A program made the translations under genes and the position numbers. A stretch of 64,000 nucleotides of DNA from positions 196,001 to 260,000 of the forward strand of contig JACVTC010000076.1 of NCBI GenBank assembly GCA_016946835.1, given 5' to 3'. The DNA is from Neocallimastix lanati (nom. inval.). Its lineage: Eukaryota; Neocallimastigomycota; Neocallimastigomycetes; Neocallimastigales; Neocallimastigaceae. A model generated the notes under the pieces. The model did not search any database. It saw only the letters and a list, made by a program, of their open reading frames with translations, and had not been told where the DNA came from. Positions 1-64,000 of this stretch are shown in pieces (positions within the stretch are counted from its first letter, which is position 1; each line of letters starts with the position of its first letter).

Positions 1-286
1 TTATATTTTTTTATTCAAATATAGTATTTTTGAAATTGATTAATATATTGATATTGATAATTTTATATATAATGTATAAATAATATATTTTTCATATCTA
101 TTACATTATAATAACTTAAATATTGATTTCTTCCACTACATTTTCATTAACATTTATCTAGTTATGTACTAAAATTAACTTTAATCAAATATAATAGTAA
201 ATTCAAAATAAAATGGGACTTATTTTTTTATTTATTTCGATTATAAGTATGAATAATAATTATAATAATAAATAATAATAATAATA

Positions 287-317
<31 letters not shown>

Positions 318-1470
318 GTAATAATAGTAATAATTTTTTTTTTAAAAAAAAAAAGAAAAGAAAAAAAGAAAAATCTATAAAAAATTAATTATTTAATCAT
401 TTATTTATAAACAATTAGACATATACATAGATATTTTAGGTAACCCTTAAACAAAGCTTTCAAATATTTTATTTCTATCTTTATTATTTTTTTTTCCTTT
501 TCTTTTACTCTACTTTATATATTTGTATATTTTAAGTAATCCATTCAAAGGACACTCTTATATTTTTATCTTAACTTTTCTTTGGAAAAAAAAAATGTGT
601 CCAATTCAATTCATTTCTTTTCCTTTTATATATATTTATATATAATAAAATCTCCATAATAAATTCTATTCTAATAATTATATAGGTGTATAATAATAAT
701 TTATGTTTTGATAATAAATTTATTTTTTTTTTATTTTTTATTTATTCGTTTTGGTTTGAGTTATTCCATTGCTTTGATTGCTTTAGTTAATAAATTATTA
801 TTTAATATGAATTTTTTTTTTTTTCTTAAAAAAAAAGTTATATTAACATTTTCAATAGAAGAATGGTAACAGTAAATGGTAATAATAATGATTAGAATAG
901 AAATGGATGATGTAAAATTTATTTATATTTTAAATATTTATATACGTAAAAGTTAATAATCATTTCAGTTCAAACCACTTTATCATTAAATCTATTATTA
1001 CTCTTTTCTTATTTTATTTTTAATATTAGTGATTATTAAACTTAAAAAAAATTATGATGAAAATATTGTTATATGTCTTTTATTTATATATAAAATGGTA
1101 TTGTGAATTAATATATATAAAAAAATAAAAAAAAAAAAAAAAATAAAATAAAATAGAATTATCTTTATATTTGCAAATTAATATACATATATTTATTAAA
1201 CCATTATATTCACAATCTTAATCTTTTTATAAATTTTTTAATCTCTTTTCCAAAAAAAAAAAAAAAAATTAAATAAATAAATAGGTTAGATTTAAAATTT
1301 AATCAGAAGTTATTAATTTTATTTTTATCTTTTTCACTTTCATTTTATTCTTCTTTTTTTTTTATTTTCAGTTATATTGTATAAATAAAAAATAAAAAAA
1401 AATATTATTTAATAAAATAATAGATGGAACTAATATTACTTAAATGGATAATATCATTTTTTATAATATC

Positions 1471-1508
<38 letters not shown>

Positions 1509-1563
1509 ATAAAGGATTTTAATAATAAAATGATTATATTATATAAAAAATAAAAGAAAAAAA
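1..1563. other. AT-rich intergenic sequence, no gene seen
   Basis: Nearly pure A/T with homopolymer runs and an AAT-rich microsatellite at about 255-330. I see no coding frame of useful length, no RNA gene and no LTR-like terminus. It ends where the conserved 3' flank of the first tRNA-Cys gene begins. Confidence 0.7.
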
Positions 1564-1678
1564 GTAAATGACTCATACTATGTATTTTTCACACATTATA
1601 TATTAGTGCTAAGGCTTCAAAGGAATTAGAAACCACTTCACATAGCAAATTCTCTTCATAGCCATCACTTCAGTGCAA
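1564..1678 (-). promoter_or_regulatory. Conserved 3' flank of tRNA-Cys copy 1 (B-box-like motif)
   Basis: These 115 bp downstream of the tRNA are almost unchanged in all three tRNA-Cys copies, although everything around them differs. On the tRNA strand they contain GGTTTCTAATTCC (1622-1634), which loosely resembles a Pol III B box and lies 45 bp past the gene. They end in a T-rich run near the left edge. The T run directly after the gene is short (TTT including U73), so Pol III may read into the flank. An external B box downstream of tRNA genes is known in Dictyostelium; using that model here is inference. Confidence 0.5.
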
Positions 1679-1750
1679 AGGGGCGTTCCGGATTTGAACC
1701 GAAGACCTATTGATCTGCAGTCAATTGCTCTACCGCTGAGCTAACACCCC
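1679..1750 (-). tRNA. tRNA-Cys (GCA), copy 1
   Basis: The cloverleaf was read by eye on the minus strand. Acceptor GGGGTGT pairs with ACGCCCC (one G-T pair). The D arm is GCTC/GAGC. The anticodon stem ATTGA/TCAAT encloses loop CTGCAGA, giving anticodon GCA. The T arm carries GGTTCAAATCC (B box). The discriminator is U73, as expected for tRNA-Cys. It has no intron, and CCA is not encoded. It is identical to the copies at 3508 and 24945. An LTR starts 15 bp upstream of its 5' end. Confidence 0.95.
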
Positions 1751-1765
1751 ATTTTTGAAATTTTT

Positions 1766-1955
1766 TGATAAAGAATGAACAAATAATCTTATTATTTTAA
1801 TTAGAATTGTATTTTCTTACCTAACCACTCAAATAAATTATTTTATTCTTCAATACTTTGGAACTTTCCTATATTCTATGATTAAATTTTATTATTAATA
1901 TTTTATTATTAAATTTTTATATATTATAATCCAAAAATTGTTACGAACCGTAACA
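1766..1955 (+). mobile_element. Ty3-type LTR remnant upstream of tRNA-Cys 1
   Basis: Begins TGATAAAGAATGAAC, similar to the start of the element 3 LTR (TAATACAGAATGAAC), and ends ...CCGTAACA. It lies 15 bp from the tRNA 5' end and is followed by TTTT and then a further LTR start. It is shorter than its relatives. Old, non-coding and without internal sequence. Confidence 0.55.
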
Positions 1956-1959
1956 TTTT

Positions 1960-2794
1960 TGGTAAAGAACGAACATATAATGGATTATTAATTAGAATTT
2001 CAACTTACTTTAGAATCCATTATATTATTCTTTACTTAATATTACTTTACTATATTTTCTATACTAAAATATTTTCTAAATATATTTTTTTTTTATTTTT
2101 ATTAAAAGTTTCTAAAATATTATCAATAATTCTATATTTTTATTATTAATATCAATATCTATAATTTAACCTTAAATTTTATTATTTTATTAAAGTGTTT
2201 ATTATCAATATTAATATTTAATTTTTATTTTCAAATATATTATTATATTATTATTATATTGTATCAATATTAAACTTGTATTTTTTTTGTATTTTATTTT
2301 ATTTTTAAATTGATTATTTAATATTTTTATTTCCCACAAATAAAATCAAATCTTAATTGATTAATAATAAATATTAAATATATTATAGTTTTTAAATTTA
2401 TTTTATATAAAATATAAGAATATTATATTAACATTCTTGATTAAAATAACTTTATTTTTCTGTGAAATCTTTTTAAATTTTGTTTGTTACTTTTCGTATA
2501 TATTAAATAATTTAGTTTTAGTATATGAAAAATAATATAAAATTATATAAACAAAATTTATTAAAATAAAAATACTTATGAATTAGTTAATTTAAATTAA
2601 TATAAAATTTTAATTAATTAGTAATAGTAAATTATTTTTTTTTAAATATGATAATAAAATGTAGAAAGGCTTTACATATTTATTCTTTTCAAAAAGTATA
2701 AATAAGTGAAGTTTTTCAATAATTAAAATGTAGACAGAAAAATATTAAAAATAAATAATTAAATAAAAATTCTAATAAAACCCGAACCATAACA
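1960..2794 (+). mobile_element. Ty3-type solo LTR (about 835 bp)
   Basis: Begins TGGTAAAGAACGAAC and ends CCCGAACCATAACA. Both neighbouring LTRs are separated from it by exactly TTTT. The length and the terminal motifs resemble the 785-bp LTRs of element 3. No internal coding sequence remains, so it is a solo LTR. Confidence 0.6.
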
Positions 2795-2798
2795 TTTT

Positions 2799-3304
2799 TG
2801 ATATGGTACCACCATAAATACCATAATTTAGTGAAATTTAGGTTAGAAATTATTTGATGAAATCTTATTGGTTAATAATAATTTAGTAATATTATATATA
2901 GTTAGTAAATAATAATAATTTAAAGAATGGTTCTTTTATTAATATTAATTTAGTTTATTAATAATTTAACCTATAAACATGTTTATTAGTATAGTTTAGT
3001 GTAGTTTTATATTTAGTTTACATTAATAACATAAGAGATTTTAGTAATTAATTATATTTTATTGAATGATTTAATTATATTTTAACTAGTTAACAAATAT
3101 TTATATTGATGATGTATTTTTATTGATGAATGATAATAAATAAATAAAATAAATAAACTAAATAATAAAGTGTGAATATTATTATTGTGTGTATTATTCT
3201 ATATAATATTAGAATATATTATTTTGTCAATTATTTCCAACTGTTATCGTCCAAATAAAATAAAATAAATATTGATATTGATGTTTAATAAAAATATCGT
3301 ATCA
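2799..3304 (+). mobile_element. Solo LTR of the element 2 family
   Basis: Starts TGATATGGTACCACC and ends AAAATATCGTATCA, forming a short terminal inverted repeat (TGATA.../...TATCA). It aligns along its length with the 5' and 3' LTRs of element 2 (21624-22126 and 24247-24741). As with the 3' LTR of element 2, it is followed by the roughly 90-bp spacer and the tRNA-Cys flank. A duplicated LTR-plus-tRNA unit is therefore likely. Confidence 0.7.
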
Positions 3305-3392
3305 TAATTTTTTATTAGCAGCGGTATGTTATATTTTTTTAGTAGCAAGCGGTATGTGGTATATTATATTAAATAATATATTTAAAAAAAAA

Positions 3393-3507
3393 GCAAATGA
3401 CTCATACTATGTATTTATCACACATTATATATTAGTGTCAAGGCTTCAAAGGAATTAGAAACCACTTCACATAGCAAATTCTCTTCATAGTCATTATTTC
3501 AATACAA
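3393..3507 (-). promoter_or_regulatory. Conserved 3' flank of tRNA-Cys copy 2
   Basis: Same 115-bp block as at 1564-1678, with the B-box-like motif at 3451-3463. The homology with copy 3 extends further left, through an approximately 90-bp spacer (3305-3392) into the element 2 type LTR. Confidence 0.5.
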
Positions 3508-3579
3508 AGGGGCGTTCCGGATTTGAACCGAAGACCTATTGATCTGCAGTCAATTGCTCTACCGCTGAGCTAACACCCC
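3508..3579 (-). tRNA. tRNA-Cys (GCA), copy 2
   Basis: Identical over the whole gene to copies 1 and 3, including anticodon GCA, the T-arm B box and U73. An LTR beginning TGATACGATACC starts at 3594, 14 bp upstream of the mature 5' end. Confidence 0.95.
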
Positions 3580-3593
3580 ATTTCTAAAATTTT

Positions 3594-4251
3594 TGATACG
3601 ATACCACTATAAAAATAAGATTTAGGTAAGAAATTTAGGTTAGAAATATTGTATAAATATTATTGGTTATAATAATTAAAATAATTTATATATAGTTAAT
3701 TCAAATAATTATTTTTAAAAGCATGGTTAATTCTTTTATCATAATTAAAATAGATAAATTATATTAATAATGATTCTATTATTATGATAATAAATTAATT
3801 CATCATTATTATTAATAAGTTTTATTTTATATTTTAAATATTATTTTGAGAATTATATAGTTTTAGGAATTATATTATAAATATTGATAATTATATTTTA
3901 TTCAGGAAATATATTTTAAATATTAATAGTTAAATATATTTAATAATGAAATTGTATTTTTAAATAAAGTTATTAGGAAATTAATAGTTAAAGAGATATG
4001 TTTAATAAAAATATAATATTAATTAATTATTTTAACAATTATATAAAATTAAGAGAATGTAATAATAAATTATTATGTATGTAAAAATAAAATTATAAAA
4101 ATAAATAAAGAACAAAATATTATTATAAAACATTATTATTATAAATTATTTTCTTATATTTATTAGAATATATTATTGTGTCATAATTCCCTAGAGAAAC
4201 GACCAAATAAATAAATAACTAGATATGGAATATTTTAAATGTTCTGTATCA
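3594..4251 (+). mobile_element. Solo LTR, divergent element 2 type
   Basis: Begins TGATACGATACCACTAT and ends TTCTGTATCA, resembling element 2 LTR ends. It starts 14 bp upstream of tRNA-Cys copy 2 and is followed by a T run and the next LTR. No coding capacity. Confidence 0.55.
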
Positions 4252-4256
4252 TTTTT

Positions 4257-5088
4257 TGTTACGATACAAATAATAAATAAAAAATAAATAAAAAATTAAA
4301 TAAACTATTAAGATTAATTAATAAATAAATAAGAATAAATACTAAAGTATTAAAATATATAATAAGGAAATTAAATAATGCATAAATAATTAAATTATTT
4401 AAAATAATGTATTAATTGTATTTATTTAATATTGTAATAGTAAACAATTAGATATTTTATTATAAATAATTAAAATTATATTTATTATTATTTTATATTT
4501 TTATTATAAAATTTTTATTATACTTTATTATATTTTTATTATTATCTTATATTAAATATTATATTAAAATTATATTTTATTATATTTTATTATTATAAAA
4601 TTATTATATTTTTGTTATTATATTTTTATTATATTTTATATTTTTATTTTTATTTTTACTCCAATCAAATAAATGTTTTAATGATATAAAAAGAACAAAG
4701 TAAAACAATACTTTAGTTCTTCCTCTTCTTTCAACTTTATTTTTATATTTTTCTTTTAATTTTTCGAGAATGAAATAGTAAATATTTAGTATTAGTATTA
4801 ATAAATAATTAAATAAATAATTATATAAAATTAAATTGTTCTCTAGTTAAATTGATTAGTTTTGTTTTTGTGTTTTATTATAGTTAAAGATAAAAATAAT
4901 TTTGGTTAGTTTAAATATTTAGTTTGTTTTGGTAATTTAGTTTTAATTTAGAGATAAATTTTATTAAAATATTTATTTAGGTTATTTATATTAGAATAGT
5001 TAAAATAATATTTATTTTGTTAGTGAAAAATTAAATTTTTAATTATTAGAATATATTATTTTTTTTAATAATCTTCAATTCTGTACCA
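4257..5088 (+). mobile_element. Solo LTR in tandem array
   Basis: Bounded by TGTTACGATAC at the left and CTGTACCA at the right, with T-only spacers on both sides. The length (about 830 bp) matches other LTRs of the array. Boundaries rest on the repeated CA-TTTT-TG junction pattern rather than on a second full copy in the window. Confidence 0.45.
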
Positions 5089-5092
5089 TTTT

Positions 5093-5703
5093 TGATAAAG
5101 GATTAAATTATAAATCAATAAAACATTATATTATTGAAAATGAATAAAATTATTAAACAAAATAAAATAAATCATATTACCATCTAAACAATAACTATAA
5201 ATTAATTAAAAATAATAAAAGTAAATATTTTAAATAAATAATATAAATAAATTAAATTGTTAAAATAATTAAAATTATTAAATATTAAATATTTTATTTT
5301 AAAGAACAATGTAATTTTGATAATAAAAATTAAAAATGTTATATTATAAAAATCTTAATGTAAACTTAAGTTTAAAAATAATGATAATTGTTTAAAAATA
5401 ATAATTAGATAGGTTTATTTTAAAATCTTTAATTTAAAAGAAAAATATATAAACTTGTAAAAATAATCTCAAATTTAAAGAAACAGAATTAATAAAAAAA
5501 AAATAATTAATTTCTCAAAAATTATTAATTTAAAATTTTATTATCTTTTAACTTAAAAGAAATTTGCTTTTCTTTATAAGTTTAAGATATTTTGTGTTTT
5601 AATAAAATTTTAATTTATTGATTATAAAACATTTAATTTTGTTATACTTATTATCACTTTTAGAAATTAAATTCTAAATTAAGATAATAAGCAAACTATA
5701 ACA
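5093..5703 (+). mobile_element. Solo LTR in tandem array
   Basis: Begins TGATAAAGGATT directly after TTTT and ends ...AACTATAACA before another short T spacer. No internal coding sequence. Confidence 0.4.
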
Positions 5704-6537
5704 TTTTGATAAATAACAAAATTATTAAATTAAAATAAATAATAAAAAACAAATTCTGTCTAATTTAACCCAAAAATTAATCCATTCTAAAAAAAAAAAT
5801 TAAATCCATATTAAAGAAAATTTAATTAAATAAAAATAATTAAAATAAAATAATAATTTAATTAATCATTAATAATTTTAATTAAAAACTAAAATAAATT
5901 AATAAATAATATTTTTCTAAAACTACAAATAAACAAAATAATAAACATATTTAATAAATTATAAATAACAAATAAACAAACTTATAAACATCGCAAAATT
6001 AAAATTAAATAGTTTAATAATTTTTTAAGTTACTTTTATTTAAAATAATGATTATTTTATTTATTTTATAACTCAACTTTTATAAACAAATTGTAATTAA
6101 AATAACATTTTAAAACTCATCTTTATTAATATTTTAATTGTAAATATTGTTTAATTTAATAATAAATTTTTCTTTATTTCTCTTTTATTAATTTTATTAT
6201 TTTTAATGTAAATAGTTTAAAATCAAAGAAAAATATAAAAACATGTAAATATTTCTTATAAATTATTCTTTATTATTAATTATTTAATAAATTATTATAG
6301 ATATTTTATTAGTTTTTAATAATCAATTTTTATGATTATTAATTATTTTGATAAATTATTATATATTTTATTATTTTTTTGTAAGAAACTATAATTATTT
6401 GTTAAATAATTATAATTTCTTTATTTGATTATTTATCTATTATATAATTTATACATTCATTCATTAAATTAATAATTATTTATCAAGTTAATATGTATTT
6501 GTACATTTAATTATAGTTTTAATTTAATTAAAAAATT

Positions 6538-6773
6538 TGTTAAAATATAAATATTGAAGTTTTGTATATATATAATATTAAGGAGTTTTGTGATATATTT
6601 TAATATATATTTTCAAGTATAAGACCAATAATATATTTGTGTAACCTTAATAAAATAACTATAAATATTTTATAATATAAATCTCTTCAACAATAACTCC
6701 TTTTAATAAAAAACACGAAATTAGATTCTCACATTTTTAAAACATAATCAAAGGAGATTTCTTATATTTAACA
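6538..6773 (+). repeat. 5' LTR of the gene-carrying element
   Basis: 236 bp, TGTT...AACA, identical by eye to 11357-11592, preceded by target duplication AAATT (6533-6537). Confidence 0.9.
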
Positions 6774-7389
6774 GATTAAGAGTCTCAATCTCACCAAATT
6801 GAGCAAAAAAGCTAAGTTAAGTAAAATAATAAATAATATTATTTATAATATTTATAATATTATTAATCTCTATTTTATTTTAAATATATAATATTAAAAT
6901 TATAATAAATTAACATTCAATTTTAAAATTATAATAAATTATCATTCAATAATAAAATAAACAAAAATAAACTTCTTTAAATAAACAAAAATAAATTTCT
7001 TAAAATAAATAAACTCTTTATCTAATAAATAAATTCAAATGAAATATATAATTCTTGTATTAATATAAGTATTAATTGTGCTCTTTTTAAAATTCATAAT
7101 TTTGAAATGCATTATTAATATAAAATAAAATGAAGTAAATATTTTTAAAAAAAAAAATAAATAAATAAATAATTATAATAAATAAAAATAAAAAGAGATA
7201 TATAAATAAATCTTTATATTAAGAATAGCCTAAAATTTAAATTAAATATTTTATTAAGTAATAATAAAAAAAAACAAAATAAAATACAATCAATCTTCCC
7301 ATTATACAATAAATAAATTAATTAATAATTAATTAAATATATTTAAATAAAAATTATTAATGTTGTCATTTAATAATAAATAAAATGAG

Positions 7390-7635
7390 AATAGTCAACT
7401 AATAACTATTTGTAAAATGAATAAAAATAAATGACAGTTAAATAGTGTTATTAAGTTGAAAAATAATAATAAAACAATAGTCAACCATTTTGGGTTGAAA
7501 ATAATTGTATAATAAGATGAAATAATAAATTATGTTATAATATGTTAAGTTGAAAATATACAATTTAATAGTCAACTAACATATTTATAAAATAAAAAAG
7601 GCCTTAATAGTCAACTAAATAATTAAGTTGAAAAT
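7390..7635. repeat. Interspersed AGTCAAC / GTTGA short repeats
   Basis: The octamer-like word ATAGTCAAC occurs at about 7391, 7477, 7568 and 7606. It alternates with AAGTTGAAAA or GGTTGAAAA at about 7453, 7493, 7546 and 7625. The two words are largely complementary, so adjacent pairs can fold into hairpins. The array lies in the left interior of the gene-carrying LTR element. No function is known to me; it could be a cis packaging or leader structure. Confidence 0.45.
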
Positions 7636-7824
7636 ATTACGATAATATTATTTAATTAAAATATTGTATTAATGGGAAAGATATAATTAATAATTAAAAG
7701 AAAATTAGCAATAAAATAAATCAAGATTTAAAAAAAAATTAAGATAAAAAATAAAAATTATATACAAAAATATTTACTTCATAAATTAATATATGACTTA
7801 ATTTAAGTTCCTTTAGGTATTATA

Positions 7825-8030
7825 GTGATTTTATGTATTGTCATTATCATTAATCAAATATTTAGAACCATTGGCTTCAATTTTCCAGCCAATGTAGCAG
7901 GAATACTTATCGTGAGTGTGATTATTATTATTGGAAAGAGAAACTTAAAGAAGTCTACTATGGTCTCCATTTTAAAATGGATTAATCCTGTGGTTGAATT
8001 TATTATGAATTGAATGGTATACAAAAAAAA
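7825..8030 (+). pseudogene. Fragment resembling an LrgA/CidA-type membrane domain
   Basis: The plus-strand frame contains FNFPANVAGILIV followed by a hydrophobic stretch, then KWINPVVEFIMN. Fungal LrgAB-like proteins carry FPANVAGM and, after the next helix, a xxPxxFxLRWI-type segment, and the match in order and spacing is good. Only about 65 residues are present, far short of the family's several hundred, so this is a captured fragment inside the LTR element rather than a gene. The family call comes from memory of the motif. Confidence 0.45.
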
Positions 8031-8280
8031 AAAAAACAAGGCCACAGTGATAAACGAAATGGAAAAGGAAATAGATATTAAAATAATTCTAATACTACCA
8101 CTACTACTACTACTACTAACACTAATTGTAATAATAGTATATTGAAACAAATATAAAGGATAAAATAACATAAATTAAATAAGTACTAATTTATATAATA
8201 ATTATAATTTAAATCAAAGTTCAACTTCAAAATTAGACAAACAAACAATTTTAAATTTAATCAAAATGCAAACCACTTAC

Positions 8281-8355
8281 AGAATCAATTATGGCTTCGT
8301 TCTCATTGTAGGACGGATCCAAATAACGTCGATCATGTACAATTCCCATTTGAAA
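8281..8355 (-). pseudogene. Captured exon with intact splice signals (unknown host gene)
   Basis: On the minus strand an intron-like stretch ends in GCATTTTCAG just before 8355. Exactly 75 open nucleotides follow (25 codons, phase 0; FQMGIVHDRRYLDPSYNENE and five more residues). Then comes the consensus donor GTAAGT (8280-8275). More minus-strand coding-like sequence lies at about 8596-9130, with frames containing KALKELLKYNNIKASCSGAL and YLENDVLFNSIIHQ, but too decayed to name. The exon is antisense to the LTR element, so the intron would survive in the element's own transcript. Confidence 0.5.
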
Positions 8356-8595
8356 CTGAAAATGCAAAAAATTAATACAACAAAAGATCTTAGATAATGT
8401 GATCATCGCTCAAAAGATCAAAGAACAAAATCAAGAATTAGCTCATTTTTTTTGCAAATATTGATGAAAAAAAGAAAAATAAATGAAGAATGAGAAAACA
8501 AGAACAATGTTTTGCTTTCTCCAATTGATTTAGATTTAATATCCAATAATTCAAGTAATTTATTATTAAAAAATAGTATAAATGTAAACAATAAT

Positions 8596-9135
8596 TTATA
8601 TATTAATCCAAATGTAAACATTAACAATATCATAAGTAGTCCAATTAATCCAAAAGTGACCAGTAAAGAAAGCAACAACACTATCAACAAATGGTATAAA
8701 TAAATACATTGAATTAATTCCATCTTTATCATAGAGAGCACCAGAACAACTAGCCTTAATATTATTATATTTTAATAACTCTTTAAGAGCTTTAGAATCA
8801 GAAATAGTAAGTTCATAATGACTAATTGGAGTAAGAATATCTTTATAATCAGTTGAGGAATTTGGAACATCAAAGATTATATCTTTACACTTCATTTGAA
8901 TTTGTTCTGTTAATTATTACCTTCAGAATTTAATTGAGAACCTACAGTAGATTTAACTTGAGTAATATCAGCAAAATCTTTGAAGTATCTGGTTCTGAAT
9001 TTAAATATGCTACTCTAAAATTATTCTTTTTTTGATAATTTTCAATTTGTATTTTAAGTTCAGCAAGAAAAATTTGATGAATAATAGAATTAAATAGAAC
9101 ATCATTTTCTAAATAAACTGAATTAATAGGTAATG
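8596..9135 (-). pseudogene. Decayed coding-like sequence, family not recognised
   Basis: Minus-strand frames give short stretches of ordinary-looking protein, not the Ile/Asn/Lys noise of the spacers: KCKDIIFDVPNSSTDYKDIL and YLENDVLFNSIIHQIFLAEL, among others. GC content is visibly higher than in the surrounding filler. It probably belongs to the same source gene as the exon at 8281-8355. I cannot name a family. Confidence 0.35.
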
Positions 9136-9339
9136 TAACGAAATAGAAGAGAATGCTATAACTATCTAAATAGTTTGAATAATAGAAATTTTTGTTCCTT
9201 CAGTAATAATGTTTTCATTTTAATTTGAAATTCTAGAATATTTGTTATAAATATTCTTAAAGATAAAAACAAATAATCTTTAATATATCTGTAATAATAT
9301 TATGAAATAAAAAAAAAAACAAAACTAATGGAGATAATA

Positions 9340-10437
9340 TTGTCAACAATAATGATAATAACAATAATAATAGCAATAATAATGGTTAAATCGGTAATAA
9401 TAAATCAAAAATTTTAGCAAATGAAAGTACAACTGAAGAAACAAATAATGCTGTTATTATCTCTTTGTATGGTACAAGTGTATTTGCCTTAGTTACTATT
9501 ATTGGATTTATCCTAATAAAAAAAAAAGGCATTTATGTAAAACGGTAACATCGATATTTCATACAGTTCATTAAATTATGTTAGTCCAAAACCAAACTAT
9601 CCAGTAGGTGGATTGCACGATAATTTGACTAATTCAAATAATGACTTTAAACGTAATTATCAGTTAAGATTTTACAAATTATCAATCTCAAGTTAGTTAT
9701 TCAATTTCCTTAAGTGATGGTTCATGTGTCAACATGGAATAAAATTCTGATGTTTTCTAAACCACTGAAAATACTCCAGTTCCATGTTTATCAAGAGATC
9801 TACATAGATTTACAAAGAGATTCACCAAAGGAATCACCACCATATAATAATCAAAAAGATTTACTAATCATTAAACATGTTGATTAAGAAATTGTTATTA
9901 ACTCAGAAATGTTTTTAAGTGAAACCATAAACTCTAACACAATTTCTATTTTTGCTACAACTACTACATTTATTTTAGCTATTAATAAATGTGATGATCT
10001 TACCATAGACAACTCTAATATTATTGTTAAAAAGCCAAATACTAATAATAATAAAAAAAAAAAAAAAATCCAACGTCACATCAAGTACTTGCACTTCATG
10101 CAGTACATCTTCATGTTCTTCTTGTAATAATTGATCCTGTTCACACAACGGCTCAGGAACTTGCTGTTGTATTGCAGAGAATCATCAAGATAGACTACAA
10201 CATCTACCGATGAATCATCCTTATATTTCAAGCCATACTATCCGTTCAATTTTGCAAATAACTCAAATATGGGAGATACCACTCGTAGATACTCTGTCAT
10301 TATTGACAATAACAGTAATAAAGATTCCGTTACTTACACCGAAACTAATTATGACGATAGTCGTAGAACGACAAATTATACTGAAACTAATTACAATAGT
10401 CATAGAACAACAGAATATAAGGAAACAGAAGTTTAAT
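9340..10437 (+). pseudogene. Captured 3' part of a single-pass membrane protein gene
   Basis: The start is an Asn-rich stretch followed by a Thr/Glu-rich stem and one clear membrane segment (NAVIISLYGTSVFALVTIIG, about 9450-9510) ending in Ile-Lys-Lys-Lys. A cytoplasmic-looking, Ser/Pro/Asn-rich tail follows in pieces. It ends at about 10437 with two near-repeats, YTETNYDDSRRTT and YTETNYNSHRTT. Surface proteins with a low-complexity ectodomain, one C-terminal helix and a short tail are common in anaerobic fungi; that link is inference. The fragment is non-functional and sits inside the young LTR element. Confidence 0.45.
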
Positions 10438-10654
10438 TGAATTATTGGTAGACAATGGATAGATATTTATAATGAAAATAAATTTAGGGAAACACAATTA
10501 TTTTATGCATGTAAAAGTTGAAATAAAAAATTTTGTAGAAATAAATAGAATATCTAGTAATACTTGTAATAGATATAAATGAATAGTAATCATAAAAACG
10601 AAACAAAAAAATAATAATAATTACAGTTTAATGTGTGTAGTTCTTTAAATTTCG

Positions 10655-10693
<39 letters not shown>
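10655..10693 (+). repeat. Poly(A) run of 39
   Basis: An uninterrupted run of 39 A lies about 215 bp after the end of the membrane-protein fragment. It may be the tail of a captured cDNA or simple slippage. Long A/T runs occur throughout this window, so the first reading is weak. Confidence 0.6.
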
Positions 10694-10696
<3 letters not shown>

Positions 10697-10729
10697 TAAA
10701 TATCAAATTAATTTGATTAATTTGTATAT

Positions 10730-11090
10730 GATGAGGAAGATTTTCTATCCATTTGGTATCTTTATCATCCCATACGATTGTTCAACAACCATATTCAGTC
10801 AAGGCTATTTCAACATTAGTCTTACTATTAGGATCTTGATAAACAACTCAATCATAATAACGAACTCGGTTAAACTCAATCGGTTGATTGTAAAATGCAA
10901 TCACCACTTCTATTGCTTGTACAATAACATTTATTACTTTTAATATTAACATAACCTTTAATGTCACAGTCATCAGGGTTATCTCTATTGTTTGGAACAA
11001 ATCTCATACTAGTATGCTTATTTCTATTATAGCAATCAGAAAAAATACCATTTTAAGTATCTATATCTATGATTTACAATTTATAAACAA
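10730..11090 (-). pseudogene. Captured fragment of a Cys-containing protein, family unknown
   Basis: The minus-strand frame reads KHTSMRFVPNNRDNPDDCDI, then GYVNIKSNKCYC, a composition typical of a secreted or surface domain and not of spacer noise. Too short and decayed to assign. It is the rightmost of the captured pieces before the polypurine tract. Confidence 0.35.
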
Positions 11091-11356
11091 TCTTTGTAAT
11101 TATCTTAAATAACTATTTTCTCTTTGTTGTAAATCAGCCAAATCATTTTACTCGACATATATTATATAGTACTATACTAAAATTATAATATATTAATATT
11201 AAACATCGAATATAATGTAAATATTATCTAACTATATAAATCTATACTCTTTATAGTTTAATCGTCAATATAGACGATACAACTTGATACCAAATTATTT
11301 CTGCTGCAAATCTTAATTCAAGTCTTATTTTTTATGAAGTTAGACTTGAGGGGGAG

Positions 11357-11592
11357 TGTTAAAATATAAATATTGAAGTTTTGTATATATATAATATTAA
11401 GGAGTTTTGTGATATATTTTAATATATATTTTCAAGTATAAGACCAATAATATATTTGTGTAACCTTAATAAAATAACTATAAATATTTTATAATATAAA
11501 TCTCTTCAACAATAACTCCTTTTAATAAAAAACACGAAATTAGATTCTCACATTTTTAAAACATAATCAAAGGAGATTTCTTATATTTAACA
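11357..11592 (+). repeat. 3' LTR of the gene-carrying element
   Basis: 236 bp, identical by eye to 6538-6773. The polypurine tract lies immediately upstream and target duplication AAATT (11593-11597) immediately downstream. Confidence 0.9.
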
Positions 11593-12241
11593 AAATTTCT
11601 TTAAATTTATTTAGTATTCATTTATTTTATTTAATTTATTTAATTAATTATAAAATTTATTAATTTCTATAGTAATAAATTAATTATTTAATTATTATTT
11701 TTAAATTAAAATTTGATTTAACTTATTCGGACTTTAAAGTTTTTTTTTTTATTTTCTTATTAAAATATAAATTAATTCTATCGGACTTTAAGGTTTTTTC
11801 TAATTTATTATATTAATAAATTGGTTTTTCCTTAAAGAACTTATCTAGTTTTTTCTTCTAATCTTTTTCTAGATAAGATCATTGTTAAGATTAGAAAACC
11901 TTTTAATTTATTATTTTATATAAATTTTTATTATTTAATTTTTCGTATAAATAGCTATTGATTTCTCTAAATTTTTGAGAAATCAAGAGTTATTATTATA
12001 TAACAAATATTAATAAATATATAATAATAATCAATAAAATCTACAAACATTTTCAATAAGTGTTCTTTTATTTTTGTGTTGTTTATTATATTTGTTTATA
12101 ATAAACTCTTCTCTGTTAAGATAAGTTAAAATTTTCTTTATTTTTTCTAATTGTTTTCTTATTTTCTCAACTTGATGTTAGTATCAGGTTGTAGTTAATA
12201 ATTTTGTTATAATAAATATTATAATGAAATTATTACATTTT

Positions 12242-12776
12242 TGATACGAGATATTTAATAAGAATGTAAAGTGATATAATTATTATTTTAAATATTATTG
12301 TAAATAATTTTATTATTAATATTTTCTAAATAAGTTAAAATTAATATTTAATAAGATATAATATTATAAAATTATTTTATTATTTTATTATTAATATAAG
12401 TTTATTATAAAAATATATATAATATAATTAATTATGTAAAAAGTACAAATTTTAAATAATAATAATATAGAGAATAATAAGATAAAAATTAGGAAGTTTT
12501 AATTAAAAAAAAATGTTGTGTTTTTATTTTTATTGAAATGTATTAATTGAAAATGAATAATAGTGAATAATTATTTTAATAAATAAATATAATAAAATGA
12601 ATAATTTTAATAAATAAACATAATAAAATGAACATTATATTCTAAAATAATAATAATTTGAGTGTATTATATAAATATATAATAATTATTATACTATTTC
12701 ATAAATATGATATTTCTTGATTAATTCCCTCTTGCTTTTCCCATATTTTATGATACTATTTAAATTAATTGTATCA
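12242..12776 (+). repeat. 5' LTR of element 1
   Basis: 535 bp, ends TGATAC.../...GTATCA, separated by TTTT from the LTR-derived sequence at its left. Bases 12383-12776 recur at 21226-21619. Confidence 0.8.
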
Positions 12777-12784
12777 ACCATTTT

Positions 12785-12801
12785 TGGTGGAGAATTCGGG
12801 C
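12785..12801 (+). promoter_or_regulatory. Primer binding site, element 1
   Basis: TGGTGGAGAATTCGGGC starts 8 nt after the LTR. TGG pairs with the CCA end of a tRNA. The same core, TGGTGGAGA, follows the 5' LTRs of elements 2 and 3, so all three use the same or a closely related primer tRNA, whose 5' acceptor would begin GGAGA. I could not name that tRNA. Confidence 0.65.
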
Positions 12802-13233
12802 GAAGCAAGCAGGAAAATATCACGAAAATATAGTATAAAAATTAAATAAATAATAATTATAAAAAAAAATTATAAAAAAAAATATATATAAAAAAAAAAT
12901 ATATATAAAAAAAAAAAAAAAAAATTATAAAAAAAATTTTATAATAATTTGTGGTAATTTTATAAATATTTAAAAATATATAAATTCACATATAAAAATA
13001 TATTAATACTGAGAGAGTACTGGATTTGTTTTAAAGAGAATAAAGGGTGAATAGAATCGAAAATTGAGTAAGGCAAGAGAGTAGATATAATTCACAGCCT
13101 TGAAAATTTAAAACAAATAGCCAAGAAAATCAGAGAATTATATATTTATAATAAAAATAAATAATAATATATAATATACATTATAAAAAAAAAAAAAAAT
13201 AATAAATTTAATAATAATAATAATAATAATAAA

Positions 13234-14427
13234 ATGGATTCTTTGAAAATTTATAAAGTCCTCCCTATGTTAGAAGACTATGAAAATAATGTAGTGGATT
13301 GGATTGAAGACCTTAGCAACTTAATGAGAGTTTGCAATATAAAAGACCCGGAAAGAATTTTTACTTGGGCTTCTGAAGCTGTGGATTCAAATACTAAAGC
13401 CGTTTTAAGAAGACTAATAGATAAAAGAACAGGTGTGTACCCTTCTCTTAAGGAAATTCAAAAGGCAGTAGAAGAACATCTTGGAATTACCGAAGGAGAT
13501 AAGTTGACCTACCTTCAAGGATTAAAAATTAAAGAAAATGAAACAATAAAAACTTTTAATGATAGATATAGACGATTATATCACGATTTGTCAAGAGACT
13601 ACCAAAAAATTGTTTCAGTAAAAACTTATAGGAACGCTATAAAGTCAAGGAATTTTGCTTATTCTCAAGTATTTATGTCTAAATGTGATTCCTTGAATGA
13701 AGCTTATGAAATTGCTGAAACGGCTGAAGAAGCAGAGAAGGAATGGAACAAACCAGATAATAATAATATTAATAAAGAATATCAAATTAGAACAACTAAC
13801 AATAAAAGAAATATTAGAAATTTATCTATGTTGACTCAAAATACTAGTTTCCCAAGAAGAAATAGAAATCCTACATTTAATTATTTTAATGCAGATCCAA
13901 GAAATAATTATCAACAAAATAAAAATATGATTAACAATAATAACTGGAATATTAATAATAATGGATATTCTTTTAATAATAGTAATAATTTTAATTTATA
14001 TAATCCAAATAGAGCTACACTCAATAATCCTTATGGTAACTACCGTACAAATGGAAATATAAATAATTTTAATAATAGCAGTAATAGAAGAAATAATAAT
14101 TTTAATTATATAAACAATGGAACTAATAATTATAATGCTGGAGTTCCACAAAATAATTATAATAATATTCAAGGATATAATAATTATCATGATCAAAATA
14201 ATCAAATCAAAAATCCGTATATAAAAAATAGAAAAGAACAATTTATTAATAACTCCGATATTCAAAATAGAATTCAGCTAGGGTTATATTTAAACAGCCC
14301 AAATTCTACATTATATTGCCATCGTTGTTACCAAGAAGGACACAAGAGTAATAAATGCCCTTATACATTTAAGCAATTAGCAGAAATGGAGGAAAAAGGA
14401 CTTCTTAATAATAATCATTTAAACTAA
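13234..14427 (+). CDS. gag: Gag of Ty3/gypsy element 1
   Basis: 397 codons from ATG. The N-terminal 180 residues form the capsid-like helical region (YENNVVDWIEDLSNLMRVCN; SLKEIQKAVEEHLGIT). A very Asn-rich, disordered middle follows (about 190-345). Near residues 361-374 is one CCHC knuckle, CHRCYQEGHKSNKC, for nucleic acid binding. The same layout is seen in the gags of elements 2 and 3. The frame stops immediately after the slippery heptamer described at 14418. Structural role: virus-like particle formation in the cytoplasm (family knowledge). Confidence 0.85.
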   Translation: MDSLKIYKVLPMLEDYENNVVDWIEDLSNLMRVCNIKDPERIFTWASEAVDSNTKAVLRRLIDKRTGVYPSLKEIQKAVEEHLGITEGDKLTYLQGLKIKENETIKTFNDRYRRLYHDLSRDYQKIVSVKTYRNAIKSRNFAYSQVFMSKCDSLNEAYEIAETAEEAEKEWNKPDNNNINKEYQIRTTNNKRNIRNLSMLTQNTSFPRRNRNPTFNYFNADPRNNYQQNKNMINNNNWNINNNGYSFNNSNNFNLYNPNRATLNNPYGNYRTNGNINNFNNSSNRRNNNFNYINNGTNNYNAGVPQNNYNNIQGYNNYHDQNNQIKNPYIKNRKEQFINNSDIQNRIQLGLYLNSPNSTLYCHRCYQEGHKSNKCPYTFKQLAEMEEKGLLNNNHLN

Positions 14428-14450
14428 ATATTGGGAGAAGGATAACTTCC
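14418..14450 (+). other. -1 frameshift site, gag/pol border of element 1
   Basis: T TTA AAC (14418-14424) lies in the gag frame directly before the TAA stop. Eight nucleotides later GGGAG can pair with CTTCC (14433-14437 with 14446-14450). The -1 frame entered at TTT is the pol frame. Same arrangement as at 27230 and on the minus strand at 41454, and typical of families that make Gag-Pol by -1 slippage. Confidence 0.7.
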
Positions 14451-14507
14451 ACTAAACAAACCAATCAACAAAATATTAACTATAATAAAAACAATAATAA
14501 CGAATAT

Positions 14508-16079
14508 GTGAATTTAACATATTCATTAGATTTAAATAATAATAATCATATAATGGAAACTAATAAAATTCTTTATAATGATAATGGAAAATATAATTAT
14601 AATAATGATAGTGACAAAATAAAAAAAATTAATAGCAACATGAATTATGATAATTCTCCTAACAATGTTATATATAATAATTTTAAAAATATTAATAATT
14701 ATACAAGTGATAATGATAATATAAATAATATTAACAATATTAATAATAAAAACAATTTTAAAATGGAGGGCGAAATTATAAACAACAATAAATATAATAA
14801 TAATGTTGAAAATAATAACTTTTCTAATAATATAAAATTAAATGAGAATAATTATGATAATAATAATGAACATTTAATGCATAATGATTATTATGAAGAT
14901 GAAGTTAATAAATATAATAATTATCCTGATTATTCTAATAATCAAAAATACATGGAAAAAAATAGTAATATTTATTATTTTAACAATAAAGAAAATAATA
15001 TTGAAAATGATGAAATAAATGAATATAATAATGATTTCAATGATAATGATGAAGTAGAGGAAATTGCGGCAGTGGTTCAGAGAAAAGGAAATAAAAATAA
15101 CTCAAAATCAACTCCTTTTCTAAAAGAAGCTAAGAAAAAGCTAACAGACAATCCTGTCCCAATTATCACACCTGCAATAAAAAAGAAAATTCAAAGTAAA
15201 TTAAATAATAAAATTAATAAATCTATAAACTCCAATATGGAAATGGACGATATTAATGTGACAACCAATGATCTTCCAAATAATGAAGAAATAAATAACA
15301 CTATTAAAAAAATTAATATAATTAATGAAAAAAATATTCCAAAAACTAATAATAAAAATGTTTCTTTTAATGATATAATTGAAATTCATGATAATATTTC
15401 TCTAACAGATACAGAAATAAATAATAAAAAATACAGTAATATTACTAACTCTAAAAATAATGAAAATTTAATAGCTAAGAAAAAAAAAATACATAATAAT
15501 AATTCTCCGAAAAATAATATATTACAAGATAAGGATAATAATAATATAGATACAAATAAATTAAATTACCTTGACCTTTCGGTAATTAATCAACCAAATA
15601 TAAGGAATGCTAAAAAAATTAATAAAAAAGAAAAAATAAAAGAAATATTAAGTGAAGAAAATAATAATAAAATATCCATCACTCAAGAATTTAATAAACC
15701 GGAAAAACACATTAAAATGATGGAAACTTTTGAAGAATACAAAATAAATGATTTAATTAAGGAGGTAGCTTCAACTGAAGTAATAACAAAACTAGTTTAC
15801 TTATTAGACTTATTCCCAAAGTTTAGATCAGAATTTACTAAAGCTCTTCGTTTAACAGAAGGAAAAGGGAATAATACAACAAAAGCAAACACTTCATTAA
15901 TTAATGTTATGAATATTATAAGTCAGCACAAAGTGATTAAAGTCAAAGGAACGGTAGATAAAAAACCAGTAGAAATATTCCTTGACTCTTGTGCTAGTGT
16001 AAATTTAATTACATCTTCAGCTCTAAAAAAATATAATATTATAACAGAATCAATAATTACAATTATTTTATTATTTTAA
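14508..16079 (+). CDS. pol: Pol N-terminal region of element 1: Asn-rich linker and start of protease
   Basis: Open in the -1 frame relative to gag; pol has no ATG start of its own and continues from the frameshift at 14418. About 400 residues are an Asn/Lys/Asp-rich linker with tandem AAT codons. Then comes a block also seen in element 3 (PVPIITPAIKKKIQSKL here, PKPIVTPGLRKQK there). The pepsin-like protease begins near its end and is cut by the insertion at 16041-16668. Part of an old element; not functional as it stands. Confidence 0.65.
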   Translation: MNLTYSLDLNNNNHIMETNKILYNDNGKYNYNNDSDKIKKINSNMNYDNSPNNVIYNNFKNINNYTSDNDNINNINNINNKNNFKMEGEIINNNKYNNNVENNNFSNNIKLNENNYDNNNEHLMHNDYYEDEVNKYNNYPDYSNNQKYMEKNSNIYYFNNKENNIENDEINEYNNDFNDNDEVEEIAAVVQRKGNKNNSKSTPFLKEAKKKLTDNPVPIITPAIKKKIQSKLNNKINKSINSNMEMDDINVTTNDLPNNEEINNTIKKINIINEKNIPKTNNKNVSFNDIIEIHDNISLTDTEINNKKYSNITNSKNNENLIAKKKKIHNNNSPKNNILQDKDNNNIDTNKLNYLDLSVINQPNIRNAKKINKKEKIKEILSEENNNKISITQEFNKPEKHIKMMETFEEYKINDLIKEVASTEVITKLVYLLDLFPKFRSEFTKALRLTEGKGNNTTKANTSLINVMNIISQHKVIKVKGTVDKKPVEIFLDSCASVNLITSSALKKYNIITESIITIILLF

Positions 16080-16668
16080 TATTTAGTATTATTTTTCAAT
16101 AAAGTTTTAAAACAAATAATTAAATTTAAATTTAAAAAATATTATTTCTGGTATAGTTGTTAGTAACTAATACCATGAATCAAACTACTTAGGGTTCGAT
16201 TCACATTTATTATTATTTTATAGTTTTATTCTAAAAAATATCTAGAAGATTCTTTATAGTTCAAGAAATTACTAGAATTTCTTGATAATTCTTGTGTTTA
16301 ATTAATTAAAATTTATTCTATTAAATTCTTAATTCTATTGTTTTCTATTTTTTCTAAATTTTTCGATTTTTAAGAACTTTTTAGAAACTTTTATTTTTAT
16401 TTTTTAATAACTTTAACTTTTGAAAAAAATATAAATATGAGTAAAATTCTTATTAACAAATATTCTTTTCTTTGTGTTTTTTATTTTAATTTTGTTTAGT
16501 TAATAAAACTTAATTTTTAATAAAACTTTTTTTAATATTAATACTATATCAACCCTTGCGGCTTATAGTATTATAATAAATATAATTAATAAAATAATTA
16601 AAAAAAAAAAAAAAAATAAATAAAAAATAAAATAATTTTTGTTTTTTTTTGAGTGTTATTATATTTAT
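16041..16668 (+). mobile_element. Insertion of about 630 bp in the protease region, with tRNA-like A and B boxes
   Basis: Non-coding AT-rich sequence interrupts the protease region of element 1. TATAATATT occurs at both borders (16032-16040 and 16669-16677), a possible 9-bp target duplication, although such AT words arise easily by chance. Near the left end TGGTATAGTTG (16149-16159) and GGTTCGATTCA (16193-16203) match Pol III A and B boxes at tRNA-like spacing (44 bp start to start). A TATAAATA motif at about 16430 and the following T/C-rich stretch also recall LTRs of the array. It could be a tRNA-derived SINE or a solo LTR of another family. Confidence 0.4.
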
Positions 16669-17084
16669 TATAATATTTTGTTATAAATATTAATAAAAAT
16701 CCTATTGGAAGAATATCAGAGAAGATTTTTCAAATTTATTCAAATAATTCTATTGACTCTGATATTTATGAATTATCGATAACTATTGGAAATTACACAT
16801 TTGTAGATTATTTTAGAAAAATAGAGAAAGATGATATATTTGATATATTAATTGGTGTTGATACTTTAAAAAGAAATCGTTTTGATATAAACTTAGTAAA
16901 CGATACTCTGTATCATATTGATGATGATAATAATTTTGTTAAAATAGCCTCATTATTTTATGATGTTAATCTTAAACCTACTGATAAAACAAATAAATGT
17001 GATCAAGAACTAGATGAAAATAATAATGATGATAGTTTAAGTGATGAATATTCTGACATTAATGAAAATGAATTAAATGATGAG

Positions 17085-19394
17085 TTGGATATAAATAATA
17101 ATGATAATAATACCTTCTTTATTTATGTGGAATCTGATATTCCAAATATTCATATTAATAATTTTAAAGATGATCCATCATGTTTTCTTGATGTTATAAT
17201 TGATAATAATATTAATTCAAATTTAAATAATATTGAAAAAAATAATAATGATATCTCTAATAATAAAATAAATAATCCTAAAATAATTACTGAACAAATA
17301 AATAAGATTGAAAATAAAAATAACGAAATCATTTATAAAAAAATAAATAATCCTAAAATAAATATTGAAAATATTAATATTGATATGTCAAAATTAAATT
17401 CTCACAATTCACCTAAAAACATTTCAGAAAGAAATTTTAATGATGAAATAAATGAACCTTCTAAATTACCTAAAGTTAAAATAAATGATAAAGAATATAA
17501 AAGTAAATTACACAATATTAATACTTATTTAATACCAGCACTTTTAGTCTTAACAAATGAAGTAATAGACAATAAAGATAACGTACCAATTAATGATACT
17601 AAAATAAAATTTGATATGATTTATTCTATTGTTAATAAACTTCCTGAACATCTAAAATCAAGTGTTGAAAATTTATTTTTAGAATACGTTAGTGTACTCG
17701 CATTGAAAACTGATGATTTGGGGTCCTCAAAATTATATCCTCACAGAATAAATTTAATTCCTGGAACAGAACCCATAAAACAACGCGCATATCGTGTTTC
17801 AAAAGTACAAGCTGACGCATTAAAAAAAGAATTAATTAAATTAATTAATAATAAATTAATAGTACCTTCTAGTTCTCCGTGGTCTTCCCCCGTTGTACTT
17901 GTTCCGAAGAAAAATGGACAAGTTAGAATGTGTGTTGATTATAGGAAGATTAATAACTGTACTTTAAAGGATGCATATGCTCTTCCTCTTATTGATGACA
18001 TACTTTATTATATCAGTGGTGATACCACAATATTATCTACGATTGACTTATTTTCAGGATATCATCAAATTCCGATGCATTCTGATGATAAAGATATTAC
18101 ATGTTTTACTACTTTGTATGGCAATTTTAATTTTGAAGTCATGCCATTTGGTCTTTGTAATGCTCCCGCAACCTTCCAAAGGGAGATGAATAGAATTTTC
18201 TTTGATCTAATTGGTGTATGTGTTTTTATCTATATTGATGATTTAGTTATTTATTCTAGTTCGTTGGAACAACACGTAAAAGACATTGAAAAAGTATTCC
18301 AAATTCTTAATAATAATGGACTGAAAGTCAATTTTGAAAAATGCCACTTCTTTCAAGAAGAAGTCGATTTATTAGGTCACACTCTATCAACTAAAGGTAT
18401 TAAACCTATGATTTCTAAAATTGAAATAATTACTAATTGGTTACCTCCTACTAATATTAAACAATTACGTTCATTCCTTGGAGCAATTGGGTACTACCGG
18501 AAATTTATTAGTAATTTTGCTCAAATTGCTAAACCCTTATATGAACTAACTAAGAAAGATACTCCTTTTATTTGGTCTACTAAATGTAACAAAGCCTTTG
18601 AATATTTAAAAACTCAACTAGTTAAAGCTCCAATTTTATCACCTCCTAATTTTAATAAACCATTTATAATTCGTACTGATGCATCAAAAGCGGGTATTGG
18701 AGGGGTACTTTTGCAGCTGGATGATAATAACGTTGAAAAACCCTTATATTATGAAAGTAGAACTCTATCCAATGCTGAATACAACTATAGTATAACAGAA
18801 CTTGAAGGTCTAGCTGCTTTCTATTGTGTAAAAAAATTTAAACCTTTTCTTACAGGCAATAGTTTTGAAACTATTCTTTTTACTGACCACAAACCATTAG
18901 TTTATATTTTTAATAATAAGGAACCTACTTCCAGTCGCCATGTAAGATGGATAACAGAATTTAGTACTTTAAAAATTAATGTTAAATATGAAGAAGATAA
19001 GAAAAACGTAGTTGCTGATGCTTTATCTAGAATGTCTGTTAAAAAAGATTATAAAATTAATATCAATGACAATAAAAATTCTTTAAATATTAATAACAAT
19101 TTTAAGGAGGGGGAGGGGTTATGTAATAACCAAAACAAAGAAACTAATAACGTTGGAAAATATAAAAATGATTTAAAGGAAAAGTTAATAAATAATGGAG
19201 ATAATATTAAAGATAAAAGCAAAATTACAAATATTACAAATGAAAATAATAATAAAAATATTATTAATGAAAACATTAATAAATTCACTTTCAAAAATAA
19301 TAAAAATAAATTTACTATTAAGGAAAATAACAATAAAGTCAAAAATAAAATTAATATTGAGGATAATGAAAATAAAAATAAAAATAAAATTTAA
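17085..19394 (+). CDS. pol: Reverse transcriptase and RNase H region of element 1
   Basis: An Asn-rich lead of about 200 residues precedes the reverse transcriptase core: SPVVLVPKKNGQVRMCVDYR in the fingers, the DLFSGYHQIP box, MPFGLCNAPATFQREMNRI, and catalytic YIDDLVIYS at about residue 380. RNase H follows (IIRTDASKAGIGGVLLQ, ELEGLAAFYCVKK, FTDHKPLVYIF, VVADALSRM at about 640-650). After it comes another Asn/Lys-rich low-complexity stretch. The order RT, RNase H, integrase is that of Ty3/gypsy (Metaviridae). The open frame extends upstream to about 16683. Confidence 0.85.
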   Translation: MDINNNDNNTFFIYVESDIPNIHINNFKDDPSCFLDVIIDNNINSNLNNIEKNNNDISNNKINNPKIITEQINKIENKNNEIIYKKINNPKINIENINIDMSKLNSHNSPKNISERNFNDEINEPSKLPKVKINDKEYKSKLHNINTYLIPALLVLTNEVIDNKDNVPINDTKIKFDMIYSIVNKLPEHLKSSVENLFLEYVSVLALKTDDLGSSKLYPHRINLIPGTEPIKQRAYRVSKVQADALKKELIKLINNKLIVPSSSPWSSPVVLVPKKNGQVRMCVDYRKINNCTLKDAYALPLIDDILYYISGDTTILSTIDLFSGYHQIPMHSDDKDITCFTTLYGNFNFEVMPFGLCNAPATFQREMNRIFFDLIGVCVFIYIDDLVIYSSSLEQHVKDIEKVFQILNNNGLKVNFEKCHFFQEEVDLLGHTLSTKGIKPMISKIEIITNWLPPTNIKQLRSFLGAIGYYRKFISNFAQIAKPLYELTKKDTPFIWSTKCNKAFEYLKTQLVKAPILSPPNFNKPFIIRTDASKAGIGGVLLQLDDNNVEKPLYYESRTLSNAEYNYSITELEGLAAFYCVKKFKPFLTGNSFETILFTDHKPLVYIFNNKEPTSSRHVRWITEFSTLKINVKYEEDKKNVVADALSRMSVKKDYKININDNKNSLNINNNFKEGEGLCNNQNKETNNVGKYKNDLKEKLINNGDNIKDKSKITNITNENNNKNIINENINKFTFKNNKNKFTIKENNNKVKNKINIEDNENKNKNKI

Positions 19395-19642
19395 ATAATG
19401 AAAATAAGGATGTCAATAAAAATCTAAATAATGAAGATAAAAATAATAATATTATTAATAGCGTTAATAATACAAGAATACTAAATGAAAAAATTGAAGA
19501 ATATAAAATTTTAGAAAATAATAATAAAGATAAAAAAGAAGAAATTAATAATATATTTATTAATATTAATGATCCTTATAATAGTAATAATAATATTAAT
19601 AATAACAATAATAAAGTTGATGACAATAATAACAATAATGTT

Positions 19643-20824
19643 GTGGATAGTGGAAATTGTTTAAATAATTTTTTAGAAAATTATATTAATCAAAAATTTG
19701 TTAAAATAGAAAATATACTATATTATAAACAAAATAATATATTAAGGAAAGTTATCAACAATCAAGAAGAAAAATGGAAATTAATAAATGCAGCACATAC
19801 TATAGGACATGAGGGAATTTATAAAACCTATCATAGGCTGAGAAGAGATTTTTACTGGAAGGGTATGATCAAAGATATCAAATTATTTATTAAATGTTGT
19901 CATAATTGCCAAACTTGCAAACCTCAGCCAACGAATAGTTATCCTGAAGATTTGGCTACTCCACCTGGTCTACCATTTTCTAGAGTTGGATTAGATTTAA
20001 TTGGACCATTATACAGAACGAAGCGTGGAAACCGATATATAATAGTTTTAGTAGATTACCTAACCAAATGGGTAGAAGCGGAGCCATTGAAAAAAACAGA
20101 ATCAGAAGATGTTATTAGATTTCTCACAAATGTTTTTGCACGACATGGAATTCCTGAATTACTAATAACAGATAATGGACCACAATTTGTTGCGGATAAA
20201 ACCAAGGCTTTTTTAGATTTGAATGATGTTTATGTACATTATATTAGTACATATCATCCTGCGTCAAATGGTGAGGTAGAAAATCGTAACCGGGAAATCT
20301 CTAAATACTTAAGGATTCTAGGAAGTAATGAAAAGGAATGGGATGATCTTCTACCAAGTGCATTATGGGCACTTAGGACGTGTAGAAATGAAGTGACTAA
20401 GTATAGTAGTTTCGAATTACTATACGGTAGAAGAGACTTACAACCATTTGGACTTACTATTAATATGGATGAAAGACTTCCTGAGGAAACTGAAGAAGAA
20501 TATTATATCAGGAAATTCATAAATCATAATCAATGGATAAATGAAGCAATAGAAAATATAGAAACAGCAAATAAATCGTGGAGTGATAGAAGGAAACAAA
20601 TAAAACGACTCCGAAGTTCTTTTAGACCTGGAGATTTAGTATTATTCAGAAATTTTAATAGAAGAAAATTGGATCCATACTTTTTAGGACCTTTAAAAAT
20701 AGTGAAACAACAATTTAACACAGTCACTGTTTGTGATCCAATAACTAACGAAATAGCAGAAAGAAACATTCATTTAAAAAATGTTATTCCTTATATTACT
20801 AACTTTATTGAATTTAGAGATTAA
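19643..20824 (+). CDS. pol: Integrase region of element 1
   Basis: The N-terminal HHCC zinc domain is HTIGHEG...CHNCQTCK. The catalytic core shows the D, D, E residues in GLDLIGPL, ITDNGPQF and SNGEVENRNRE. The C-terminal part has RPGDLVLFRNFNRRKLDPYF and GPLKIVKQQFNTVTV, the GPY/F-type module, and there is no chromodomain. Very close to the integrase of element 3 in the same positions. Catalyses insertion of the element cDNA; the tRNA-adjacent landing of this family presumably depends on it. Confidence 0.85.
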   Translation: MDSGNCLNNFLENYINQKFVKIENILYYKQNNILRKVINNQEEKWKLINAAHTIGHEGIYKTYHRLRRDFYWKGMIKDIKLFIKCCHNCQTCKPQPTNSYPEDLATPPGLPFSRVGLDLIGPLYRTKRGNRYIIVLVDYLTKWVEAEPLKKTESEDVIRFLTNVFARHGIPELLITDNGPQFVADKTKAFLDLNDVYVHYISTYHPASNGEVENRNREISKYLRILGSNEKEWDDLLPSALWALRTCRNEVTKYSSFELLYGRRDLQPFGLTINMDERLPEETEEEYYIRKFINHNQWINEAIENIETANKSWSDRRKQIKRLRSSFRPGDLVLFRNFNRRKLDPYFLGPLKIVKQQFNTVTVCDPITNEIAERNIHLKNVIPYITNFIEFRD

Positions 20825-20861
20825 AGAAACAAAATTAATTTTAAAAAAAAAAAAAAATTTT

Positions 20862-21086
<225 letters not shown>

Positions 21087-21113
21087 GAGTAATATTATAA
21101 AAAAATATATATA

Positions 21114-21155
<42 letters not shown>

Positions 21156-21225
21156 TATAAAAAATTTTATAAAAAAAAAAAAAAAAAAATTATAGAAAAA
21201 AATTTATAAAAAAAAAAAAAAAAAT

Positions 21226-21619
21226 TTTTATTATTAATATAAGTTTATTATAAAAATATATATAATATAATTAATTATGCAAAAAGTACAAATTTTAAAT
21301 AATAATAATATAGAGAATAATAAGATAAAAATTAGGAAGTTTTAATTAAAAAAAAATGTTGTGTTTTTATTTTTATTGAAATGTATTAATTGAAAATGAA
21401 TAATAGTGAATAATTATTTTAATAAATAAATATAATAAAATGAATAATTTTAATAAATAAACATAATAAAATGAACATTATATTCTAAAATAATAATAAT
21501 TTGAGTGTATTATATAAATATATAATAATTATTATACTATTTCATAAATATGATATTTCTTGATTAATTCCCTCTTGCTTTTCCCATATTTTATGATACT
21601 ATTTAAATTAATTGTATCA
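21226..21619 (+). repeat. 3' LTR remnant of element 1
   Basis: 394 bp matching 12383-12776 with about one difference, ending TTGTATCA. The left part is not recognisable. Followed by TTTT and the 5' LTR of element 2. Confidence 0.8.
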
Positions 21620-21623
21620 TTTT

Positions 21624-22126
21624 TGATACGGTACCACCATAAATACCATAATTTAGTGAAATTTAGGTTAGTAAAATCTTATTGGTTAATAATAATTTAG
21701 TAATAATATATATAGTTAGTAAATAATAATAGTTTAAGGAATGGTTCTTTTATTAATATTAATTTAGTTTATTAATAATTTAACCTATAAACATGTTTAT
21801 TAGTATAGTTTAGTATAGTTTTATATTTAGTTTACATTAATAACATAAGAAATTTGAGTAAATAATTTTATTTTATTGAATGATTTAATTATATTTTAAC
21901 TAGTTAACAAATATTTATATTGATGATGTATTTTTATTGATGAATGATAATAAATAAATAAAATAAATAAACTAAATAATAAAGTGTGAATATTATTATT
22001 GTGTGTATTATTCTATATAATATTAGAATAATACACATAATAATAGTATTCACACTTTAATATTGATGTTTAACAAATAAAATAAAATAAATATTGATAT
22101 TGATGTTTAATAAAAATATCGTATCA
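21624..22126 (+). repeat. 5' LTR of element 2, with internal palindrome
   Basis: 503 bp. Bases 21981-22014 and 22025-22058 are inverted copies (34 nt, two mismatches) around a 10-nt loop. In the 3' LTR and the solo LTR at 2799 that second arm is replaced by unrelated sequence, so the palindrome is specific to this copy. Confidence 0.8.
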
Positions 22127-22132
22127 TAATTT

Positions 22133-22149
22133 TGGTGGAGAATCCGGGC
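22133..22149 (+). promoter_or_regulatory. Primer binding site, element 2
   Basis: TGGTGGAGAATCCGGGC, 6 nt after the LTR end, differing from the element 1 site at one base. Confidence 0.65.
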
Positions 22150-22340
22150 GTGACAGTAACAAGATAATATGAAAATAATATTTATAGAATATAAATAATG
22201 CATAATAATAAATAATAAAATAAGTTTAATATTTTTGTGAAAAAAAAATAATAATATAATAATAAAGATAAAAATATTATATAATTAATAATAGTAAATA
22301 AATACATATATACATAATAATAAATAAATAAATAATTAAA

Positions 22341-23795
22341 ATGGATATCTGTGTGTTGTTAAGAAGTTTACTATTATTGAAAAATTATGGTAAAGATGTA
22401 GACTTATGGATATATGATTTTGAAGAAGTTATGGATCTATGGGATATCCAGAATCCTAAAAGAAGATTTGTATTTATGAAAGAATGTGTGGATTATGCTC
22501 TTAAAGAAGTTTTAAAATGTATAGAAGAAAATGGAGGAAATAAAACTTATCCATCAATTCAAATTATTAAAGAAGAAATTGAAAAATATTTGGGAATTAC
22601 TCAAAACAATAAAATTTGGGAATTAAAAGAAATGAAAATTAAAACAAATGAATCAATTCCTATATTTAATATTAATTATATTAGAAAATATAAAAATATT
22701 GATGAAGAAATGAGAAAATTAATTACAGTTGAAGATTATATAAACTCAATTAAACCAAGAATATATCCATGTTTAAAGGTACTAGAGCAAGAATGTGAAA
22801 ATATTGAAGAAGCAATTAAAATCACAGAAAAGGCCAGTAGAATTGAAAAGAAATTAAATTTCAAAATAGATTTTAATAATTATAAACAAAATTATAAAAA
22901 TAATTATATAAATAATCATAATAATAATATTAATAAGGAAAATAATAAAATAATGTGTTTTAAATGTTATGAATTAGGACACAAAGCATTCAATTGTAAA
23001 TATTCATTTAAAGAATTATCAATAATGGAAGAAAAAGGAATAATTGAAAAAAATAAAAAAAGTAATTATAAGCAAAATTTTAATAAGAAAAAAAAATTTT
23101 TGTATAATAAAAATAATTATAATAAATTATTTGGTAAAAATAGTAATAATTATTATAATAATAATGGAAATTATTCTGATTATGTTGGTAATTGGAAGAA
23201 TAAACAAAATAATATTAATATAAATAAACAAAATAATTTAAATAATTATATGAGTAATAATAATAATAATAATAATTATCAAAATAATAAGTTAAACACT
23301 CCAAGGTATAAATTCAATAATAATTATGATAACAATAAAAATTTTTATTGGACTAAAAATATTAAACATAGAAATTGGTATAATAATCTTGGTAATAATA
23401 ATAATAATAATTATAATTACAGAATAAATAATAATAGTAACAGTGATATTAATAATAATAATTGTAGAGGTGAAAACAACAACAACAACAATAATAATAA
23501 TTATAATGATAGAAATAACAGTTACCCGAATTCTTATAGAAATAATTACAATAATAATTACAATATTAATGATAATAACAATAATTACAACAATGATAAT
23601 TACAATAATAATAATAATAACAGTAATAATAATTTTAATAATAAAAATGATATAATTACTTATGAAAAGAATATAGAAAACCAAATTAGTAATTTCAATT
23701 ATAATATTAATAAACCTGGAGTTAAGGAAAAGGTGATTTTTACTTCTAATGAAAATAAGAATTTGACTATAGTAATAAAAATTTTGAAAGGATAA
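22341..23795 (+). CDS. gag: Gag of Ty3/gypsy element 2
   Basis: 484 codons, ATG preceded by AAA. The N-terminal capsid-like part (about 1-180) aligns with element 1 gag (YGKDVDLWIYDFEEVMDLWD; YPSIQIIKEEIEKYLGIT). The CCHC knuckle CFKCYELGHKAFNC lies at about 205-218, followed by the shared SFKELSIMEEKG block. In elements 1 and 3 the frame ends soon after this point at the slippery site. Here it runs on for some 250 residues of almost pure Asn with Tyr, Lys and Arg, much of it AAT/AAC repeats. No slippery heptamer is seen at the equivalent position. A gag-only protein of this kind could still assemble into particles; whether it does is unknown. Confidence 0.8.
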   Translation: MDICVLLRSLLLLKNYGKDVDLWIYDFEEVMDLWDIQNPKRRFVFMKECVDYALKEVLKCIEENGGNKTYPSIQIIKEEIEKYLGITQNNKIWELKEMKIKTNESIPIFNINYIRKYKNIDEEMRKLITVEDYINSIKPRIYPCLKVLEQECENIEEAIKITEKASRIEKKLNFKIDFNNYKQNYKNNYINNHNNNINKENNKIMCFKCYELGHKAFNCKYSFKELSIMEEKGIIEKNKKSNYKQNFNKKKKFLYNKNNYNKLFGKNSNNYYNNNGNYSDYVGNWKNKQNNININKQNNLNNYMSNNNNNNNYQNNKLNTPRYKFNNNYDNNKNFYWTKNIKHRNWYNNLGNNNNNNYNYRINNNSNSDINNNNCRGENNNNNNNNNYNDRNNSYPNSYRNNYNNNYNINDNNNNYNNDNYNNNNNNSNNNFNNKNDIITYEKNIENQISNFNYNINKPGVKEKVIFTSNENKNLTIVIKILKG

Positions 23796-23929
23796 ATACT
23801 AATTCAATATTTATAAATAGTAATAAGAATAATAATGTTAATGAAAATAATAATTATAATATTATACGTAACACGGTAGGTTTAAAGAAAAAAGTTTTTG
23901 GAATGGAAAATAATACAAAAAAAAAAAAT

Positions 23930-24087
23930 AAATAATAATTAATTATATAATTTGAAATTTCAAAATCTCAAATTTCAAAATTAAAATTTAAAATTTTGAA
24001 ATATATTTATTTTTATTATATATAGTTTAAAAATTTATTATTATAAAAATTTATTATATATAATATAATATAAAAAAAAAAAATTTA

Positions 24088-24123
<36 letters not shown>

Positions 24124-24124
24124 A

Positions 24125-24160
<36 letters not shown>

Positions 24161-24235
24161 AATTTACTAAAAAAAAAAAATTATTAAAAATGTAACTAAA
24201 TTTTGGTGACTTCAAGGGACGAAGTCTAATTTCAG
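23930..24235 (+). other. A-rich non-coding tail of element 2
   Basis: Homopurine and AT runs with several poly(A) tracts of 20-35 nt. No coding frame. Leads into the short GC-richer segment before the 3' LTR. Confidence 0.6.
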
Positions 24236-24246
24236 TGAGGGCATCT

Positions 24247-24741
24247 TGATACGGTACCACCATAAATACCATAATTTAGTGAAATTTAGGTTAGTGAAAT
24301 CTTATTGGTTAATAATAATTTAGTAATAATATATATAGTTAGTAAATAATAATAGTTTAAGGAATGGTTCTTTTATTAATATTAATTTAGTTTATTAATA
24401 ATTTAACCTATAAACATGTTTATTAGTATAGTTTAGTATAGTTTTATATTTAGTTTACATTAATAACATAAGAAATTTGAGTAAATAATTATATTTTATT
24501 GAATGATTTAATTATATTTCAACTAGTTAACAAATATTTATATTGATGATGTATTTTTATTGATGAATGATAATAAATAAATAAAATAAATAAACTAAAT
24601 AATAAAGTGTGAATATTATTATTGTGTGTATTATTTTATATAATATTAGAATATATTATTTTGTCAATTATTCCCTACTGTTATCGTCCAAATAAAATAA
24701 AATAAATATTGATATTGATGTTTAATAAAAATATCGTATCA
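24247..24741 (+). repeat. 3' LTR of element 2
   Basis: 495 bp, TGATACGG...CGTATCA. Followed by the same approximately 90-bp spacer and tRNA-Cys flank that follow the solo LTR at 2799-3304. Confidence 0.85.
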
Positions 24742-24829
24742 TAATTTTTTATTAGCAGCGGTATGTTATATTTTTTTAGTAGCAAGCGGTATGTGGTATA
24801 TTATATTAAATTATATATATAAAAAAAAA

Positions 24830-24944
24830 GTAAATGACTCATACTATGTATTTATCACACTTTATATATTAGTATCAAGGCTTCAAAGGAATTAGAAACC
24901 ACTTCACATAGCAAATTCTCTACATAGTCATTATTTCAATACAA
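24830..24944 (-). promoter_or_regulatory. Conserved 3' flank of tRNA-Cys copy 3
   Basis: Third copy of the 115-bp block, with the B-box-like motif at 24888-24900. Only a handful of differences from the other two. Confidence 0.5.
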
Positions 24945-25016
24945 AGGGGCGTTCCGGATTTGAACCGAAGACCTATTGATCTGCAGTCAATTGCTCTACC
25001 GCTGAGCTAACACCCC
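24945..25016 (-). tRNA. tRNA-Cys (GCA), copy 3
   Basis: Identical to copies 1 and 2. Here the gene is flanked on both sides by complete elements: element 2 ends about 200 bp past its 3' end, and element 3 begins 15 bp upstream of its 5' end. Confidence 0.95.
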
Positions 25017-25031
25017 ATTTGAGTAATTTTT

Positions 25032-25816
25032 TAATACAGAATGAACAAATAATACTAATTGTGCTAGAATAATATAAATTATTCTAACCTTATAGATTTT
25101 TCTATTCTATATAATTGGAACTTTCCAATATTCTTCAAATATTACTAAATAGAAATCTTAAGTTAATAAATCACTAATTAACTTATAATTCCTTTTTGAA
25201 TTATCGATCCGATTCCATTATAATGTATTAAAAATCTTTAGCCAAGAATATTGTCCTTGCCCACTTAATATATTAATATTATATTTCTTTTGTATTATGT
25301 TATATTGAAAATAATCAAATCTATTTAATTAGTTATTAAAATTTTCGTTATCAATTTAAATTTATTTTTAATTACTAAATTTAACTAAACCACAATAAAA
25401 TATTCTGTATAATCTCTTTATTTTTATTTTATATATATTAGTATTAAACTATTATTAAATAATTAATAATTCAATAATATATAACTACTATTTATAACAA
25501 TAATATTATTAACTAAAATAATAATTCAATTTCAATTTAAATGTTTTATTTATAAAAATAATTAGTAATTAGTTTATTAAAAAAATAGTTAGGCTTTACA
25601 AATTTTAATTTGATAAAAAAATATAAATACATGTAATTTTAGTGAAATAAAATATAATCAATAACTTTCTTTTTATTAAATAAATAATTATATTATTATT
25701 TTTCTTTAATAAATTTAAATAAATAAATATTGATTTTAAAACAAATTATTTTTTCTTGTAATTTTATTATTTGTGTTAATTATTATTATATTCCTAAAAT
25801 TATATGAACCATACCA
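25032..25816 (+). repeat. 5' LTR of element 3
   Basis: 785 bp beginning TAATACAGAATGAAC and ending GAACCATACCA. A TATA-like AAATATAAATACATG lies in its right third, followed by a T-rich stretch, consistent with U3 promoter and R-U5. Identical to 31255-32039. Confidence 0.85.
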
Positions 25817-25824
25817 TGAAAAAT

Positions 25825-25841
25825 TGGTGGAGATATCGGGG
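25825..25841 (+). promoter_or_regulatory. Primer binding site, element 3
   Basis: TGGTGGAGATATCGGGG, 8 nt after the LTR, with the same first nine bases as elements 1 and 2. Confidence 0.6.
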
Positions 25842-25994
25842 AATATAATAATAAATTAATACATTGGGGATAAAATTATAATATTAATAAATAATTTTTC
25901 TAATAAAACAAATATTTTTTTAAAAAAAAAAACAATTTTTATATTTTTAACTAATTATTATTAATTGTTAAAAATATTAATTAATATTAAATTA

Positions 25995-26170
25995 AACTAA
26001 TATTCGTGCATAGATTTCCGGGTTAAGTTTATCCTACATAGTAATTGGGCTAGTAGGCTCTGGACTGCTATTTTTTATATTGAAAATAGTAACCGTGGCA
26101 CACGCGTGGCATGACACCTTTCAAGAGGTAAGCTGCACGTCAGACAGTGTGTACTATCAGATTGCACGAT
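25995..26170 (+). promoter_or_regulatory. GC-rich structured leader of element 3
   Basis: A stretch near 45% GC in a sequence otherwise around 20%. It contains a direct repeat GTGGCA around CACGC (GTGGCACACGCGTGGCA) and several possible short stems such as CAGTCCAGAGCC-type pairings. It lies between primer site and gag, where retroelements usually carry packaging and dimer signals. That role is inference. Confidence 0.45.
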
Positions 26171-26324
26171 TATTATAATTTAATAAGTGATTAATAATAA
26201 TAAATAATTAATAATTTTATTAGTTAAAAGATTTATTTTTTTTAATTTTTTTTATTTTTACTTTTTTATAACAATTTATACATTACGAGGTTTACCATTC
26301 TATAGATACAATAAATTTTATTTT

Positions 26325-27242
26325 ATGAGAACATCCAGTATTTCCAGTACTCCAACAGAGAGTACTCCAGAAAGTAAGCTTAGCTTCAGAGAATTAAAGA
26401 AAGAATTAAAAGATTTTGAAAAGCTTACTAAACAAAACCTTGACATCAACTCCTGGGCAAATGAGTTAAAGGCATGGATAAAATACCAACATATCAAGGA
26501 TCCTGAAACTATTTTTACTGCTTGTATATTAACGGCTTCTGGAGAACCAAGAGAAATTATCCAAGAACTAGAAGATGGAAATGACCTTACTGAAGATGAA
26601 GATTCTGATTTCGATAGCGATAGTGAAGGAGAAGATGATGAAGAAAGTGAATCTACTACCACCTACCCAAGCCTTGATGAAATCATAAATCATCTGAAGA
26701 CTTTCTATGGACTTAAAGAAGATCAAACCAACTTGTTACGAGAATTGCGTTCCATGAAAATAAAGTAGAACGAGAAAGTTAAAGATTTTAATGTCCGTTA
26801 TAGATCTTTGTACCATAAATTGGATAAAAAGAGAAGAAGAAAAATTAGTGTTTTAGATTATGCAGATTCCTTAACCAATAATCCTGACGCATGGAGAAAG
26901 GTTATGCTTAAAGACCATATTTCTATTACCAAAGCATTCGCTATAGCTGAAAAAGTTGATCGTTTATCTATTAAAAATAGTACTGAATATTATGATAAGA
27001 CTCGTTACAATCTCCTTAACTCTAAAAGTAATTTTAATAAGAACATTTCAAATGATTTTAACAAACCAAAAACCCACAAAAATGTATCTATAGAAAATCT
27101 CACTAACAAGATGAAAGAAATGAAAATTAGTACTTGCTGGTTTTGTAGCAATGAAGGACATACCAAACGAAACTGTCCTAAATTAAATTCTATATTGGAA
27201 AATAACCGCAAGAAGTTTTATGAAAATTATTTAAACCACTAA
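26325..27242 (+). CDS. gag: Gag region of Ty3/gypsy element 3
   Basis: Starts at the ATG following the leader. Residues about 20-150 are the capsid-like region (LKDFEKLTKQNLDINSWANE; YPSLDEIINHLKTFYGL), interrupted by an acidic Ser/Asp/Glu stretch. The C-terminal part has the CCHC knuckle CWFCSNEGHTKRNC and ends YENYLNH at the slippery site. Unlike elements 1 and 2 it has almost no Asn repeats and normal codon balance. The region is not fully open (about one break). Confidence 0.8.
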
Positions 27243-27282
27243 AAGGGAGTAGAAGCACTCCCATCGTCAAAAAAATTGCTTC
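27230..27282 (+). other. -1 frameshift cassette with hairpin and likely pseudoknot, element 3
   Basis: The heptamer T TTA AAC (27230-27236) is in the gag frame, one codon before the TAA stop. After 8 nt comes a perfect 6-bp stem, GGGAGT (27245-27250) with ACTCCC (27257-27262), closing the 6-nt loop AGAAGC. Loop bases GAAGC can pair with GCTTC (27278-27282), giving an H-type pseudoknot. Slipping back one base at TTT AAA puts ribosomes into the pol frame, which is open from there. UUUAAAC plus a structure 5-9 nt downstream is the textbook -1 signal. Confidence 0.85.
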
Positions 27283-27412
27283 AGTCTGCCATCGTCCCAA
27301 AACAGTTGACTTAAAAGAAGATGATGATTATGAAGAAATTGCTGATTTCCAAGAAGGTACTACTACGGATTATTACGAAGATTTTGATGATGAGTCGGAT
27401 GGTTCCAAAGAA

Positions 27413-30400
27413 TTGGATTACTTAGTAAACGTTATAAAGAGAAAGGCAAATCCTAAAGATGACGAGACTAGTGACCAAAGAGGAAAGAGGGTTCACCGTA
27501 GTCTAAGAGATGATCCTAAGCCAATAGTTACTCCAGGTTTACGAAAACAAAAAGAAAATCAATTAAGGGGAACATCGCGACCAGTCAAAAAGCCAACAAC
27601 TCAATTACATCCTTCGATTATGGGTCAACCCAGAATAGAGAAAGAAAAGAGGATTGAGAAAGAGCTAAGAGATAAGGAAAGAGCTAGTACTAGTACTTCT
27701 GTGGAAAATAATAAAAATAGTAATGTTAATATTATTAATGAAGAAACCTCTCAGGAAGGAAATAATTCTAAACAAACTTTAAATAAATTAATTCATGAAA
27801 AATCATCAGAAAAGTCAACTGAAATTATGCCAACTAGAATTCCAAGAAGAATACAAATGCAAACTGATTGTGATAGTTATGACGTGATCAAAGATTTAAA
27901 CTCCAGTAATTGCAATATTACATTTGGACAATTATTGGACGTTGCTCCAAAGATACGGTCTCAAGTATCACAAGGACTTAAATTAGAAAAGAATAATACT
28001 AAAATTTCAGGTGCAGTGGATAATATGTGTGCTACTACAATAATAACGAACAATATAGATCATACATATAAAAGTAAACATCATGAACCACAAGAAGATG
28101 ATATTGCTATGGTTGATGTAATAGTAGATGGAGTTCGTGGTAAGGCTTTAATAGATTCATGTAGCAACTTAAGTATTATCACAAAGCAATTTTTAGATAA
28201 ATTACCTTATCAGTATGAACCTATAGGAGTTAGTGCAGGACGAATACGTTTAGCAACGATGAATGATGATTACTCAGAAGATGTGTTAATCAAAGTTCCC
28301 GTAAAAATTAATGAACTAGAACTACTTGTTACGTGTAGAATTATAGACAAGGAGGATCCATTCTATGATATATTAATCAACCTCAAAACTCAAATTGATA
28401 ACCAGTTATTTATACATCCAATTAGATATAGTCTTTGTCGATTTAATGATCAAGGTTTAATTGAAGAAATTGCACCTATTAATAATGAATATGAGGACGA
28501 AGAAAAATTATTATGTGTAATCAAAGCATTGAATCACCAAGAAGCTAAGCAACAATTGAAAACGATTGAAGGATTACCACCCATAAAATATATATATGAC
28601 ACAGTTTTTCAAAGTACAATTAATTCAAATTATAGAGAAGCTATTACTAAATTACTTGAAGAATATATTGATATAATTGCAACTTCTTCTGAAGAATTAA
28701 CACCTTCAGATTTATCACCACACAAAATTATTCTTAAGGAAGGAGTTAAACCTATTAAACAAAAATTTTATCGACTTAGTAAATTAAAAACAGATATCTT
28801 AAAAGAAGAATTAACCAAACTCATATATAAAAGATTAATTGAACCTTCATGTTCAGAATGGTCATCACCAGTAGTACTTGTGCCTAAAAAGAACGGTAAA
28901 TGGCGCCTGTGTATTGACTATAGGAAAGTAAATGAAGCAACTAAGAAGGATTCTTATTCTTTACCAAATATTGAGGAAATTTTTGATAGCTTAGATGGAG
29001 CAAAAATCTTCTCAACATTAGATCTTTATTCCGGTTATCATCAAATATTAATGGATGATGATAGTGTTGAAATCACTACCTTTACAACTAAGTTCGGAAA
29101 CTACCAATTCAAGGTAATGCCCTTCGGTTTAACAGGTGCTCCAGCTACATTCCAAAGAGAAATGAACCGTATACTATTTCCCTTAATAGGAAAATACGTC
29201 TATAACTTTATCGATGATATTTTAATCTACTCAAGAACTGAAGAAGAACACCTAGAACATCTTAAACAAGTCTTAGAAATATTCAAGGAACATAAGTTAA
29301 AAATCAATATCGAAAAGTGTTCTTTCATGCAAACTGAAGTAGAAGTACTTGGACATAAAGTATCCTCAGAAGGTTTAAGTCCATTGGAAAACAAAGTTGA
29401 AGCTATTAAAGAATGGAAGGCTCCCTCTAACATTCATGAACTTCGATCATTTTTAGGAGCCATTGGATATTATAGAAATTTTATTAAGGACTTTGCAAAA
29501 GTTACAGCTCCTCTCTGCACTCTATTAAGAAAAGGTATTAAGTTTGAATGGAAAAAGGAACAAGAAGAAAGTTTTAAAATTCTTAAGGAAAGATTAATCA
29601 ATGCCCCAATATTAAGATTTCCTAGATTTGATAGAGAATTTATTATAAGAACAGATGCTTCCTATGATGGAATAGGCGGTGTGCTTTTACAAAAGGATGA
29701 TGAAACTGGAAAGGAGCATCCGGTTCATTATATTAGTAGAAGTTTATCTAAATCGGAAAAGAATTATGGAATTACGGATCTAGAAGGTGCTGCTCTAATT
29801 TACTGTATTAATAAATTAAAATCTTATATTATGGGAAATCCTAAGCAAACTATAGTATATACAGATCATAGACCATTAATCGGATTACTTAAAAGTAAGG
29901 AACCACAAAATTCTCGTCATACTAGATGGTGTTTGACTGTCAGTATGTTAGGAATTGATTTACGATATGAAACTGGAAAGAATAATGTTGTAGCAGATGC
30001 TTTATCAAGAATGAAAAATGAAAAAGAAAAAGTTGTCTTAACAACACAAATTATCAAGGAACAAGATGAAAACCTGCTTTCAAGAACCATTAAGGAATTT
30101 ATTGAAGAAAAATTTACGACAATTGATGGTGTGGACTACTTTGTTGATGGCAATAATTATAGAAAATTAGTTACAGATACAAAAGAAAAACTTCAATTAA
30201 TTTTTCAAGCACACAGTATAGGACACGAAGGCTATTACAAGACATACCAACGTTTGAAAAAGAGCTACTATTGGAACAATATGGTTAATGACATTAAGCG
30301 AATTATAGGTAAATGTGAAAAATGTCAATTAAATAAATCTCAACCATACCCTGAACCAACGGAAGATAAACCAACTGAAGTGGAAGGACCATTTACACAC

Positions 30401-31231
30401 TTAGGATTGGACATTATAGGACCTCTAAGTAAAACCAGAAATAATAATCAATATATAATCGTTGTGGTTGATTATTTTACTAAATGGGTTGAGGCAGAGC
30501 CCACTGAAAATGTTACTTCTCAGGATGTGATAAAATTTTTAATTAATGTATTTGCTCGACACGGTGTACCTCAAATTATCACTACTGATAATGGAACACA
30601 ATTTACATCAGATATGACAAAAATCTTCCTTGATTTATATGATGTATATGTTAAATTTATCACTCCATATCATCCTGAAAGCAATGGTTTAGTTGAGAAT
30701 CGTAATAAAGAAATTGGAAAATTATTACGATTACTAGGACAACAACACAAAGAATGGGATGAAATTTTACCATCTGCACTTTGGGCTTTAAGAACTACTA
30801 AAAACTCAATCACTAACCATTCAAGTTTTGAATTAGTTTATGGAAGGGAGGACCAACAACCTTTTGACATTGCTGCCAGACCAACTAAGGGTATAAATAA
30901 GTCTTCTGACGAAATTCTACTGGAAAAATTTGTATCACACTACCAATGGGTAATGGAGGCCGCATCTAATATCAAAAATGCTTCGAAGTATTGGGCTACT
31001 AGGAGAGAAGAAAAGACCAGTATGAATCAAGCTAAAAGAATAAAACCAGGTGATTTAGTACTAGTAAGAAACTTTAATCGAACTAAATTAGAACCTTACT
31101 TTGTTGGACCTATGAAAGTGGTAAAGAAACAATTCAATACAGTCACTTTAGCTGATCCTGCTACTAATATACAAATGAATCGTAATGTTCATTTGAAAAA
31201 TATTGTCAAGTTTAACTCAGCTTCTACCTAG
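27413..31231 (+). CDS. pol: Pol of Ty3/gypsy element 3 (protease, RT, RNase H, integrase)
   Basis: 1272 codons are listed from a non-ATG codon, but the frame is open back to the frameshift site, which is the true entry. In order: basic linker, pepsin-like protease (KALIDSCSNLSIIT, about 235-330), reverse transcriptase ([48 protein letters not shown] at about 600), RNase H (IIRTDASYDGIGGVLLQ, YTDHRPLIGLL, VVADALSRM at about 860). Integrase follows, with its zinc domain (HSIGHEG...CEKCQ), DDE core (LGLDIIGPL, TTDNGTQF, ESNGLVENRNKE) and GPY/F module near the end; there is no chromodomain. It looks whole. The closest relative in the window is element 1. Confidence 0.9.
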   Translation: MDYLVNVIKRKANPKDDETSDQRGKRVHRSLRDDPKPIVTPGLRKQKENQLRGTSRPVKKPTTQLHPSIMGQPRIEKEKRIEKELRDKERASTSTSVENNKNSNVNIINEETSQEGNNSKQTLNKLIHEKSSEKSTEIMPTRIPRRIQMQTDCDSYDVIKDLNSSNCNITFGQLLDVAPKIRSQVSQGLKLEKNNTKISGAVDNMCATTIITNNIDHTYKSKHHEPQEDDIAMVDVIVDGVRGKALIDSCSNLSIITKQFLDKLPYQYEPIGVSAGRIRLATMNDDYSEDVLIKVPVKINELELLVTCRIIDKEDPFYDILINLKTQIDNQLFIHPIRYSLCRFNDQGLIEEIAPINNEYEDEEKLLCVIKALNHQEAKQQLKTIEGLPPIKYIYDTVFQSTINSNYREAITKLLEEYIDIIATSSEELTPSDLSPHKIILKEGVKPIKQKFYRLSKLKTDILKEELTKLIYKRLIEPSCSEWSSPVVLVPKKNGKWRLCIDYRKVNEATKKDSYSLPNIEEIFDSLDGAKIFSTLDLYSGYHQILMDDDSVEITTFTTKFGNYQFKVMPFGLTGAPATFQREMNRILFPLIGKYVYNFIDDILIYSRTEEEHLEHLKQVLEIFKEHKLKINIEKCSFMQTEVEVLGHKVSSEGLSPLENKVEAIKEWKAPSNIHELRSFLGAIGYYRNFIKDFAKVTAPLCTLLRKGIKFEWKKEQEESFKILKERLINAPILRFPRFDREFIIRTDASYDGIGGVLLQKDDETGKEHPVHYISRSLSKSEKNYGITDLEGAALIYCINKLKSYIMGNPKQTIVYTDHRPLIGLLKSKEPQNSRHTRWCLTVSMLGIDLRYETGKNNVVADALSRMKNEKEKVVLTTQIIKEQDENLLSRTIKEFIEEKFTTIDGVDYFVDGNNYRKLVTDTKEKLQLIFQAHSIGHEGYYKTYQRLKKSYYWNNMVNDIKRIIGKCEKCQLNKSQPYPEPTEDKPTEVEGPFTHLGLDIIGPLSKTRNNNQYIIVVVDYFTKWVEAEPTENVTSQDVIKFLINVFARHGVPQIITTDNGTQFTSDMTKIFLDLYDVYVKFITPYHPESNGLVENRNKEIGKLLRLLGQQHKEWDEILPSALWALRTTKNSITNHSSFELVYGREDQQPFDIAARPTKGINKSSDEILLEKFVSHYQWVMEAASNIKNASKYWATRREEKTSMNQAKRIKPGDLVLVRNFNRTKLEPYFVGPMKVVKKQFNTVTLADPATNIQMNRNVHLKNIVKFNSAST

Positions 31232-31254
31232 CTTGAGTCTTAGCGGGGGCATCT

Positions 31255-32039
31255 TAATACAGAATGAACAAATAATACTAATTGTGCTAGAATAATATAA
31301 ATTATTCTAACCTTATAGATTTTTCTATTCTATATAATTGGAACTTTCCAATATTCTTCAAATATTACTAAATAGAAATCTTAAGTTAATAAATCACTAA
31401 TTAACTTATAATTCCTTTTTGAATTATCGATCCGATTCCATTATAATGTATTAAAAATCTTTAGCCAAGAATATTGTCCTTGCCCACTTAATATATTAAT
31501 ATTATATTTCTTTTGTATTATGTTATATTGAAAATAATCAAATCTATTTAATTAGTTATTAAAATTTTCGTTATCAATTTAAATTTATTTTTAATTACTA
31601 AATTTAACTAAACCACAATAAAATATTCTGTATAATCTCTTTATTTTTATTTTATATATATTAGTATTAAACTATTATTAAATAATTAATAATTCAATAA
31701 TATATAACTACTATTTATAACAATAATATTATTAACTAAAATAATAATTCAATTTCAATTTAAATGTTTTATTTATAAAAATAATTAGTAATTAGTTTAT
31801 TAAAAAAATAGTTAGGCTTTACAAATTTTAATTTGATAAAAAAATATAAATACATGTAATTTTAGTGAAATAAAATATAATCAATAACTTTCTTTTTATT
31901 AAATAAATAATTATATTATTATTTTTCTTTAATAAATTTAAATAAATAAATATTGATTTTAAAACAAATTATTTTTTCTTGTAATTTTATTATTTGTGTT
32001 AATTATTATTATATTCCTAAAATTATATGAACCATACCA
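31255..32039 (+). repeat. 3' LTR of element 3
   Basis: 785 bp identical to the 5' LTR. Followed by TTTT and the first 14 bases of another LTR of the same kind (32044-32057), which is cut by the chromodomain element. Confidence 0.9.
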
Positions 32040-32057
32040 TTTTTAATACAGAATGAA

Positions 32058-33703
32058 TGTAAAATAAAATACTTATCAAGTCTTTGTGGCTATTCTATAC
32101 TAACTTTACTACACTAATAACACTATATCCTAAACCTCTATTAATTAATTAATTATTTTCTTTTTTAATTTCTTTTATTTATTTATTTTATTTATTAACT
32201 AATTTTCAACAACCACTTAACTGGGTAACGCAGGGTCCTTTCCGGAGTTCCCACTAGCAGTTAAGGTTTTACAAACTATAATATAATTGCTTTATAAGAA
32301 AGTAACTATTCTAATAATAGTTACGAAACTAATAATAAAATTTAAATTTTCATATTACTATACGATTTTCCAACTATCGTTCAATAGTTGAAAAATTAAC
32401 TCTTTTTATACTTTTTCAAAATAAAATTTTAAATCAAAATAAATTTTAGTAAATTATATAAACATATTATTTTATATTATCAATTACATTATATAATAAA
32501 TTACATGAAATGTTATGAATTATTTTAATATAAATCCTATTTAAAACTATCTAATTTTTCTAAAATTTTCTATGAAGAAAATTTAGAGTTTAATTCATTA
32601 ATTATATGATTAAATATATTCTATCCATATATTTAATTTAAATTTTGCCAAGTTGTGAAAACCAATTTACTAAACCACAACTTGCTATTTTTATTTTTAG
32701 AATTTCTATAATTTAAAAGACAAGTAAACAAAACGGCAAGTTTTTGTAAACAAACGGAAAAGGCAATATTCCTTTAATTATTTTAATTTAACTAATTAAT
32801 GACTAATTATTTTTTAATTTATGAAGTTTAGTGATTCAAACTGAGTAATTGTTACGTAAATTCTCCAAATAATTTAGTCATAAATTTTTGAGAAAATTAT
32901 TTAAATTAATAATTTTCTCAAAAATTTATGACTAAATTATTTGGAGAATTTACATAATTATTACTCACTTTGAATCATGAAACTTGTAAATTAAAAATAA
33001 TTAGTCATGAAACTTTGTAAATTAAAAATAATTAGTCATAAATTAGTTAAATTAAAATAATCAAAGAAAAATTGCCTTTTCCGTTTGTTTACAAAAACTT
33101 GCCGTTTTGTTTATTTATTTTTAGAAATATTAGATAGTTTTAAATAGTTTTATATTAAAATAATTCATAAAATTTCATGTAATTTATTATTAAATATAAT
33201 TACAAATATATAATAATATTTTAGTTAGTTTATTACAATTTATTCAATTTAAATTTTAATTTTCAAAAAGTATAAAAAGAGTTAATTTTCAACTATTGAA
33301 CGATAGTTGGAAAATAGTATAGTTTAGAATAGTATAGTTTAGTATAGATAATATAGATAGTATAAATTTTATATTCTATTAATTAGTGTTATAACTGTTA
33401 TTAGAATAGTTATTTTTTTATAAAACAAATTTTATTTTAAATTTTATTTTGAAAATCTTAACTGCTAGTAGGCTTTCCGGTAAAGGACCCTACGGTACCC
33501 AGTTAAGTGATTGTTGATTTTTAGAATAGTTAAATTCGATAAATAAGAAATATTAATAAAAGGATTTTTTATAAAACAAAAAATTAAATTAGTTTTTAGT
33601 TTTAGTGTTTTAGTTAATAATTAATTATAGTGTTAATATAAAATAAATTGTGTAAAATAAAATAGTCTGTCCATACCGACCTAAGTTATTAGTTTATTTT
33701 ACA
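32058..33703. repeat. 1.65-kb inverted repeat (probable palindromic LTR)
   Basis: The axis is near 32904, where 32891-32920 is an almost perfect hairpin. The arms stay alignable outward for about 800 bp: TCCCACTAGCAGTTAAG at about 32248 faces CTTAACTGCTAGTAG at about 33459. Similarity is high near the axis and weaker at the ends, which are TGTAAAATAAA and TTTATTTTACA. Either the LTR of the chromovirus is a fold-back, or two LTRs are fused head to head. Confidence 0.65.
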
Positions 33704-33857
33704 ATTTTCCAACTCGTTAGATTAGTATAGCTTACCTTTGCGTAGGATAGACTAGTAATAGTAATAAGAATTTTTTTTTTTTCGAGATAATAATTAAAAA
33801 GTGGATTTAGTAATACTTTATAGTTTAATTTATAGTTTAATAAATAATAATAATAAA

Positions 33858-36800
33858 ATGAATTACATAAATATCAACAATCAACATCCAGGAGCTAGGG
33901 GAGACTTTGACGCAGCCTCTGAAGCCAGCTCCATGGAAATAGAAAATGAGGTTGGTAATAACGTCAATACCAGGGCACGCCTCATTCCGAAACCAAAAGC
34001 ATTCTCCGGAAGAAGAAACGAACTACCAGCCTTCCTTGGTCAAATTAACCGATATTTTAAGTACAATTTAGACGAAGAAGCTGCCGCTGATGACGAATTC
34101 AAGATTGATATTATAAGTAGTTATTTGGAGGGAAACGCTGCTGAATGGTTTGCTGATCTAGTTAAAGAAGAAAGTCCACTATTGGAAAACTACGAAAACT
34201 TTATTGAAGCTTTGCAGCAACGTTACAAATCCTGTGCGAGTTCAGATGTCGCGAACAGTCGACTTACCAAGACACGTAGCCAACAATTTAGAACAATAGC
34301 CGAATACTGCAATCAGTTCGAGAAAATAGCCAGAGATTCATCATTTAATGACGAAGCTAAAATCCATTTTTTCATCGAGGGTTTACCAATAAGAGAAAAA
34401 GAAAGAACCAAACTAATTTATCCTAGAATTAGAAGAATTAATGAACTAATTAATGTTGTAGCTGCTAATGCTGAAGAAGATCGTCGTGTTAACGGAAATG
34501 ATCCAATGGATATAGATCAAAGAAGAATTAGACCTTTTCGTAGGGATTTAGGATCAAGTCGTTACCAAAATAATTATCGAAGTAGCCAAAATTACAGGGA
34601 TTCTTCACCAAAGAGGTCAAACAAACCGAAGAAGTGTTTTATATGTAAGAGCACAAGCCATTTAAAGGAAAACTGTCCCAAGCAACAGGACAAAATTAGA
34701 AGAAGAGAAAGGGTCTTACAGATTAAATTGAGTGAGAAAAGTTTAGCCCACACTTACAGTGTTGTTTTTAAGTACAAAAATGGTTTTATTATGTCCGCAA
34801 TTCTAGATACTGGTTCAGATCTTAATATTATGGATAGAGCTACCGCTGATAAATACCAGATCCCAGTACAACGAATCCGCCATGAGAAAAACGTTATCGG
34901 ATTTAATGGAAATGGAACAATTCGTTATGAAACCATTCCATTAACTATGGTCATGGGTCAACACACCGAAACCATTCAATTTTACATTTACAGTTTACCA
35001 AAAGGAATTTCGGTTATTTTGGGAAATCCATGGTTGAAGAAGCATTGCCCAACAATTGAATTTGATAAAGGTAATATCAGATTCAGTTCCCAATACTGCA
35101 AGAGAAATTGTTGTGCCACCGCTGAAGATATTATGAGAAGAACAACTGAAGAAAAGAAGAAAAAAGATGAAATCCGCCGAAGTAAGATACAATTAGCTAG
35201 AGAAATTATTAATAATTATAATAATGTATTAGATAGTTTAGATAAAAATAATGTTAAAAAATTAGTCGATAATAAAAATAAATTATGTAGTAAAAAATCA
35301 CGTAATATAAAGGCTATTATGAAAAAAGCCTTAGTTAAAAAAGAAAAATGTATTAAAAGAAAAGAATTAAATAAAGGAAAATTTGAAAATTATGCTTTCT
35401 GTTATGTTTTAAAAAATGAAAATAAAGATAAAAGTGTTATTAAATGTGATTATAATAATGGAAGTAAAAATGAAATTAAAAGTGAAAACAATTACGGAAT
35501 TAATGAAAGTGTTAAAGAAAATAAAAGTTTGGAAAGAATACCAAAACAATATGAGGAATTTAAAAATGTGTTTGATGAACAAGAGTATAACGAATTACCA
35601 CCACATCGTCCATACGACTGTAAAATTAGATTAAAGGATGATGTAGACTTATTTTATGGACCATTATATCCATTAACGGAAGAAGAACGTGAAGCTTTAA
35701 AAGAATATATCAAAGAAAATTTAGAAAAAGGCTTCATTAGACCTTCAACATCTCCTGCTGATGCTCCAATTTTATTCGTTAGAAAAAAGGATGGAAGTTT
35801 AAGACTCTGTGTCGATTATCGAAGACTTAATGAAAATACTATAAGGGATTCCTATCCACTCCCTTTAATCACCGAGCTTTTTGACAGATTGAGAGAAGCT
35901 AAGTATTTTACTAAGTTAGATTTAAAATCAGCTTATAACCTGGTAAGAATACGTGAAGGTGATGAATATAAAACAGCATTTAGAACAAGATATGGTCATT
36001 TCGAATATCTTGTTATGCCATTTGGTTTGAAGAATGCTCCAGCAACTTTCCAACACTTTGTTAATGACGTTTTAGGAGAATACTTAGATGAATTTGCTTT
36101 TGCCTATATCGATGATATACTTATTTATTCTGAGACATTAGAAGAACACCGTACACATGTTAAGAAAATACTTAAGAAATTACAAGAAAGTGGTCTTTAT
36201 GCAAAATTAAGTAAATGTGAATTTGAAGTTCGAAAAACAACTTTTTTAGGACATATTATTTCGGATAAAGGAATTTCTATGGATCCAGACAAAGTTAAAT
36301 CGATTTTAGAATGGCCAGTACCAACTACCGTGAAGGAAGTACAATCATTCGTAGGTTTATGTAATTATTACAGAAGATTCATCCCAAACTTTGCTAAAAT
36401 TGCTAAGCCGTTACACAACTTAACAAGAAAAGATGTTAAATATGAATGAACTGAAGAATGTTCTGCCGCATTCGAAACTTTAAAGAAACTCTTTACAAAA
36501 GAACCAATACTTGTTCATGCAGATCCAGATTTACCATTTATAGTCGAAACGGATGCTAGTAACTTTGCAATTGGTGCTGTATTATCTCAAAGACAAAAAT
36601 ATACAAACGTATTACATCCAATTTGTTACTATTCAAGAGGTTTAACAAAATCTGAAAAAAATTATCCAATATATGACAAGGAATTATTAGCTGTCAAGTG
36701 TGCGTTACAAGAATGGAGACATTACTTAGAAGGGGCTAAGCATCAATTTACAATTTATACCGATCATAAAAATTTAACTTTTCCACGTAAACCTGAATTG

Positions 36801-38483
36801 CTATCTCAACGCCAAATAAGATGGAACTTATTCTTGTCTCGATTTGATTACAAAATACAATATAGACCAGGAAAAGAAGGTGGAAAACCAGATGCTTTTT
36901 CGAGAAGACCAGATTATGAAGATCAAGAAATAGAAGATGAAAAAGAAACTTCAACTTGTCTTACAATACAAAAAGCTACAGAAGATTTATGTTTAGTTGC
37001 AATTCAAGGAAATTTAAAAGATGAATTAATAAAGGAAATTAAAGACGATGAAGTTATGCAAGAATTAATCAAGATCAAAAAAAGAGAATCTACTTCTAAT
37101 AATAAATATAAAAATAAAATGAAAGACTTTACTATTGACGAAGAAGGTTTATTATTATATAAAGGTTTAATTTTCGTTCCAAAGAAGATGAGAAATATTA
37201 TCATTGCTATTCATCATGATAATCCAGTTCAAGGTCATTTTGGTATTCTCAAAACCAAAGAAATTATAAGTAGAAATTTTGTTTGGTTTAAGATGACTTC
37301 CGATATTGTTAAATATATCGCATCATGCAAAACATGTGCTCAAGTAAAAGATGATCGCCACCGTCCTTATGGATTACTTCAACCTCTTCCTACTCCAAAA
37401 AGACCATGGTCCTCAGTTTCAATGGATTTTATAACTGATTTACCTAAGTCAAGAGACAAAACAGTTATAATGGTCGTAGTTGATAGATTAACAAAGATGG
37501 CTCACTTTATTCCATTTAGAAGTATACCTACTGCTCAAATCGCTGCTGATGTATTTTTTAGAGAAGTTTTTCGTTTACACGGATTACCAGAAGATATTAC
37601 TTCCGATAGAGGATCTCAATTCACCTCTGAATTCTGGCAAAGACTTTGTAGTTTATTAGATATTAATCATAATTTATCAAGTGCACATCACCCTCAAACC
37701 GATGGACAAACCGAAAGAGTAAATGGAATCTTAGAACAATTCTTAAGATGCTATATCAATAAAAGAAAAAATAATTGGATAGATATTTTACCTTATGCTG
37801 AATTTGCTTATAACAACACGTTACATCAATCAATTAATCAAAGCCTATTTTTTGCTAATTTTGGTTTTAATCCTAAGTTTAACCCAGTTATACCTGCTGA
37901 TAGTAGAAATTCTAGTGTCACAAATCATGCTAATCAAATTCAAAAGAATATGATATTTTTGAAGAGGAACTTAGAAAAAGCTAAAGAAAGATATAAGAAA
38001 AATGCTGATTGTTTAAGACTAATTGGTCCTAAACTCAAAGTAGGTGATTTAGTATGGCTTAAAAGACCCGATTTGCTTCCTAAAGGTCCAGCTAAGTTAA
38101 CAAATAGAAAACTCGGTCCTTTTAAAATTATTGAAAAAACAGGCCCTGTTTCTTATAAATTAGAATTGCCTGATACTATTAAGTGCCATAATGTTTTCCA
38201 TATTTCAAACCTAGAACCTTACAATGAAAGAGAATTTGATGAATCAAGTACAAGTACTAACACTCGAATTACTTCGATCGCTACTGATACTGAAGGAAAG
38301 GAACCTTTGAAGATTGTTGCCGCTAAAGTTGTTAACAATAAACCTCTTTACTTTATGTTATGGAAAGGACTTCCAGCTACTGAATGCACTTGGTTGTCTG
38401 AAGAAGAAATCTCCGATCCTCAATTAGTTCAAGAGTTCAATAGAACTAATAGAGTTTATAAGTCGCTCAGGGGCTCGACTTAA
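33858..38483 (+). CDS. gag-pol: Gag-Pol of the chromodomain Ty3/gypsy element
   Basis: Gag and Pol share one frame, as in Tf1-like chromoviruses. The start is the ATG at 33858 (AAAATG); an upstream in-frame GTG at 33801 is ignored. Order: capsid region ([20 protein letters not shown]), CCHC knuckle [14 protein letters not shown], protease [12 protein letters not shown], a basic linker, reverse transcriptase ([33 protein letters not shown]), RNase H ([19 protein letters not shown]), integrase ([37 protein letters not shown]). After the GPF-type module comes a C-terminal chromodomain ([20 protein letters not shown]). The region is about 1540 codons and carries about one break. Confidence 0.85.
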
Positions 38484-38545
38484 ACAGAGGGGCATGTAAA
38501 ATATTTAATAATTTGAATACGTATTTAAATGTAATGTAATGTAAA

Positions 38546-41500
38546 TTATTGTGGATAAAAATGTTTAGAACTAATATGAGAAGGTAAGCGAGACAAGGCA
38601 TCTGCAAAGACGTTATTTTTACCTTTTTCGTAAATTAAGTTAACTCTAAACTCATTAAAAATTGAAATCCACCTGAAATGTCGATCTTTGCTGGGAATAC
38701 TATTGTAAAAAAAACCAACCAAAGGTTTGTGGTCAGTATAAATATTGACTGGAAAAGGAGAAGCCGCAATGTAAGAGCGAAACTTCTTTAAAGCAAAGAT
38801 AACCGCAATACCTTCTTTTTTGGTAATAGAGTAGCGGATTTCAGCATCTTTTAAACAGCGACTTACACAATAGATGGGGAATTCTATGTTAGAATCGTCT
38901 TGGACTTGTAACAAAACAGCACCAACAGCATAAGAGGATGCATCAGAACGTATGATCAGTGGGCTGTGTGGATCTGGGTATTTCAAGACCAAATTTGAGC
39001 AAATGACATTTTTAAGATTATTAAAGGTATCAGTAAGGATGTTTGTCCAGTGAAATGGTTTTTTTGGACTAGTGAGTTTATATAAGCATTTAGAAATGCC
39101 TGCAAAATTTGGGATAAATTTTCGGTAATAACTGACGAGGCCTAGAAAGGAACGTAGTTGAGTAACGTCTTTAGGAGTATTCCTGGAGGCTATTGCAAGA
39201 ACTTTAGAGGTCATAGGCTTAATGCCCTCTCTGGTGAGCATGTGGCCAAGAACTTCAACTGAACGTTTACAGAACGAACACTTTTCGAGGTTTATAGAGA
39301 ATTTATTATCTCTTAAAATGGTAAATAATTTTTCTAAGTCTTTGAGATGCTGTTCAAATGTTGGAGAGTAGACGAGAATGTCATCCATATATACAAAAAA
39401 ACAAACATCTATAAGTGGCATAAGAATACGATTCATCTCCCGTTGGAAAGTAGCAGGAGCGTTAGTGAGTCCAAATGGCATTACTAAGAAATTGAAATTT
39501 CCAAACTTAGTAGTGAATGCCGTTTTCTCAACATCTTTAGGGTTCATTGGAATTTGATGGAATCCTGAGAATAGATCGATAGAAGAGAAAAACCTAGCTC
39601 CGTGGACCGATTCTAAAAGTTCGTCAATGAAGGGAAGAGATTATGCATCTTTTATAGTAATTTGGTTAAGTCTACGATAATCGACACACATACGCCATTT
39701 ACCATTTTTTTTGCGTACTAGTATGACTGGGAATGACCAAGGTGAATGTGACGTTTCGATTATTCGTGCTTTAATAATTTAACAATTTCATCTTTGAGGG
39801 CCTTGGATTGCTATAGTGAGATTTTATAGGGTCTTAATTTGATCGGGTTTTCATTAGTAAGTTCTATGGTATGCGGTTCAGCTTTAGCAATGGATACATC
39901 ATCAATAGAGTTTATAAGTACATCTTTATACTTATCAATAAGCTTCTTAATTTTTCTGTTATCAATTTTCCTAAGTTCGATACCATCATCAGGAAGTTCA
40001 GAATAAACGGTGAATTCATTAGAATTACTATAAATAGAGATTCTAAATAATCTATTTGATGTAATGATATTAGTTGGATGTGCTACCAGTACTGGGTTGG
40101 TGTCTGTTTTCATGTACAGGGCGTCATCATCGGGATCAACGAACAAACGATAATCTTTGTGAACTTGTCATCCTCTGATAATATCATAAGAAGGATCGTT
40201 GTCATCCAATATATAAAATGGAGCATTAATGACAAGGTTTTTAAATTTTAAGCTTAAATTTATAACTTGATTAGTAGAGGTCTTATTCTTTCCAGGGACT
40301 TTGAAATAATTTCTTTCAAGGATTTGGACTTTACGATTTTTGGCGATTAATTCGAAAAAGGACTTGTTGATAATGTTTACTTCTGCTCCAGTATCTACTA
40401 GCACCTTCACGACATGTTTATTAATAGAACCAATAACAGCGGCAATATTAGCTTTATTTATTAAATTTATTCTTTTTGTGTTAAGGTCACTTAAATCGGG
40501 TTCAACTATTTTTTCATTTTCAAGAGTGGTACTTTTGTAATCAGTGTTAATATTTTTAAGAATGTTTAAAAGAAAATCGGAGTCATTCTCATCAAGATTT
40601 GTATGGTGAACTGCATTGATTTTTCTAATATCTTTAGGATTTAATTTTAAACCCTTAATACATAAACGTCTTAATAGGGGGCTAACGGCAAATAGTTGAG
40701 CAAAAGTTATTCCGGCATTTGAATTGTTGAGGGCTTCAAAGAGGTCATATTCCTTCTTGTTATCATGTATAAGAATAATTCTAAGGAAGTCATAATAATA
40801 TTTCTTTGTAGCGTTGTTATTGATTTCCATGTCTGGAACGTCTATTTCAACCTCCTCATTCTTATTAGTAGAATCCAGACCAATTCTTCTCTTATTTCTT
40901 TCTTCTTTATTCTTTTTCTTAGCTGAAGAAATATTTTTCTCGGCAATAACAGAAGTGTCTAAAATTTCTAATTTATTGGAGTTGTTCTTATGAGGAATTT
41001 TACCATTTTGGTTCCATTGATATACTTCTTGATCTGATTTTTCTTGTTGAGCTTTCAGTTGAGTAGCTTTGGTATTTATAGGAGTAGCATTTTCCATAAG
41101 TCTCTTTTTGGAGAAAGTATATTGTTCATTTTTGTTTATTTTGTTAGTATCGGAGTGTTTTCGTTTGATACCATATAAAAGATTGTTATTATCTTGGATG
41201 CTGGTTGAATTTACTAAATCTTCCTGTGGAGAATTGTAATTATTTGATTTTTCTTCGGATTCATCTGTAGATGAAATGGTATCAGACTCAGGGGCCTCTG
41301 GATAATTATGGTAATAGTTATCTTTGGATTTTTCACCATGATGATCTGCAGTTGCCTTATGATTATTATGTTCGTTGTTGTTTCTATATGCAAAGGAACT
41401 ATCAATTTTGTTTATACGTCGGGAAGATTGAGAACTTCCCTTTATTAATTTAAATGTTTTTGATATTGGATTATGGTAGCTATTGCTTTGTTCTGATCGG

Positions 41501-42140
41501 ACATTTCATTAGGGCAAAATCTTTCTTCATGTCCCTTCTAGATCAGATTCTTGAATATCCTTGTTTACTTTCTTTCGATCTTTCTCAACTTTATTGAATT
41601 TATCTTCTGATAAGTTATTCTGTTTCCTTCTGATGAAGCTTCTTCTTTTAGGTATTCTGTTAAATTGTGTACTATCGTATTCATTATCGCTTACATAAGG
41701 TTCAATAGTTTCTTCGACCTTCAATGCAATATCGTATGCATCTTTTAATGATTTTGGTTGCTTGGTCAATAGCGCTTTAAAAACAGGGGTTCTCTTCTTA
41801 CAAGCTTTTTTATATTAGAATATCAATCTTTCTTCATTTGGCTTGTCTATTTCGGATATTTCTAATAATAATTCTTTAAATATTTTATTAAACTCTTTAA
41901 CGGAGTATTTACTAATTTTTAAAGCTTCGAGTTTATGTAAATTAGCGTTCGATATTTTGCTATTACTGAATGGTTCCCCTATTTTTGAAATAAAATCGGA
42001 AAGTGATAGGTCTTTATTTTCGTAATATATATCAATATTACGATCTTTAGTTTTGCCATTGGTAGCTAGTATCACGATTTTCTTTTTTTCTTTTTCTGAA
42101 AGAGATAAATCTTCGAAGATATCTTCTACTTCCATCTTCC
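38546..42140 (-). mobile_element. Ty3/gypsy fossil on the minus strand (gag to RNase H)
   Basis: Reads right to left. The gag region is about 42135-41460 (coat-like helices; no clear knuckle kept). A slippery site and hairpin lie at 41454-41421. A basic linker and pepsin-like protease follow (LVDTGAEVNII, about 40360), then reverse transcriptase (MPFGLTNAPATFQREMNRIL, VYMDDILVYS) and RNase H (IIRSDASSYAVGAVLLQ, VFADALSRLP), ending at 38546. No integrase or LTR is attached on the left, where the chromovirus begins. Several breaks. Base composition is less AT-rich than in elements 1-3. Related to them but a separate, older family. Confidence 0.8.
41421..41454 (-). other. -1 frameshift site in the minus-strand gypsy fossil
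   Basis: On the minus strand TTTAAAT (41454-41448) is followed at once by TAA. After 7 nt GGGAAG (41440-41435) pairs perfectly with CTTCCC (41426-41421) around an 8-nt loop. Same design as in elements 1 and 3: slippery heptamer, stop, GGGA-type hairpin. Confidence 0.7.
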
Positions 42141-42179
42141 ACAGAAAGAATTTAGTATCTCTTCCTCCTAGAGCGGCAA

Positions 42180-42610
42180 TTTAAAATCATTGAAAAATAT
42201 AAAAACATGTAAATATTTCTTTTAAATTATTCTTTATTATTAATAATTTCAATAAATGATTTATATATTTTATTAGTTTATTAATAATCAAATTATGATT
42301 ATTAATAAATTCAATAAATTATTTTATATAGTCTATTAGTTGTTAATAATCAAATTTTTATTATTAAAATTTAAATAAATTATTATAAATAATAAATATT
42401 TTATTTTATTATTTTATTAGTTTTAATAGTTATTTATCTTTTATTAATTTAAATAAAATTAATAATTAAATAAATAAAGATTAATATTAAAGTAAAATAA
42501 TCTTTTTAATAAAACAAATTTTGTGTTCTAATAAAACATATTTATTTTAAATTTCTTAAATTTTTCTTAAATTTTTCTTAGTATTTATACGCTTATTCAC
42601 TTCTACAAAA
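42180..42610 (+). repeat. LTR-like AT-rich block similar to 6217-6480
   Basis: The stretch beginning AAATATAAAAACATGTAAATATTTC resembles 6220-6310 closely and keeps similar spacing for several hundred bases, so it is probably the R-U5 half of the same LTR family. It lies directly behind the gag start of the minus-strand fossil but points the other way, so it is not that element's own LTR. Confidence 0.45.
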
Positions 42611-42659
42611 TTTAATTTTTGTAGATTAACCCTAGAGTTTACCGTAGGGTTGTGATAGG

Positions 42660-44230
42660 TTATTCAAGGGATGTGGTAAAAATTTCCGTAGGGTTGTGAT
42701 TTATTTTATAGTAAATTTTCGATTCATAAATATTAAATATAGGATACATATTTGGAAACGACCAACTGGAAAGGTCCAGGCAAAAGTAAATTTGTTCTGG
42801 GTAAAATCCGGTAATTTTAAAAGGACCATAGCGTCGAGATTGTAGCTTATAAAATGGGAGTGGGTTGAAGTTGGCTGGTTTCAACCAGACTAGGTGAATC
42901 CAAAAGGCATTACTGTATATTCAAAATGTCCATATTTAATGCGAAAGGTGGTTGTAAATTCTTATAAGGTTATAAGCGCCTTTTAAGTCAAGCTTTCTAA
43001 AAATTTTCGAGCTTTTCGTAACCTTGAAAAACAACAATGATTAAATAGAGTGGGTAGGAATTCTGTAGGGTTTGCTGATTTAATTTTTGATAGTCAATAC
43101 ATCAGCGGAGTTCCCCATTTTTCTTACTTTGGAATAGGACTGGGTGCTCAGCAGGAGTGATAGATCTTTTAATAAATCCGATAGCTAGGTTGTCCTTTAG
43201 ATATTTTTGTATTTCCTCGTCCTTTTCTTTAAAAGAAATTTTTTTTCTTATTTTAAAGATAGTTACTTGGTTGATCCTGCATATGGCTCGTGATAATTCT
43301 TGCTGGTTTAAGTTTCTCCTAAAGAATTTTCGGAGGGTAGTCCTGGTAACTCAGGTTGAAATTGATTTCCACTGGCTGAATTTTGACCTAGAGAATTTCC
43401 GGAGGGTTGAGAGCATAGTGTTACAATAGATTTATATCTTTTGGTTTTGTAAGTAGTTATTACAATCCTTTACTGGTCTTTTTAAATTTACACCTTCGTT
43501 AGCAGCGATGGTCATAGGGCAAGTCTTCTTTTCCGTAATGTAATCTAGGCGTTTTTTCCAGACTATATTTGTTGTACCTTTTCCCTGGTCATCGTAGTGG
43601 CTGTAAATTTTATGTTTTTCTAGGAAGTTTTGACCTAAAAGTATAATATGATCGAAATGTTTTGCTATATTAAAGCAAGTGTTAAATATGAATGGCTGAA
43701 CTTTTTTATTATTGGAGCCCTTCACCACGTGAGGAATACTGATACTTACCTGGTCAGTTATGGTACATAGGGTTGGCTCGTTTCCTATTACCTTTACTGA
43801 TGTAAATTTTTCTTTTCATTTTTAATTCTTGAACCAATTTTCAAGGGATAATATTTATACTAGAACATGGATCCAAGTAAATTAAAATTTCTTTGCATCT
43901 TGTTTGGACCCCAACAAAGCAGAAACTAGAGTTCGATTGTCCTGGCGACTGTCCCTTTTTTCTAACTTCTCATCGTAGTACCTTCTCTGGTCAATGTCAT
44001 AACGAATCAGGCAGTGAGTTAGGTCTTTCAGGGTGATCTTAGTAGGGTTGTCAGACTCTTGATTCATAAATTCATTCTGTACCAATGGAAGAACCTGATA
44101 ATTTAGGATACCTTTTCTTTGTTCCTCCGTATAACCGATTGCCCTGGTAAGTTGGTTGAATTCAGTAAGGTAGTCATAAACCTTACCCTATTCATGTTTC
44201 AGTATGAGGAGCTTTGATTTCAAAAGCCTT
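42660..44230 (-). mobile_element. Second Ty3/gypsy fossil on the minus strand
   Basis: From right to left: a gag-like piece (about 44200-43880, ITLKDLTHCLIRYDIDQRRY), a protease-like piece (about 43728-43432, HIILLGQNFLEKH), and a short reverse-transcriptase start (about 43240-43100, EIQKYLKDNLAIGFIKRS). Last is a scrap of the integrase C-terminal module (about 42880-42750, SRRYGPFKITGFYPE). Much of pol is gone and breaks are numerous, so this is an old copy. The motifs are closer to Tf1-like elements than to elements 1-3. Confidence 0.65.
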
Positions 44231-44389
44231 GTCTTATTGATAAAAATTTTCAATCTAAAAAAGTTAAATCAACGAAATTACAAAATAATTTTTAACCCTC
44301 ATCACCTCAAACCATTCTCACCCATTTTACGACGATCATAATAATAAAGTCATTATCACATTATCATATTCGAATAACTCATTTAAACT

Positions 44390-45035
44390 TTTAATGTCTA
44401 CACATCCACCGCTCCAAAAGGATATTGAAAAAATCCATACTAAAAATGAAATTAATTACATGAATATGGAAATTCAAGATAAATTTAACTTATGGCATAT
44501 ACATTTAGCCATTTCAATATTGAAACAATAACACAAATTATTAAATATTAATGTACCACTAAAATGTCCATTATATATTCAATCGAAAATTAAAAATAAA
44601 TATTTCCCAAAAGAGATCATAAGTTACACCACATATTCGAACTCATTCGCATGGATTTAGTGGTACCACTACCAGAATCTATTTATGGTAATAAATATCT
44701 CTTTACTATATTAAATGATTTCTTAAGATATGGCTGGATATTATTCTTAAAAGTAAAAGTGATACATATTCTACATTTTATAATTGATTCTATAATATAA
44801 AAAATATATATAATATCAGAATAAAGCATATTTGTTCAGATAATGGAACTTAATTCTCCTTCCAATATGGTATCCAACATCAACTAACTATGCCATATAA
44901 CTCCAACAAAATGGAAAAGATGAACTCTTCAATGGGACTTTAATCAACTGAGCTAAAACTCTTCTAAACGATGCTAAACTAAATCACCAATTTTTGCATG
45001 ATGCTCTCCTACTATTCATTATTTCTTTTCTGACT
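44390..45035 (+). mobile_element. Ty1/copia fossil: pre-integrase and integrase core
   Basis: Plus-strand pieces read LWHIHLAHFN-like (the H..C zinc part before the integrase), then FELIRMDLVVPLPESIYGNK and IKHICSDNGT, the copia-type integrase core. Many breaks and no LTRs nearby. Old. Confidence 0.6.
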
Positions 45036-45359
45036 GTTTTTTTATATGTATAATATTTCAAATCCATCCTATCTTAATAAAATTTTGTTTCTTCCATTAA
45101 AAATTATTCTATCAATTTTTTTAAAAAAGTATATATAAATCTTCTGAAAATCATTAAACATTTATAAAAATAAAAATTAGTATACTCATATTTATAACAT
45201 AAAGGAAAGGTAAAAATCTAAAAAAATATATATATTCTTCATATCTATTTATTTTATTTTAAAGTTGGATAATAATTTTAAATTTAATAGTAGATATAAT
45301 ATATGTATTCTAATCAGTATAAAATAAACTTTATTTCTATTGCCATTATTTTCTCTTTA

Positions 45360-46010
45360 AAGATTATAAATGTGATTGACGTAGCCTCAAGAAATTGGCT
45401 AAGCGTTCATGTTTTCCTCCTACTTCTTCTTCTACTATTAATAAATCTATGAAAGGTCTGGATATTAAATTACCTATTGATTATTTTGTTCGTTGGACTG
45501 AACATTTTAAGGTTTTACCATTAAATATTACGATTTAAAGTTTTTTCAAATGGTGCTTATTAGGAATTCTGCTTTTATTAGAAAATTAGAGATACTCCTA
45601 TTACTACTTCCAAAAAAATTTATAAATATATATTTTTCCATCGATAAAAAATAATAAGGCTCCAGGTCCTAATGATATACCCTACTAAATATTACAAAGA
45701 TTTGCTTTAGGGTATGGAACTAAAGGAAAAGTATTCCAGTGTTGCAAACTATCTTGAATATTGATTCCATTGTATCCATCTCGTAAAAAAATATTATTTT
45801 TTCTAAATGGAAAAAAATTTTCCTTTAATCCCATTAATAAATTTGTGTATAACAGTAAGTTTCTTAAAATTCATTTTCAAAAGTCAAAATAGATAGAATT
45901 TATATCTTTTTGTGAAAAAAATTATTAGACTAGAACAATTTAGTTTTCTTAATCATGAAAAATGTATTAGTCTTTATATATCTATCAGAGAAATCTGTCA
46001 AAGAAGTAAA
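45360..46010 (+). mobile_element. LINE fragment: start of reverse transcriptase
   Basis: Frames contain YFVRWTEHFKVLP and then NNKAPGPNDIP, the diagnostic KAPGPDGIP-type block at the N-terminal side of non-LTR reverse transcriptases. PLYPSRKKILFFLNGKKF-like sequence follows in the next frame. It has several frameshifts and stops and lacks the catalytic FADD box. The 3'-end motif shared with the LINE at 61.9-63.6 kb lies downstream at 46440 and again at 47050, so this may be the degraded body of the same family. Confidence 0.6.
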
Positions 46011-46249
46011 ATTTAAATAAATAATAAAAATTTCACATACATATGTGGCTTTTCTTTTTGTATCTCAAAAAAGAATTATAATATAATTCTAATTTTCAAT
46101 ATTCTTACTAAATTATTTTATCTCAGTATGCATAAAATTTTTAATTTTTTTCCCTTTCTAATTTATATCTATCTTCTAAAAACTCGTAATCATTTTTTGA
46201 ATGTGATTTAATAAGATTTTTGATATTCATAGTGTCGTTCATCATTAAT

Positions 46250-47130
46250 AGCTCTGTTATGTTATTTTTTGGTTGGACCAGATAAAAAACTCGACACAAC
46301 CAAGTGAATCAACGTTTAACTGATATGGCAAAGTAGAACTTCTATTACTAGTCCCTATAATTCATAAAATTTAAATAGTAATAATAGTTCTTCACACATT
46401 GAATTTATTGAAATTGAATCTCTTGATAATATTTTTTTGAGTGAGAATTTAGTAGTAGACACTACGATATTTGCTTTTACAAATGTTATTTTTATTTTAT
46501 TTTATTTTTTTTAATTATTTATTAAATATTTTTGATAGAAATAATTTCAATTAATATCATAATACCATAATTTATTTTCATAATATTATATTAATTTTAT
46601 TTTTTTTATATATATAAAATTTTATTTTTAATATTTTTAATATTTTTTTTTTACATTTTTTTATCCTTTTTTTTTAACATATTATAATTAATAAATAAAA
46701 AAGTGGAAGTATATTCTCTTCTCAGTCTAAAAAAACTTCATTAGATATGAGGCATTATTTTTTTTTAACTTTTTGTTTTTAATATAAAGTACGTTTTTGA
46801 CAACTTCAACTCTCTTTTCTTTTTATGATTTTTTTTTGATGATCGAATTTAAACTTTAATTTTCTTCGTTGGAGAAGAATAACTCTAAGGAATTTAGAAA
46901 ATTTACCCCTTTTTTCTGAATATATATTTATATTCATTACATAGAAAAGAAAAAAAAAAAGCACAATATAATTGTTTCATACTTGTTAATAATATTAGAT
47001 CAAAATCTTTATATTTTAATAATAACATATTTTTAATTAAGTCTGAATGTAAAGCTTAGTGGATACTACACTATGTACTTTACAGATGCTACTTCTTTGT
47101 TTTATTTTATTAAGATTCTTTGGTAGTTTT
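46250..47130 (+). repeat. LINE 3'-end remnants (two copies of a 3' motif)
   Basis: AAGCTTAGTGGATACTACAC followed by a T/A-rich stretch with ACTTCTTTGTTTTA at 47053-47120 closely matches the 3' region of the minus-strand LINE (revcomp of 62060-62130). A weaker version lies at 46445-46500. The segment around 46310-46335 (TGATATGGCAAAG) recalls the revcomp of 62246-62262. The space between is AT-rich without coding frames. Confidence 0.5.
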
Positions 47131-47640
47131 AAGAACAATTTTAAACACTAAATATAAAAGCTTTAATTTAGGTAATCTTTTATTAGTTTTATTTATTTTT
47201 ATAATTATCAATAAAAAAGTTTAAGAAAGGAAATTTTATTTTTAAGGATCATAGAACAATTTATATCATTCATGAAACAATACATTAATTTATTCATAAC
47301 AAATAATTGGATATATTTAAATTAATAGTAAAAATGAATGTTATTTTTATTTCCAACAAGTAGAAATAATTTTAATTTATTTCATAATACTATAATATTT
47401 TATAAAGTTTTAAATAGGTTTTTCATTACATAAATTTTCATTATTTTTTTAAATTCTGTATTTTTAATTTTTTAATTTTTTTTTTACTTTTTTTATTATA
47501 TTTTAAAGCAAGATCTCTCAGCAAATGAATAAATGTATTTTTCCTTCATAATATAATAAATAGATTTATATTCTAAATAAATAAAATAATAAAGTGTATT
47601 CTCTTCCTTGTTTAAAAAATATACATTTATATTATAAAAA
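47131..47640. other. AT-rich spacer, nothing recognised
   Basis: No coding frame, RNA gene or LTR terminus seen. Confidence 0.6.
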
Positions 47641-47885
47641 TAAAAAGATAAATAATAAATAATAAATAATAAATAATAAATAATAAATAATAAAAAATAA
47701 ATAATAAATAATAAATAATAAATAATAAATAATAAATAATAAAAAATAAATAATAAAAAATAAATAATAAATAATAAAAAATAAATAATAAAAAATAAAT
47801 AATAAAAAATAAATAATAAATAATAAATAATAAATAATAAATAATAAATAATAAATAATAAATAATAAATAATAAATAATAAATA
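47641..47885. repeat. TAAATAA / TAAAAAATAAA minisatellite
   Basis: About 245 bp of ATAAATA (7-mer) units with occasional AAAAAAT variants. The opposite strand gives a long open frame of Ile/Leu/Tyr only, which is an artefact of the repeat. Confidence 0.9.
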
Positions 47886-48513
47886 GATAATTAGTAAATA
47901 ATAAATAAGATAGAAAATAGTATATAAAAAAATATTCATTATAGAAAAATCTATAAAACTATATATATTATATATTTATATGCTATACCATGTTAACTCT
48001 TATATAAAAAATAAAAAATAAAAAAAAGAATTTAAAAAACTTTAATAAGAAATTCTTAATAAATCATATTTTATGATGAACCATTTTAATTTTAAAGAAA
48101 AAAAAAAAGTGGATAGTTTTTCATCGAAATTTTATTGCTTTTATTTTTTTAGTAATAATAATTATATTATTATTTTTATCAAAATTATTATTTTTATCAA
48201 AATTATTATTATTATTACAGTTATTATAATTATATTATTATTTAAATATCAATTATTTAATAATTAAAAAAAAATGTACATATAATATTGAATTATTAAA
48301 TATAATTTAAGACATGTCGTATTTTTTAAAAATTTAATAAATTACATAGTAAATAAATATATAAAATAATATGAATAAATATATAGTATAATTATTAAAT
48401 AGTTATCAATAATTATTATTTTTATTACAAATATTTTTTTTATTACAATTATTATAATTATATTAATTATTTTTTATAAAAATGTCCTTTACAAAAAAAA
48501 AAGACAAATTTAA

Positions 48514-48544
<31 letters not shown>

Positions 48545-48739
48545 ATTAATTAATTAATAAAATTATTTTTTAAAGATTTGAAATTTATAAAAATGGAAAA
48601 CTCATTAATTTAAATTGTTTAAAAACTTTAATTAATAATAATTAGAAATAAAATTATTATAAAATTAAAATTGGATGCATTAACTTTTGGACATCCCAAA
48701 AATTAAATCAAATGGACAGAAATTAATATTATACAAAAA

Positions 48740-48773
<34 letters not shown>

Positions 48774-48911
48774 GTATAAAATCAGTTATTTTTTAAAATA
48801 TTTTATCTTAAATAAAAAAAAAAAAAATTATAATTTGAATAATAAATGATAATTGCAAAAAGAAAGATTATTAAATATATAAAGTAAAATAAAAAAAATA
48901 CGGTGTTGAAT
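47886..48911. other. AT-rich intergenic region upstream of the ankyrin-like gene
   Basis: Homopolymer and short AAAT repeats, poly(A) at about 48739-48768. No gene seen. The promoter of the ankyrin-like gene must lie here, but no specific element stands out. Confidence 0.6.
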
Positions 48912-51900
48912 ATGTTGAGTTCGATGAATCATGTAATTTTTTTTTCTTTTTCAATTATTTAATTTAAAATTAGTATTATATTTAACAAATAATAATATTT
49001 AAAAAAATAATAAAATTTTTTTTATTTCTTTTTTATCTTTAAATAAATTGAAATATAAGACCTTGGATTCAATAGAGATCCAACAAATATATTTTTATAT
49101 TAGGAGGAATGATATTGATGAATTAGAAAATTATATTAAAGAAAATCATTTGGATATAACTATCGTTAAAGAATATATTTCTGAAAATAATTACTCTTCA
49201 TATTTAAATGAAACTTTAATATCTTCAATTAAGAATTATAAGCCAATAAAAAAAATAGAATTTCTTTTAAGCTTATTCAAAAATCCACCAAACAATGAAG
49301 CACTTACAATAGCCATAAGAAATAATAATTATGACATTGCTGATATTTTAATAGATCATAATGTAATTATTCCATCAGATATCATTAATAAATTATATAA
49401 AGAAAATAATTTAAATTTTTATAATTTAAAATATATCGTAAATAATGGCTATAAAAATAATTTTAAGAAATCTAATATAATTGACCAAGACACGAATAAT
49501 TCTTTAATTTCTCAATGGATTAAATCAATAAATAATAAATTTTTGGAAATATTTTTAAAATATATTAATTACAGCAATAATATTTTTGAAATTAAAAATA
49601 AAAGATATATTGAAGCTCTTCTAAATGAAAATTATGACGGTTTTATTATTTTATTTGACAACGATAATAGAAATATAAATAATATTTTAGGTTATATTAT
49701 AAATACATTCGAGTGTGACAAAAATGGAGTTCCTGTAGGTAAGAATTATAATAATTTTATAAATTACCTTGATAGTGATGCTATACCATTCAAGGATAGA
49801 GATTTTTATTGTAATGGTCGGTATGATACTGAAGATAAAACTAAATATGTTTTTATAGATGAAAAAAAGTACAAGTCCATTAAAACCAAAATAAAGGCAA
49901 ATATTGAAAAATATTTAGAAACTATTAATAATATTACTAATCTTTTAAAAAAAAATAAAAATATCCAAAAATTTGAATTTGAAAATTATTTAAATGAAAA
50001 TATAATAGATTTAACAAATTTAAAAACCGAATATTTTGATATTTTAATTTTTGCTATTGAAAATGAGGCATCTGAAAATACTATTGAATATATTATAAAT
50101 AAATTTTCATATGATAATATGAATTATGGTAATAAAAAGATTGCTAACTCTAGTTTCACTCATGAATTTAATAAAATTAGAACCCAAAATTACAGTAATT
50201 TTCAAAGGGTAAGGAAAAATCAGAACCTTAGAAATCATTATAAAAATAAAACAATAAATTTTGACATTGATAATCACATTTATTTATTTGAAGAAACTGT
50301 TTCTTATACTGAAACACCTTTGTATGTTGCACTTTCTAAAAATAGGTTTAAAATTGCTGATATACTAATAGAAAAAGGTGCAGATATTATATCTGATGAT
50401 ATTATATACGCATTATATTTAGAAGAATTATTAAATTGTGAAAATTTAAAATATATATTGGATAATAATTATCACATCTCAGAAAAAAGTAATAATATAA
50501 TATTAAATTGGATTAAATCTTTTGACAATAATTTTTTAGAAATATATTTATGTCATTTAAATAATGAAAAATATGAAAATTTTGTAAGACACAATAAAAT
50601 AGTAAATACTATAAATTATAATGCCTTATCTAAAGTTTCAAATAAATTTTTTATAAGAAATGAATATTATCATTTATCTTTTTATTGTAAAAATTATAAT
50701 GCAATTTTGATTTTATATGATAATGATATAAAAAAAGAAGATAAAAGTGATAGTAATAATAATGATGATGAAGTAGATGATGTTGATGATACTTTATATA
50801 AAATATTTTTACTATCTTTAAAAAATAATGAAGAAAAAATAAAAGGTTTTATGAAATATATAACAAATAATAATATAAAATTTGAAGATGAAAATTTTTA
50901 CAATTCTAATAAGAAAGAAAACGACGTAGATGAAAGAAATGTTGTTAAAAACAATTATATTACTAAAAAAAAGTATATTCAATTAAAAAATAATATTAGA
51001 AAAACCTTTTCTAAATTGGATATTATTTCCAAAAGAAGTATAACAGATATTAAAAAAAAAATGATTAAATTAATTAAAAATAATAAAAATAATATTTGGA
51101 AATTTAAAAATTATATACAAAGTAATTATGTTAATATCAATGAATTATCTTATGAAAATGATGATGGCTCTTTTGATATATTAATTTTTTTAATTCAAAA
51201 AAATCCATCTTTAGAATTATTAGAATATATTATTAGTTTATATAAGAATTTAAATTATAGTCTATCTTCAATGAAAAATGTAAGCGATGAATATTATAAA
51301 TTTAGAAGAAATCTTGTCAATTCAAATTATAATTCAGAAGTATCTTTTGATTTACAATTTACATGGAATTGTCCACTTTTTTCTGCCATTGCAGAAAATA
51401 AATTTCAAATTTCAGATATATTAATTAATCATGGTGCCAATATAAATTATGATAGAAATATAATTAACTATTTAAATGAAGAAAATCGTCTCAACATCAA
51501 AAATTTAAAGTACATAATAAGTCATGGTTTTCTTCCTGATAAAATTAAAAATGATGATATTATTAATAGAATTAAAACCATAACATATAAATTAATAAAT
51601 AATTATTCATATTTGAGAGATAATTACCAAATTGAAAAAAATGATAATTTTTCTTTTATAAATAAATGGATAAAATCTAATAAAAATAAATTTTTGGAAA
51701 TTTATTTAAAATATCTTACTACTGATGATAACATAATTAAAAGAGAATTTTATGAGAGTGCAATTAGGAATGATAATTATAATGCATTGGTTATTCTTTT
51801 TGATAATGATGATCGAGATAAAAATGAAATTGTGTATGAAATCATTGAATATATTTTTTGGATTGATAATAATAAACTATATAATGATGATAACAATTAT

Positions 51901-54159
51901 GACGATCCAATACTTCAGTCAACAATACGAGAAGATATTAATGATATAGATAAAAATTATAAAGAAGGTAAAAAATATAAAACATTTTTTAATAAAATTA
52001 AAAATAATGAATTAAATTTTAATAATGAAGATTTTTATTATGAAGAGAGTACTGCTGAAGAAAAGAATAATAAAATATTTATTGACACAGAAAAGTACAA
52101 TAAAATAATTACAGATATTAATAACATTTCAATAATGATAAATAAATCATTAGAAAAAAGGTTTAAAATAATTGAAATTTTAGAAAATATTGAGAAATCA
52201 GAATTTGAAAAATATATCAAAAATAAAGAAAATAATATTCATTTACAATCAATAAATGTTTTTAATTTCGATTTACTAATTTATGCTATTGAACATGATA
52301 TTGATGATGAATTAATAAAATTGATTATAGAATTACAATATGAAGAATTATGTCAAAACAGTGAAAATGAAAAAAATTCACTTGATTACTATATTATTGC
52401 ACATAATAAAAGTAATAATAGAAATAATAATTATGACGAAAATATACTATATAAAGTTCCATTATTTTGTGCTATTGAAAATAATAAATTTTATATAGCA
52501 GACTTATTACTAAAATATGGATGTAATATTAATTATTCAATAAAATATAAAAATGGAAAAAATAATTCAAATAAAACATATGATATAATGGAATATTTAT
52601 ATCAAAAAAAATATTTTAGTAGTGATTACAGTGATTATGGATTAATGTATTTATTAAGTAATGGATATATTATTAATAATGAAGATATCATTAGCAATCT
52701 TATCCAGCAATTTATAGAAAATGATAAAACTTATGATGGAAAACTGGAAATATTTTTGAAATTTCCTACAAAAAAATTTAAAAAAATATCAATAAAAGAT
52801 AAATATTATGAAATGGCTATTGAAGAAAGAAAAAATTATCATTTATATATTCTTTATGACAATGATGAAAGAGAAAAAAATAAAATTTTTTTCAATATTC
52901 ATAAAGAATATGAGAATAAATCGAAATCAGATGATAGTTATTGGAGTTCTCACATTTCATTTCAAAGTTTTTTGTTAATTGATACAATTTCATCATTTAA
53001 AAACAATAATTTATATTATTTCTTCAATAATAATTTATCAACTCAATTGTATGGAAAATGTAAATTTTTGAATAAGAATAAATTTCTAAAAATCAAAAAG
53101 GAATTTCAACAAAGAATAAACAACATTACTACAATAAAAGATAATGTTAAAGATAATCTTGATGAAAATAAAAATGAATTTACCAAATTTAAAGATTATA
53201 TTAATGAAAACAAAATTGACCTTAAAACAATAAATTCTTATAGTTTTGATATATTAATTTATTCAATAAATAATGATGCATCTAAAGAAATAATAAAATA
53301 TATCATCGATCAATATGATAATGAAACTTTAAATTACTTTATTGAGTCTTATAATGATGAAAGTAGATACTGTAATGATAAAAACCCAAATCAATACAGT
53401 ACTCCATTACTTACAGCAATTGAAAAAAATAGATTAGACATAGCTGATCTAATATTATCTCATCCAAAAACAGATATTAATTTTGAACCCAATGATTCAG
53501 TTCCATCCTTTATCTATTGTAAAAATTTCCTTGATGATAAAAAATTAAAATATTTATTATGTAAAGGTTATAATTTACCTAAAAATTTAATAAAATATTG
53601 CATTTTTGATATTTATTGCAAGGAAAAAGAAAAATACTTGAGAATTATTTATAATCATTACTATTTTGATAATAATTTTATTATTAATTTACTTAATTCT
53701 TATAAAAATAAAATACCTATATCAAATAAGTATTTACATACTTATATTTCAAATGAAAAAAATAAAGTAATAAACGATGATATATATGATTTTCTTATTA
53801 CAAATGGGAATATTAAACTTTTAAATCAAATAATTAAATATGAATATGATTCTGATAAGAAATACAGTATTTCCCTTAAATTTTTTAGAAAATTGCCTCT
53901 TAATTATTTTTCTAGTAAAGATGAAAATACCTACTTTCGTAATGGAAAATTCATTAAGGACCCATTTAAAAATTATGAAACTTTAAAAAACTCAAATAAT
54001 AATCATAATAGTCATGATGATATTAATAACATTCAATATAATATTTTTACTAATAGTCGTAGGAATAATAATCAATATGACAATAATTATAATAATTATA
54101 ATGAAGATTATAATAATTATGATGACTATAGTGTTTATGATGATGATGATTATTATTAA
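48912..54159 (+). CDS. Giant modular ankyrin-like repeat protein
   Basis: The main exon is open to the TAA at 54159 (about 1700 codons) but has no ATG near its beginning. The likely start is a small first exon at 48912-48932 (M L S S M N H), with donor GTAATT, a 127-bp all-AT intron, and acceptor ATAAG before 49060 in the same phase. The protein is built from about five copies of a roughly 350-residue module. Each has FxxYIxxNxxD, then FDILIYAIExxAS, PLxxAIxxNxFxIADILIxxGADI (an ankyrin-type helix pair and turn), NLKYIxxxGY, and WIKSxNNKFLEIYLKY. Modules start near residues 1, 307, 685, 1049 and 1376, numbering from 49048. The end is an Asn/Asp/Tyr-rich tail. There is no signal peptide or membrane helix, so it is probably cytosolic. 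Such families are, to my knowledge, greatly expanded in anaerobic fungi; partners are unknown. Confidence 0.8.
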
Positions 54160-55700
54160 AAATTTTTTTAATTATATCTTTATTTTTATAATATTTTTTT
54201 TCTATTTTATGTTGTTTCAATTATAAAATTTTATTATTATTTTTTTACAATATGATATTGTTCCTTTTATATTTGATATTTAATGAAAGTTAATAAAAAA
54301 TAGAGAAATATATATTAGCTTTATTGTTTCTAATTATCTGTTTTAGTATTGAAAATAATAAATTTTCAATAATATTAAAATATATAACAAAAAAATATAT
54401 ATATGAAAAAGTATAGTAATAAAATTATAAAAAGAAATATTGTGTAAGAGAGAAAAGAAAAAACTTTTAATTTATACAATATAAAATAAAGCATAAGAAA
54501 TCGTATTAATTATCAATTAAATATTTATTGCTTAATTCTCTTAATATTCTCTTTTTCATTTTATTTTTCTTTTTTCATTTTATTTATAACAAAAATAATA
54601 TATAATATATAATAAAAAAAATAATAATATAATAATATATAATAAAAATAATAATAATAATTTATAATAATAATAATACAGATTAATATACTTCATTAAA
54701 AATAGTAAATTCATATTTTAATAAAATAAAAAATAATAAAAAGAATTAACAATATAATAAAATACTATAAATAAAGAAAGGTTTAACAAAATAAAAAGAA
54801 TTAAAATATTATTTTAAAAAAATATATAATAATGTAATAATTAAAAATATATTATAAAATATAAAAATAAAAAGGGTTTAATGATACTTTAATATACAAA
54901 ATAAAATAAAATAAAAAAATTAAAAAGTTTAATTATATTATTGTTGAACAAAAAAAAAAAAAAAAAAACAATTTTTCAATATATTATAATATATATAATA
55001 CATAAAAGACTTAATAATAATATAATACTATAAAAAGTTTTTAATTTTGTATAATAATATATTATATTAATTATATTAGTATAATTTAAATGATAATTTT
55101 TTATTGACAATTGAATTATCTTATATATATATATATAATGGGTATAATTAACTTTACAGAATGATATTTGATTAAAACGAAACAAAAGGAGGAGTTATTA
55201 AGAATTATTTATTATATGTATTATTGATTTATTTATATATTATATAACAAATATTAAAATATTAAATAAATTTCTTATTAAATATTACCTTAAAGTTAAA
55301 TAATAATTGAATTTTGGAAATTAAAATATAAATTTCTTTTTTATTTTTCTTTTCATATTAAAATAATAAACGATTAATAAATAAATTTTAAATACTTCTT
55401 TAAGGAAATTTATATCGTAATTTAAAATTGCTTTTTAATCAATATATTCTAAACCAATGAATTATGTATTTAATATTGTGTACATTATAAGTAAGTCACG
55501 AATTTACTACATATTCAGAAACTAAAACTAAATAATAACAAAATTTTAAAAATATAAAATATTTTAATATAATAAACTTTATTCTTAATACTCCTTCTAA
55601 AGTTTTACCTTTTAAAATTTTTAATATAAGTTGTAATATTAATATTTATTTAATTATTCTACATCTTTCTTTAAAATTTATGCATTATCAATTCTCTAAT
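54160..55700. other. AT-rich intergenic region, no gene seen
   Basis: AATAAT and poly(A) tracts, AT dinucleotide runs, no coding frame above background. From about 55480 rightwards GC content rises slightly as the copia fossil begins. Confidence 0.6.
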
Positions 55701-57005
55701 GTATTTAAATATTTTGTTAAACCATCCACAGGATTTTCATATATTTTTATATATTGTAGTTTAATTTTCTTTTATTTAATTAGTTCTCTTATGTGATGGT
55801 ATCTTATCTCTATATATCTAGATTTATGATTCATCGTTTCATTCTCACTAATATAGATAGCTGCTTTATTATCTACATCTATTGTAATATATTTGCAATC
55901 AAATCCAAATTCGTAAAATAAACTTTCATACTACTGAACATTCGTCAATACCGTAATATTCACTCTCTACAGTAGATATGGCAATATAGCAACGCAACGT
56001 TATAATTTAGAGTATAATGAAGTAAGAGCATTTTCCATCATAAATAAGTAATCAGTAGTAGACTTCCTGGTTTCTTTATCCTCTCCATAATCTGCATCTA
56101 CATAAACATTTAATATAATTATGTTTTTGGTGAATTTTGTACCTTAATTTTTATTACTTTTGAAATATCTGAATATTTTGAGAACATTTAACCAATCTTC
56201 CAAGGTTGGGTTTTTTAACTTATATGAAGCTTAACAGCGAATAAAATATCTTGACCGGTGCAAATGCCTAGATATAGTAAAAACAATATAAATACCCTAT
56301 AACTTACTCATATTTAGTTGAATTAAATTTCTTTTCTCTTAATTCAAAATTATCCTCCTGTATCATGTTTGAAGCAGTTTTATATTTATCAAAAATCAAA
56401 TTTAGCTAAAATATTTTCTAAATACCTTTGTTGTCGTAATAAGTATCCATCAGGTTCTTTAAAAAATTTTATATCCATAAAAGCACCTACGTGAACAACA
56501 TCTGTTATATTAAAGTATTGTTTTAATAAAAATTTTGTTTCATTTATTTCTTCTATCTTTACTGCAATTAATATGTCATCAACGTAAGCAGTTAATATAC
56601 AAATAATTACATTATGTGTATCTCTTTTATCATAAATATATGATTCACTATTGAATCTCTTAAAACCTATACTTGTTAACTTACTTTTAAGTTTATCATA
56701 TTAGAAGGGACCGAATTGCTTTAATCCATATAACGCATTTTAAAAGTTTCCAGTAACTTTTCTTGTAATTCTTAGTACCTTCAGAAATCTCCTAATAATA
56801 AACTATTTCACCCAATTAAGCATATATATAGACTGCTTTCATATTAATTTGTTAAATTTCAAAGTCATATTTTTACTGATAAAGCAGTAACAATTCTTAG
56901 TGATTCCTGTTTCATTATTGGTGAAAAGGTTTGATTGTAATCTATTCCTTGTTTCTGAGTGAAACTGTATGCAACCAACCTTGCTTTTCTCTTATTTATT
57001 ATGTT
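55700..57005 (-). mobile_element. Ty1/copia fossil: reverse transcriptase to RNase H
   Basis: On the minus strand, from about 57000 leftwards: KARLVAYSFTQKQGIDYNQT and FSPIMKQESLRIV (the copia RT N-terminal block), a YVDD-region remnant, KEPDGYLLRQQRYLENIL, DADYGEDKETRKS, and an RNase H end, DNKAAIYISENETMNHRSRY. Order and motifs are copia (Pseudoviridae). Numerous breaks, no LTRs; old. Confidence 0.75.
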
Positions 57006-57007
57006 AT

Positions 57008-57190
57008 CTGAATAAAAAATAAAAATAAAATAAAAAATAAAAATAAAATAAAAAATAAAAATAAAATAAAAAATAAAAATAAAATAAAAATAAAATAAAA
57101 AATAAAAATAAAATAAAAAATAAAAATAAAATAAAAAATAAAAATAAAATAAAAAATAAAAATAAAATAAAAAATAAAAATAAAATAAAA
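57008..57190. repeat. AT minisatellite (18-bp unit)
   Basis: About ten units of AATAAAAATAAAATAAAA abut the copia fossil. One unit is shortened. Confidence 0.9.
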
Positions 57191-57595
57191 ATTTTTTTTA
57201 ATAATATTTAGTTATTTAGTATTTATTACCATAAAAATATAATCATCATTTTGGATAAATCTTTTTAATATATATAAATTTTATTATTTTATTATTATTA
57301 TTATAATTATTTTGACATAAATTAACAGATATATATATATAAAATTCATATAATTTTTTTTTTTTATTTATTATATATTATTTTATTTTATTTTAAGTTA
57401 AATAATCTTCTCAATAATAAAAATATAAAATTATTATTAATAAGAAATCCAGGAATTCATGTGTTAATTAGGATATTTTAGAAATTTAAACCATATAATT
57501 AGTATTAAAATAATTTTATAGAGACAAATTAATTGAACTTTAGAAAAATTTTCAAATATTATAGCTTTAAAAATATATATTTTTAATTAAAACTA

Positions 57596-57627
<32 letters not shown>

Positions 57628-58137
57628 AATTTTAATTAATTAAATAAACCTTTAAAATCAAGCCACAAAAAATAAATTTTAATTAAAAAATGACTTCGAA
57701 AATTAAATTTTCTTTTAGTAAGCCTTAATTCTTAATTTAATAATGATATTAAAAAAGATCAAATAAATATTATAAAAAAAAAAAAAATAGTATAACTTTT
57801 ATCCAATCAAAGTTTTCTTTTTTAAATTTAAAATTGCAAATTTCATTTCTTTTTAATACAAAAAAGAAAAAAGGCTTCAATATAATAATTTTTATGTAAA
57901 ATATACTATAAGGGAATCAAAGTATTAAATATTAAATGAAAAAAAGTTTTTTGATGTGGCTGATAAACATTTTTTAGATTTTATTTAATATTGTATTTAT
58001 GAAATAAAAAAAAAAAAAAAAAATTATATATATATATATAATTTTATAAAAAAAAAGAAAGAAAGAAATTTAGTTTTTTAATTCATAATTAAATAAATAA
58101 ATAAATAATTTAAAACTAAAAAAAAAAAAAAAAAAAT
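57191..58137. other. AT-rich intergenic region upstream of the methyltransferase-like gene
   Basis: Poly(T) at about 57596-57620, several poly(A) runs, an AT dinucleotide run near 58025-58042 and an A-tract directly before the start codon. No coding sequence seen. Confidence 0.6.
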
Positions 58138-58469
58138 ATGCCTAGTTCAAGTATTAAAAAAGCAAAGACTGACTTTGGAAAAATTATTTCTTCTTTAAAT
58201 GATGAAGAACTTAGGGAATTTATTGATTACGTAAAAGAAGCAATTTGTATGAAAAATAAATCTTAAATTATATATATAATAATGAATTTTTATTTATACT
58301 ATATTTAACATATATATATATAAATTTAAGCAATTTATTTATAATTTAAAAATATAAATAAAGAAAATAATTTTTAAGATATATTTCAGGAAAAAATATG
58401 ATTTTATAAGAATTTTTAATTTCATTTTTATCATTTTTAATTCAAAAAAAAAACTAATTTTAATTTTAA

Positions 58470-58532
<63 letters not shown>

Positions 58533-60000
58533 CAATATCATATAACAATTGGAAATGAAATATTAATTTAGCTCAACAAGAAAAAATTGAATATTATCAT
58601 AATTACAAAAATGAGTTAATAGATGAATTAGAAAGAGAAAAAGAAGAAGATAGAATTGCTCAAGCTAACGAAAAATTAAATAAAATTGTATTAGATTTAA
58701 GAAAAAAACTTCCATTAAATGCCGAAGCTCCAGATGAAACTATTACTATTCCAAAGCATTCCAAAGAAGTAAAATATATATATATATATAAAAAAATTAA
58801 AATAGAAAATTTCAAATTATAAAAAATTTAATAAAATTTTTATTATTATAAAATTACTTTCAGCAAAAAAATATTAATTAAATTTATTTTTTATTTTTTT
58901 TTTTATAATAACATTTCTTATCAATTTTAATAATATGAATTTATTTCAATTTAAACAATAATATTTCAAAACATATTAATAATAAAATTAAATAATAATT
59001 ACAGTTTGAAGGATTTACTAAGGATAATACAGTAAATGTCGATTCTTTCCTTTATGATGAAAAAGCATTAGACGATTTAGAAGAAAATGAAAACTTTTCA
59101 TTCAACTACTGTGCTGATTGTTTATCTAGAAACATTAAACCTTTAAATTTCATTTCTCACTCTGCATCTATCGTTAAACTTAACTATTTATTTAATGTTG
59201 CATTAAAAAATGATATAAAAAATATTAAGAATTTAGTCGATGTTGGTTCTCGTTTAGGTGCTGTTTTATATTGTGTAAGTTTTTATAAATAAATAAATAA
59301 ATAAATAAATGAATAAATAAATAAAAGTAAATAAAAAAAAAATAAATAAATAAAAATTATATTATAAAATTTTGTAATGTTGTAATATATAAAGTAAATA
59401 ATAATATTAATAATAATATGCTTTTCAAAAATTATAAATAGGCTTATTATTATACCCCAATTGAAAATATTATTGGTGTTGAATTAAATCCAACCTTTTC
59501 CCGTTTAACAAATAATGTTATTAAAGATTATAATATGGATGAAAATCGTATTAAAGTTTATTGTGATAATATCTTAAATCGTGCAACCGAACTTCAAAAT
59601 GCTGATATCGTTGTTCTTAATAATGTATTCCAATTCTTTATTAAAAAAGTTGCAGCTCAACGTAAATTATGGAACTTCTTACACGATAATATTACTAAGA
59701 AGGGTACCATTATCATAGCTATGCCATCATTAGAAATGCAATTAGCTGAAGTTAATGTAAGTTTAATACTACTATTTCTATTCATTAATTAAAATAATTT
59801 TTATATATAATGTGTTAATTTATTATTAATTATAACAAATATTTTTTTTTATATTAAAAATATAATATATAATTTTTTATAATTAAATTTTTATTTATTT
59901 ATTTATTTATATATTTATTTATTTATCTATTCTTCATATATATATATATAATGAATATATTTAATTTTTATTAATAAAAATTTATTTTATTTATGTATTT

Positions 60001-60040
<40 letters not shown>

Positions 60041-60168
60041 AAAAATTAAAGTCCACAATTAAGCTAGATCAATGGCTTGAATCATTCCATACAGAAAGAG
60101 ATTTATCTATGTATGAAGAAGCTGAAGCCGAAGATATTATGAACATGTACTTCTATAGAGTTAAATAA
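58138..60168 (+). CDS. Class I SAM methyltransferase-fold protein, five exons
   Basis: Exons: 58138-58246, 58572-58768, 59005-59274, 59442-59756, 60052-60168. All introns are GT..AG (donors GTATGA, GTAAAA, GTAAGT, GTAAGT; acceptors TTTAG, ACAG, ATAG, AAAG) and all junctions keep frame, giving 335 residues. Residues 1-110 are charged and helical, probably coiled coil (ELIDELEREKEEDRIAQANE). The C-terminal half looks like a Rossmann-type methyltransferase: motif I LVDVGSRLG at about 176-184, an acidic turn IIGVELNPTF about 20 residues later, and motif IV-like NADIVVLNNVFQFF. No N-terminal targeting signal, so probably cytosolic or nuclear. The substrate is unknown and I do not recognise the subfamily. 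Codons avoid G/C but the protein is not low-complexity, indicating a conserved host gene. Confidence 0.8.
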
Positions 60169-60307
60169 ATTTAATAGATATATGTATTTTAATTTCCATT
60201 TAAAGGAAGATATTTTATTTATTTATATATTATTAATAATAACATCATATAACATTATTATCAAGACTAAATAAAAATTTATTAAATAAATAAAGTTGTG
60301 AATTAAA

Positions 60308-60351
<44 letters not shown>

Positions 60352-60577
60352 AATTAAAAGTGTAATTTTTGGTAACTTTGGCAACATAAGCAATCCTATT
60401 TATAGCCACATCTGACATGAAGTACCCATCGGACGCCAATGCTAAATTCAGAATACTTAAAGTTGAGTTTTTTTAAAGTAATTTCTAATTTGTAGTTTTC
60501 TCAAATTCATTTTTCTTATAATCCTTAGTCTTAAATGATTTTCCTGCCATATTTCTATCTCAGTAAAAAATTACAAT

Positions 60578-60622
<45 letters not shown>

Positions 60623-60655
60623 CGATAGAAATTTATCTAATTTGTCTGCTAAAAT

Positions 60656-60708
<53 letters not shown>

Positions 60709-60711
60709 CTC
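60169..60711 (-). other. Spacer with three long poly(T) runs and a decayed minus-strand coding scrap
   Basis: T runs of about 40 lie at 60309-60350, 60581-60622 and 60661-60706. Between them the minus strand reads ALASDGYFMSDVAINRIAYV followed by AKVTKNYTFNSK (60440-60350), ending at the first T run (poly(A) on that strand). The pattern Y..D.AI.RIA..AK resembles the LINE C-terminal block YRLDARIAKAAKI, so this may be a heavily truncated LINE copy with its tail. Confidence 0.35.
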
Positions 60712-61935
60712 ATGGATGATATAAAGCCTAATCTTTTATATATTCTAATTCAAAAGATTTAAATATTACTCCATTGTCAGCTAAGTGTGTTTTGTCTCAA
60801 GTCAAATGTTTTGGTAAATGGAAAGATTCAAATTAAATTATTTCCTATTTAGTTAATAATATTCCAAAATCTAGAAAATATACATGGACGAAAGAAAGTA
60901 GAACTCTTAAACGTAAACTAGAGAAAAGAGGTAATAACGATAATAAAATCAAGGATTTTTATTGGAAAAGAGATATGAAAATCAATTCTATTAAAGCTGA
61001 ATTTTATGACAAAAACAGATTCGAAGAAACATCAAATTTTATAAAACTTTGTTATGAATATCCTGATCTTTCGTATGGTTTCTATTGGCTATTGAGAGCA
61101 CGAAGCAGATATAGATTAGATGCTAGAATTGCTAAAGCTGCAAAAATAATAGATCAAATGTGTCCTAATTTTTGTCCCTGTTGTAAAAGTAATAAACAAT
61201 GGATAAGGCATTGGTTAATTGATTGTCCATTTTTCAATCATATTCGTAGTAAAGTTAATGATAAAATTTTATTTTTATATAATGCTTTTAACCGTGGCAA
61301 CCTAACAAATGATATTGTTAATAGTAATAATGATAATAGCAACAGTATTAATAGTAATAGTAATAATAGTTATAGTAATATTAGTAATAGTATTATTAGT
61401 AATGTTAGTAATAGTATTGAAAATAATGTGTATGTTGATTCTAGTGTGTGTGAAAAAGTGTTTAATTTCCTTCTTGGAGGCAGAAGTATTAATAACAGTA
61501 CAAGGGAATGGAAGGATCTATTTAAGTGCCAGATGAAATCAGGTGCTTATTCTGATACTCCATTCTTGGTGGTTACTGCGGCTCTTCTTCAATCGATTAT
61601 ACCTATTGCTATTGGCCAGCAATGGTCTTTATTCAATAGGTTCAAATCGAATTGTACTACTACTACTACCAAGAGTGACAATGCTGAAGAAACAGTAAGA
61701 CAGGTCAGCAGTGCTAGCGCAACCAAGAAGATCATAATTTCGTATCTTAAAATTATGATTAATATTGTGAAGTCAAAATTAATTATTATACTTCAATATA
61801 ATAATGCCCTTGTGAAGTCTTACAGATATTAATTAAATGAAACTAGAATATTTTATACCATTATTTTATTTTATTTTATTTTGTGTTTTTTTTTGTTTTG
61901 TTTATTTTTTTATCTTTTTTTTTATTGAAAATTTA
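60712..61935 (+). mobile_element. 5'-truncated LINE, plus strand
   Basis: Only the end of the second open reading frame is present. At the left is the region after the reverse-transcriptase thumb, in decayed frames (VKCFGKWKDSN). Then comes a 285-codon open frame (60975-61832) with SYGFYWLLRARSRYRLDARI and the zinc module CPNFCPCCKSNKQWIRHWL plus IDC (C-x3-C-x2-C...H-x4-C). An Asn/Ser repeat stretch (61318-61425) and LLGGRS complete it. The 3' end is AT-rich and has no poly(A) longer than the background. It faces the minus-strand copy tail to tail. Confidence 0.7.
60975..61832 (+). CDS. C-terminal part of LINE ORF2 (zinc module)
   Basis: 285 codons. Residues 30-55 correspond to LEYHHLILGFNWILKLRAGY in the minus-strand copy. 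The zinc-binding cysteine/histidine cluster lies at about 66-91. A low-complexity Asn/Ser insert sits at about 115-150 (AGT/AAT codons). The C-terminal part (VFNFLLGGRS; PFLVVTAALLQSI) is also seen, decayed, in the other copy. Nucleic acid binding during target-primed reverse transcription is the role known for such modules. The methionine is internal to a longer former protein. Confidence 0.65.
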   Translation: MKINSIKAEFYDKNRFEETSNFIKLCYEYPDLSYGFYWLLRARSRYRLDARIAKAAKIIDQMCPNFCPCCKSNKQWIRHWLIDCPFFNHIRSKVNDKILFLYNAFNRGNLTNDIVNSNNDNSNSINSNSNNSYSNISNSIISNVSNSIENNVYVDSSVCEKVFNFLLGGRSINNSTREWKDLFKCQMKSGAYSDTPFLVVTAALLQSIIPIAIGQQWSLFNRFKSNCTTTTTKSDNAEETVRQVSSASATKKIIISYLKIMINIVKSKLIIILQYNNALVKSYRY

Positions 61936-63575
61936 TAGAATTAAATATAAACTAATTTTAATTAATCAAAGAAAATTTAATGTAATAAAGAATAAAAATA
62001 AGTTCAAAAGTTAAAAAATTTCGGTGTGATGTATAATATGTGTAGCAACATGACCACCAGTTAAATCTAAAATAATAAAACAAAGAAGTAACATCTTTAA
62101 AATAGATAGTATGGTATCCACTAAGCTCTCCCCTGAACCACAAGAAGAATCATCACAAGTTGAATTACTTACTATAGGTTCTGTGTTCGGAACTGTGCTG
62201 TTAATTAATATGTATTAATGAGAATTAACAGGACTTCTAACTACACTATTCCTTTGCCATATCGGTGCGACGTCGGCACTCTTGGTAATGAAAGTGTTTT
62301 TGCTAAATCTCTCAAAAAATAACTCAAGAGAACTACTGATGATCGGAATTGTTTAAGCAAGATATTCAGCAAGCCCACAATATACGGAACAGTAGACCCC
62401 TGTGAACTTTTTTGGAGTTGTTCACTTTAAATGTCTCTGTTCCCCAGTATCGAATTGTAGCTCATCTAAAGCTGAAATTCCACCATGAAGGAATATAAAA
62501 ATATACCTGTTTATGAAATTTTCATATTCTAAAATGTCAGAATAAGAAGGAAGTAAGGAAAGATTCCTTACTTTATTGGCAAATATAATGAATAAATTAT
62601 CAATAAAATTCTAAAGACTTACATCGACATAAAGAAAAGGTAGAGCATTCAAATATCCAATGGATAAAAGATTTGTTTGCCTTTTCCACAGCGAAGGCAG
62701 AATTTAGGACAATGGTCAGAAACTCTATCATTTCTAATTGCAATAATGATATTATATTTGTAACCAGCTCTTAATTTTAAGATCCAGTTAAAACCTAAAA
62801 TTAAATGATGGTATTCAAGATTGTGCTTGAATGAATTTCTAGTATTTATAAATTTGAAGTTATCGTAGTTCGTACCTTTGATTCCATGGAATTTATCAAC
62901 ATCAGACCAATATGATTCAATAACATCTTTAAATTTAATAATATTCTTTTTCTTAATTTTCTTGTAGAGCACCAGCGATTTTTTCGACCAAGAATAACGA
63001 GGCATGGAAAGGATATGGTTTATGAGATCTTTAATTATTCATTTAGAGTTTCTCCATTTACAAAAGCATTTTATTTGAAGAGAAGCACAAAAGCCAGCAA
63101 TTGGAAATACATGAAGATTACGAGATAAAACATAAACACTAACTGTTGAGTTTCTTTTGGTATAGTTTTTACACTTTTTCTTCTTATCAATGTTAAGATA
63201 ATCTTCCTTGTTCGAGGAGTCATAATCAATACACCACAACAATGCAGTGTTAATTAAGGATTGTACATTCTTATAATTGTTTTTGTTTAAACCTAAGAGT
63301 GGAGCAAAACATAATGCTTTGCTAATAATATATGATTGAATAATAGATCTTATAAATGTTAATGGAATTTTATTAATGGATAAAAAACTAGAGAAAGAAA
63401 ATGAGGATTTTCTAACTTTAATATTCATATATGTGATAATATGCTTAAGGGAAAAATCATTACTGAAGGGATAATAGTAAATAAGATAATTTGTAAAGAT
63501 CAATATTGTATAATAGTAAATAAGATAATTTGTTAAGACTATAATAAAAAGATACATAACATAACGATACATAAC
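61936..63575 (-). mobile_element. 5'-truncated LINE, minus strand
   Basis: Reading leftwards from 63575: a frame with the reverse-transcriptase thumb (KIPLTFIRSIIQSYIISKAL, then CFAPLLGLNKNNYKNVQSLI; 63572-63039), and a frame with GFNWILKLRAGYKYN and CPKFCLRCGKGK (63005-62649). A decayed FIFLHGGISALDELQF region follows near 62500. The 3' non-coding end contains GAGCTTAGTGGATACC (about 62107-62122). There are several stops and a frame change between the open parts. Same family as the plus-strand copy. The catalytic core and everything upstream are absent. Confidence 0.7.
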
Positions 63576-64000
63576 ATAAAATACAAAAAAATATTACTTC
63601 AATACTTTATAAACAAAAACAAAGAATAATTTTGAATTTTGAATTTTTTATAATATTTTTTCTTTATTATTTCAATTTTTTTTAATAACATAAAAACTTT
63701 CAATTTTTTTTTATTTTTAATTATTTTAATAATTTATTAAATTATAATACATAGTTTCTTTTCTCTTTTTTTTTTATTTTACAAAAGAAAAAACAATTTT
63801 ATAAAAATAAGTAATAATTAATTTCTAATGTACTGAAATATCTATTAATTTATGTAATTTTTTTTTTTGTTTCGTTTTATTTTGTTTTGTTTTAGTTCTC
63901 TATAAGATCATTCAGTAATGATGTAAATTAATGACTACATTTAACCTCTATAGAAGGTTTCAGTAATGAATTTGGTATCACCAATAAATTCATTAATAGT
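63576..64000. other. AT-rich spacer at the window edge
   Basis: Poly(T) and short AT repeats. The last 100 bases (TCAGTAATGATGTAAATTAATG...) are slightly richer in G/C and could begin another feature beyond the window. Confidence 0.5.

What the first reader, a model, noticed from the sequence alone, without database searches (positions are those of the whole stretch)
6538..11592. Very young LTR element whose cargo is rearranged host-gene fragments
Two identical 236-bp LTRs, a perfect AAATT target duplication and a clean polypurine tract define a complete, recent insertion. Its 4.6-kb interior shows no retroviral protein at all. Instead it has an LrgA-like piece (plus strand), an intron-bearing exon (minus), a membrane-protein tail (plus) followed by poly(A), and a Cys-rich piece (minus). 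This looks like a gene-capturing, non-autonomous LTR element. Such elements are known in plants but I know of no description in early-diverging fungi. The fragments being decayed while the LTRs are identical suggests an element that has moved many times with old cargo.
Basis: partly seen in the sequence, partly recalled or inferred. Interest (0 to 1): 0.88.

Follow-up and report, generated by a model that had tools for sequence, protein, structure and literature searches.

The report
Retroelement carrying scraps of host genes
In a gut fungus, a mobile DNA element with no movement genes of its own sits at eight sites carrying scraps of four host genes, three of them without their introns, so it likely spreads on borrowed enzymes and picked up most of its cargo from host messenger RNA.

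Summary
In detail: identical 236-bp LTRs, AAATT duplication, polypurine tract, no retroviral protein. Host loci were found for four cargo pieces: LrgA-like membrane protein (+), Agd3-like deacetylase (-), a large membrane protein (+), a PLC-like gene (-). Three pieces lack four GT...AG introns of the host genes; the Agd3 piece lies antisense, so splicing of the element's own RNA cannot explain it and spliced host mRNA is the likely source. The fourth piece differs: older copies carry unspliced antisense DNA of two neighbouring genes with spacer. LrgA matched only the young copies. The primer site equals the published tRNA-Lys type of fungal copia (FunCo1) and occurs upstream of resident copia genes; the leader has a hairpin array whose base changes keep pairing. 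I call it a non-autonomous, likely copia-mobilised, gene-capturing LTR element: a fungal variant of the maize Bs1 kind. No autonomous partner with this LTR was found; mobilisation in trans and packaging roles are inferred.

The parts
6533..6537 (.). target-site duplication AAATT, left copy
6538..6773 (+). 5' LTR, 236 bp, TGTTAA...TTAACA
   Evidence: 41 matches listed genome-wide, 40 of 112 candidates scored
6774..6789 (+). primer-binding site GATTAAGAGTCTCAAT; contains ATTAAGAGTCT, published as the tRNA-Lys-internal PBS of fungal FunCo1 copia
   Evidence: PMC5445492 passages
7395..7631 (+). leader hairpin array (GTTGA/TCAAC arms)
   Evidence: fold of 7360-7680 z -2.88, 0 of 100 shuffles as stable
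7769..8139 (+). captured LrgA-like membrane-protein fragment, sense, one donor intron absent, ~180-bp internal deletion; nearest host gene G000:C761:~126931
8257..8409 (-). coding-looking piece of unknown origin; 21 matches, none in an open frame longer than 53 aa
8616..9277 (-). captured Agd3-like (CBM87/deacetylase) fragment, antisense, two donor introns absent; nearest host gene G000:C740:~149237-149653
9313..10426 (+). captured large membrane-protein fragment, sense, one donor intron absent; nearest host gene G000:C566:~985690
10421..10612 (+). match to a dispersed, often tandem, genomic repeat (origin unknown)
10655..10693 (+). run of 39 A; 13-39 A in the eight copies; candidate poly(A) tail of a captured mRNA
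10707..11299 (-). captured 5' part of a PLC-like gene plus upstream spacer, antisense, in-frame 168-bp deletion; host locus G000:C1:~1666200-1667400
11346..11356 (+). polypurine tract TTGAGGGGGAG
11357..11592 (+). 3' LTR, identical to 5' LTR
11593..11597 (.). target-site duplication AAATT, right copy

Best explanation
This is a non-autonomous LTR retroelement present as eight complete copies, whose interior holds rearranged fragments of four host genes instead of gag-pol, and it is likely moved by the enzymes of resident Ty1/copia elements that have the same primer site. SHOWN: LTR pair, PBS, PPT, 5-bp duplications that differ between the eight copies, host loci for four pieces, absence of four donor introns in three pieces, and antisense DNA of two neighbouring genes in older copies, part of which the young copies lack. 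INFERRED: copia Gag packages its RNA together with host mRNAs, perhaps through the leader hairpins; reverse transcriptase switches templates onto spliced mRNA (or its cDNA) and back, adding cargo; the two-gene segment came in by another route (read-through antisense RNA or genomic DNA); integration uses the LTR ends in trans. Cargo probably accumulated stepwise: Agd3, membrane-protein, repeat/A-run and PLC/Cys-rich pieces first; the young lineage then gained the LrgA piece with a different leader and lost the Cys-rich piece at an AATTATT microhomology.
For: Eight complete copies with perfect, different 5-bp duplications; LTR-LTR mismatches 3 of 1652 bp over seven copies, an 8-bp indel in the eighth. 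Interiors of the seven others 97.6-99.1% identical to the window copy. Host sequence with introns left out aligns across the joins: Agd3 690 columns, 89.3%, antisense; LrgA 251 bp, 92.8%, no gap; membrane protein 1170 columns, 81.4%. The four missing introns are GT...AG; a more distant Agd3 paralogue (C150, 65%) has both introns at the same places (by eye), so they predate the capture. Two-gene segment: older copies match C1 in the Cys-rich gene, spacer and PLC-like gene; the 168-bp deletion is shared by the window copy and the four older places that span it. LrgA: 11 matches = 9 young copies, donor C761, paralogue C43 (12 of 12 candidates scored). PBS core after AACA upstream of two copia genes with long open pol frames (L060, L061) and in three other gag/pol-bearing loci (L040, L042, L043). 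A second group (L055, L058) carries fragments of another host gene (52% to a 1013-aa open frame).
Against: No autonomous element with this LTR was found: in the loci read, the LTR matches are cargo copies, solo LTRs, or LTRs whose neighbouring pol lies in the wrong orientation or apart. The hairpin array is in one of five copia leaders sampled (L042 yes; L043, L040, L060, L061 no). A tRNA-Lys gene pattern found no match (an intron in the tRNA gene would hide it). Antisense spliced cargo needs two steps (mRNA to cDNA, then a switch onto cDNA) or insertion of a processed copy. For the two sense pieces, splicing of the element's own RNA also explains the missing introns. Donors are the nearest paralogues, not necessarily the true donors; Agd3 paralogues with long uninterrupted frames and no sign of these introns exist at 31-37% identity. 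The A-run varies (13-39) and may be a genomic A-run.
Confidence: 0.75

Rival explanations
1. Processed pseudogenes made by LINE-like enzymes were inserted, in either orientation, into a copia-type element, which then amplified with them.
For: Intron-free pieces in both orientations and an internal A-run fit LINE-type retrocopies; antisense spliced cargo is explained in one step.
Against: By eye I saw no clear target duplications at the piece boundaries printed, though in such AT-rich DNA short ones are hard to judge; the Agd3 piece has no poly(T) at its left end; the PLC/Cys-rich segment spans two genes and spacer.
Confidence: 0.3
2. A composite: two LTR copies in the same orientation flanked a host region already containing gene fragments; read-through RNA from the first LTR to the second became a mobile unit (transduction).
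For: The PLC/Cys-rich segment with its spacer is ordinary genomic order on C1; read-through transduction is described for plant elements (PMC13317346 passages).
Against: The four nearest donors lie on four contigs, so one flanking region would not supply them; LrgA matched only young copies.
Confidence: 0.2
3. The interior is a decayed copia gag-pol.
For: Copia-type PBS, PPT and 5-bp duplication.
Against: No Gag/PR/INT/RT/RNase H match; pieces match host genes at up to 93%.
Confidence: 0.02
4. The LTR pair is an assembly duplication.
For: The LTRs are identical.
Against: Eight copies, each with its own 5-bp duplication and flanks.
Confidence: 0.01

Closest known systems
Bs1 of maize (LTR retroelement with segments of three host genes; PMC13317346 passages)
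   Same: LTR element carrying fragments of several unrelated host genes, none full-length
   Different: here in a gut fungus, pieces in both orientations, cargo gain and loss visible among copies, an internal A-run, no retroviral protein found
LARD (large retrotransposon derivative)
   Same: kb-scale interior without retroviral genes between LTRs with PBS, PPT and target duplications; near-identical copies
   Different: LTRs only 236 bp; interior is host gene fragments. (Dimensions of the original barley LARDs recalled, no call.)
FunCo1 fungal Ty1/copia (PMC5445492 passages)
   Same: PBS contains the published ATTAAGAGTCT, complementary to an internal part of tRNA-Lys
   Different: no gag-pol; hairpin-array leader
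[quoted passage not shown]
   Same: host sequence between LTRs with PBS and PPT, amplified
   Different: those are annotated genes, part of them expressed; here decayed fragments of several genes
Fungal gene capture by DNA transposons (Pyrenophora, histone H3; PMC3538342 passages) and Helitrons (Pleurotus; PMC4289320, start of abstract in the listing)
   Same: host fragments amplified by a fungal transposable element
   Different: DNA transposons there; here an RNA-copying LTR element with intron-free cargo

Membership tests
LTR retrotransposon | paired LTRs, TG...CA ends, target duplication, PBS, PPT | tested here: met
   eight copies
Non-autonomous / LARD-type | no retroviral protein, kb-scale interior, multiple near-identical copies | tested here: met
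Ty1/copia superfamily | reverse transcriptase and domain order of copia | not testable with these tools
   no RT present; only the PBS, also found upstream of resident copia genes L060 and L061, points there
FunCo1-type PBS | ATTAAGAGTCT right after the 5' LTR | tested here: met
   PMC5445492 passages
FunCo1-type PBS | complementarity to a tRNA-Lys of this genome | tested here: inconclusive
   pattern search 0 matches; an intron in the tRNA gene would hide it
Gene-transducing LTR element (Bs1 kind) | fragments of unlinked host genes inside one amplified LTR unit | tested here: met
   nearest loci on contigs C761, C740, C566, C1
Pack-MULE / Pack-CACTA / Helitron | terminal inverted repeats or Helitron ends (features recalled) | tested here: not met
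   direct LTRs and 5-bp duplications; also, introns absent in three pieces
Mobilisation in trans by a copia helper | partner with the same LTR and leader | tested here: inconclusive
   no such partner in the loci read; PBS shared; hairpins in one of five copia leaders sampled

The most novel reading that the evidence does not exclude
A lineage of parasite retroelements that works as a message collector: its RNA rides in copia particles, repeatedly joins spliced host mRNAs to itself in both orientations, sheds old cargo through microhomology jumps, and can exchange its hairpin-array leader, changing which helper packages it, so the gut-fungus genome is seeded again and again with new arrangements of host exons, some of which gene finders now call genes.
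Probability: 0.35. Interest if true: 0.82.

Novelty: new variant of a known kind. Interest (0 to 1): 0.64.

Why it matters
It extends multi-gene capture by LTR retroelements to the early-branching Neocallimastigomycota, and the series of copies (with and without LrgA, with and without the Cys-rich piece) makes the order of capture and loss readable. The antisense, intron-free Agd3 piece points to mRNA as a source. It also warns that some Neocallimastix 'hypothetical proteins' are predictions on element cargo, and the leader hairpins are a testable candidate for a packaging signal.

Tried and rejected
Assembly duplication and decayed gag-pol were rejected. An autonomous partner was looked for among LTR neighbours, RVT_2 places (150 of 2891 candidates scored; compared by eye with the about 100 PBS places printed; none fell inside one of these elements, one, C14:58999-59715, lies about 2.2 kb outside a copy) and PBS sites (350 and 95 places); none found. 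I first took the LTR at C357:117037 as the 5' LTR of the gag element downstream; it has no PBS and reads as a solo LTR, and the gag element has its own PBS 2.5 kb on. The 168-bp gap in the PLC piece was looked at as an intron and rejected (no GT...AG on either strand by eye, TCTG microhomology). The 10421-10612 piece looked ankyrin-like to me by eye, but Pfam gave 0 families for its 26-aa frame, so I do not name it. Leader comparison, all ten: young leader against L055 z 6.7; L046 2.7; L043 1.6; L049 1.5; L058 1.3; L044b 0.5; L041 -0.3; L042 -0.3; L045 -0.5; L050 -1.1; by BLAST the first 110-160 bp do match the older leaders at 72-75%.
Full report
OBSERVATION. The window (GC 21.6%) holds two identical 236-bp LTRs at 6538-6773 and 11357-11592, flanked by AAATT, with a polypurine tract before the 3' LTR and a primer site after the 5' LTR. 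The interior shows no retroviral domain in ten frames scanned with Pfam. Twelve copia protein fragments taken from the same genome gave only chance-level matches to it (best E 0.31), while the same queries found copia sequence in other loci at E 1e-5 or better.

COPIES. The window lies in G000:C732 of a 199-Mb, 762-contig genome. The LTR search listed 41 places (40 of 112 candidates scored). Among them, eight pairs delimit complete copies of 5047-5098 bp on C732, C357, C88, C757, C151, C90, C14 and C114. Each has a perfect 5-bp duplication, and the eight differ (AAATT, AAATA, AAAAG, GTTTT, ATTAT, TATTT, TATTC, CAAAT). The seven other interiors are 97.6-99.1% identical to the window's. LTR-LTR differences are 3 of 1652 bp in seven copies, and an 8-bp indel in the eighth. 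A ninth copy on C102 has a truncated 3' LTR and no duplication to check. C199 shows only the 3' part within the 10 kb read. C390:328248 is a solo LTR with an ACTGC duplication. Older relatives on C511 and C109 match at 86-93% over parts of the interior, and cargo searches touch further relatives on C677, C710, C131, C421, C379, C112, C479, C2, C68 and C179.

CARGO. Five pieces were searched in the whole genome as protein and one stretch as DNA. LrgA-like (7769-8139, +): nearest host gene C761, 81%, frame listed as 431 aa; Pfam LrgA 27.7 bits, just under the 28-bit cut-off. Agd3-like (8616-9277, -): nearest C740 at 77-78% protein identity, then C150 at 65%; the donor has CBM87_Agd3 (33.4 bits) and the Agd3 deacetylase domain (92.4 bits), both over cut-off. 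Membrane protein (9313-10426, +): C566, 76%, 670-aa frame. PLC-like (10707-11299, -): C1, 80%, 211-aa frame; that frame itself matched no Pfam family, but a relative 80% identical to it carries PI-PLC-X over cut-off, and a Piromyces homologue is named PLC-like phosphodiesterase. The piece at 8257-8409 (-) has no donor: 21 matches, none in an open frame over 53 aa. The stretch 10421-10612 matches a dispersed repeat: 82 matches listed, element copies included, 40 of 209 candidates scored.

INTRON-FREE CARGO. The LrgA, Agd3 and membrane-protein donors have one, two and one introns in the matched parts, all GT...AG, which the element lacks. Host sequence with introns left out aligns straight across the joins. 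The C150 Agd3 paralogue has both introns at the same places, and the C43 LrgA paralogue has an acceptor at the same place (both read by eye), so the introns are older than the capture. More distant Agd3 paralogues (31-37%) match in long frames without a break there. For the two sense pieces, splicing of the element's own RNA would also remove introns. For the antisense Agd3 piece it would not, so spliced mRNA is its likely source. An A-run of 13-39 follows the membrane/repeat piece in the eight copies; it may be a captured poly(A) tail, but A-runs are common here.

A DIFFERENT CAPTURE. In older copies (L023/L044, L024, L028, L029, L030) the PLC end continues antisense through spacer DNA into a Cys-rich membrane-protein gene. 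On C1 that gene lies directly upstream of the PLC-like gene on the same strand, with a frameshift there relative to the element's frame (by eye). L023/L044 matches C1 without a large gap through the spacer, apart from a solo LTR inserted later; L024, L028, L029 and L030 lack a further 158 bp of spacer. The 168-bp deletion inside the PLC coding part, with TCTG microhomology, is shared by the window copy and the four older places that span it. So a two-gene segment probably entered once and was later trimmed. In the young copies the Cys-rich part is gone, joined at an AATTATT microhomology. The order of pieces with donors is +, -, +, -; with four pieces this may be chance.

ORDER OF EVENTS. The LrgA fragment matched nine young copies, its donor and a paralogue, and no older relative. 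The young leader resembles that of another group (L055, z 6.7 against shuffles) more than any of nine others, among them the older carriers (z 2.7 or less), although the LTR is about 90% like the old carriers'. I infer recombination that brought a new leader with, or near, the LrgA piece. A Neocallimastix sp. 'constans' prediction (P0013) reads Agd3, the 8257 piece and antisense LrgA in one chain, matching the window's minus strand, so the LrgA-bearing form is not confined to this genome. A N. californiae prediction (P0007) has Agd3 plus the 8257 piece.

HOW IT MAY MOVE. The PBS contains ATTAAGAGTCT, reported as the tRNA-Lys-internal PBS of FunCo1 copia elements in fungi (PMC5445492, passages). 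The PBS core follows AACA upstream of two copia genes with zinc-knuckle Gag (L060, L061) chosen because their RVT_2 matches lie in open frames of 1515 and 1225 aa; only 2 kb of each was read and their LTRs were not compared. It also precedes gag/pol-bearing sequence in L040, L042 and L043. A direct search for a tRNA-Lys gene pattern found none. Of 15 leaders examined, eight have GCTGA...TCAGC pairs, four (young, L055, L044b, L046b) have GTTGA...TCAAC pairs in either order, and three have none; mixed pairs occur twice, both in L058, L055 has one GC-type pair besides, and shuffles give at most 0.03. Base changes that keep pairing suggest RNA hairpins; repeats within one leader are not independent, so few events are counted. 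The young leader folds better than 100 of 100 shuffles (z -2.88). In Ty1, hairpins in the 5' domain act in packaging and dimerisation, and mini-elements use helper proteins in trans (PMC5454406, abstract and passages); a like role here is inferred. Of five copia leaders sampled, only L042's has the hairpins, and no autonomous element with this LTR was found.

SECOND CASE. Two related places (L055 on C357, L058 on C747: LTR-like end, PBS and hairpin leader; 3' LTRs not checked) carry sequence matching a host gene with a 1013-aa open frame at 52% (ten matches). Gene capture may be a habit of this group.

NOVELTY. LTR elements with host gene fragments are known in plants: Bs1 with three genes (PMC13317346, passages) and rice and sorghum surveys (PMC3726574, passages). 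In fungi the rows I saw show DNA-transposon and Helitron capture (PMC3538342, passages; PMC4289320, start of abstract in the listing). PMC13041039 (passages) screens for LARDs in Pseudocercospora, with no captured genes in LTR elements in the passages I saw. The claim that no LTR gene carrier is in print for fungi rests on the rows shown and on open-licence papers only.

Noticed in passing
L055 (C357:122100-127600) 2703-5447 and L058 (C747:126800-130600): Another LTR group with the same PBS core and a hairpin leader carries Asn-rich host-like cargo; nearest long host frame C224:923623 (1013 aa, 52%).
   Followed up: partly
L045 (C390:773700-783600) about 3760-5175: A TRIM-sized derivative: old-type leader and hairpins joined to the Cys-rich/PPT end, interior about 1.2 kb; its 5' LTR is only partly recognisable.
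   Followed up: partly
PBS places: Places with this PBS look crowded on a few contigs (C90, C379, C390, C154, C212, C511, C75, C102, C114) and sparse on larger ones such as C112 and C1; not tested against contig length.
   Followed up: no
L046 (C75:168500-178499): Two inverted copia gag regions face each other around an LTR of the old carrier type.
   Followed up: no
G000 C131 and C421: The two contigs carry the same old element at a near-constant offset of about 195 bp: alleles or a segmental duplicate.
   Followed up: no
window 1679-1750, 3508-3579, 24945-25016: Three tRNA-Cys(GCA) genes on the minus strand within 24 kb.
   Followed up: no
P0003, P0004, P0005 (N. lanati), P0007 (N. californiae), P0013 (N. 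sp. 'constans'): Public 'hypothetical proteins' that read element cargo as one gene, fusing unrelated fragments.
   Followed up: partly
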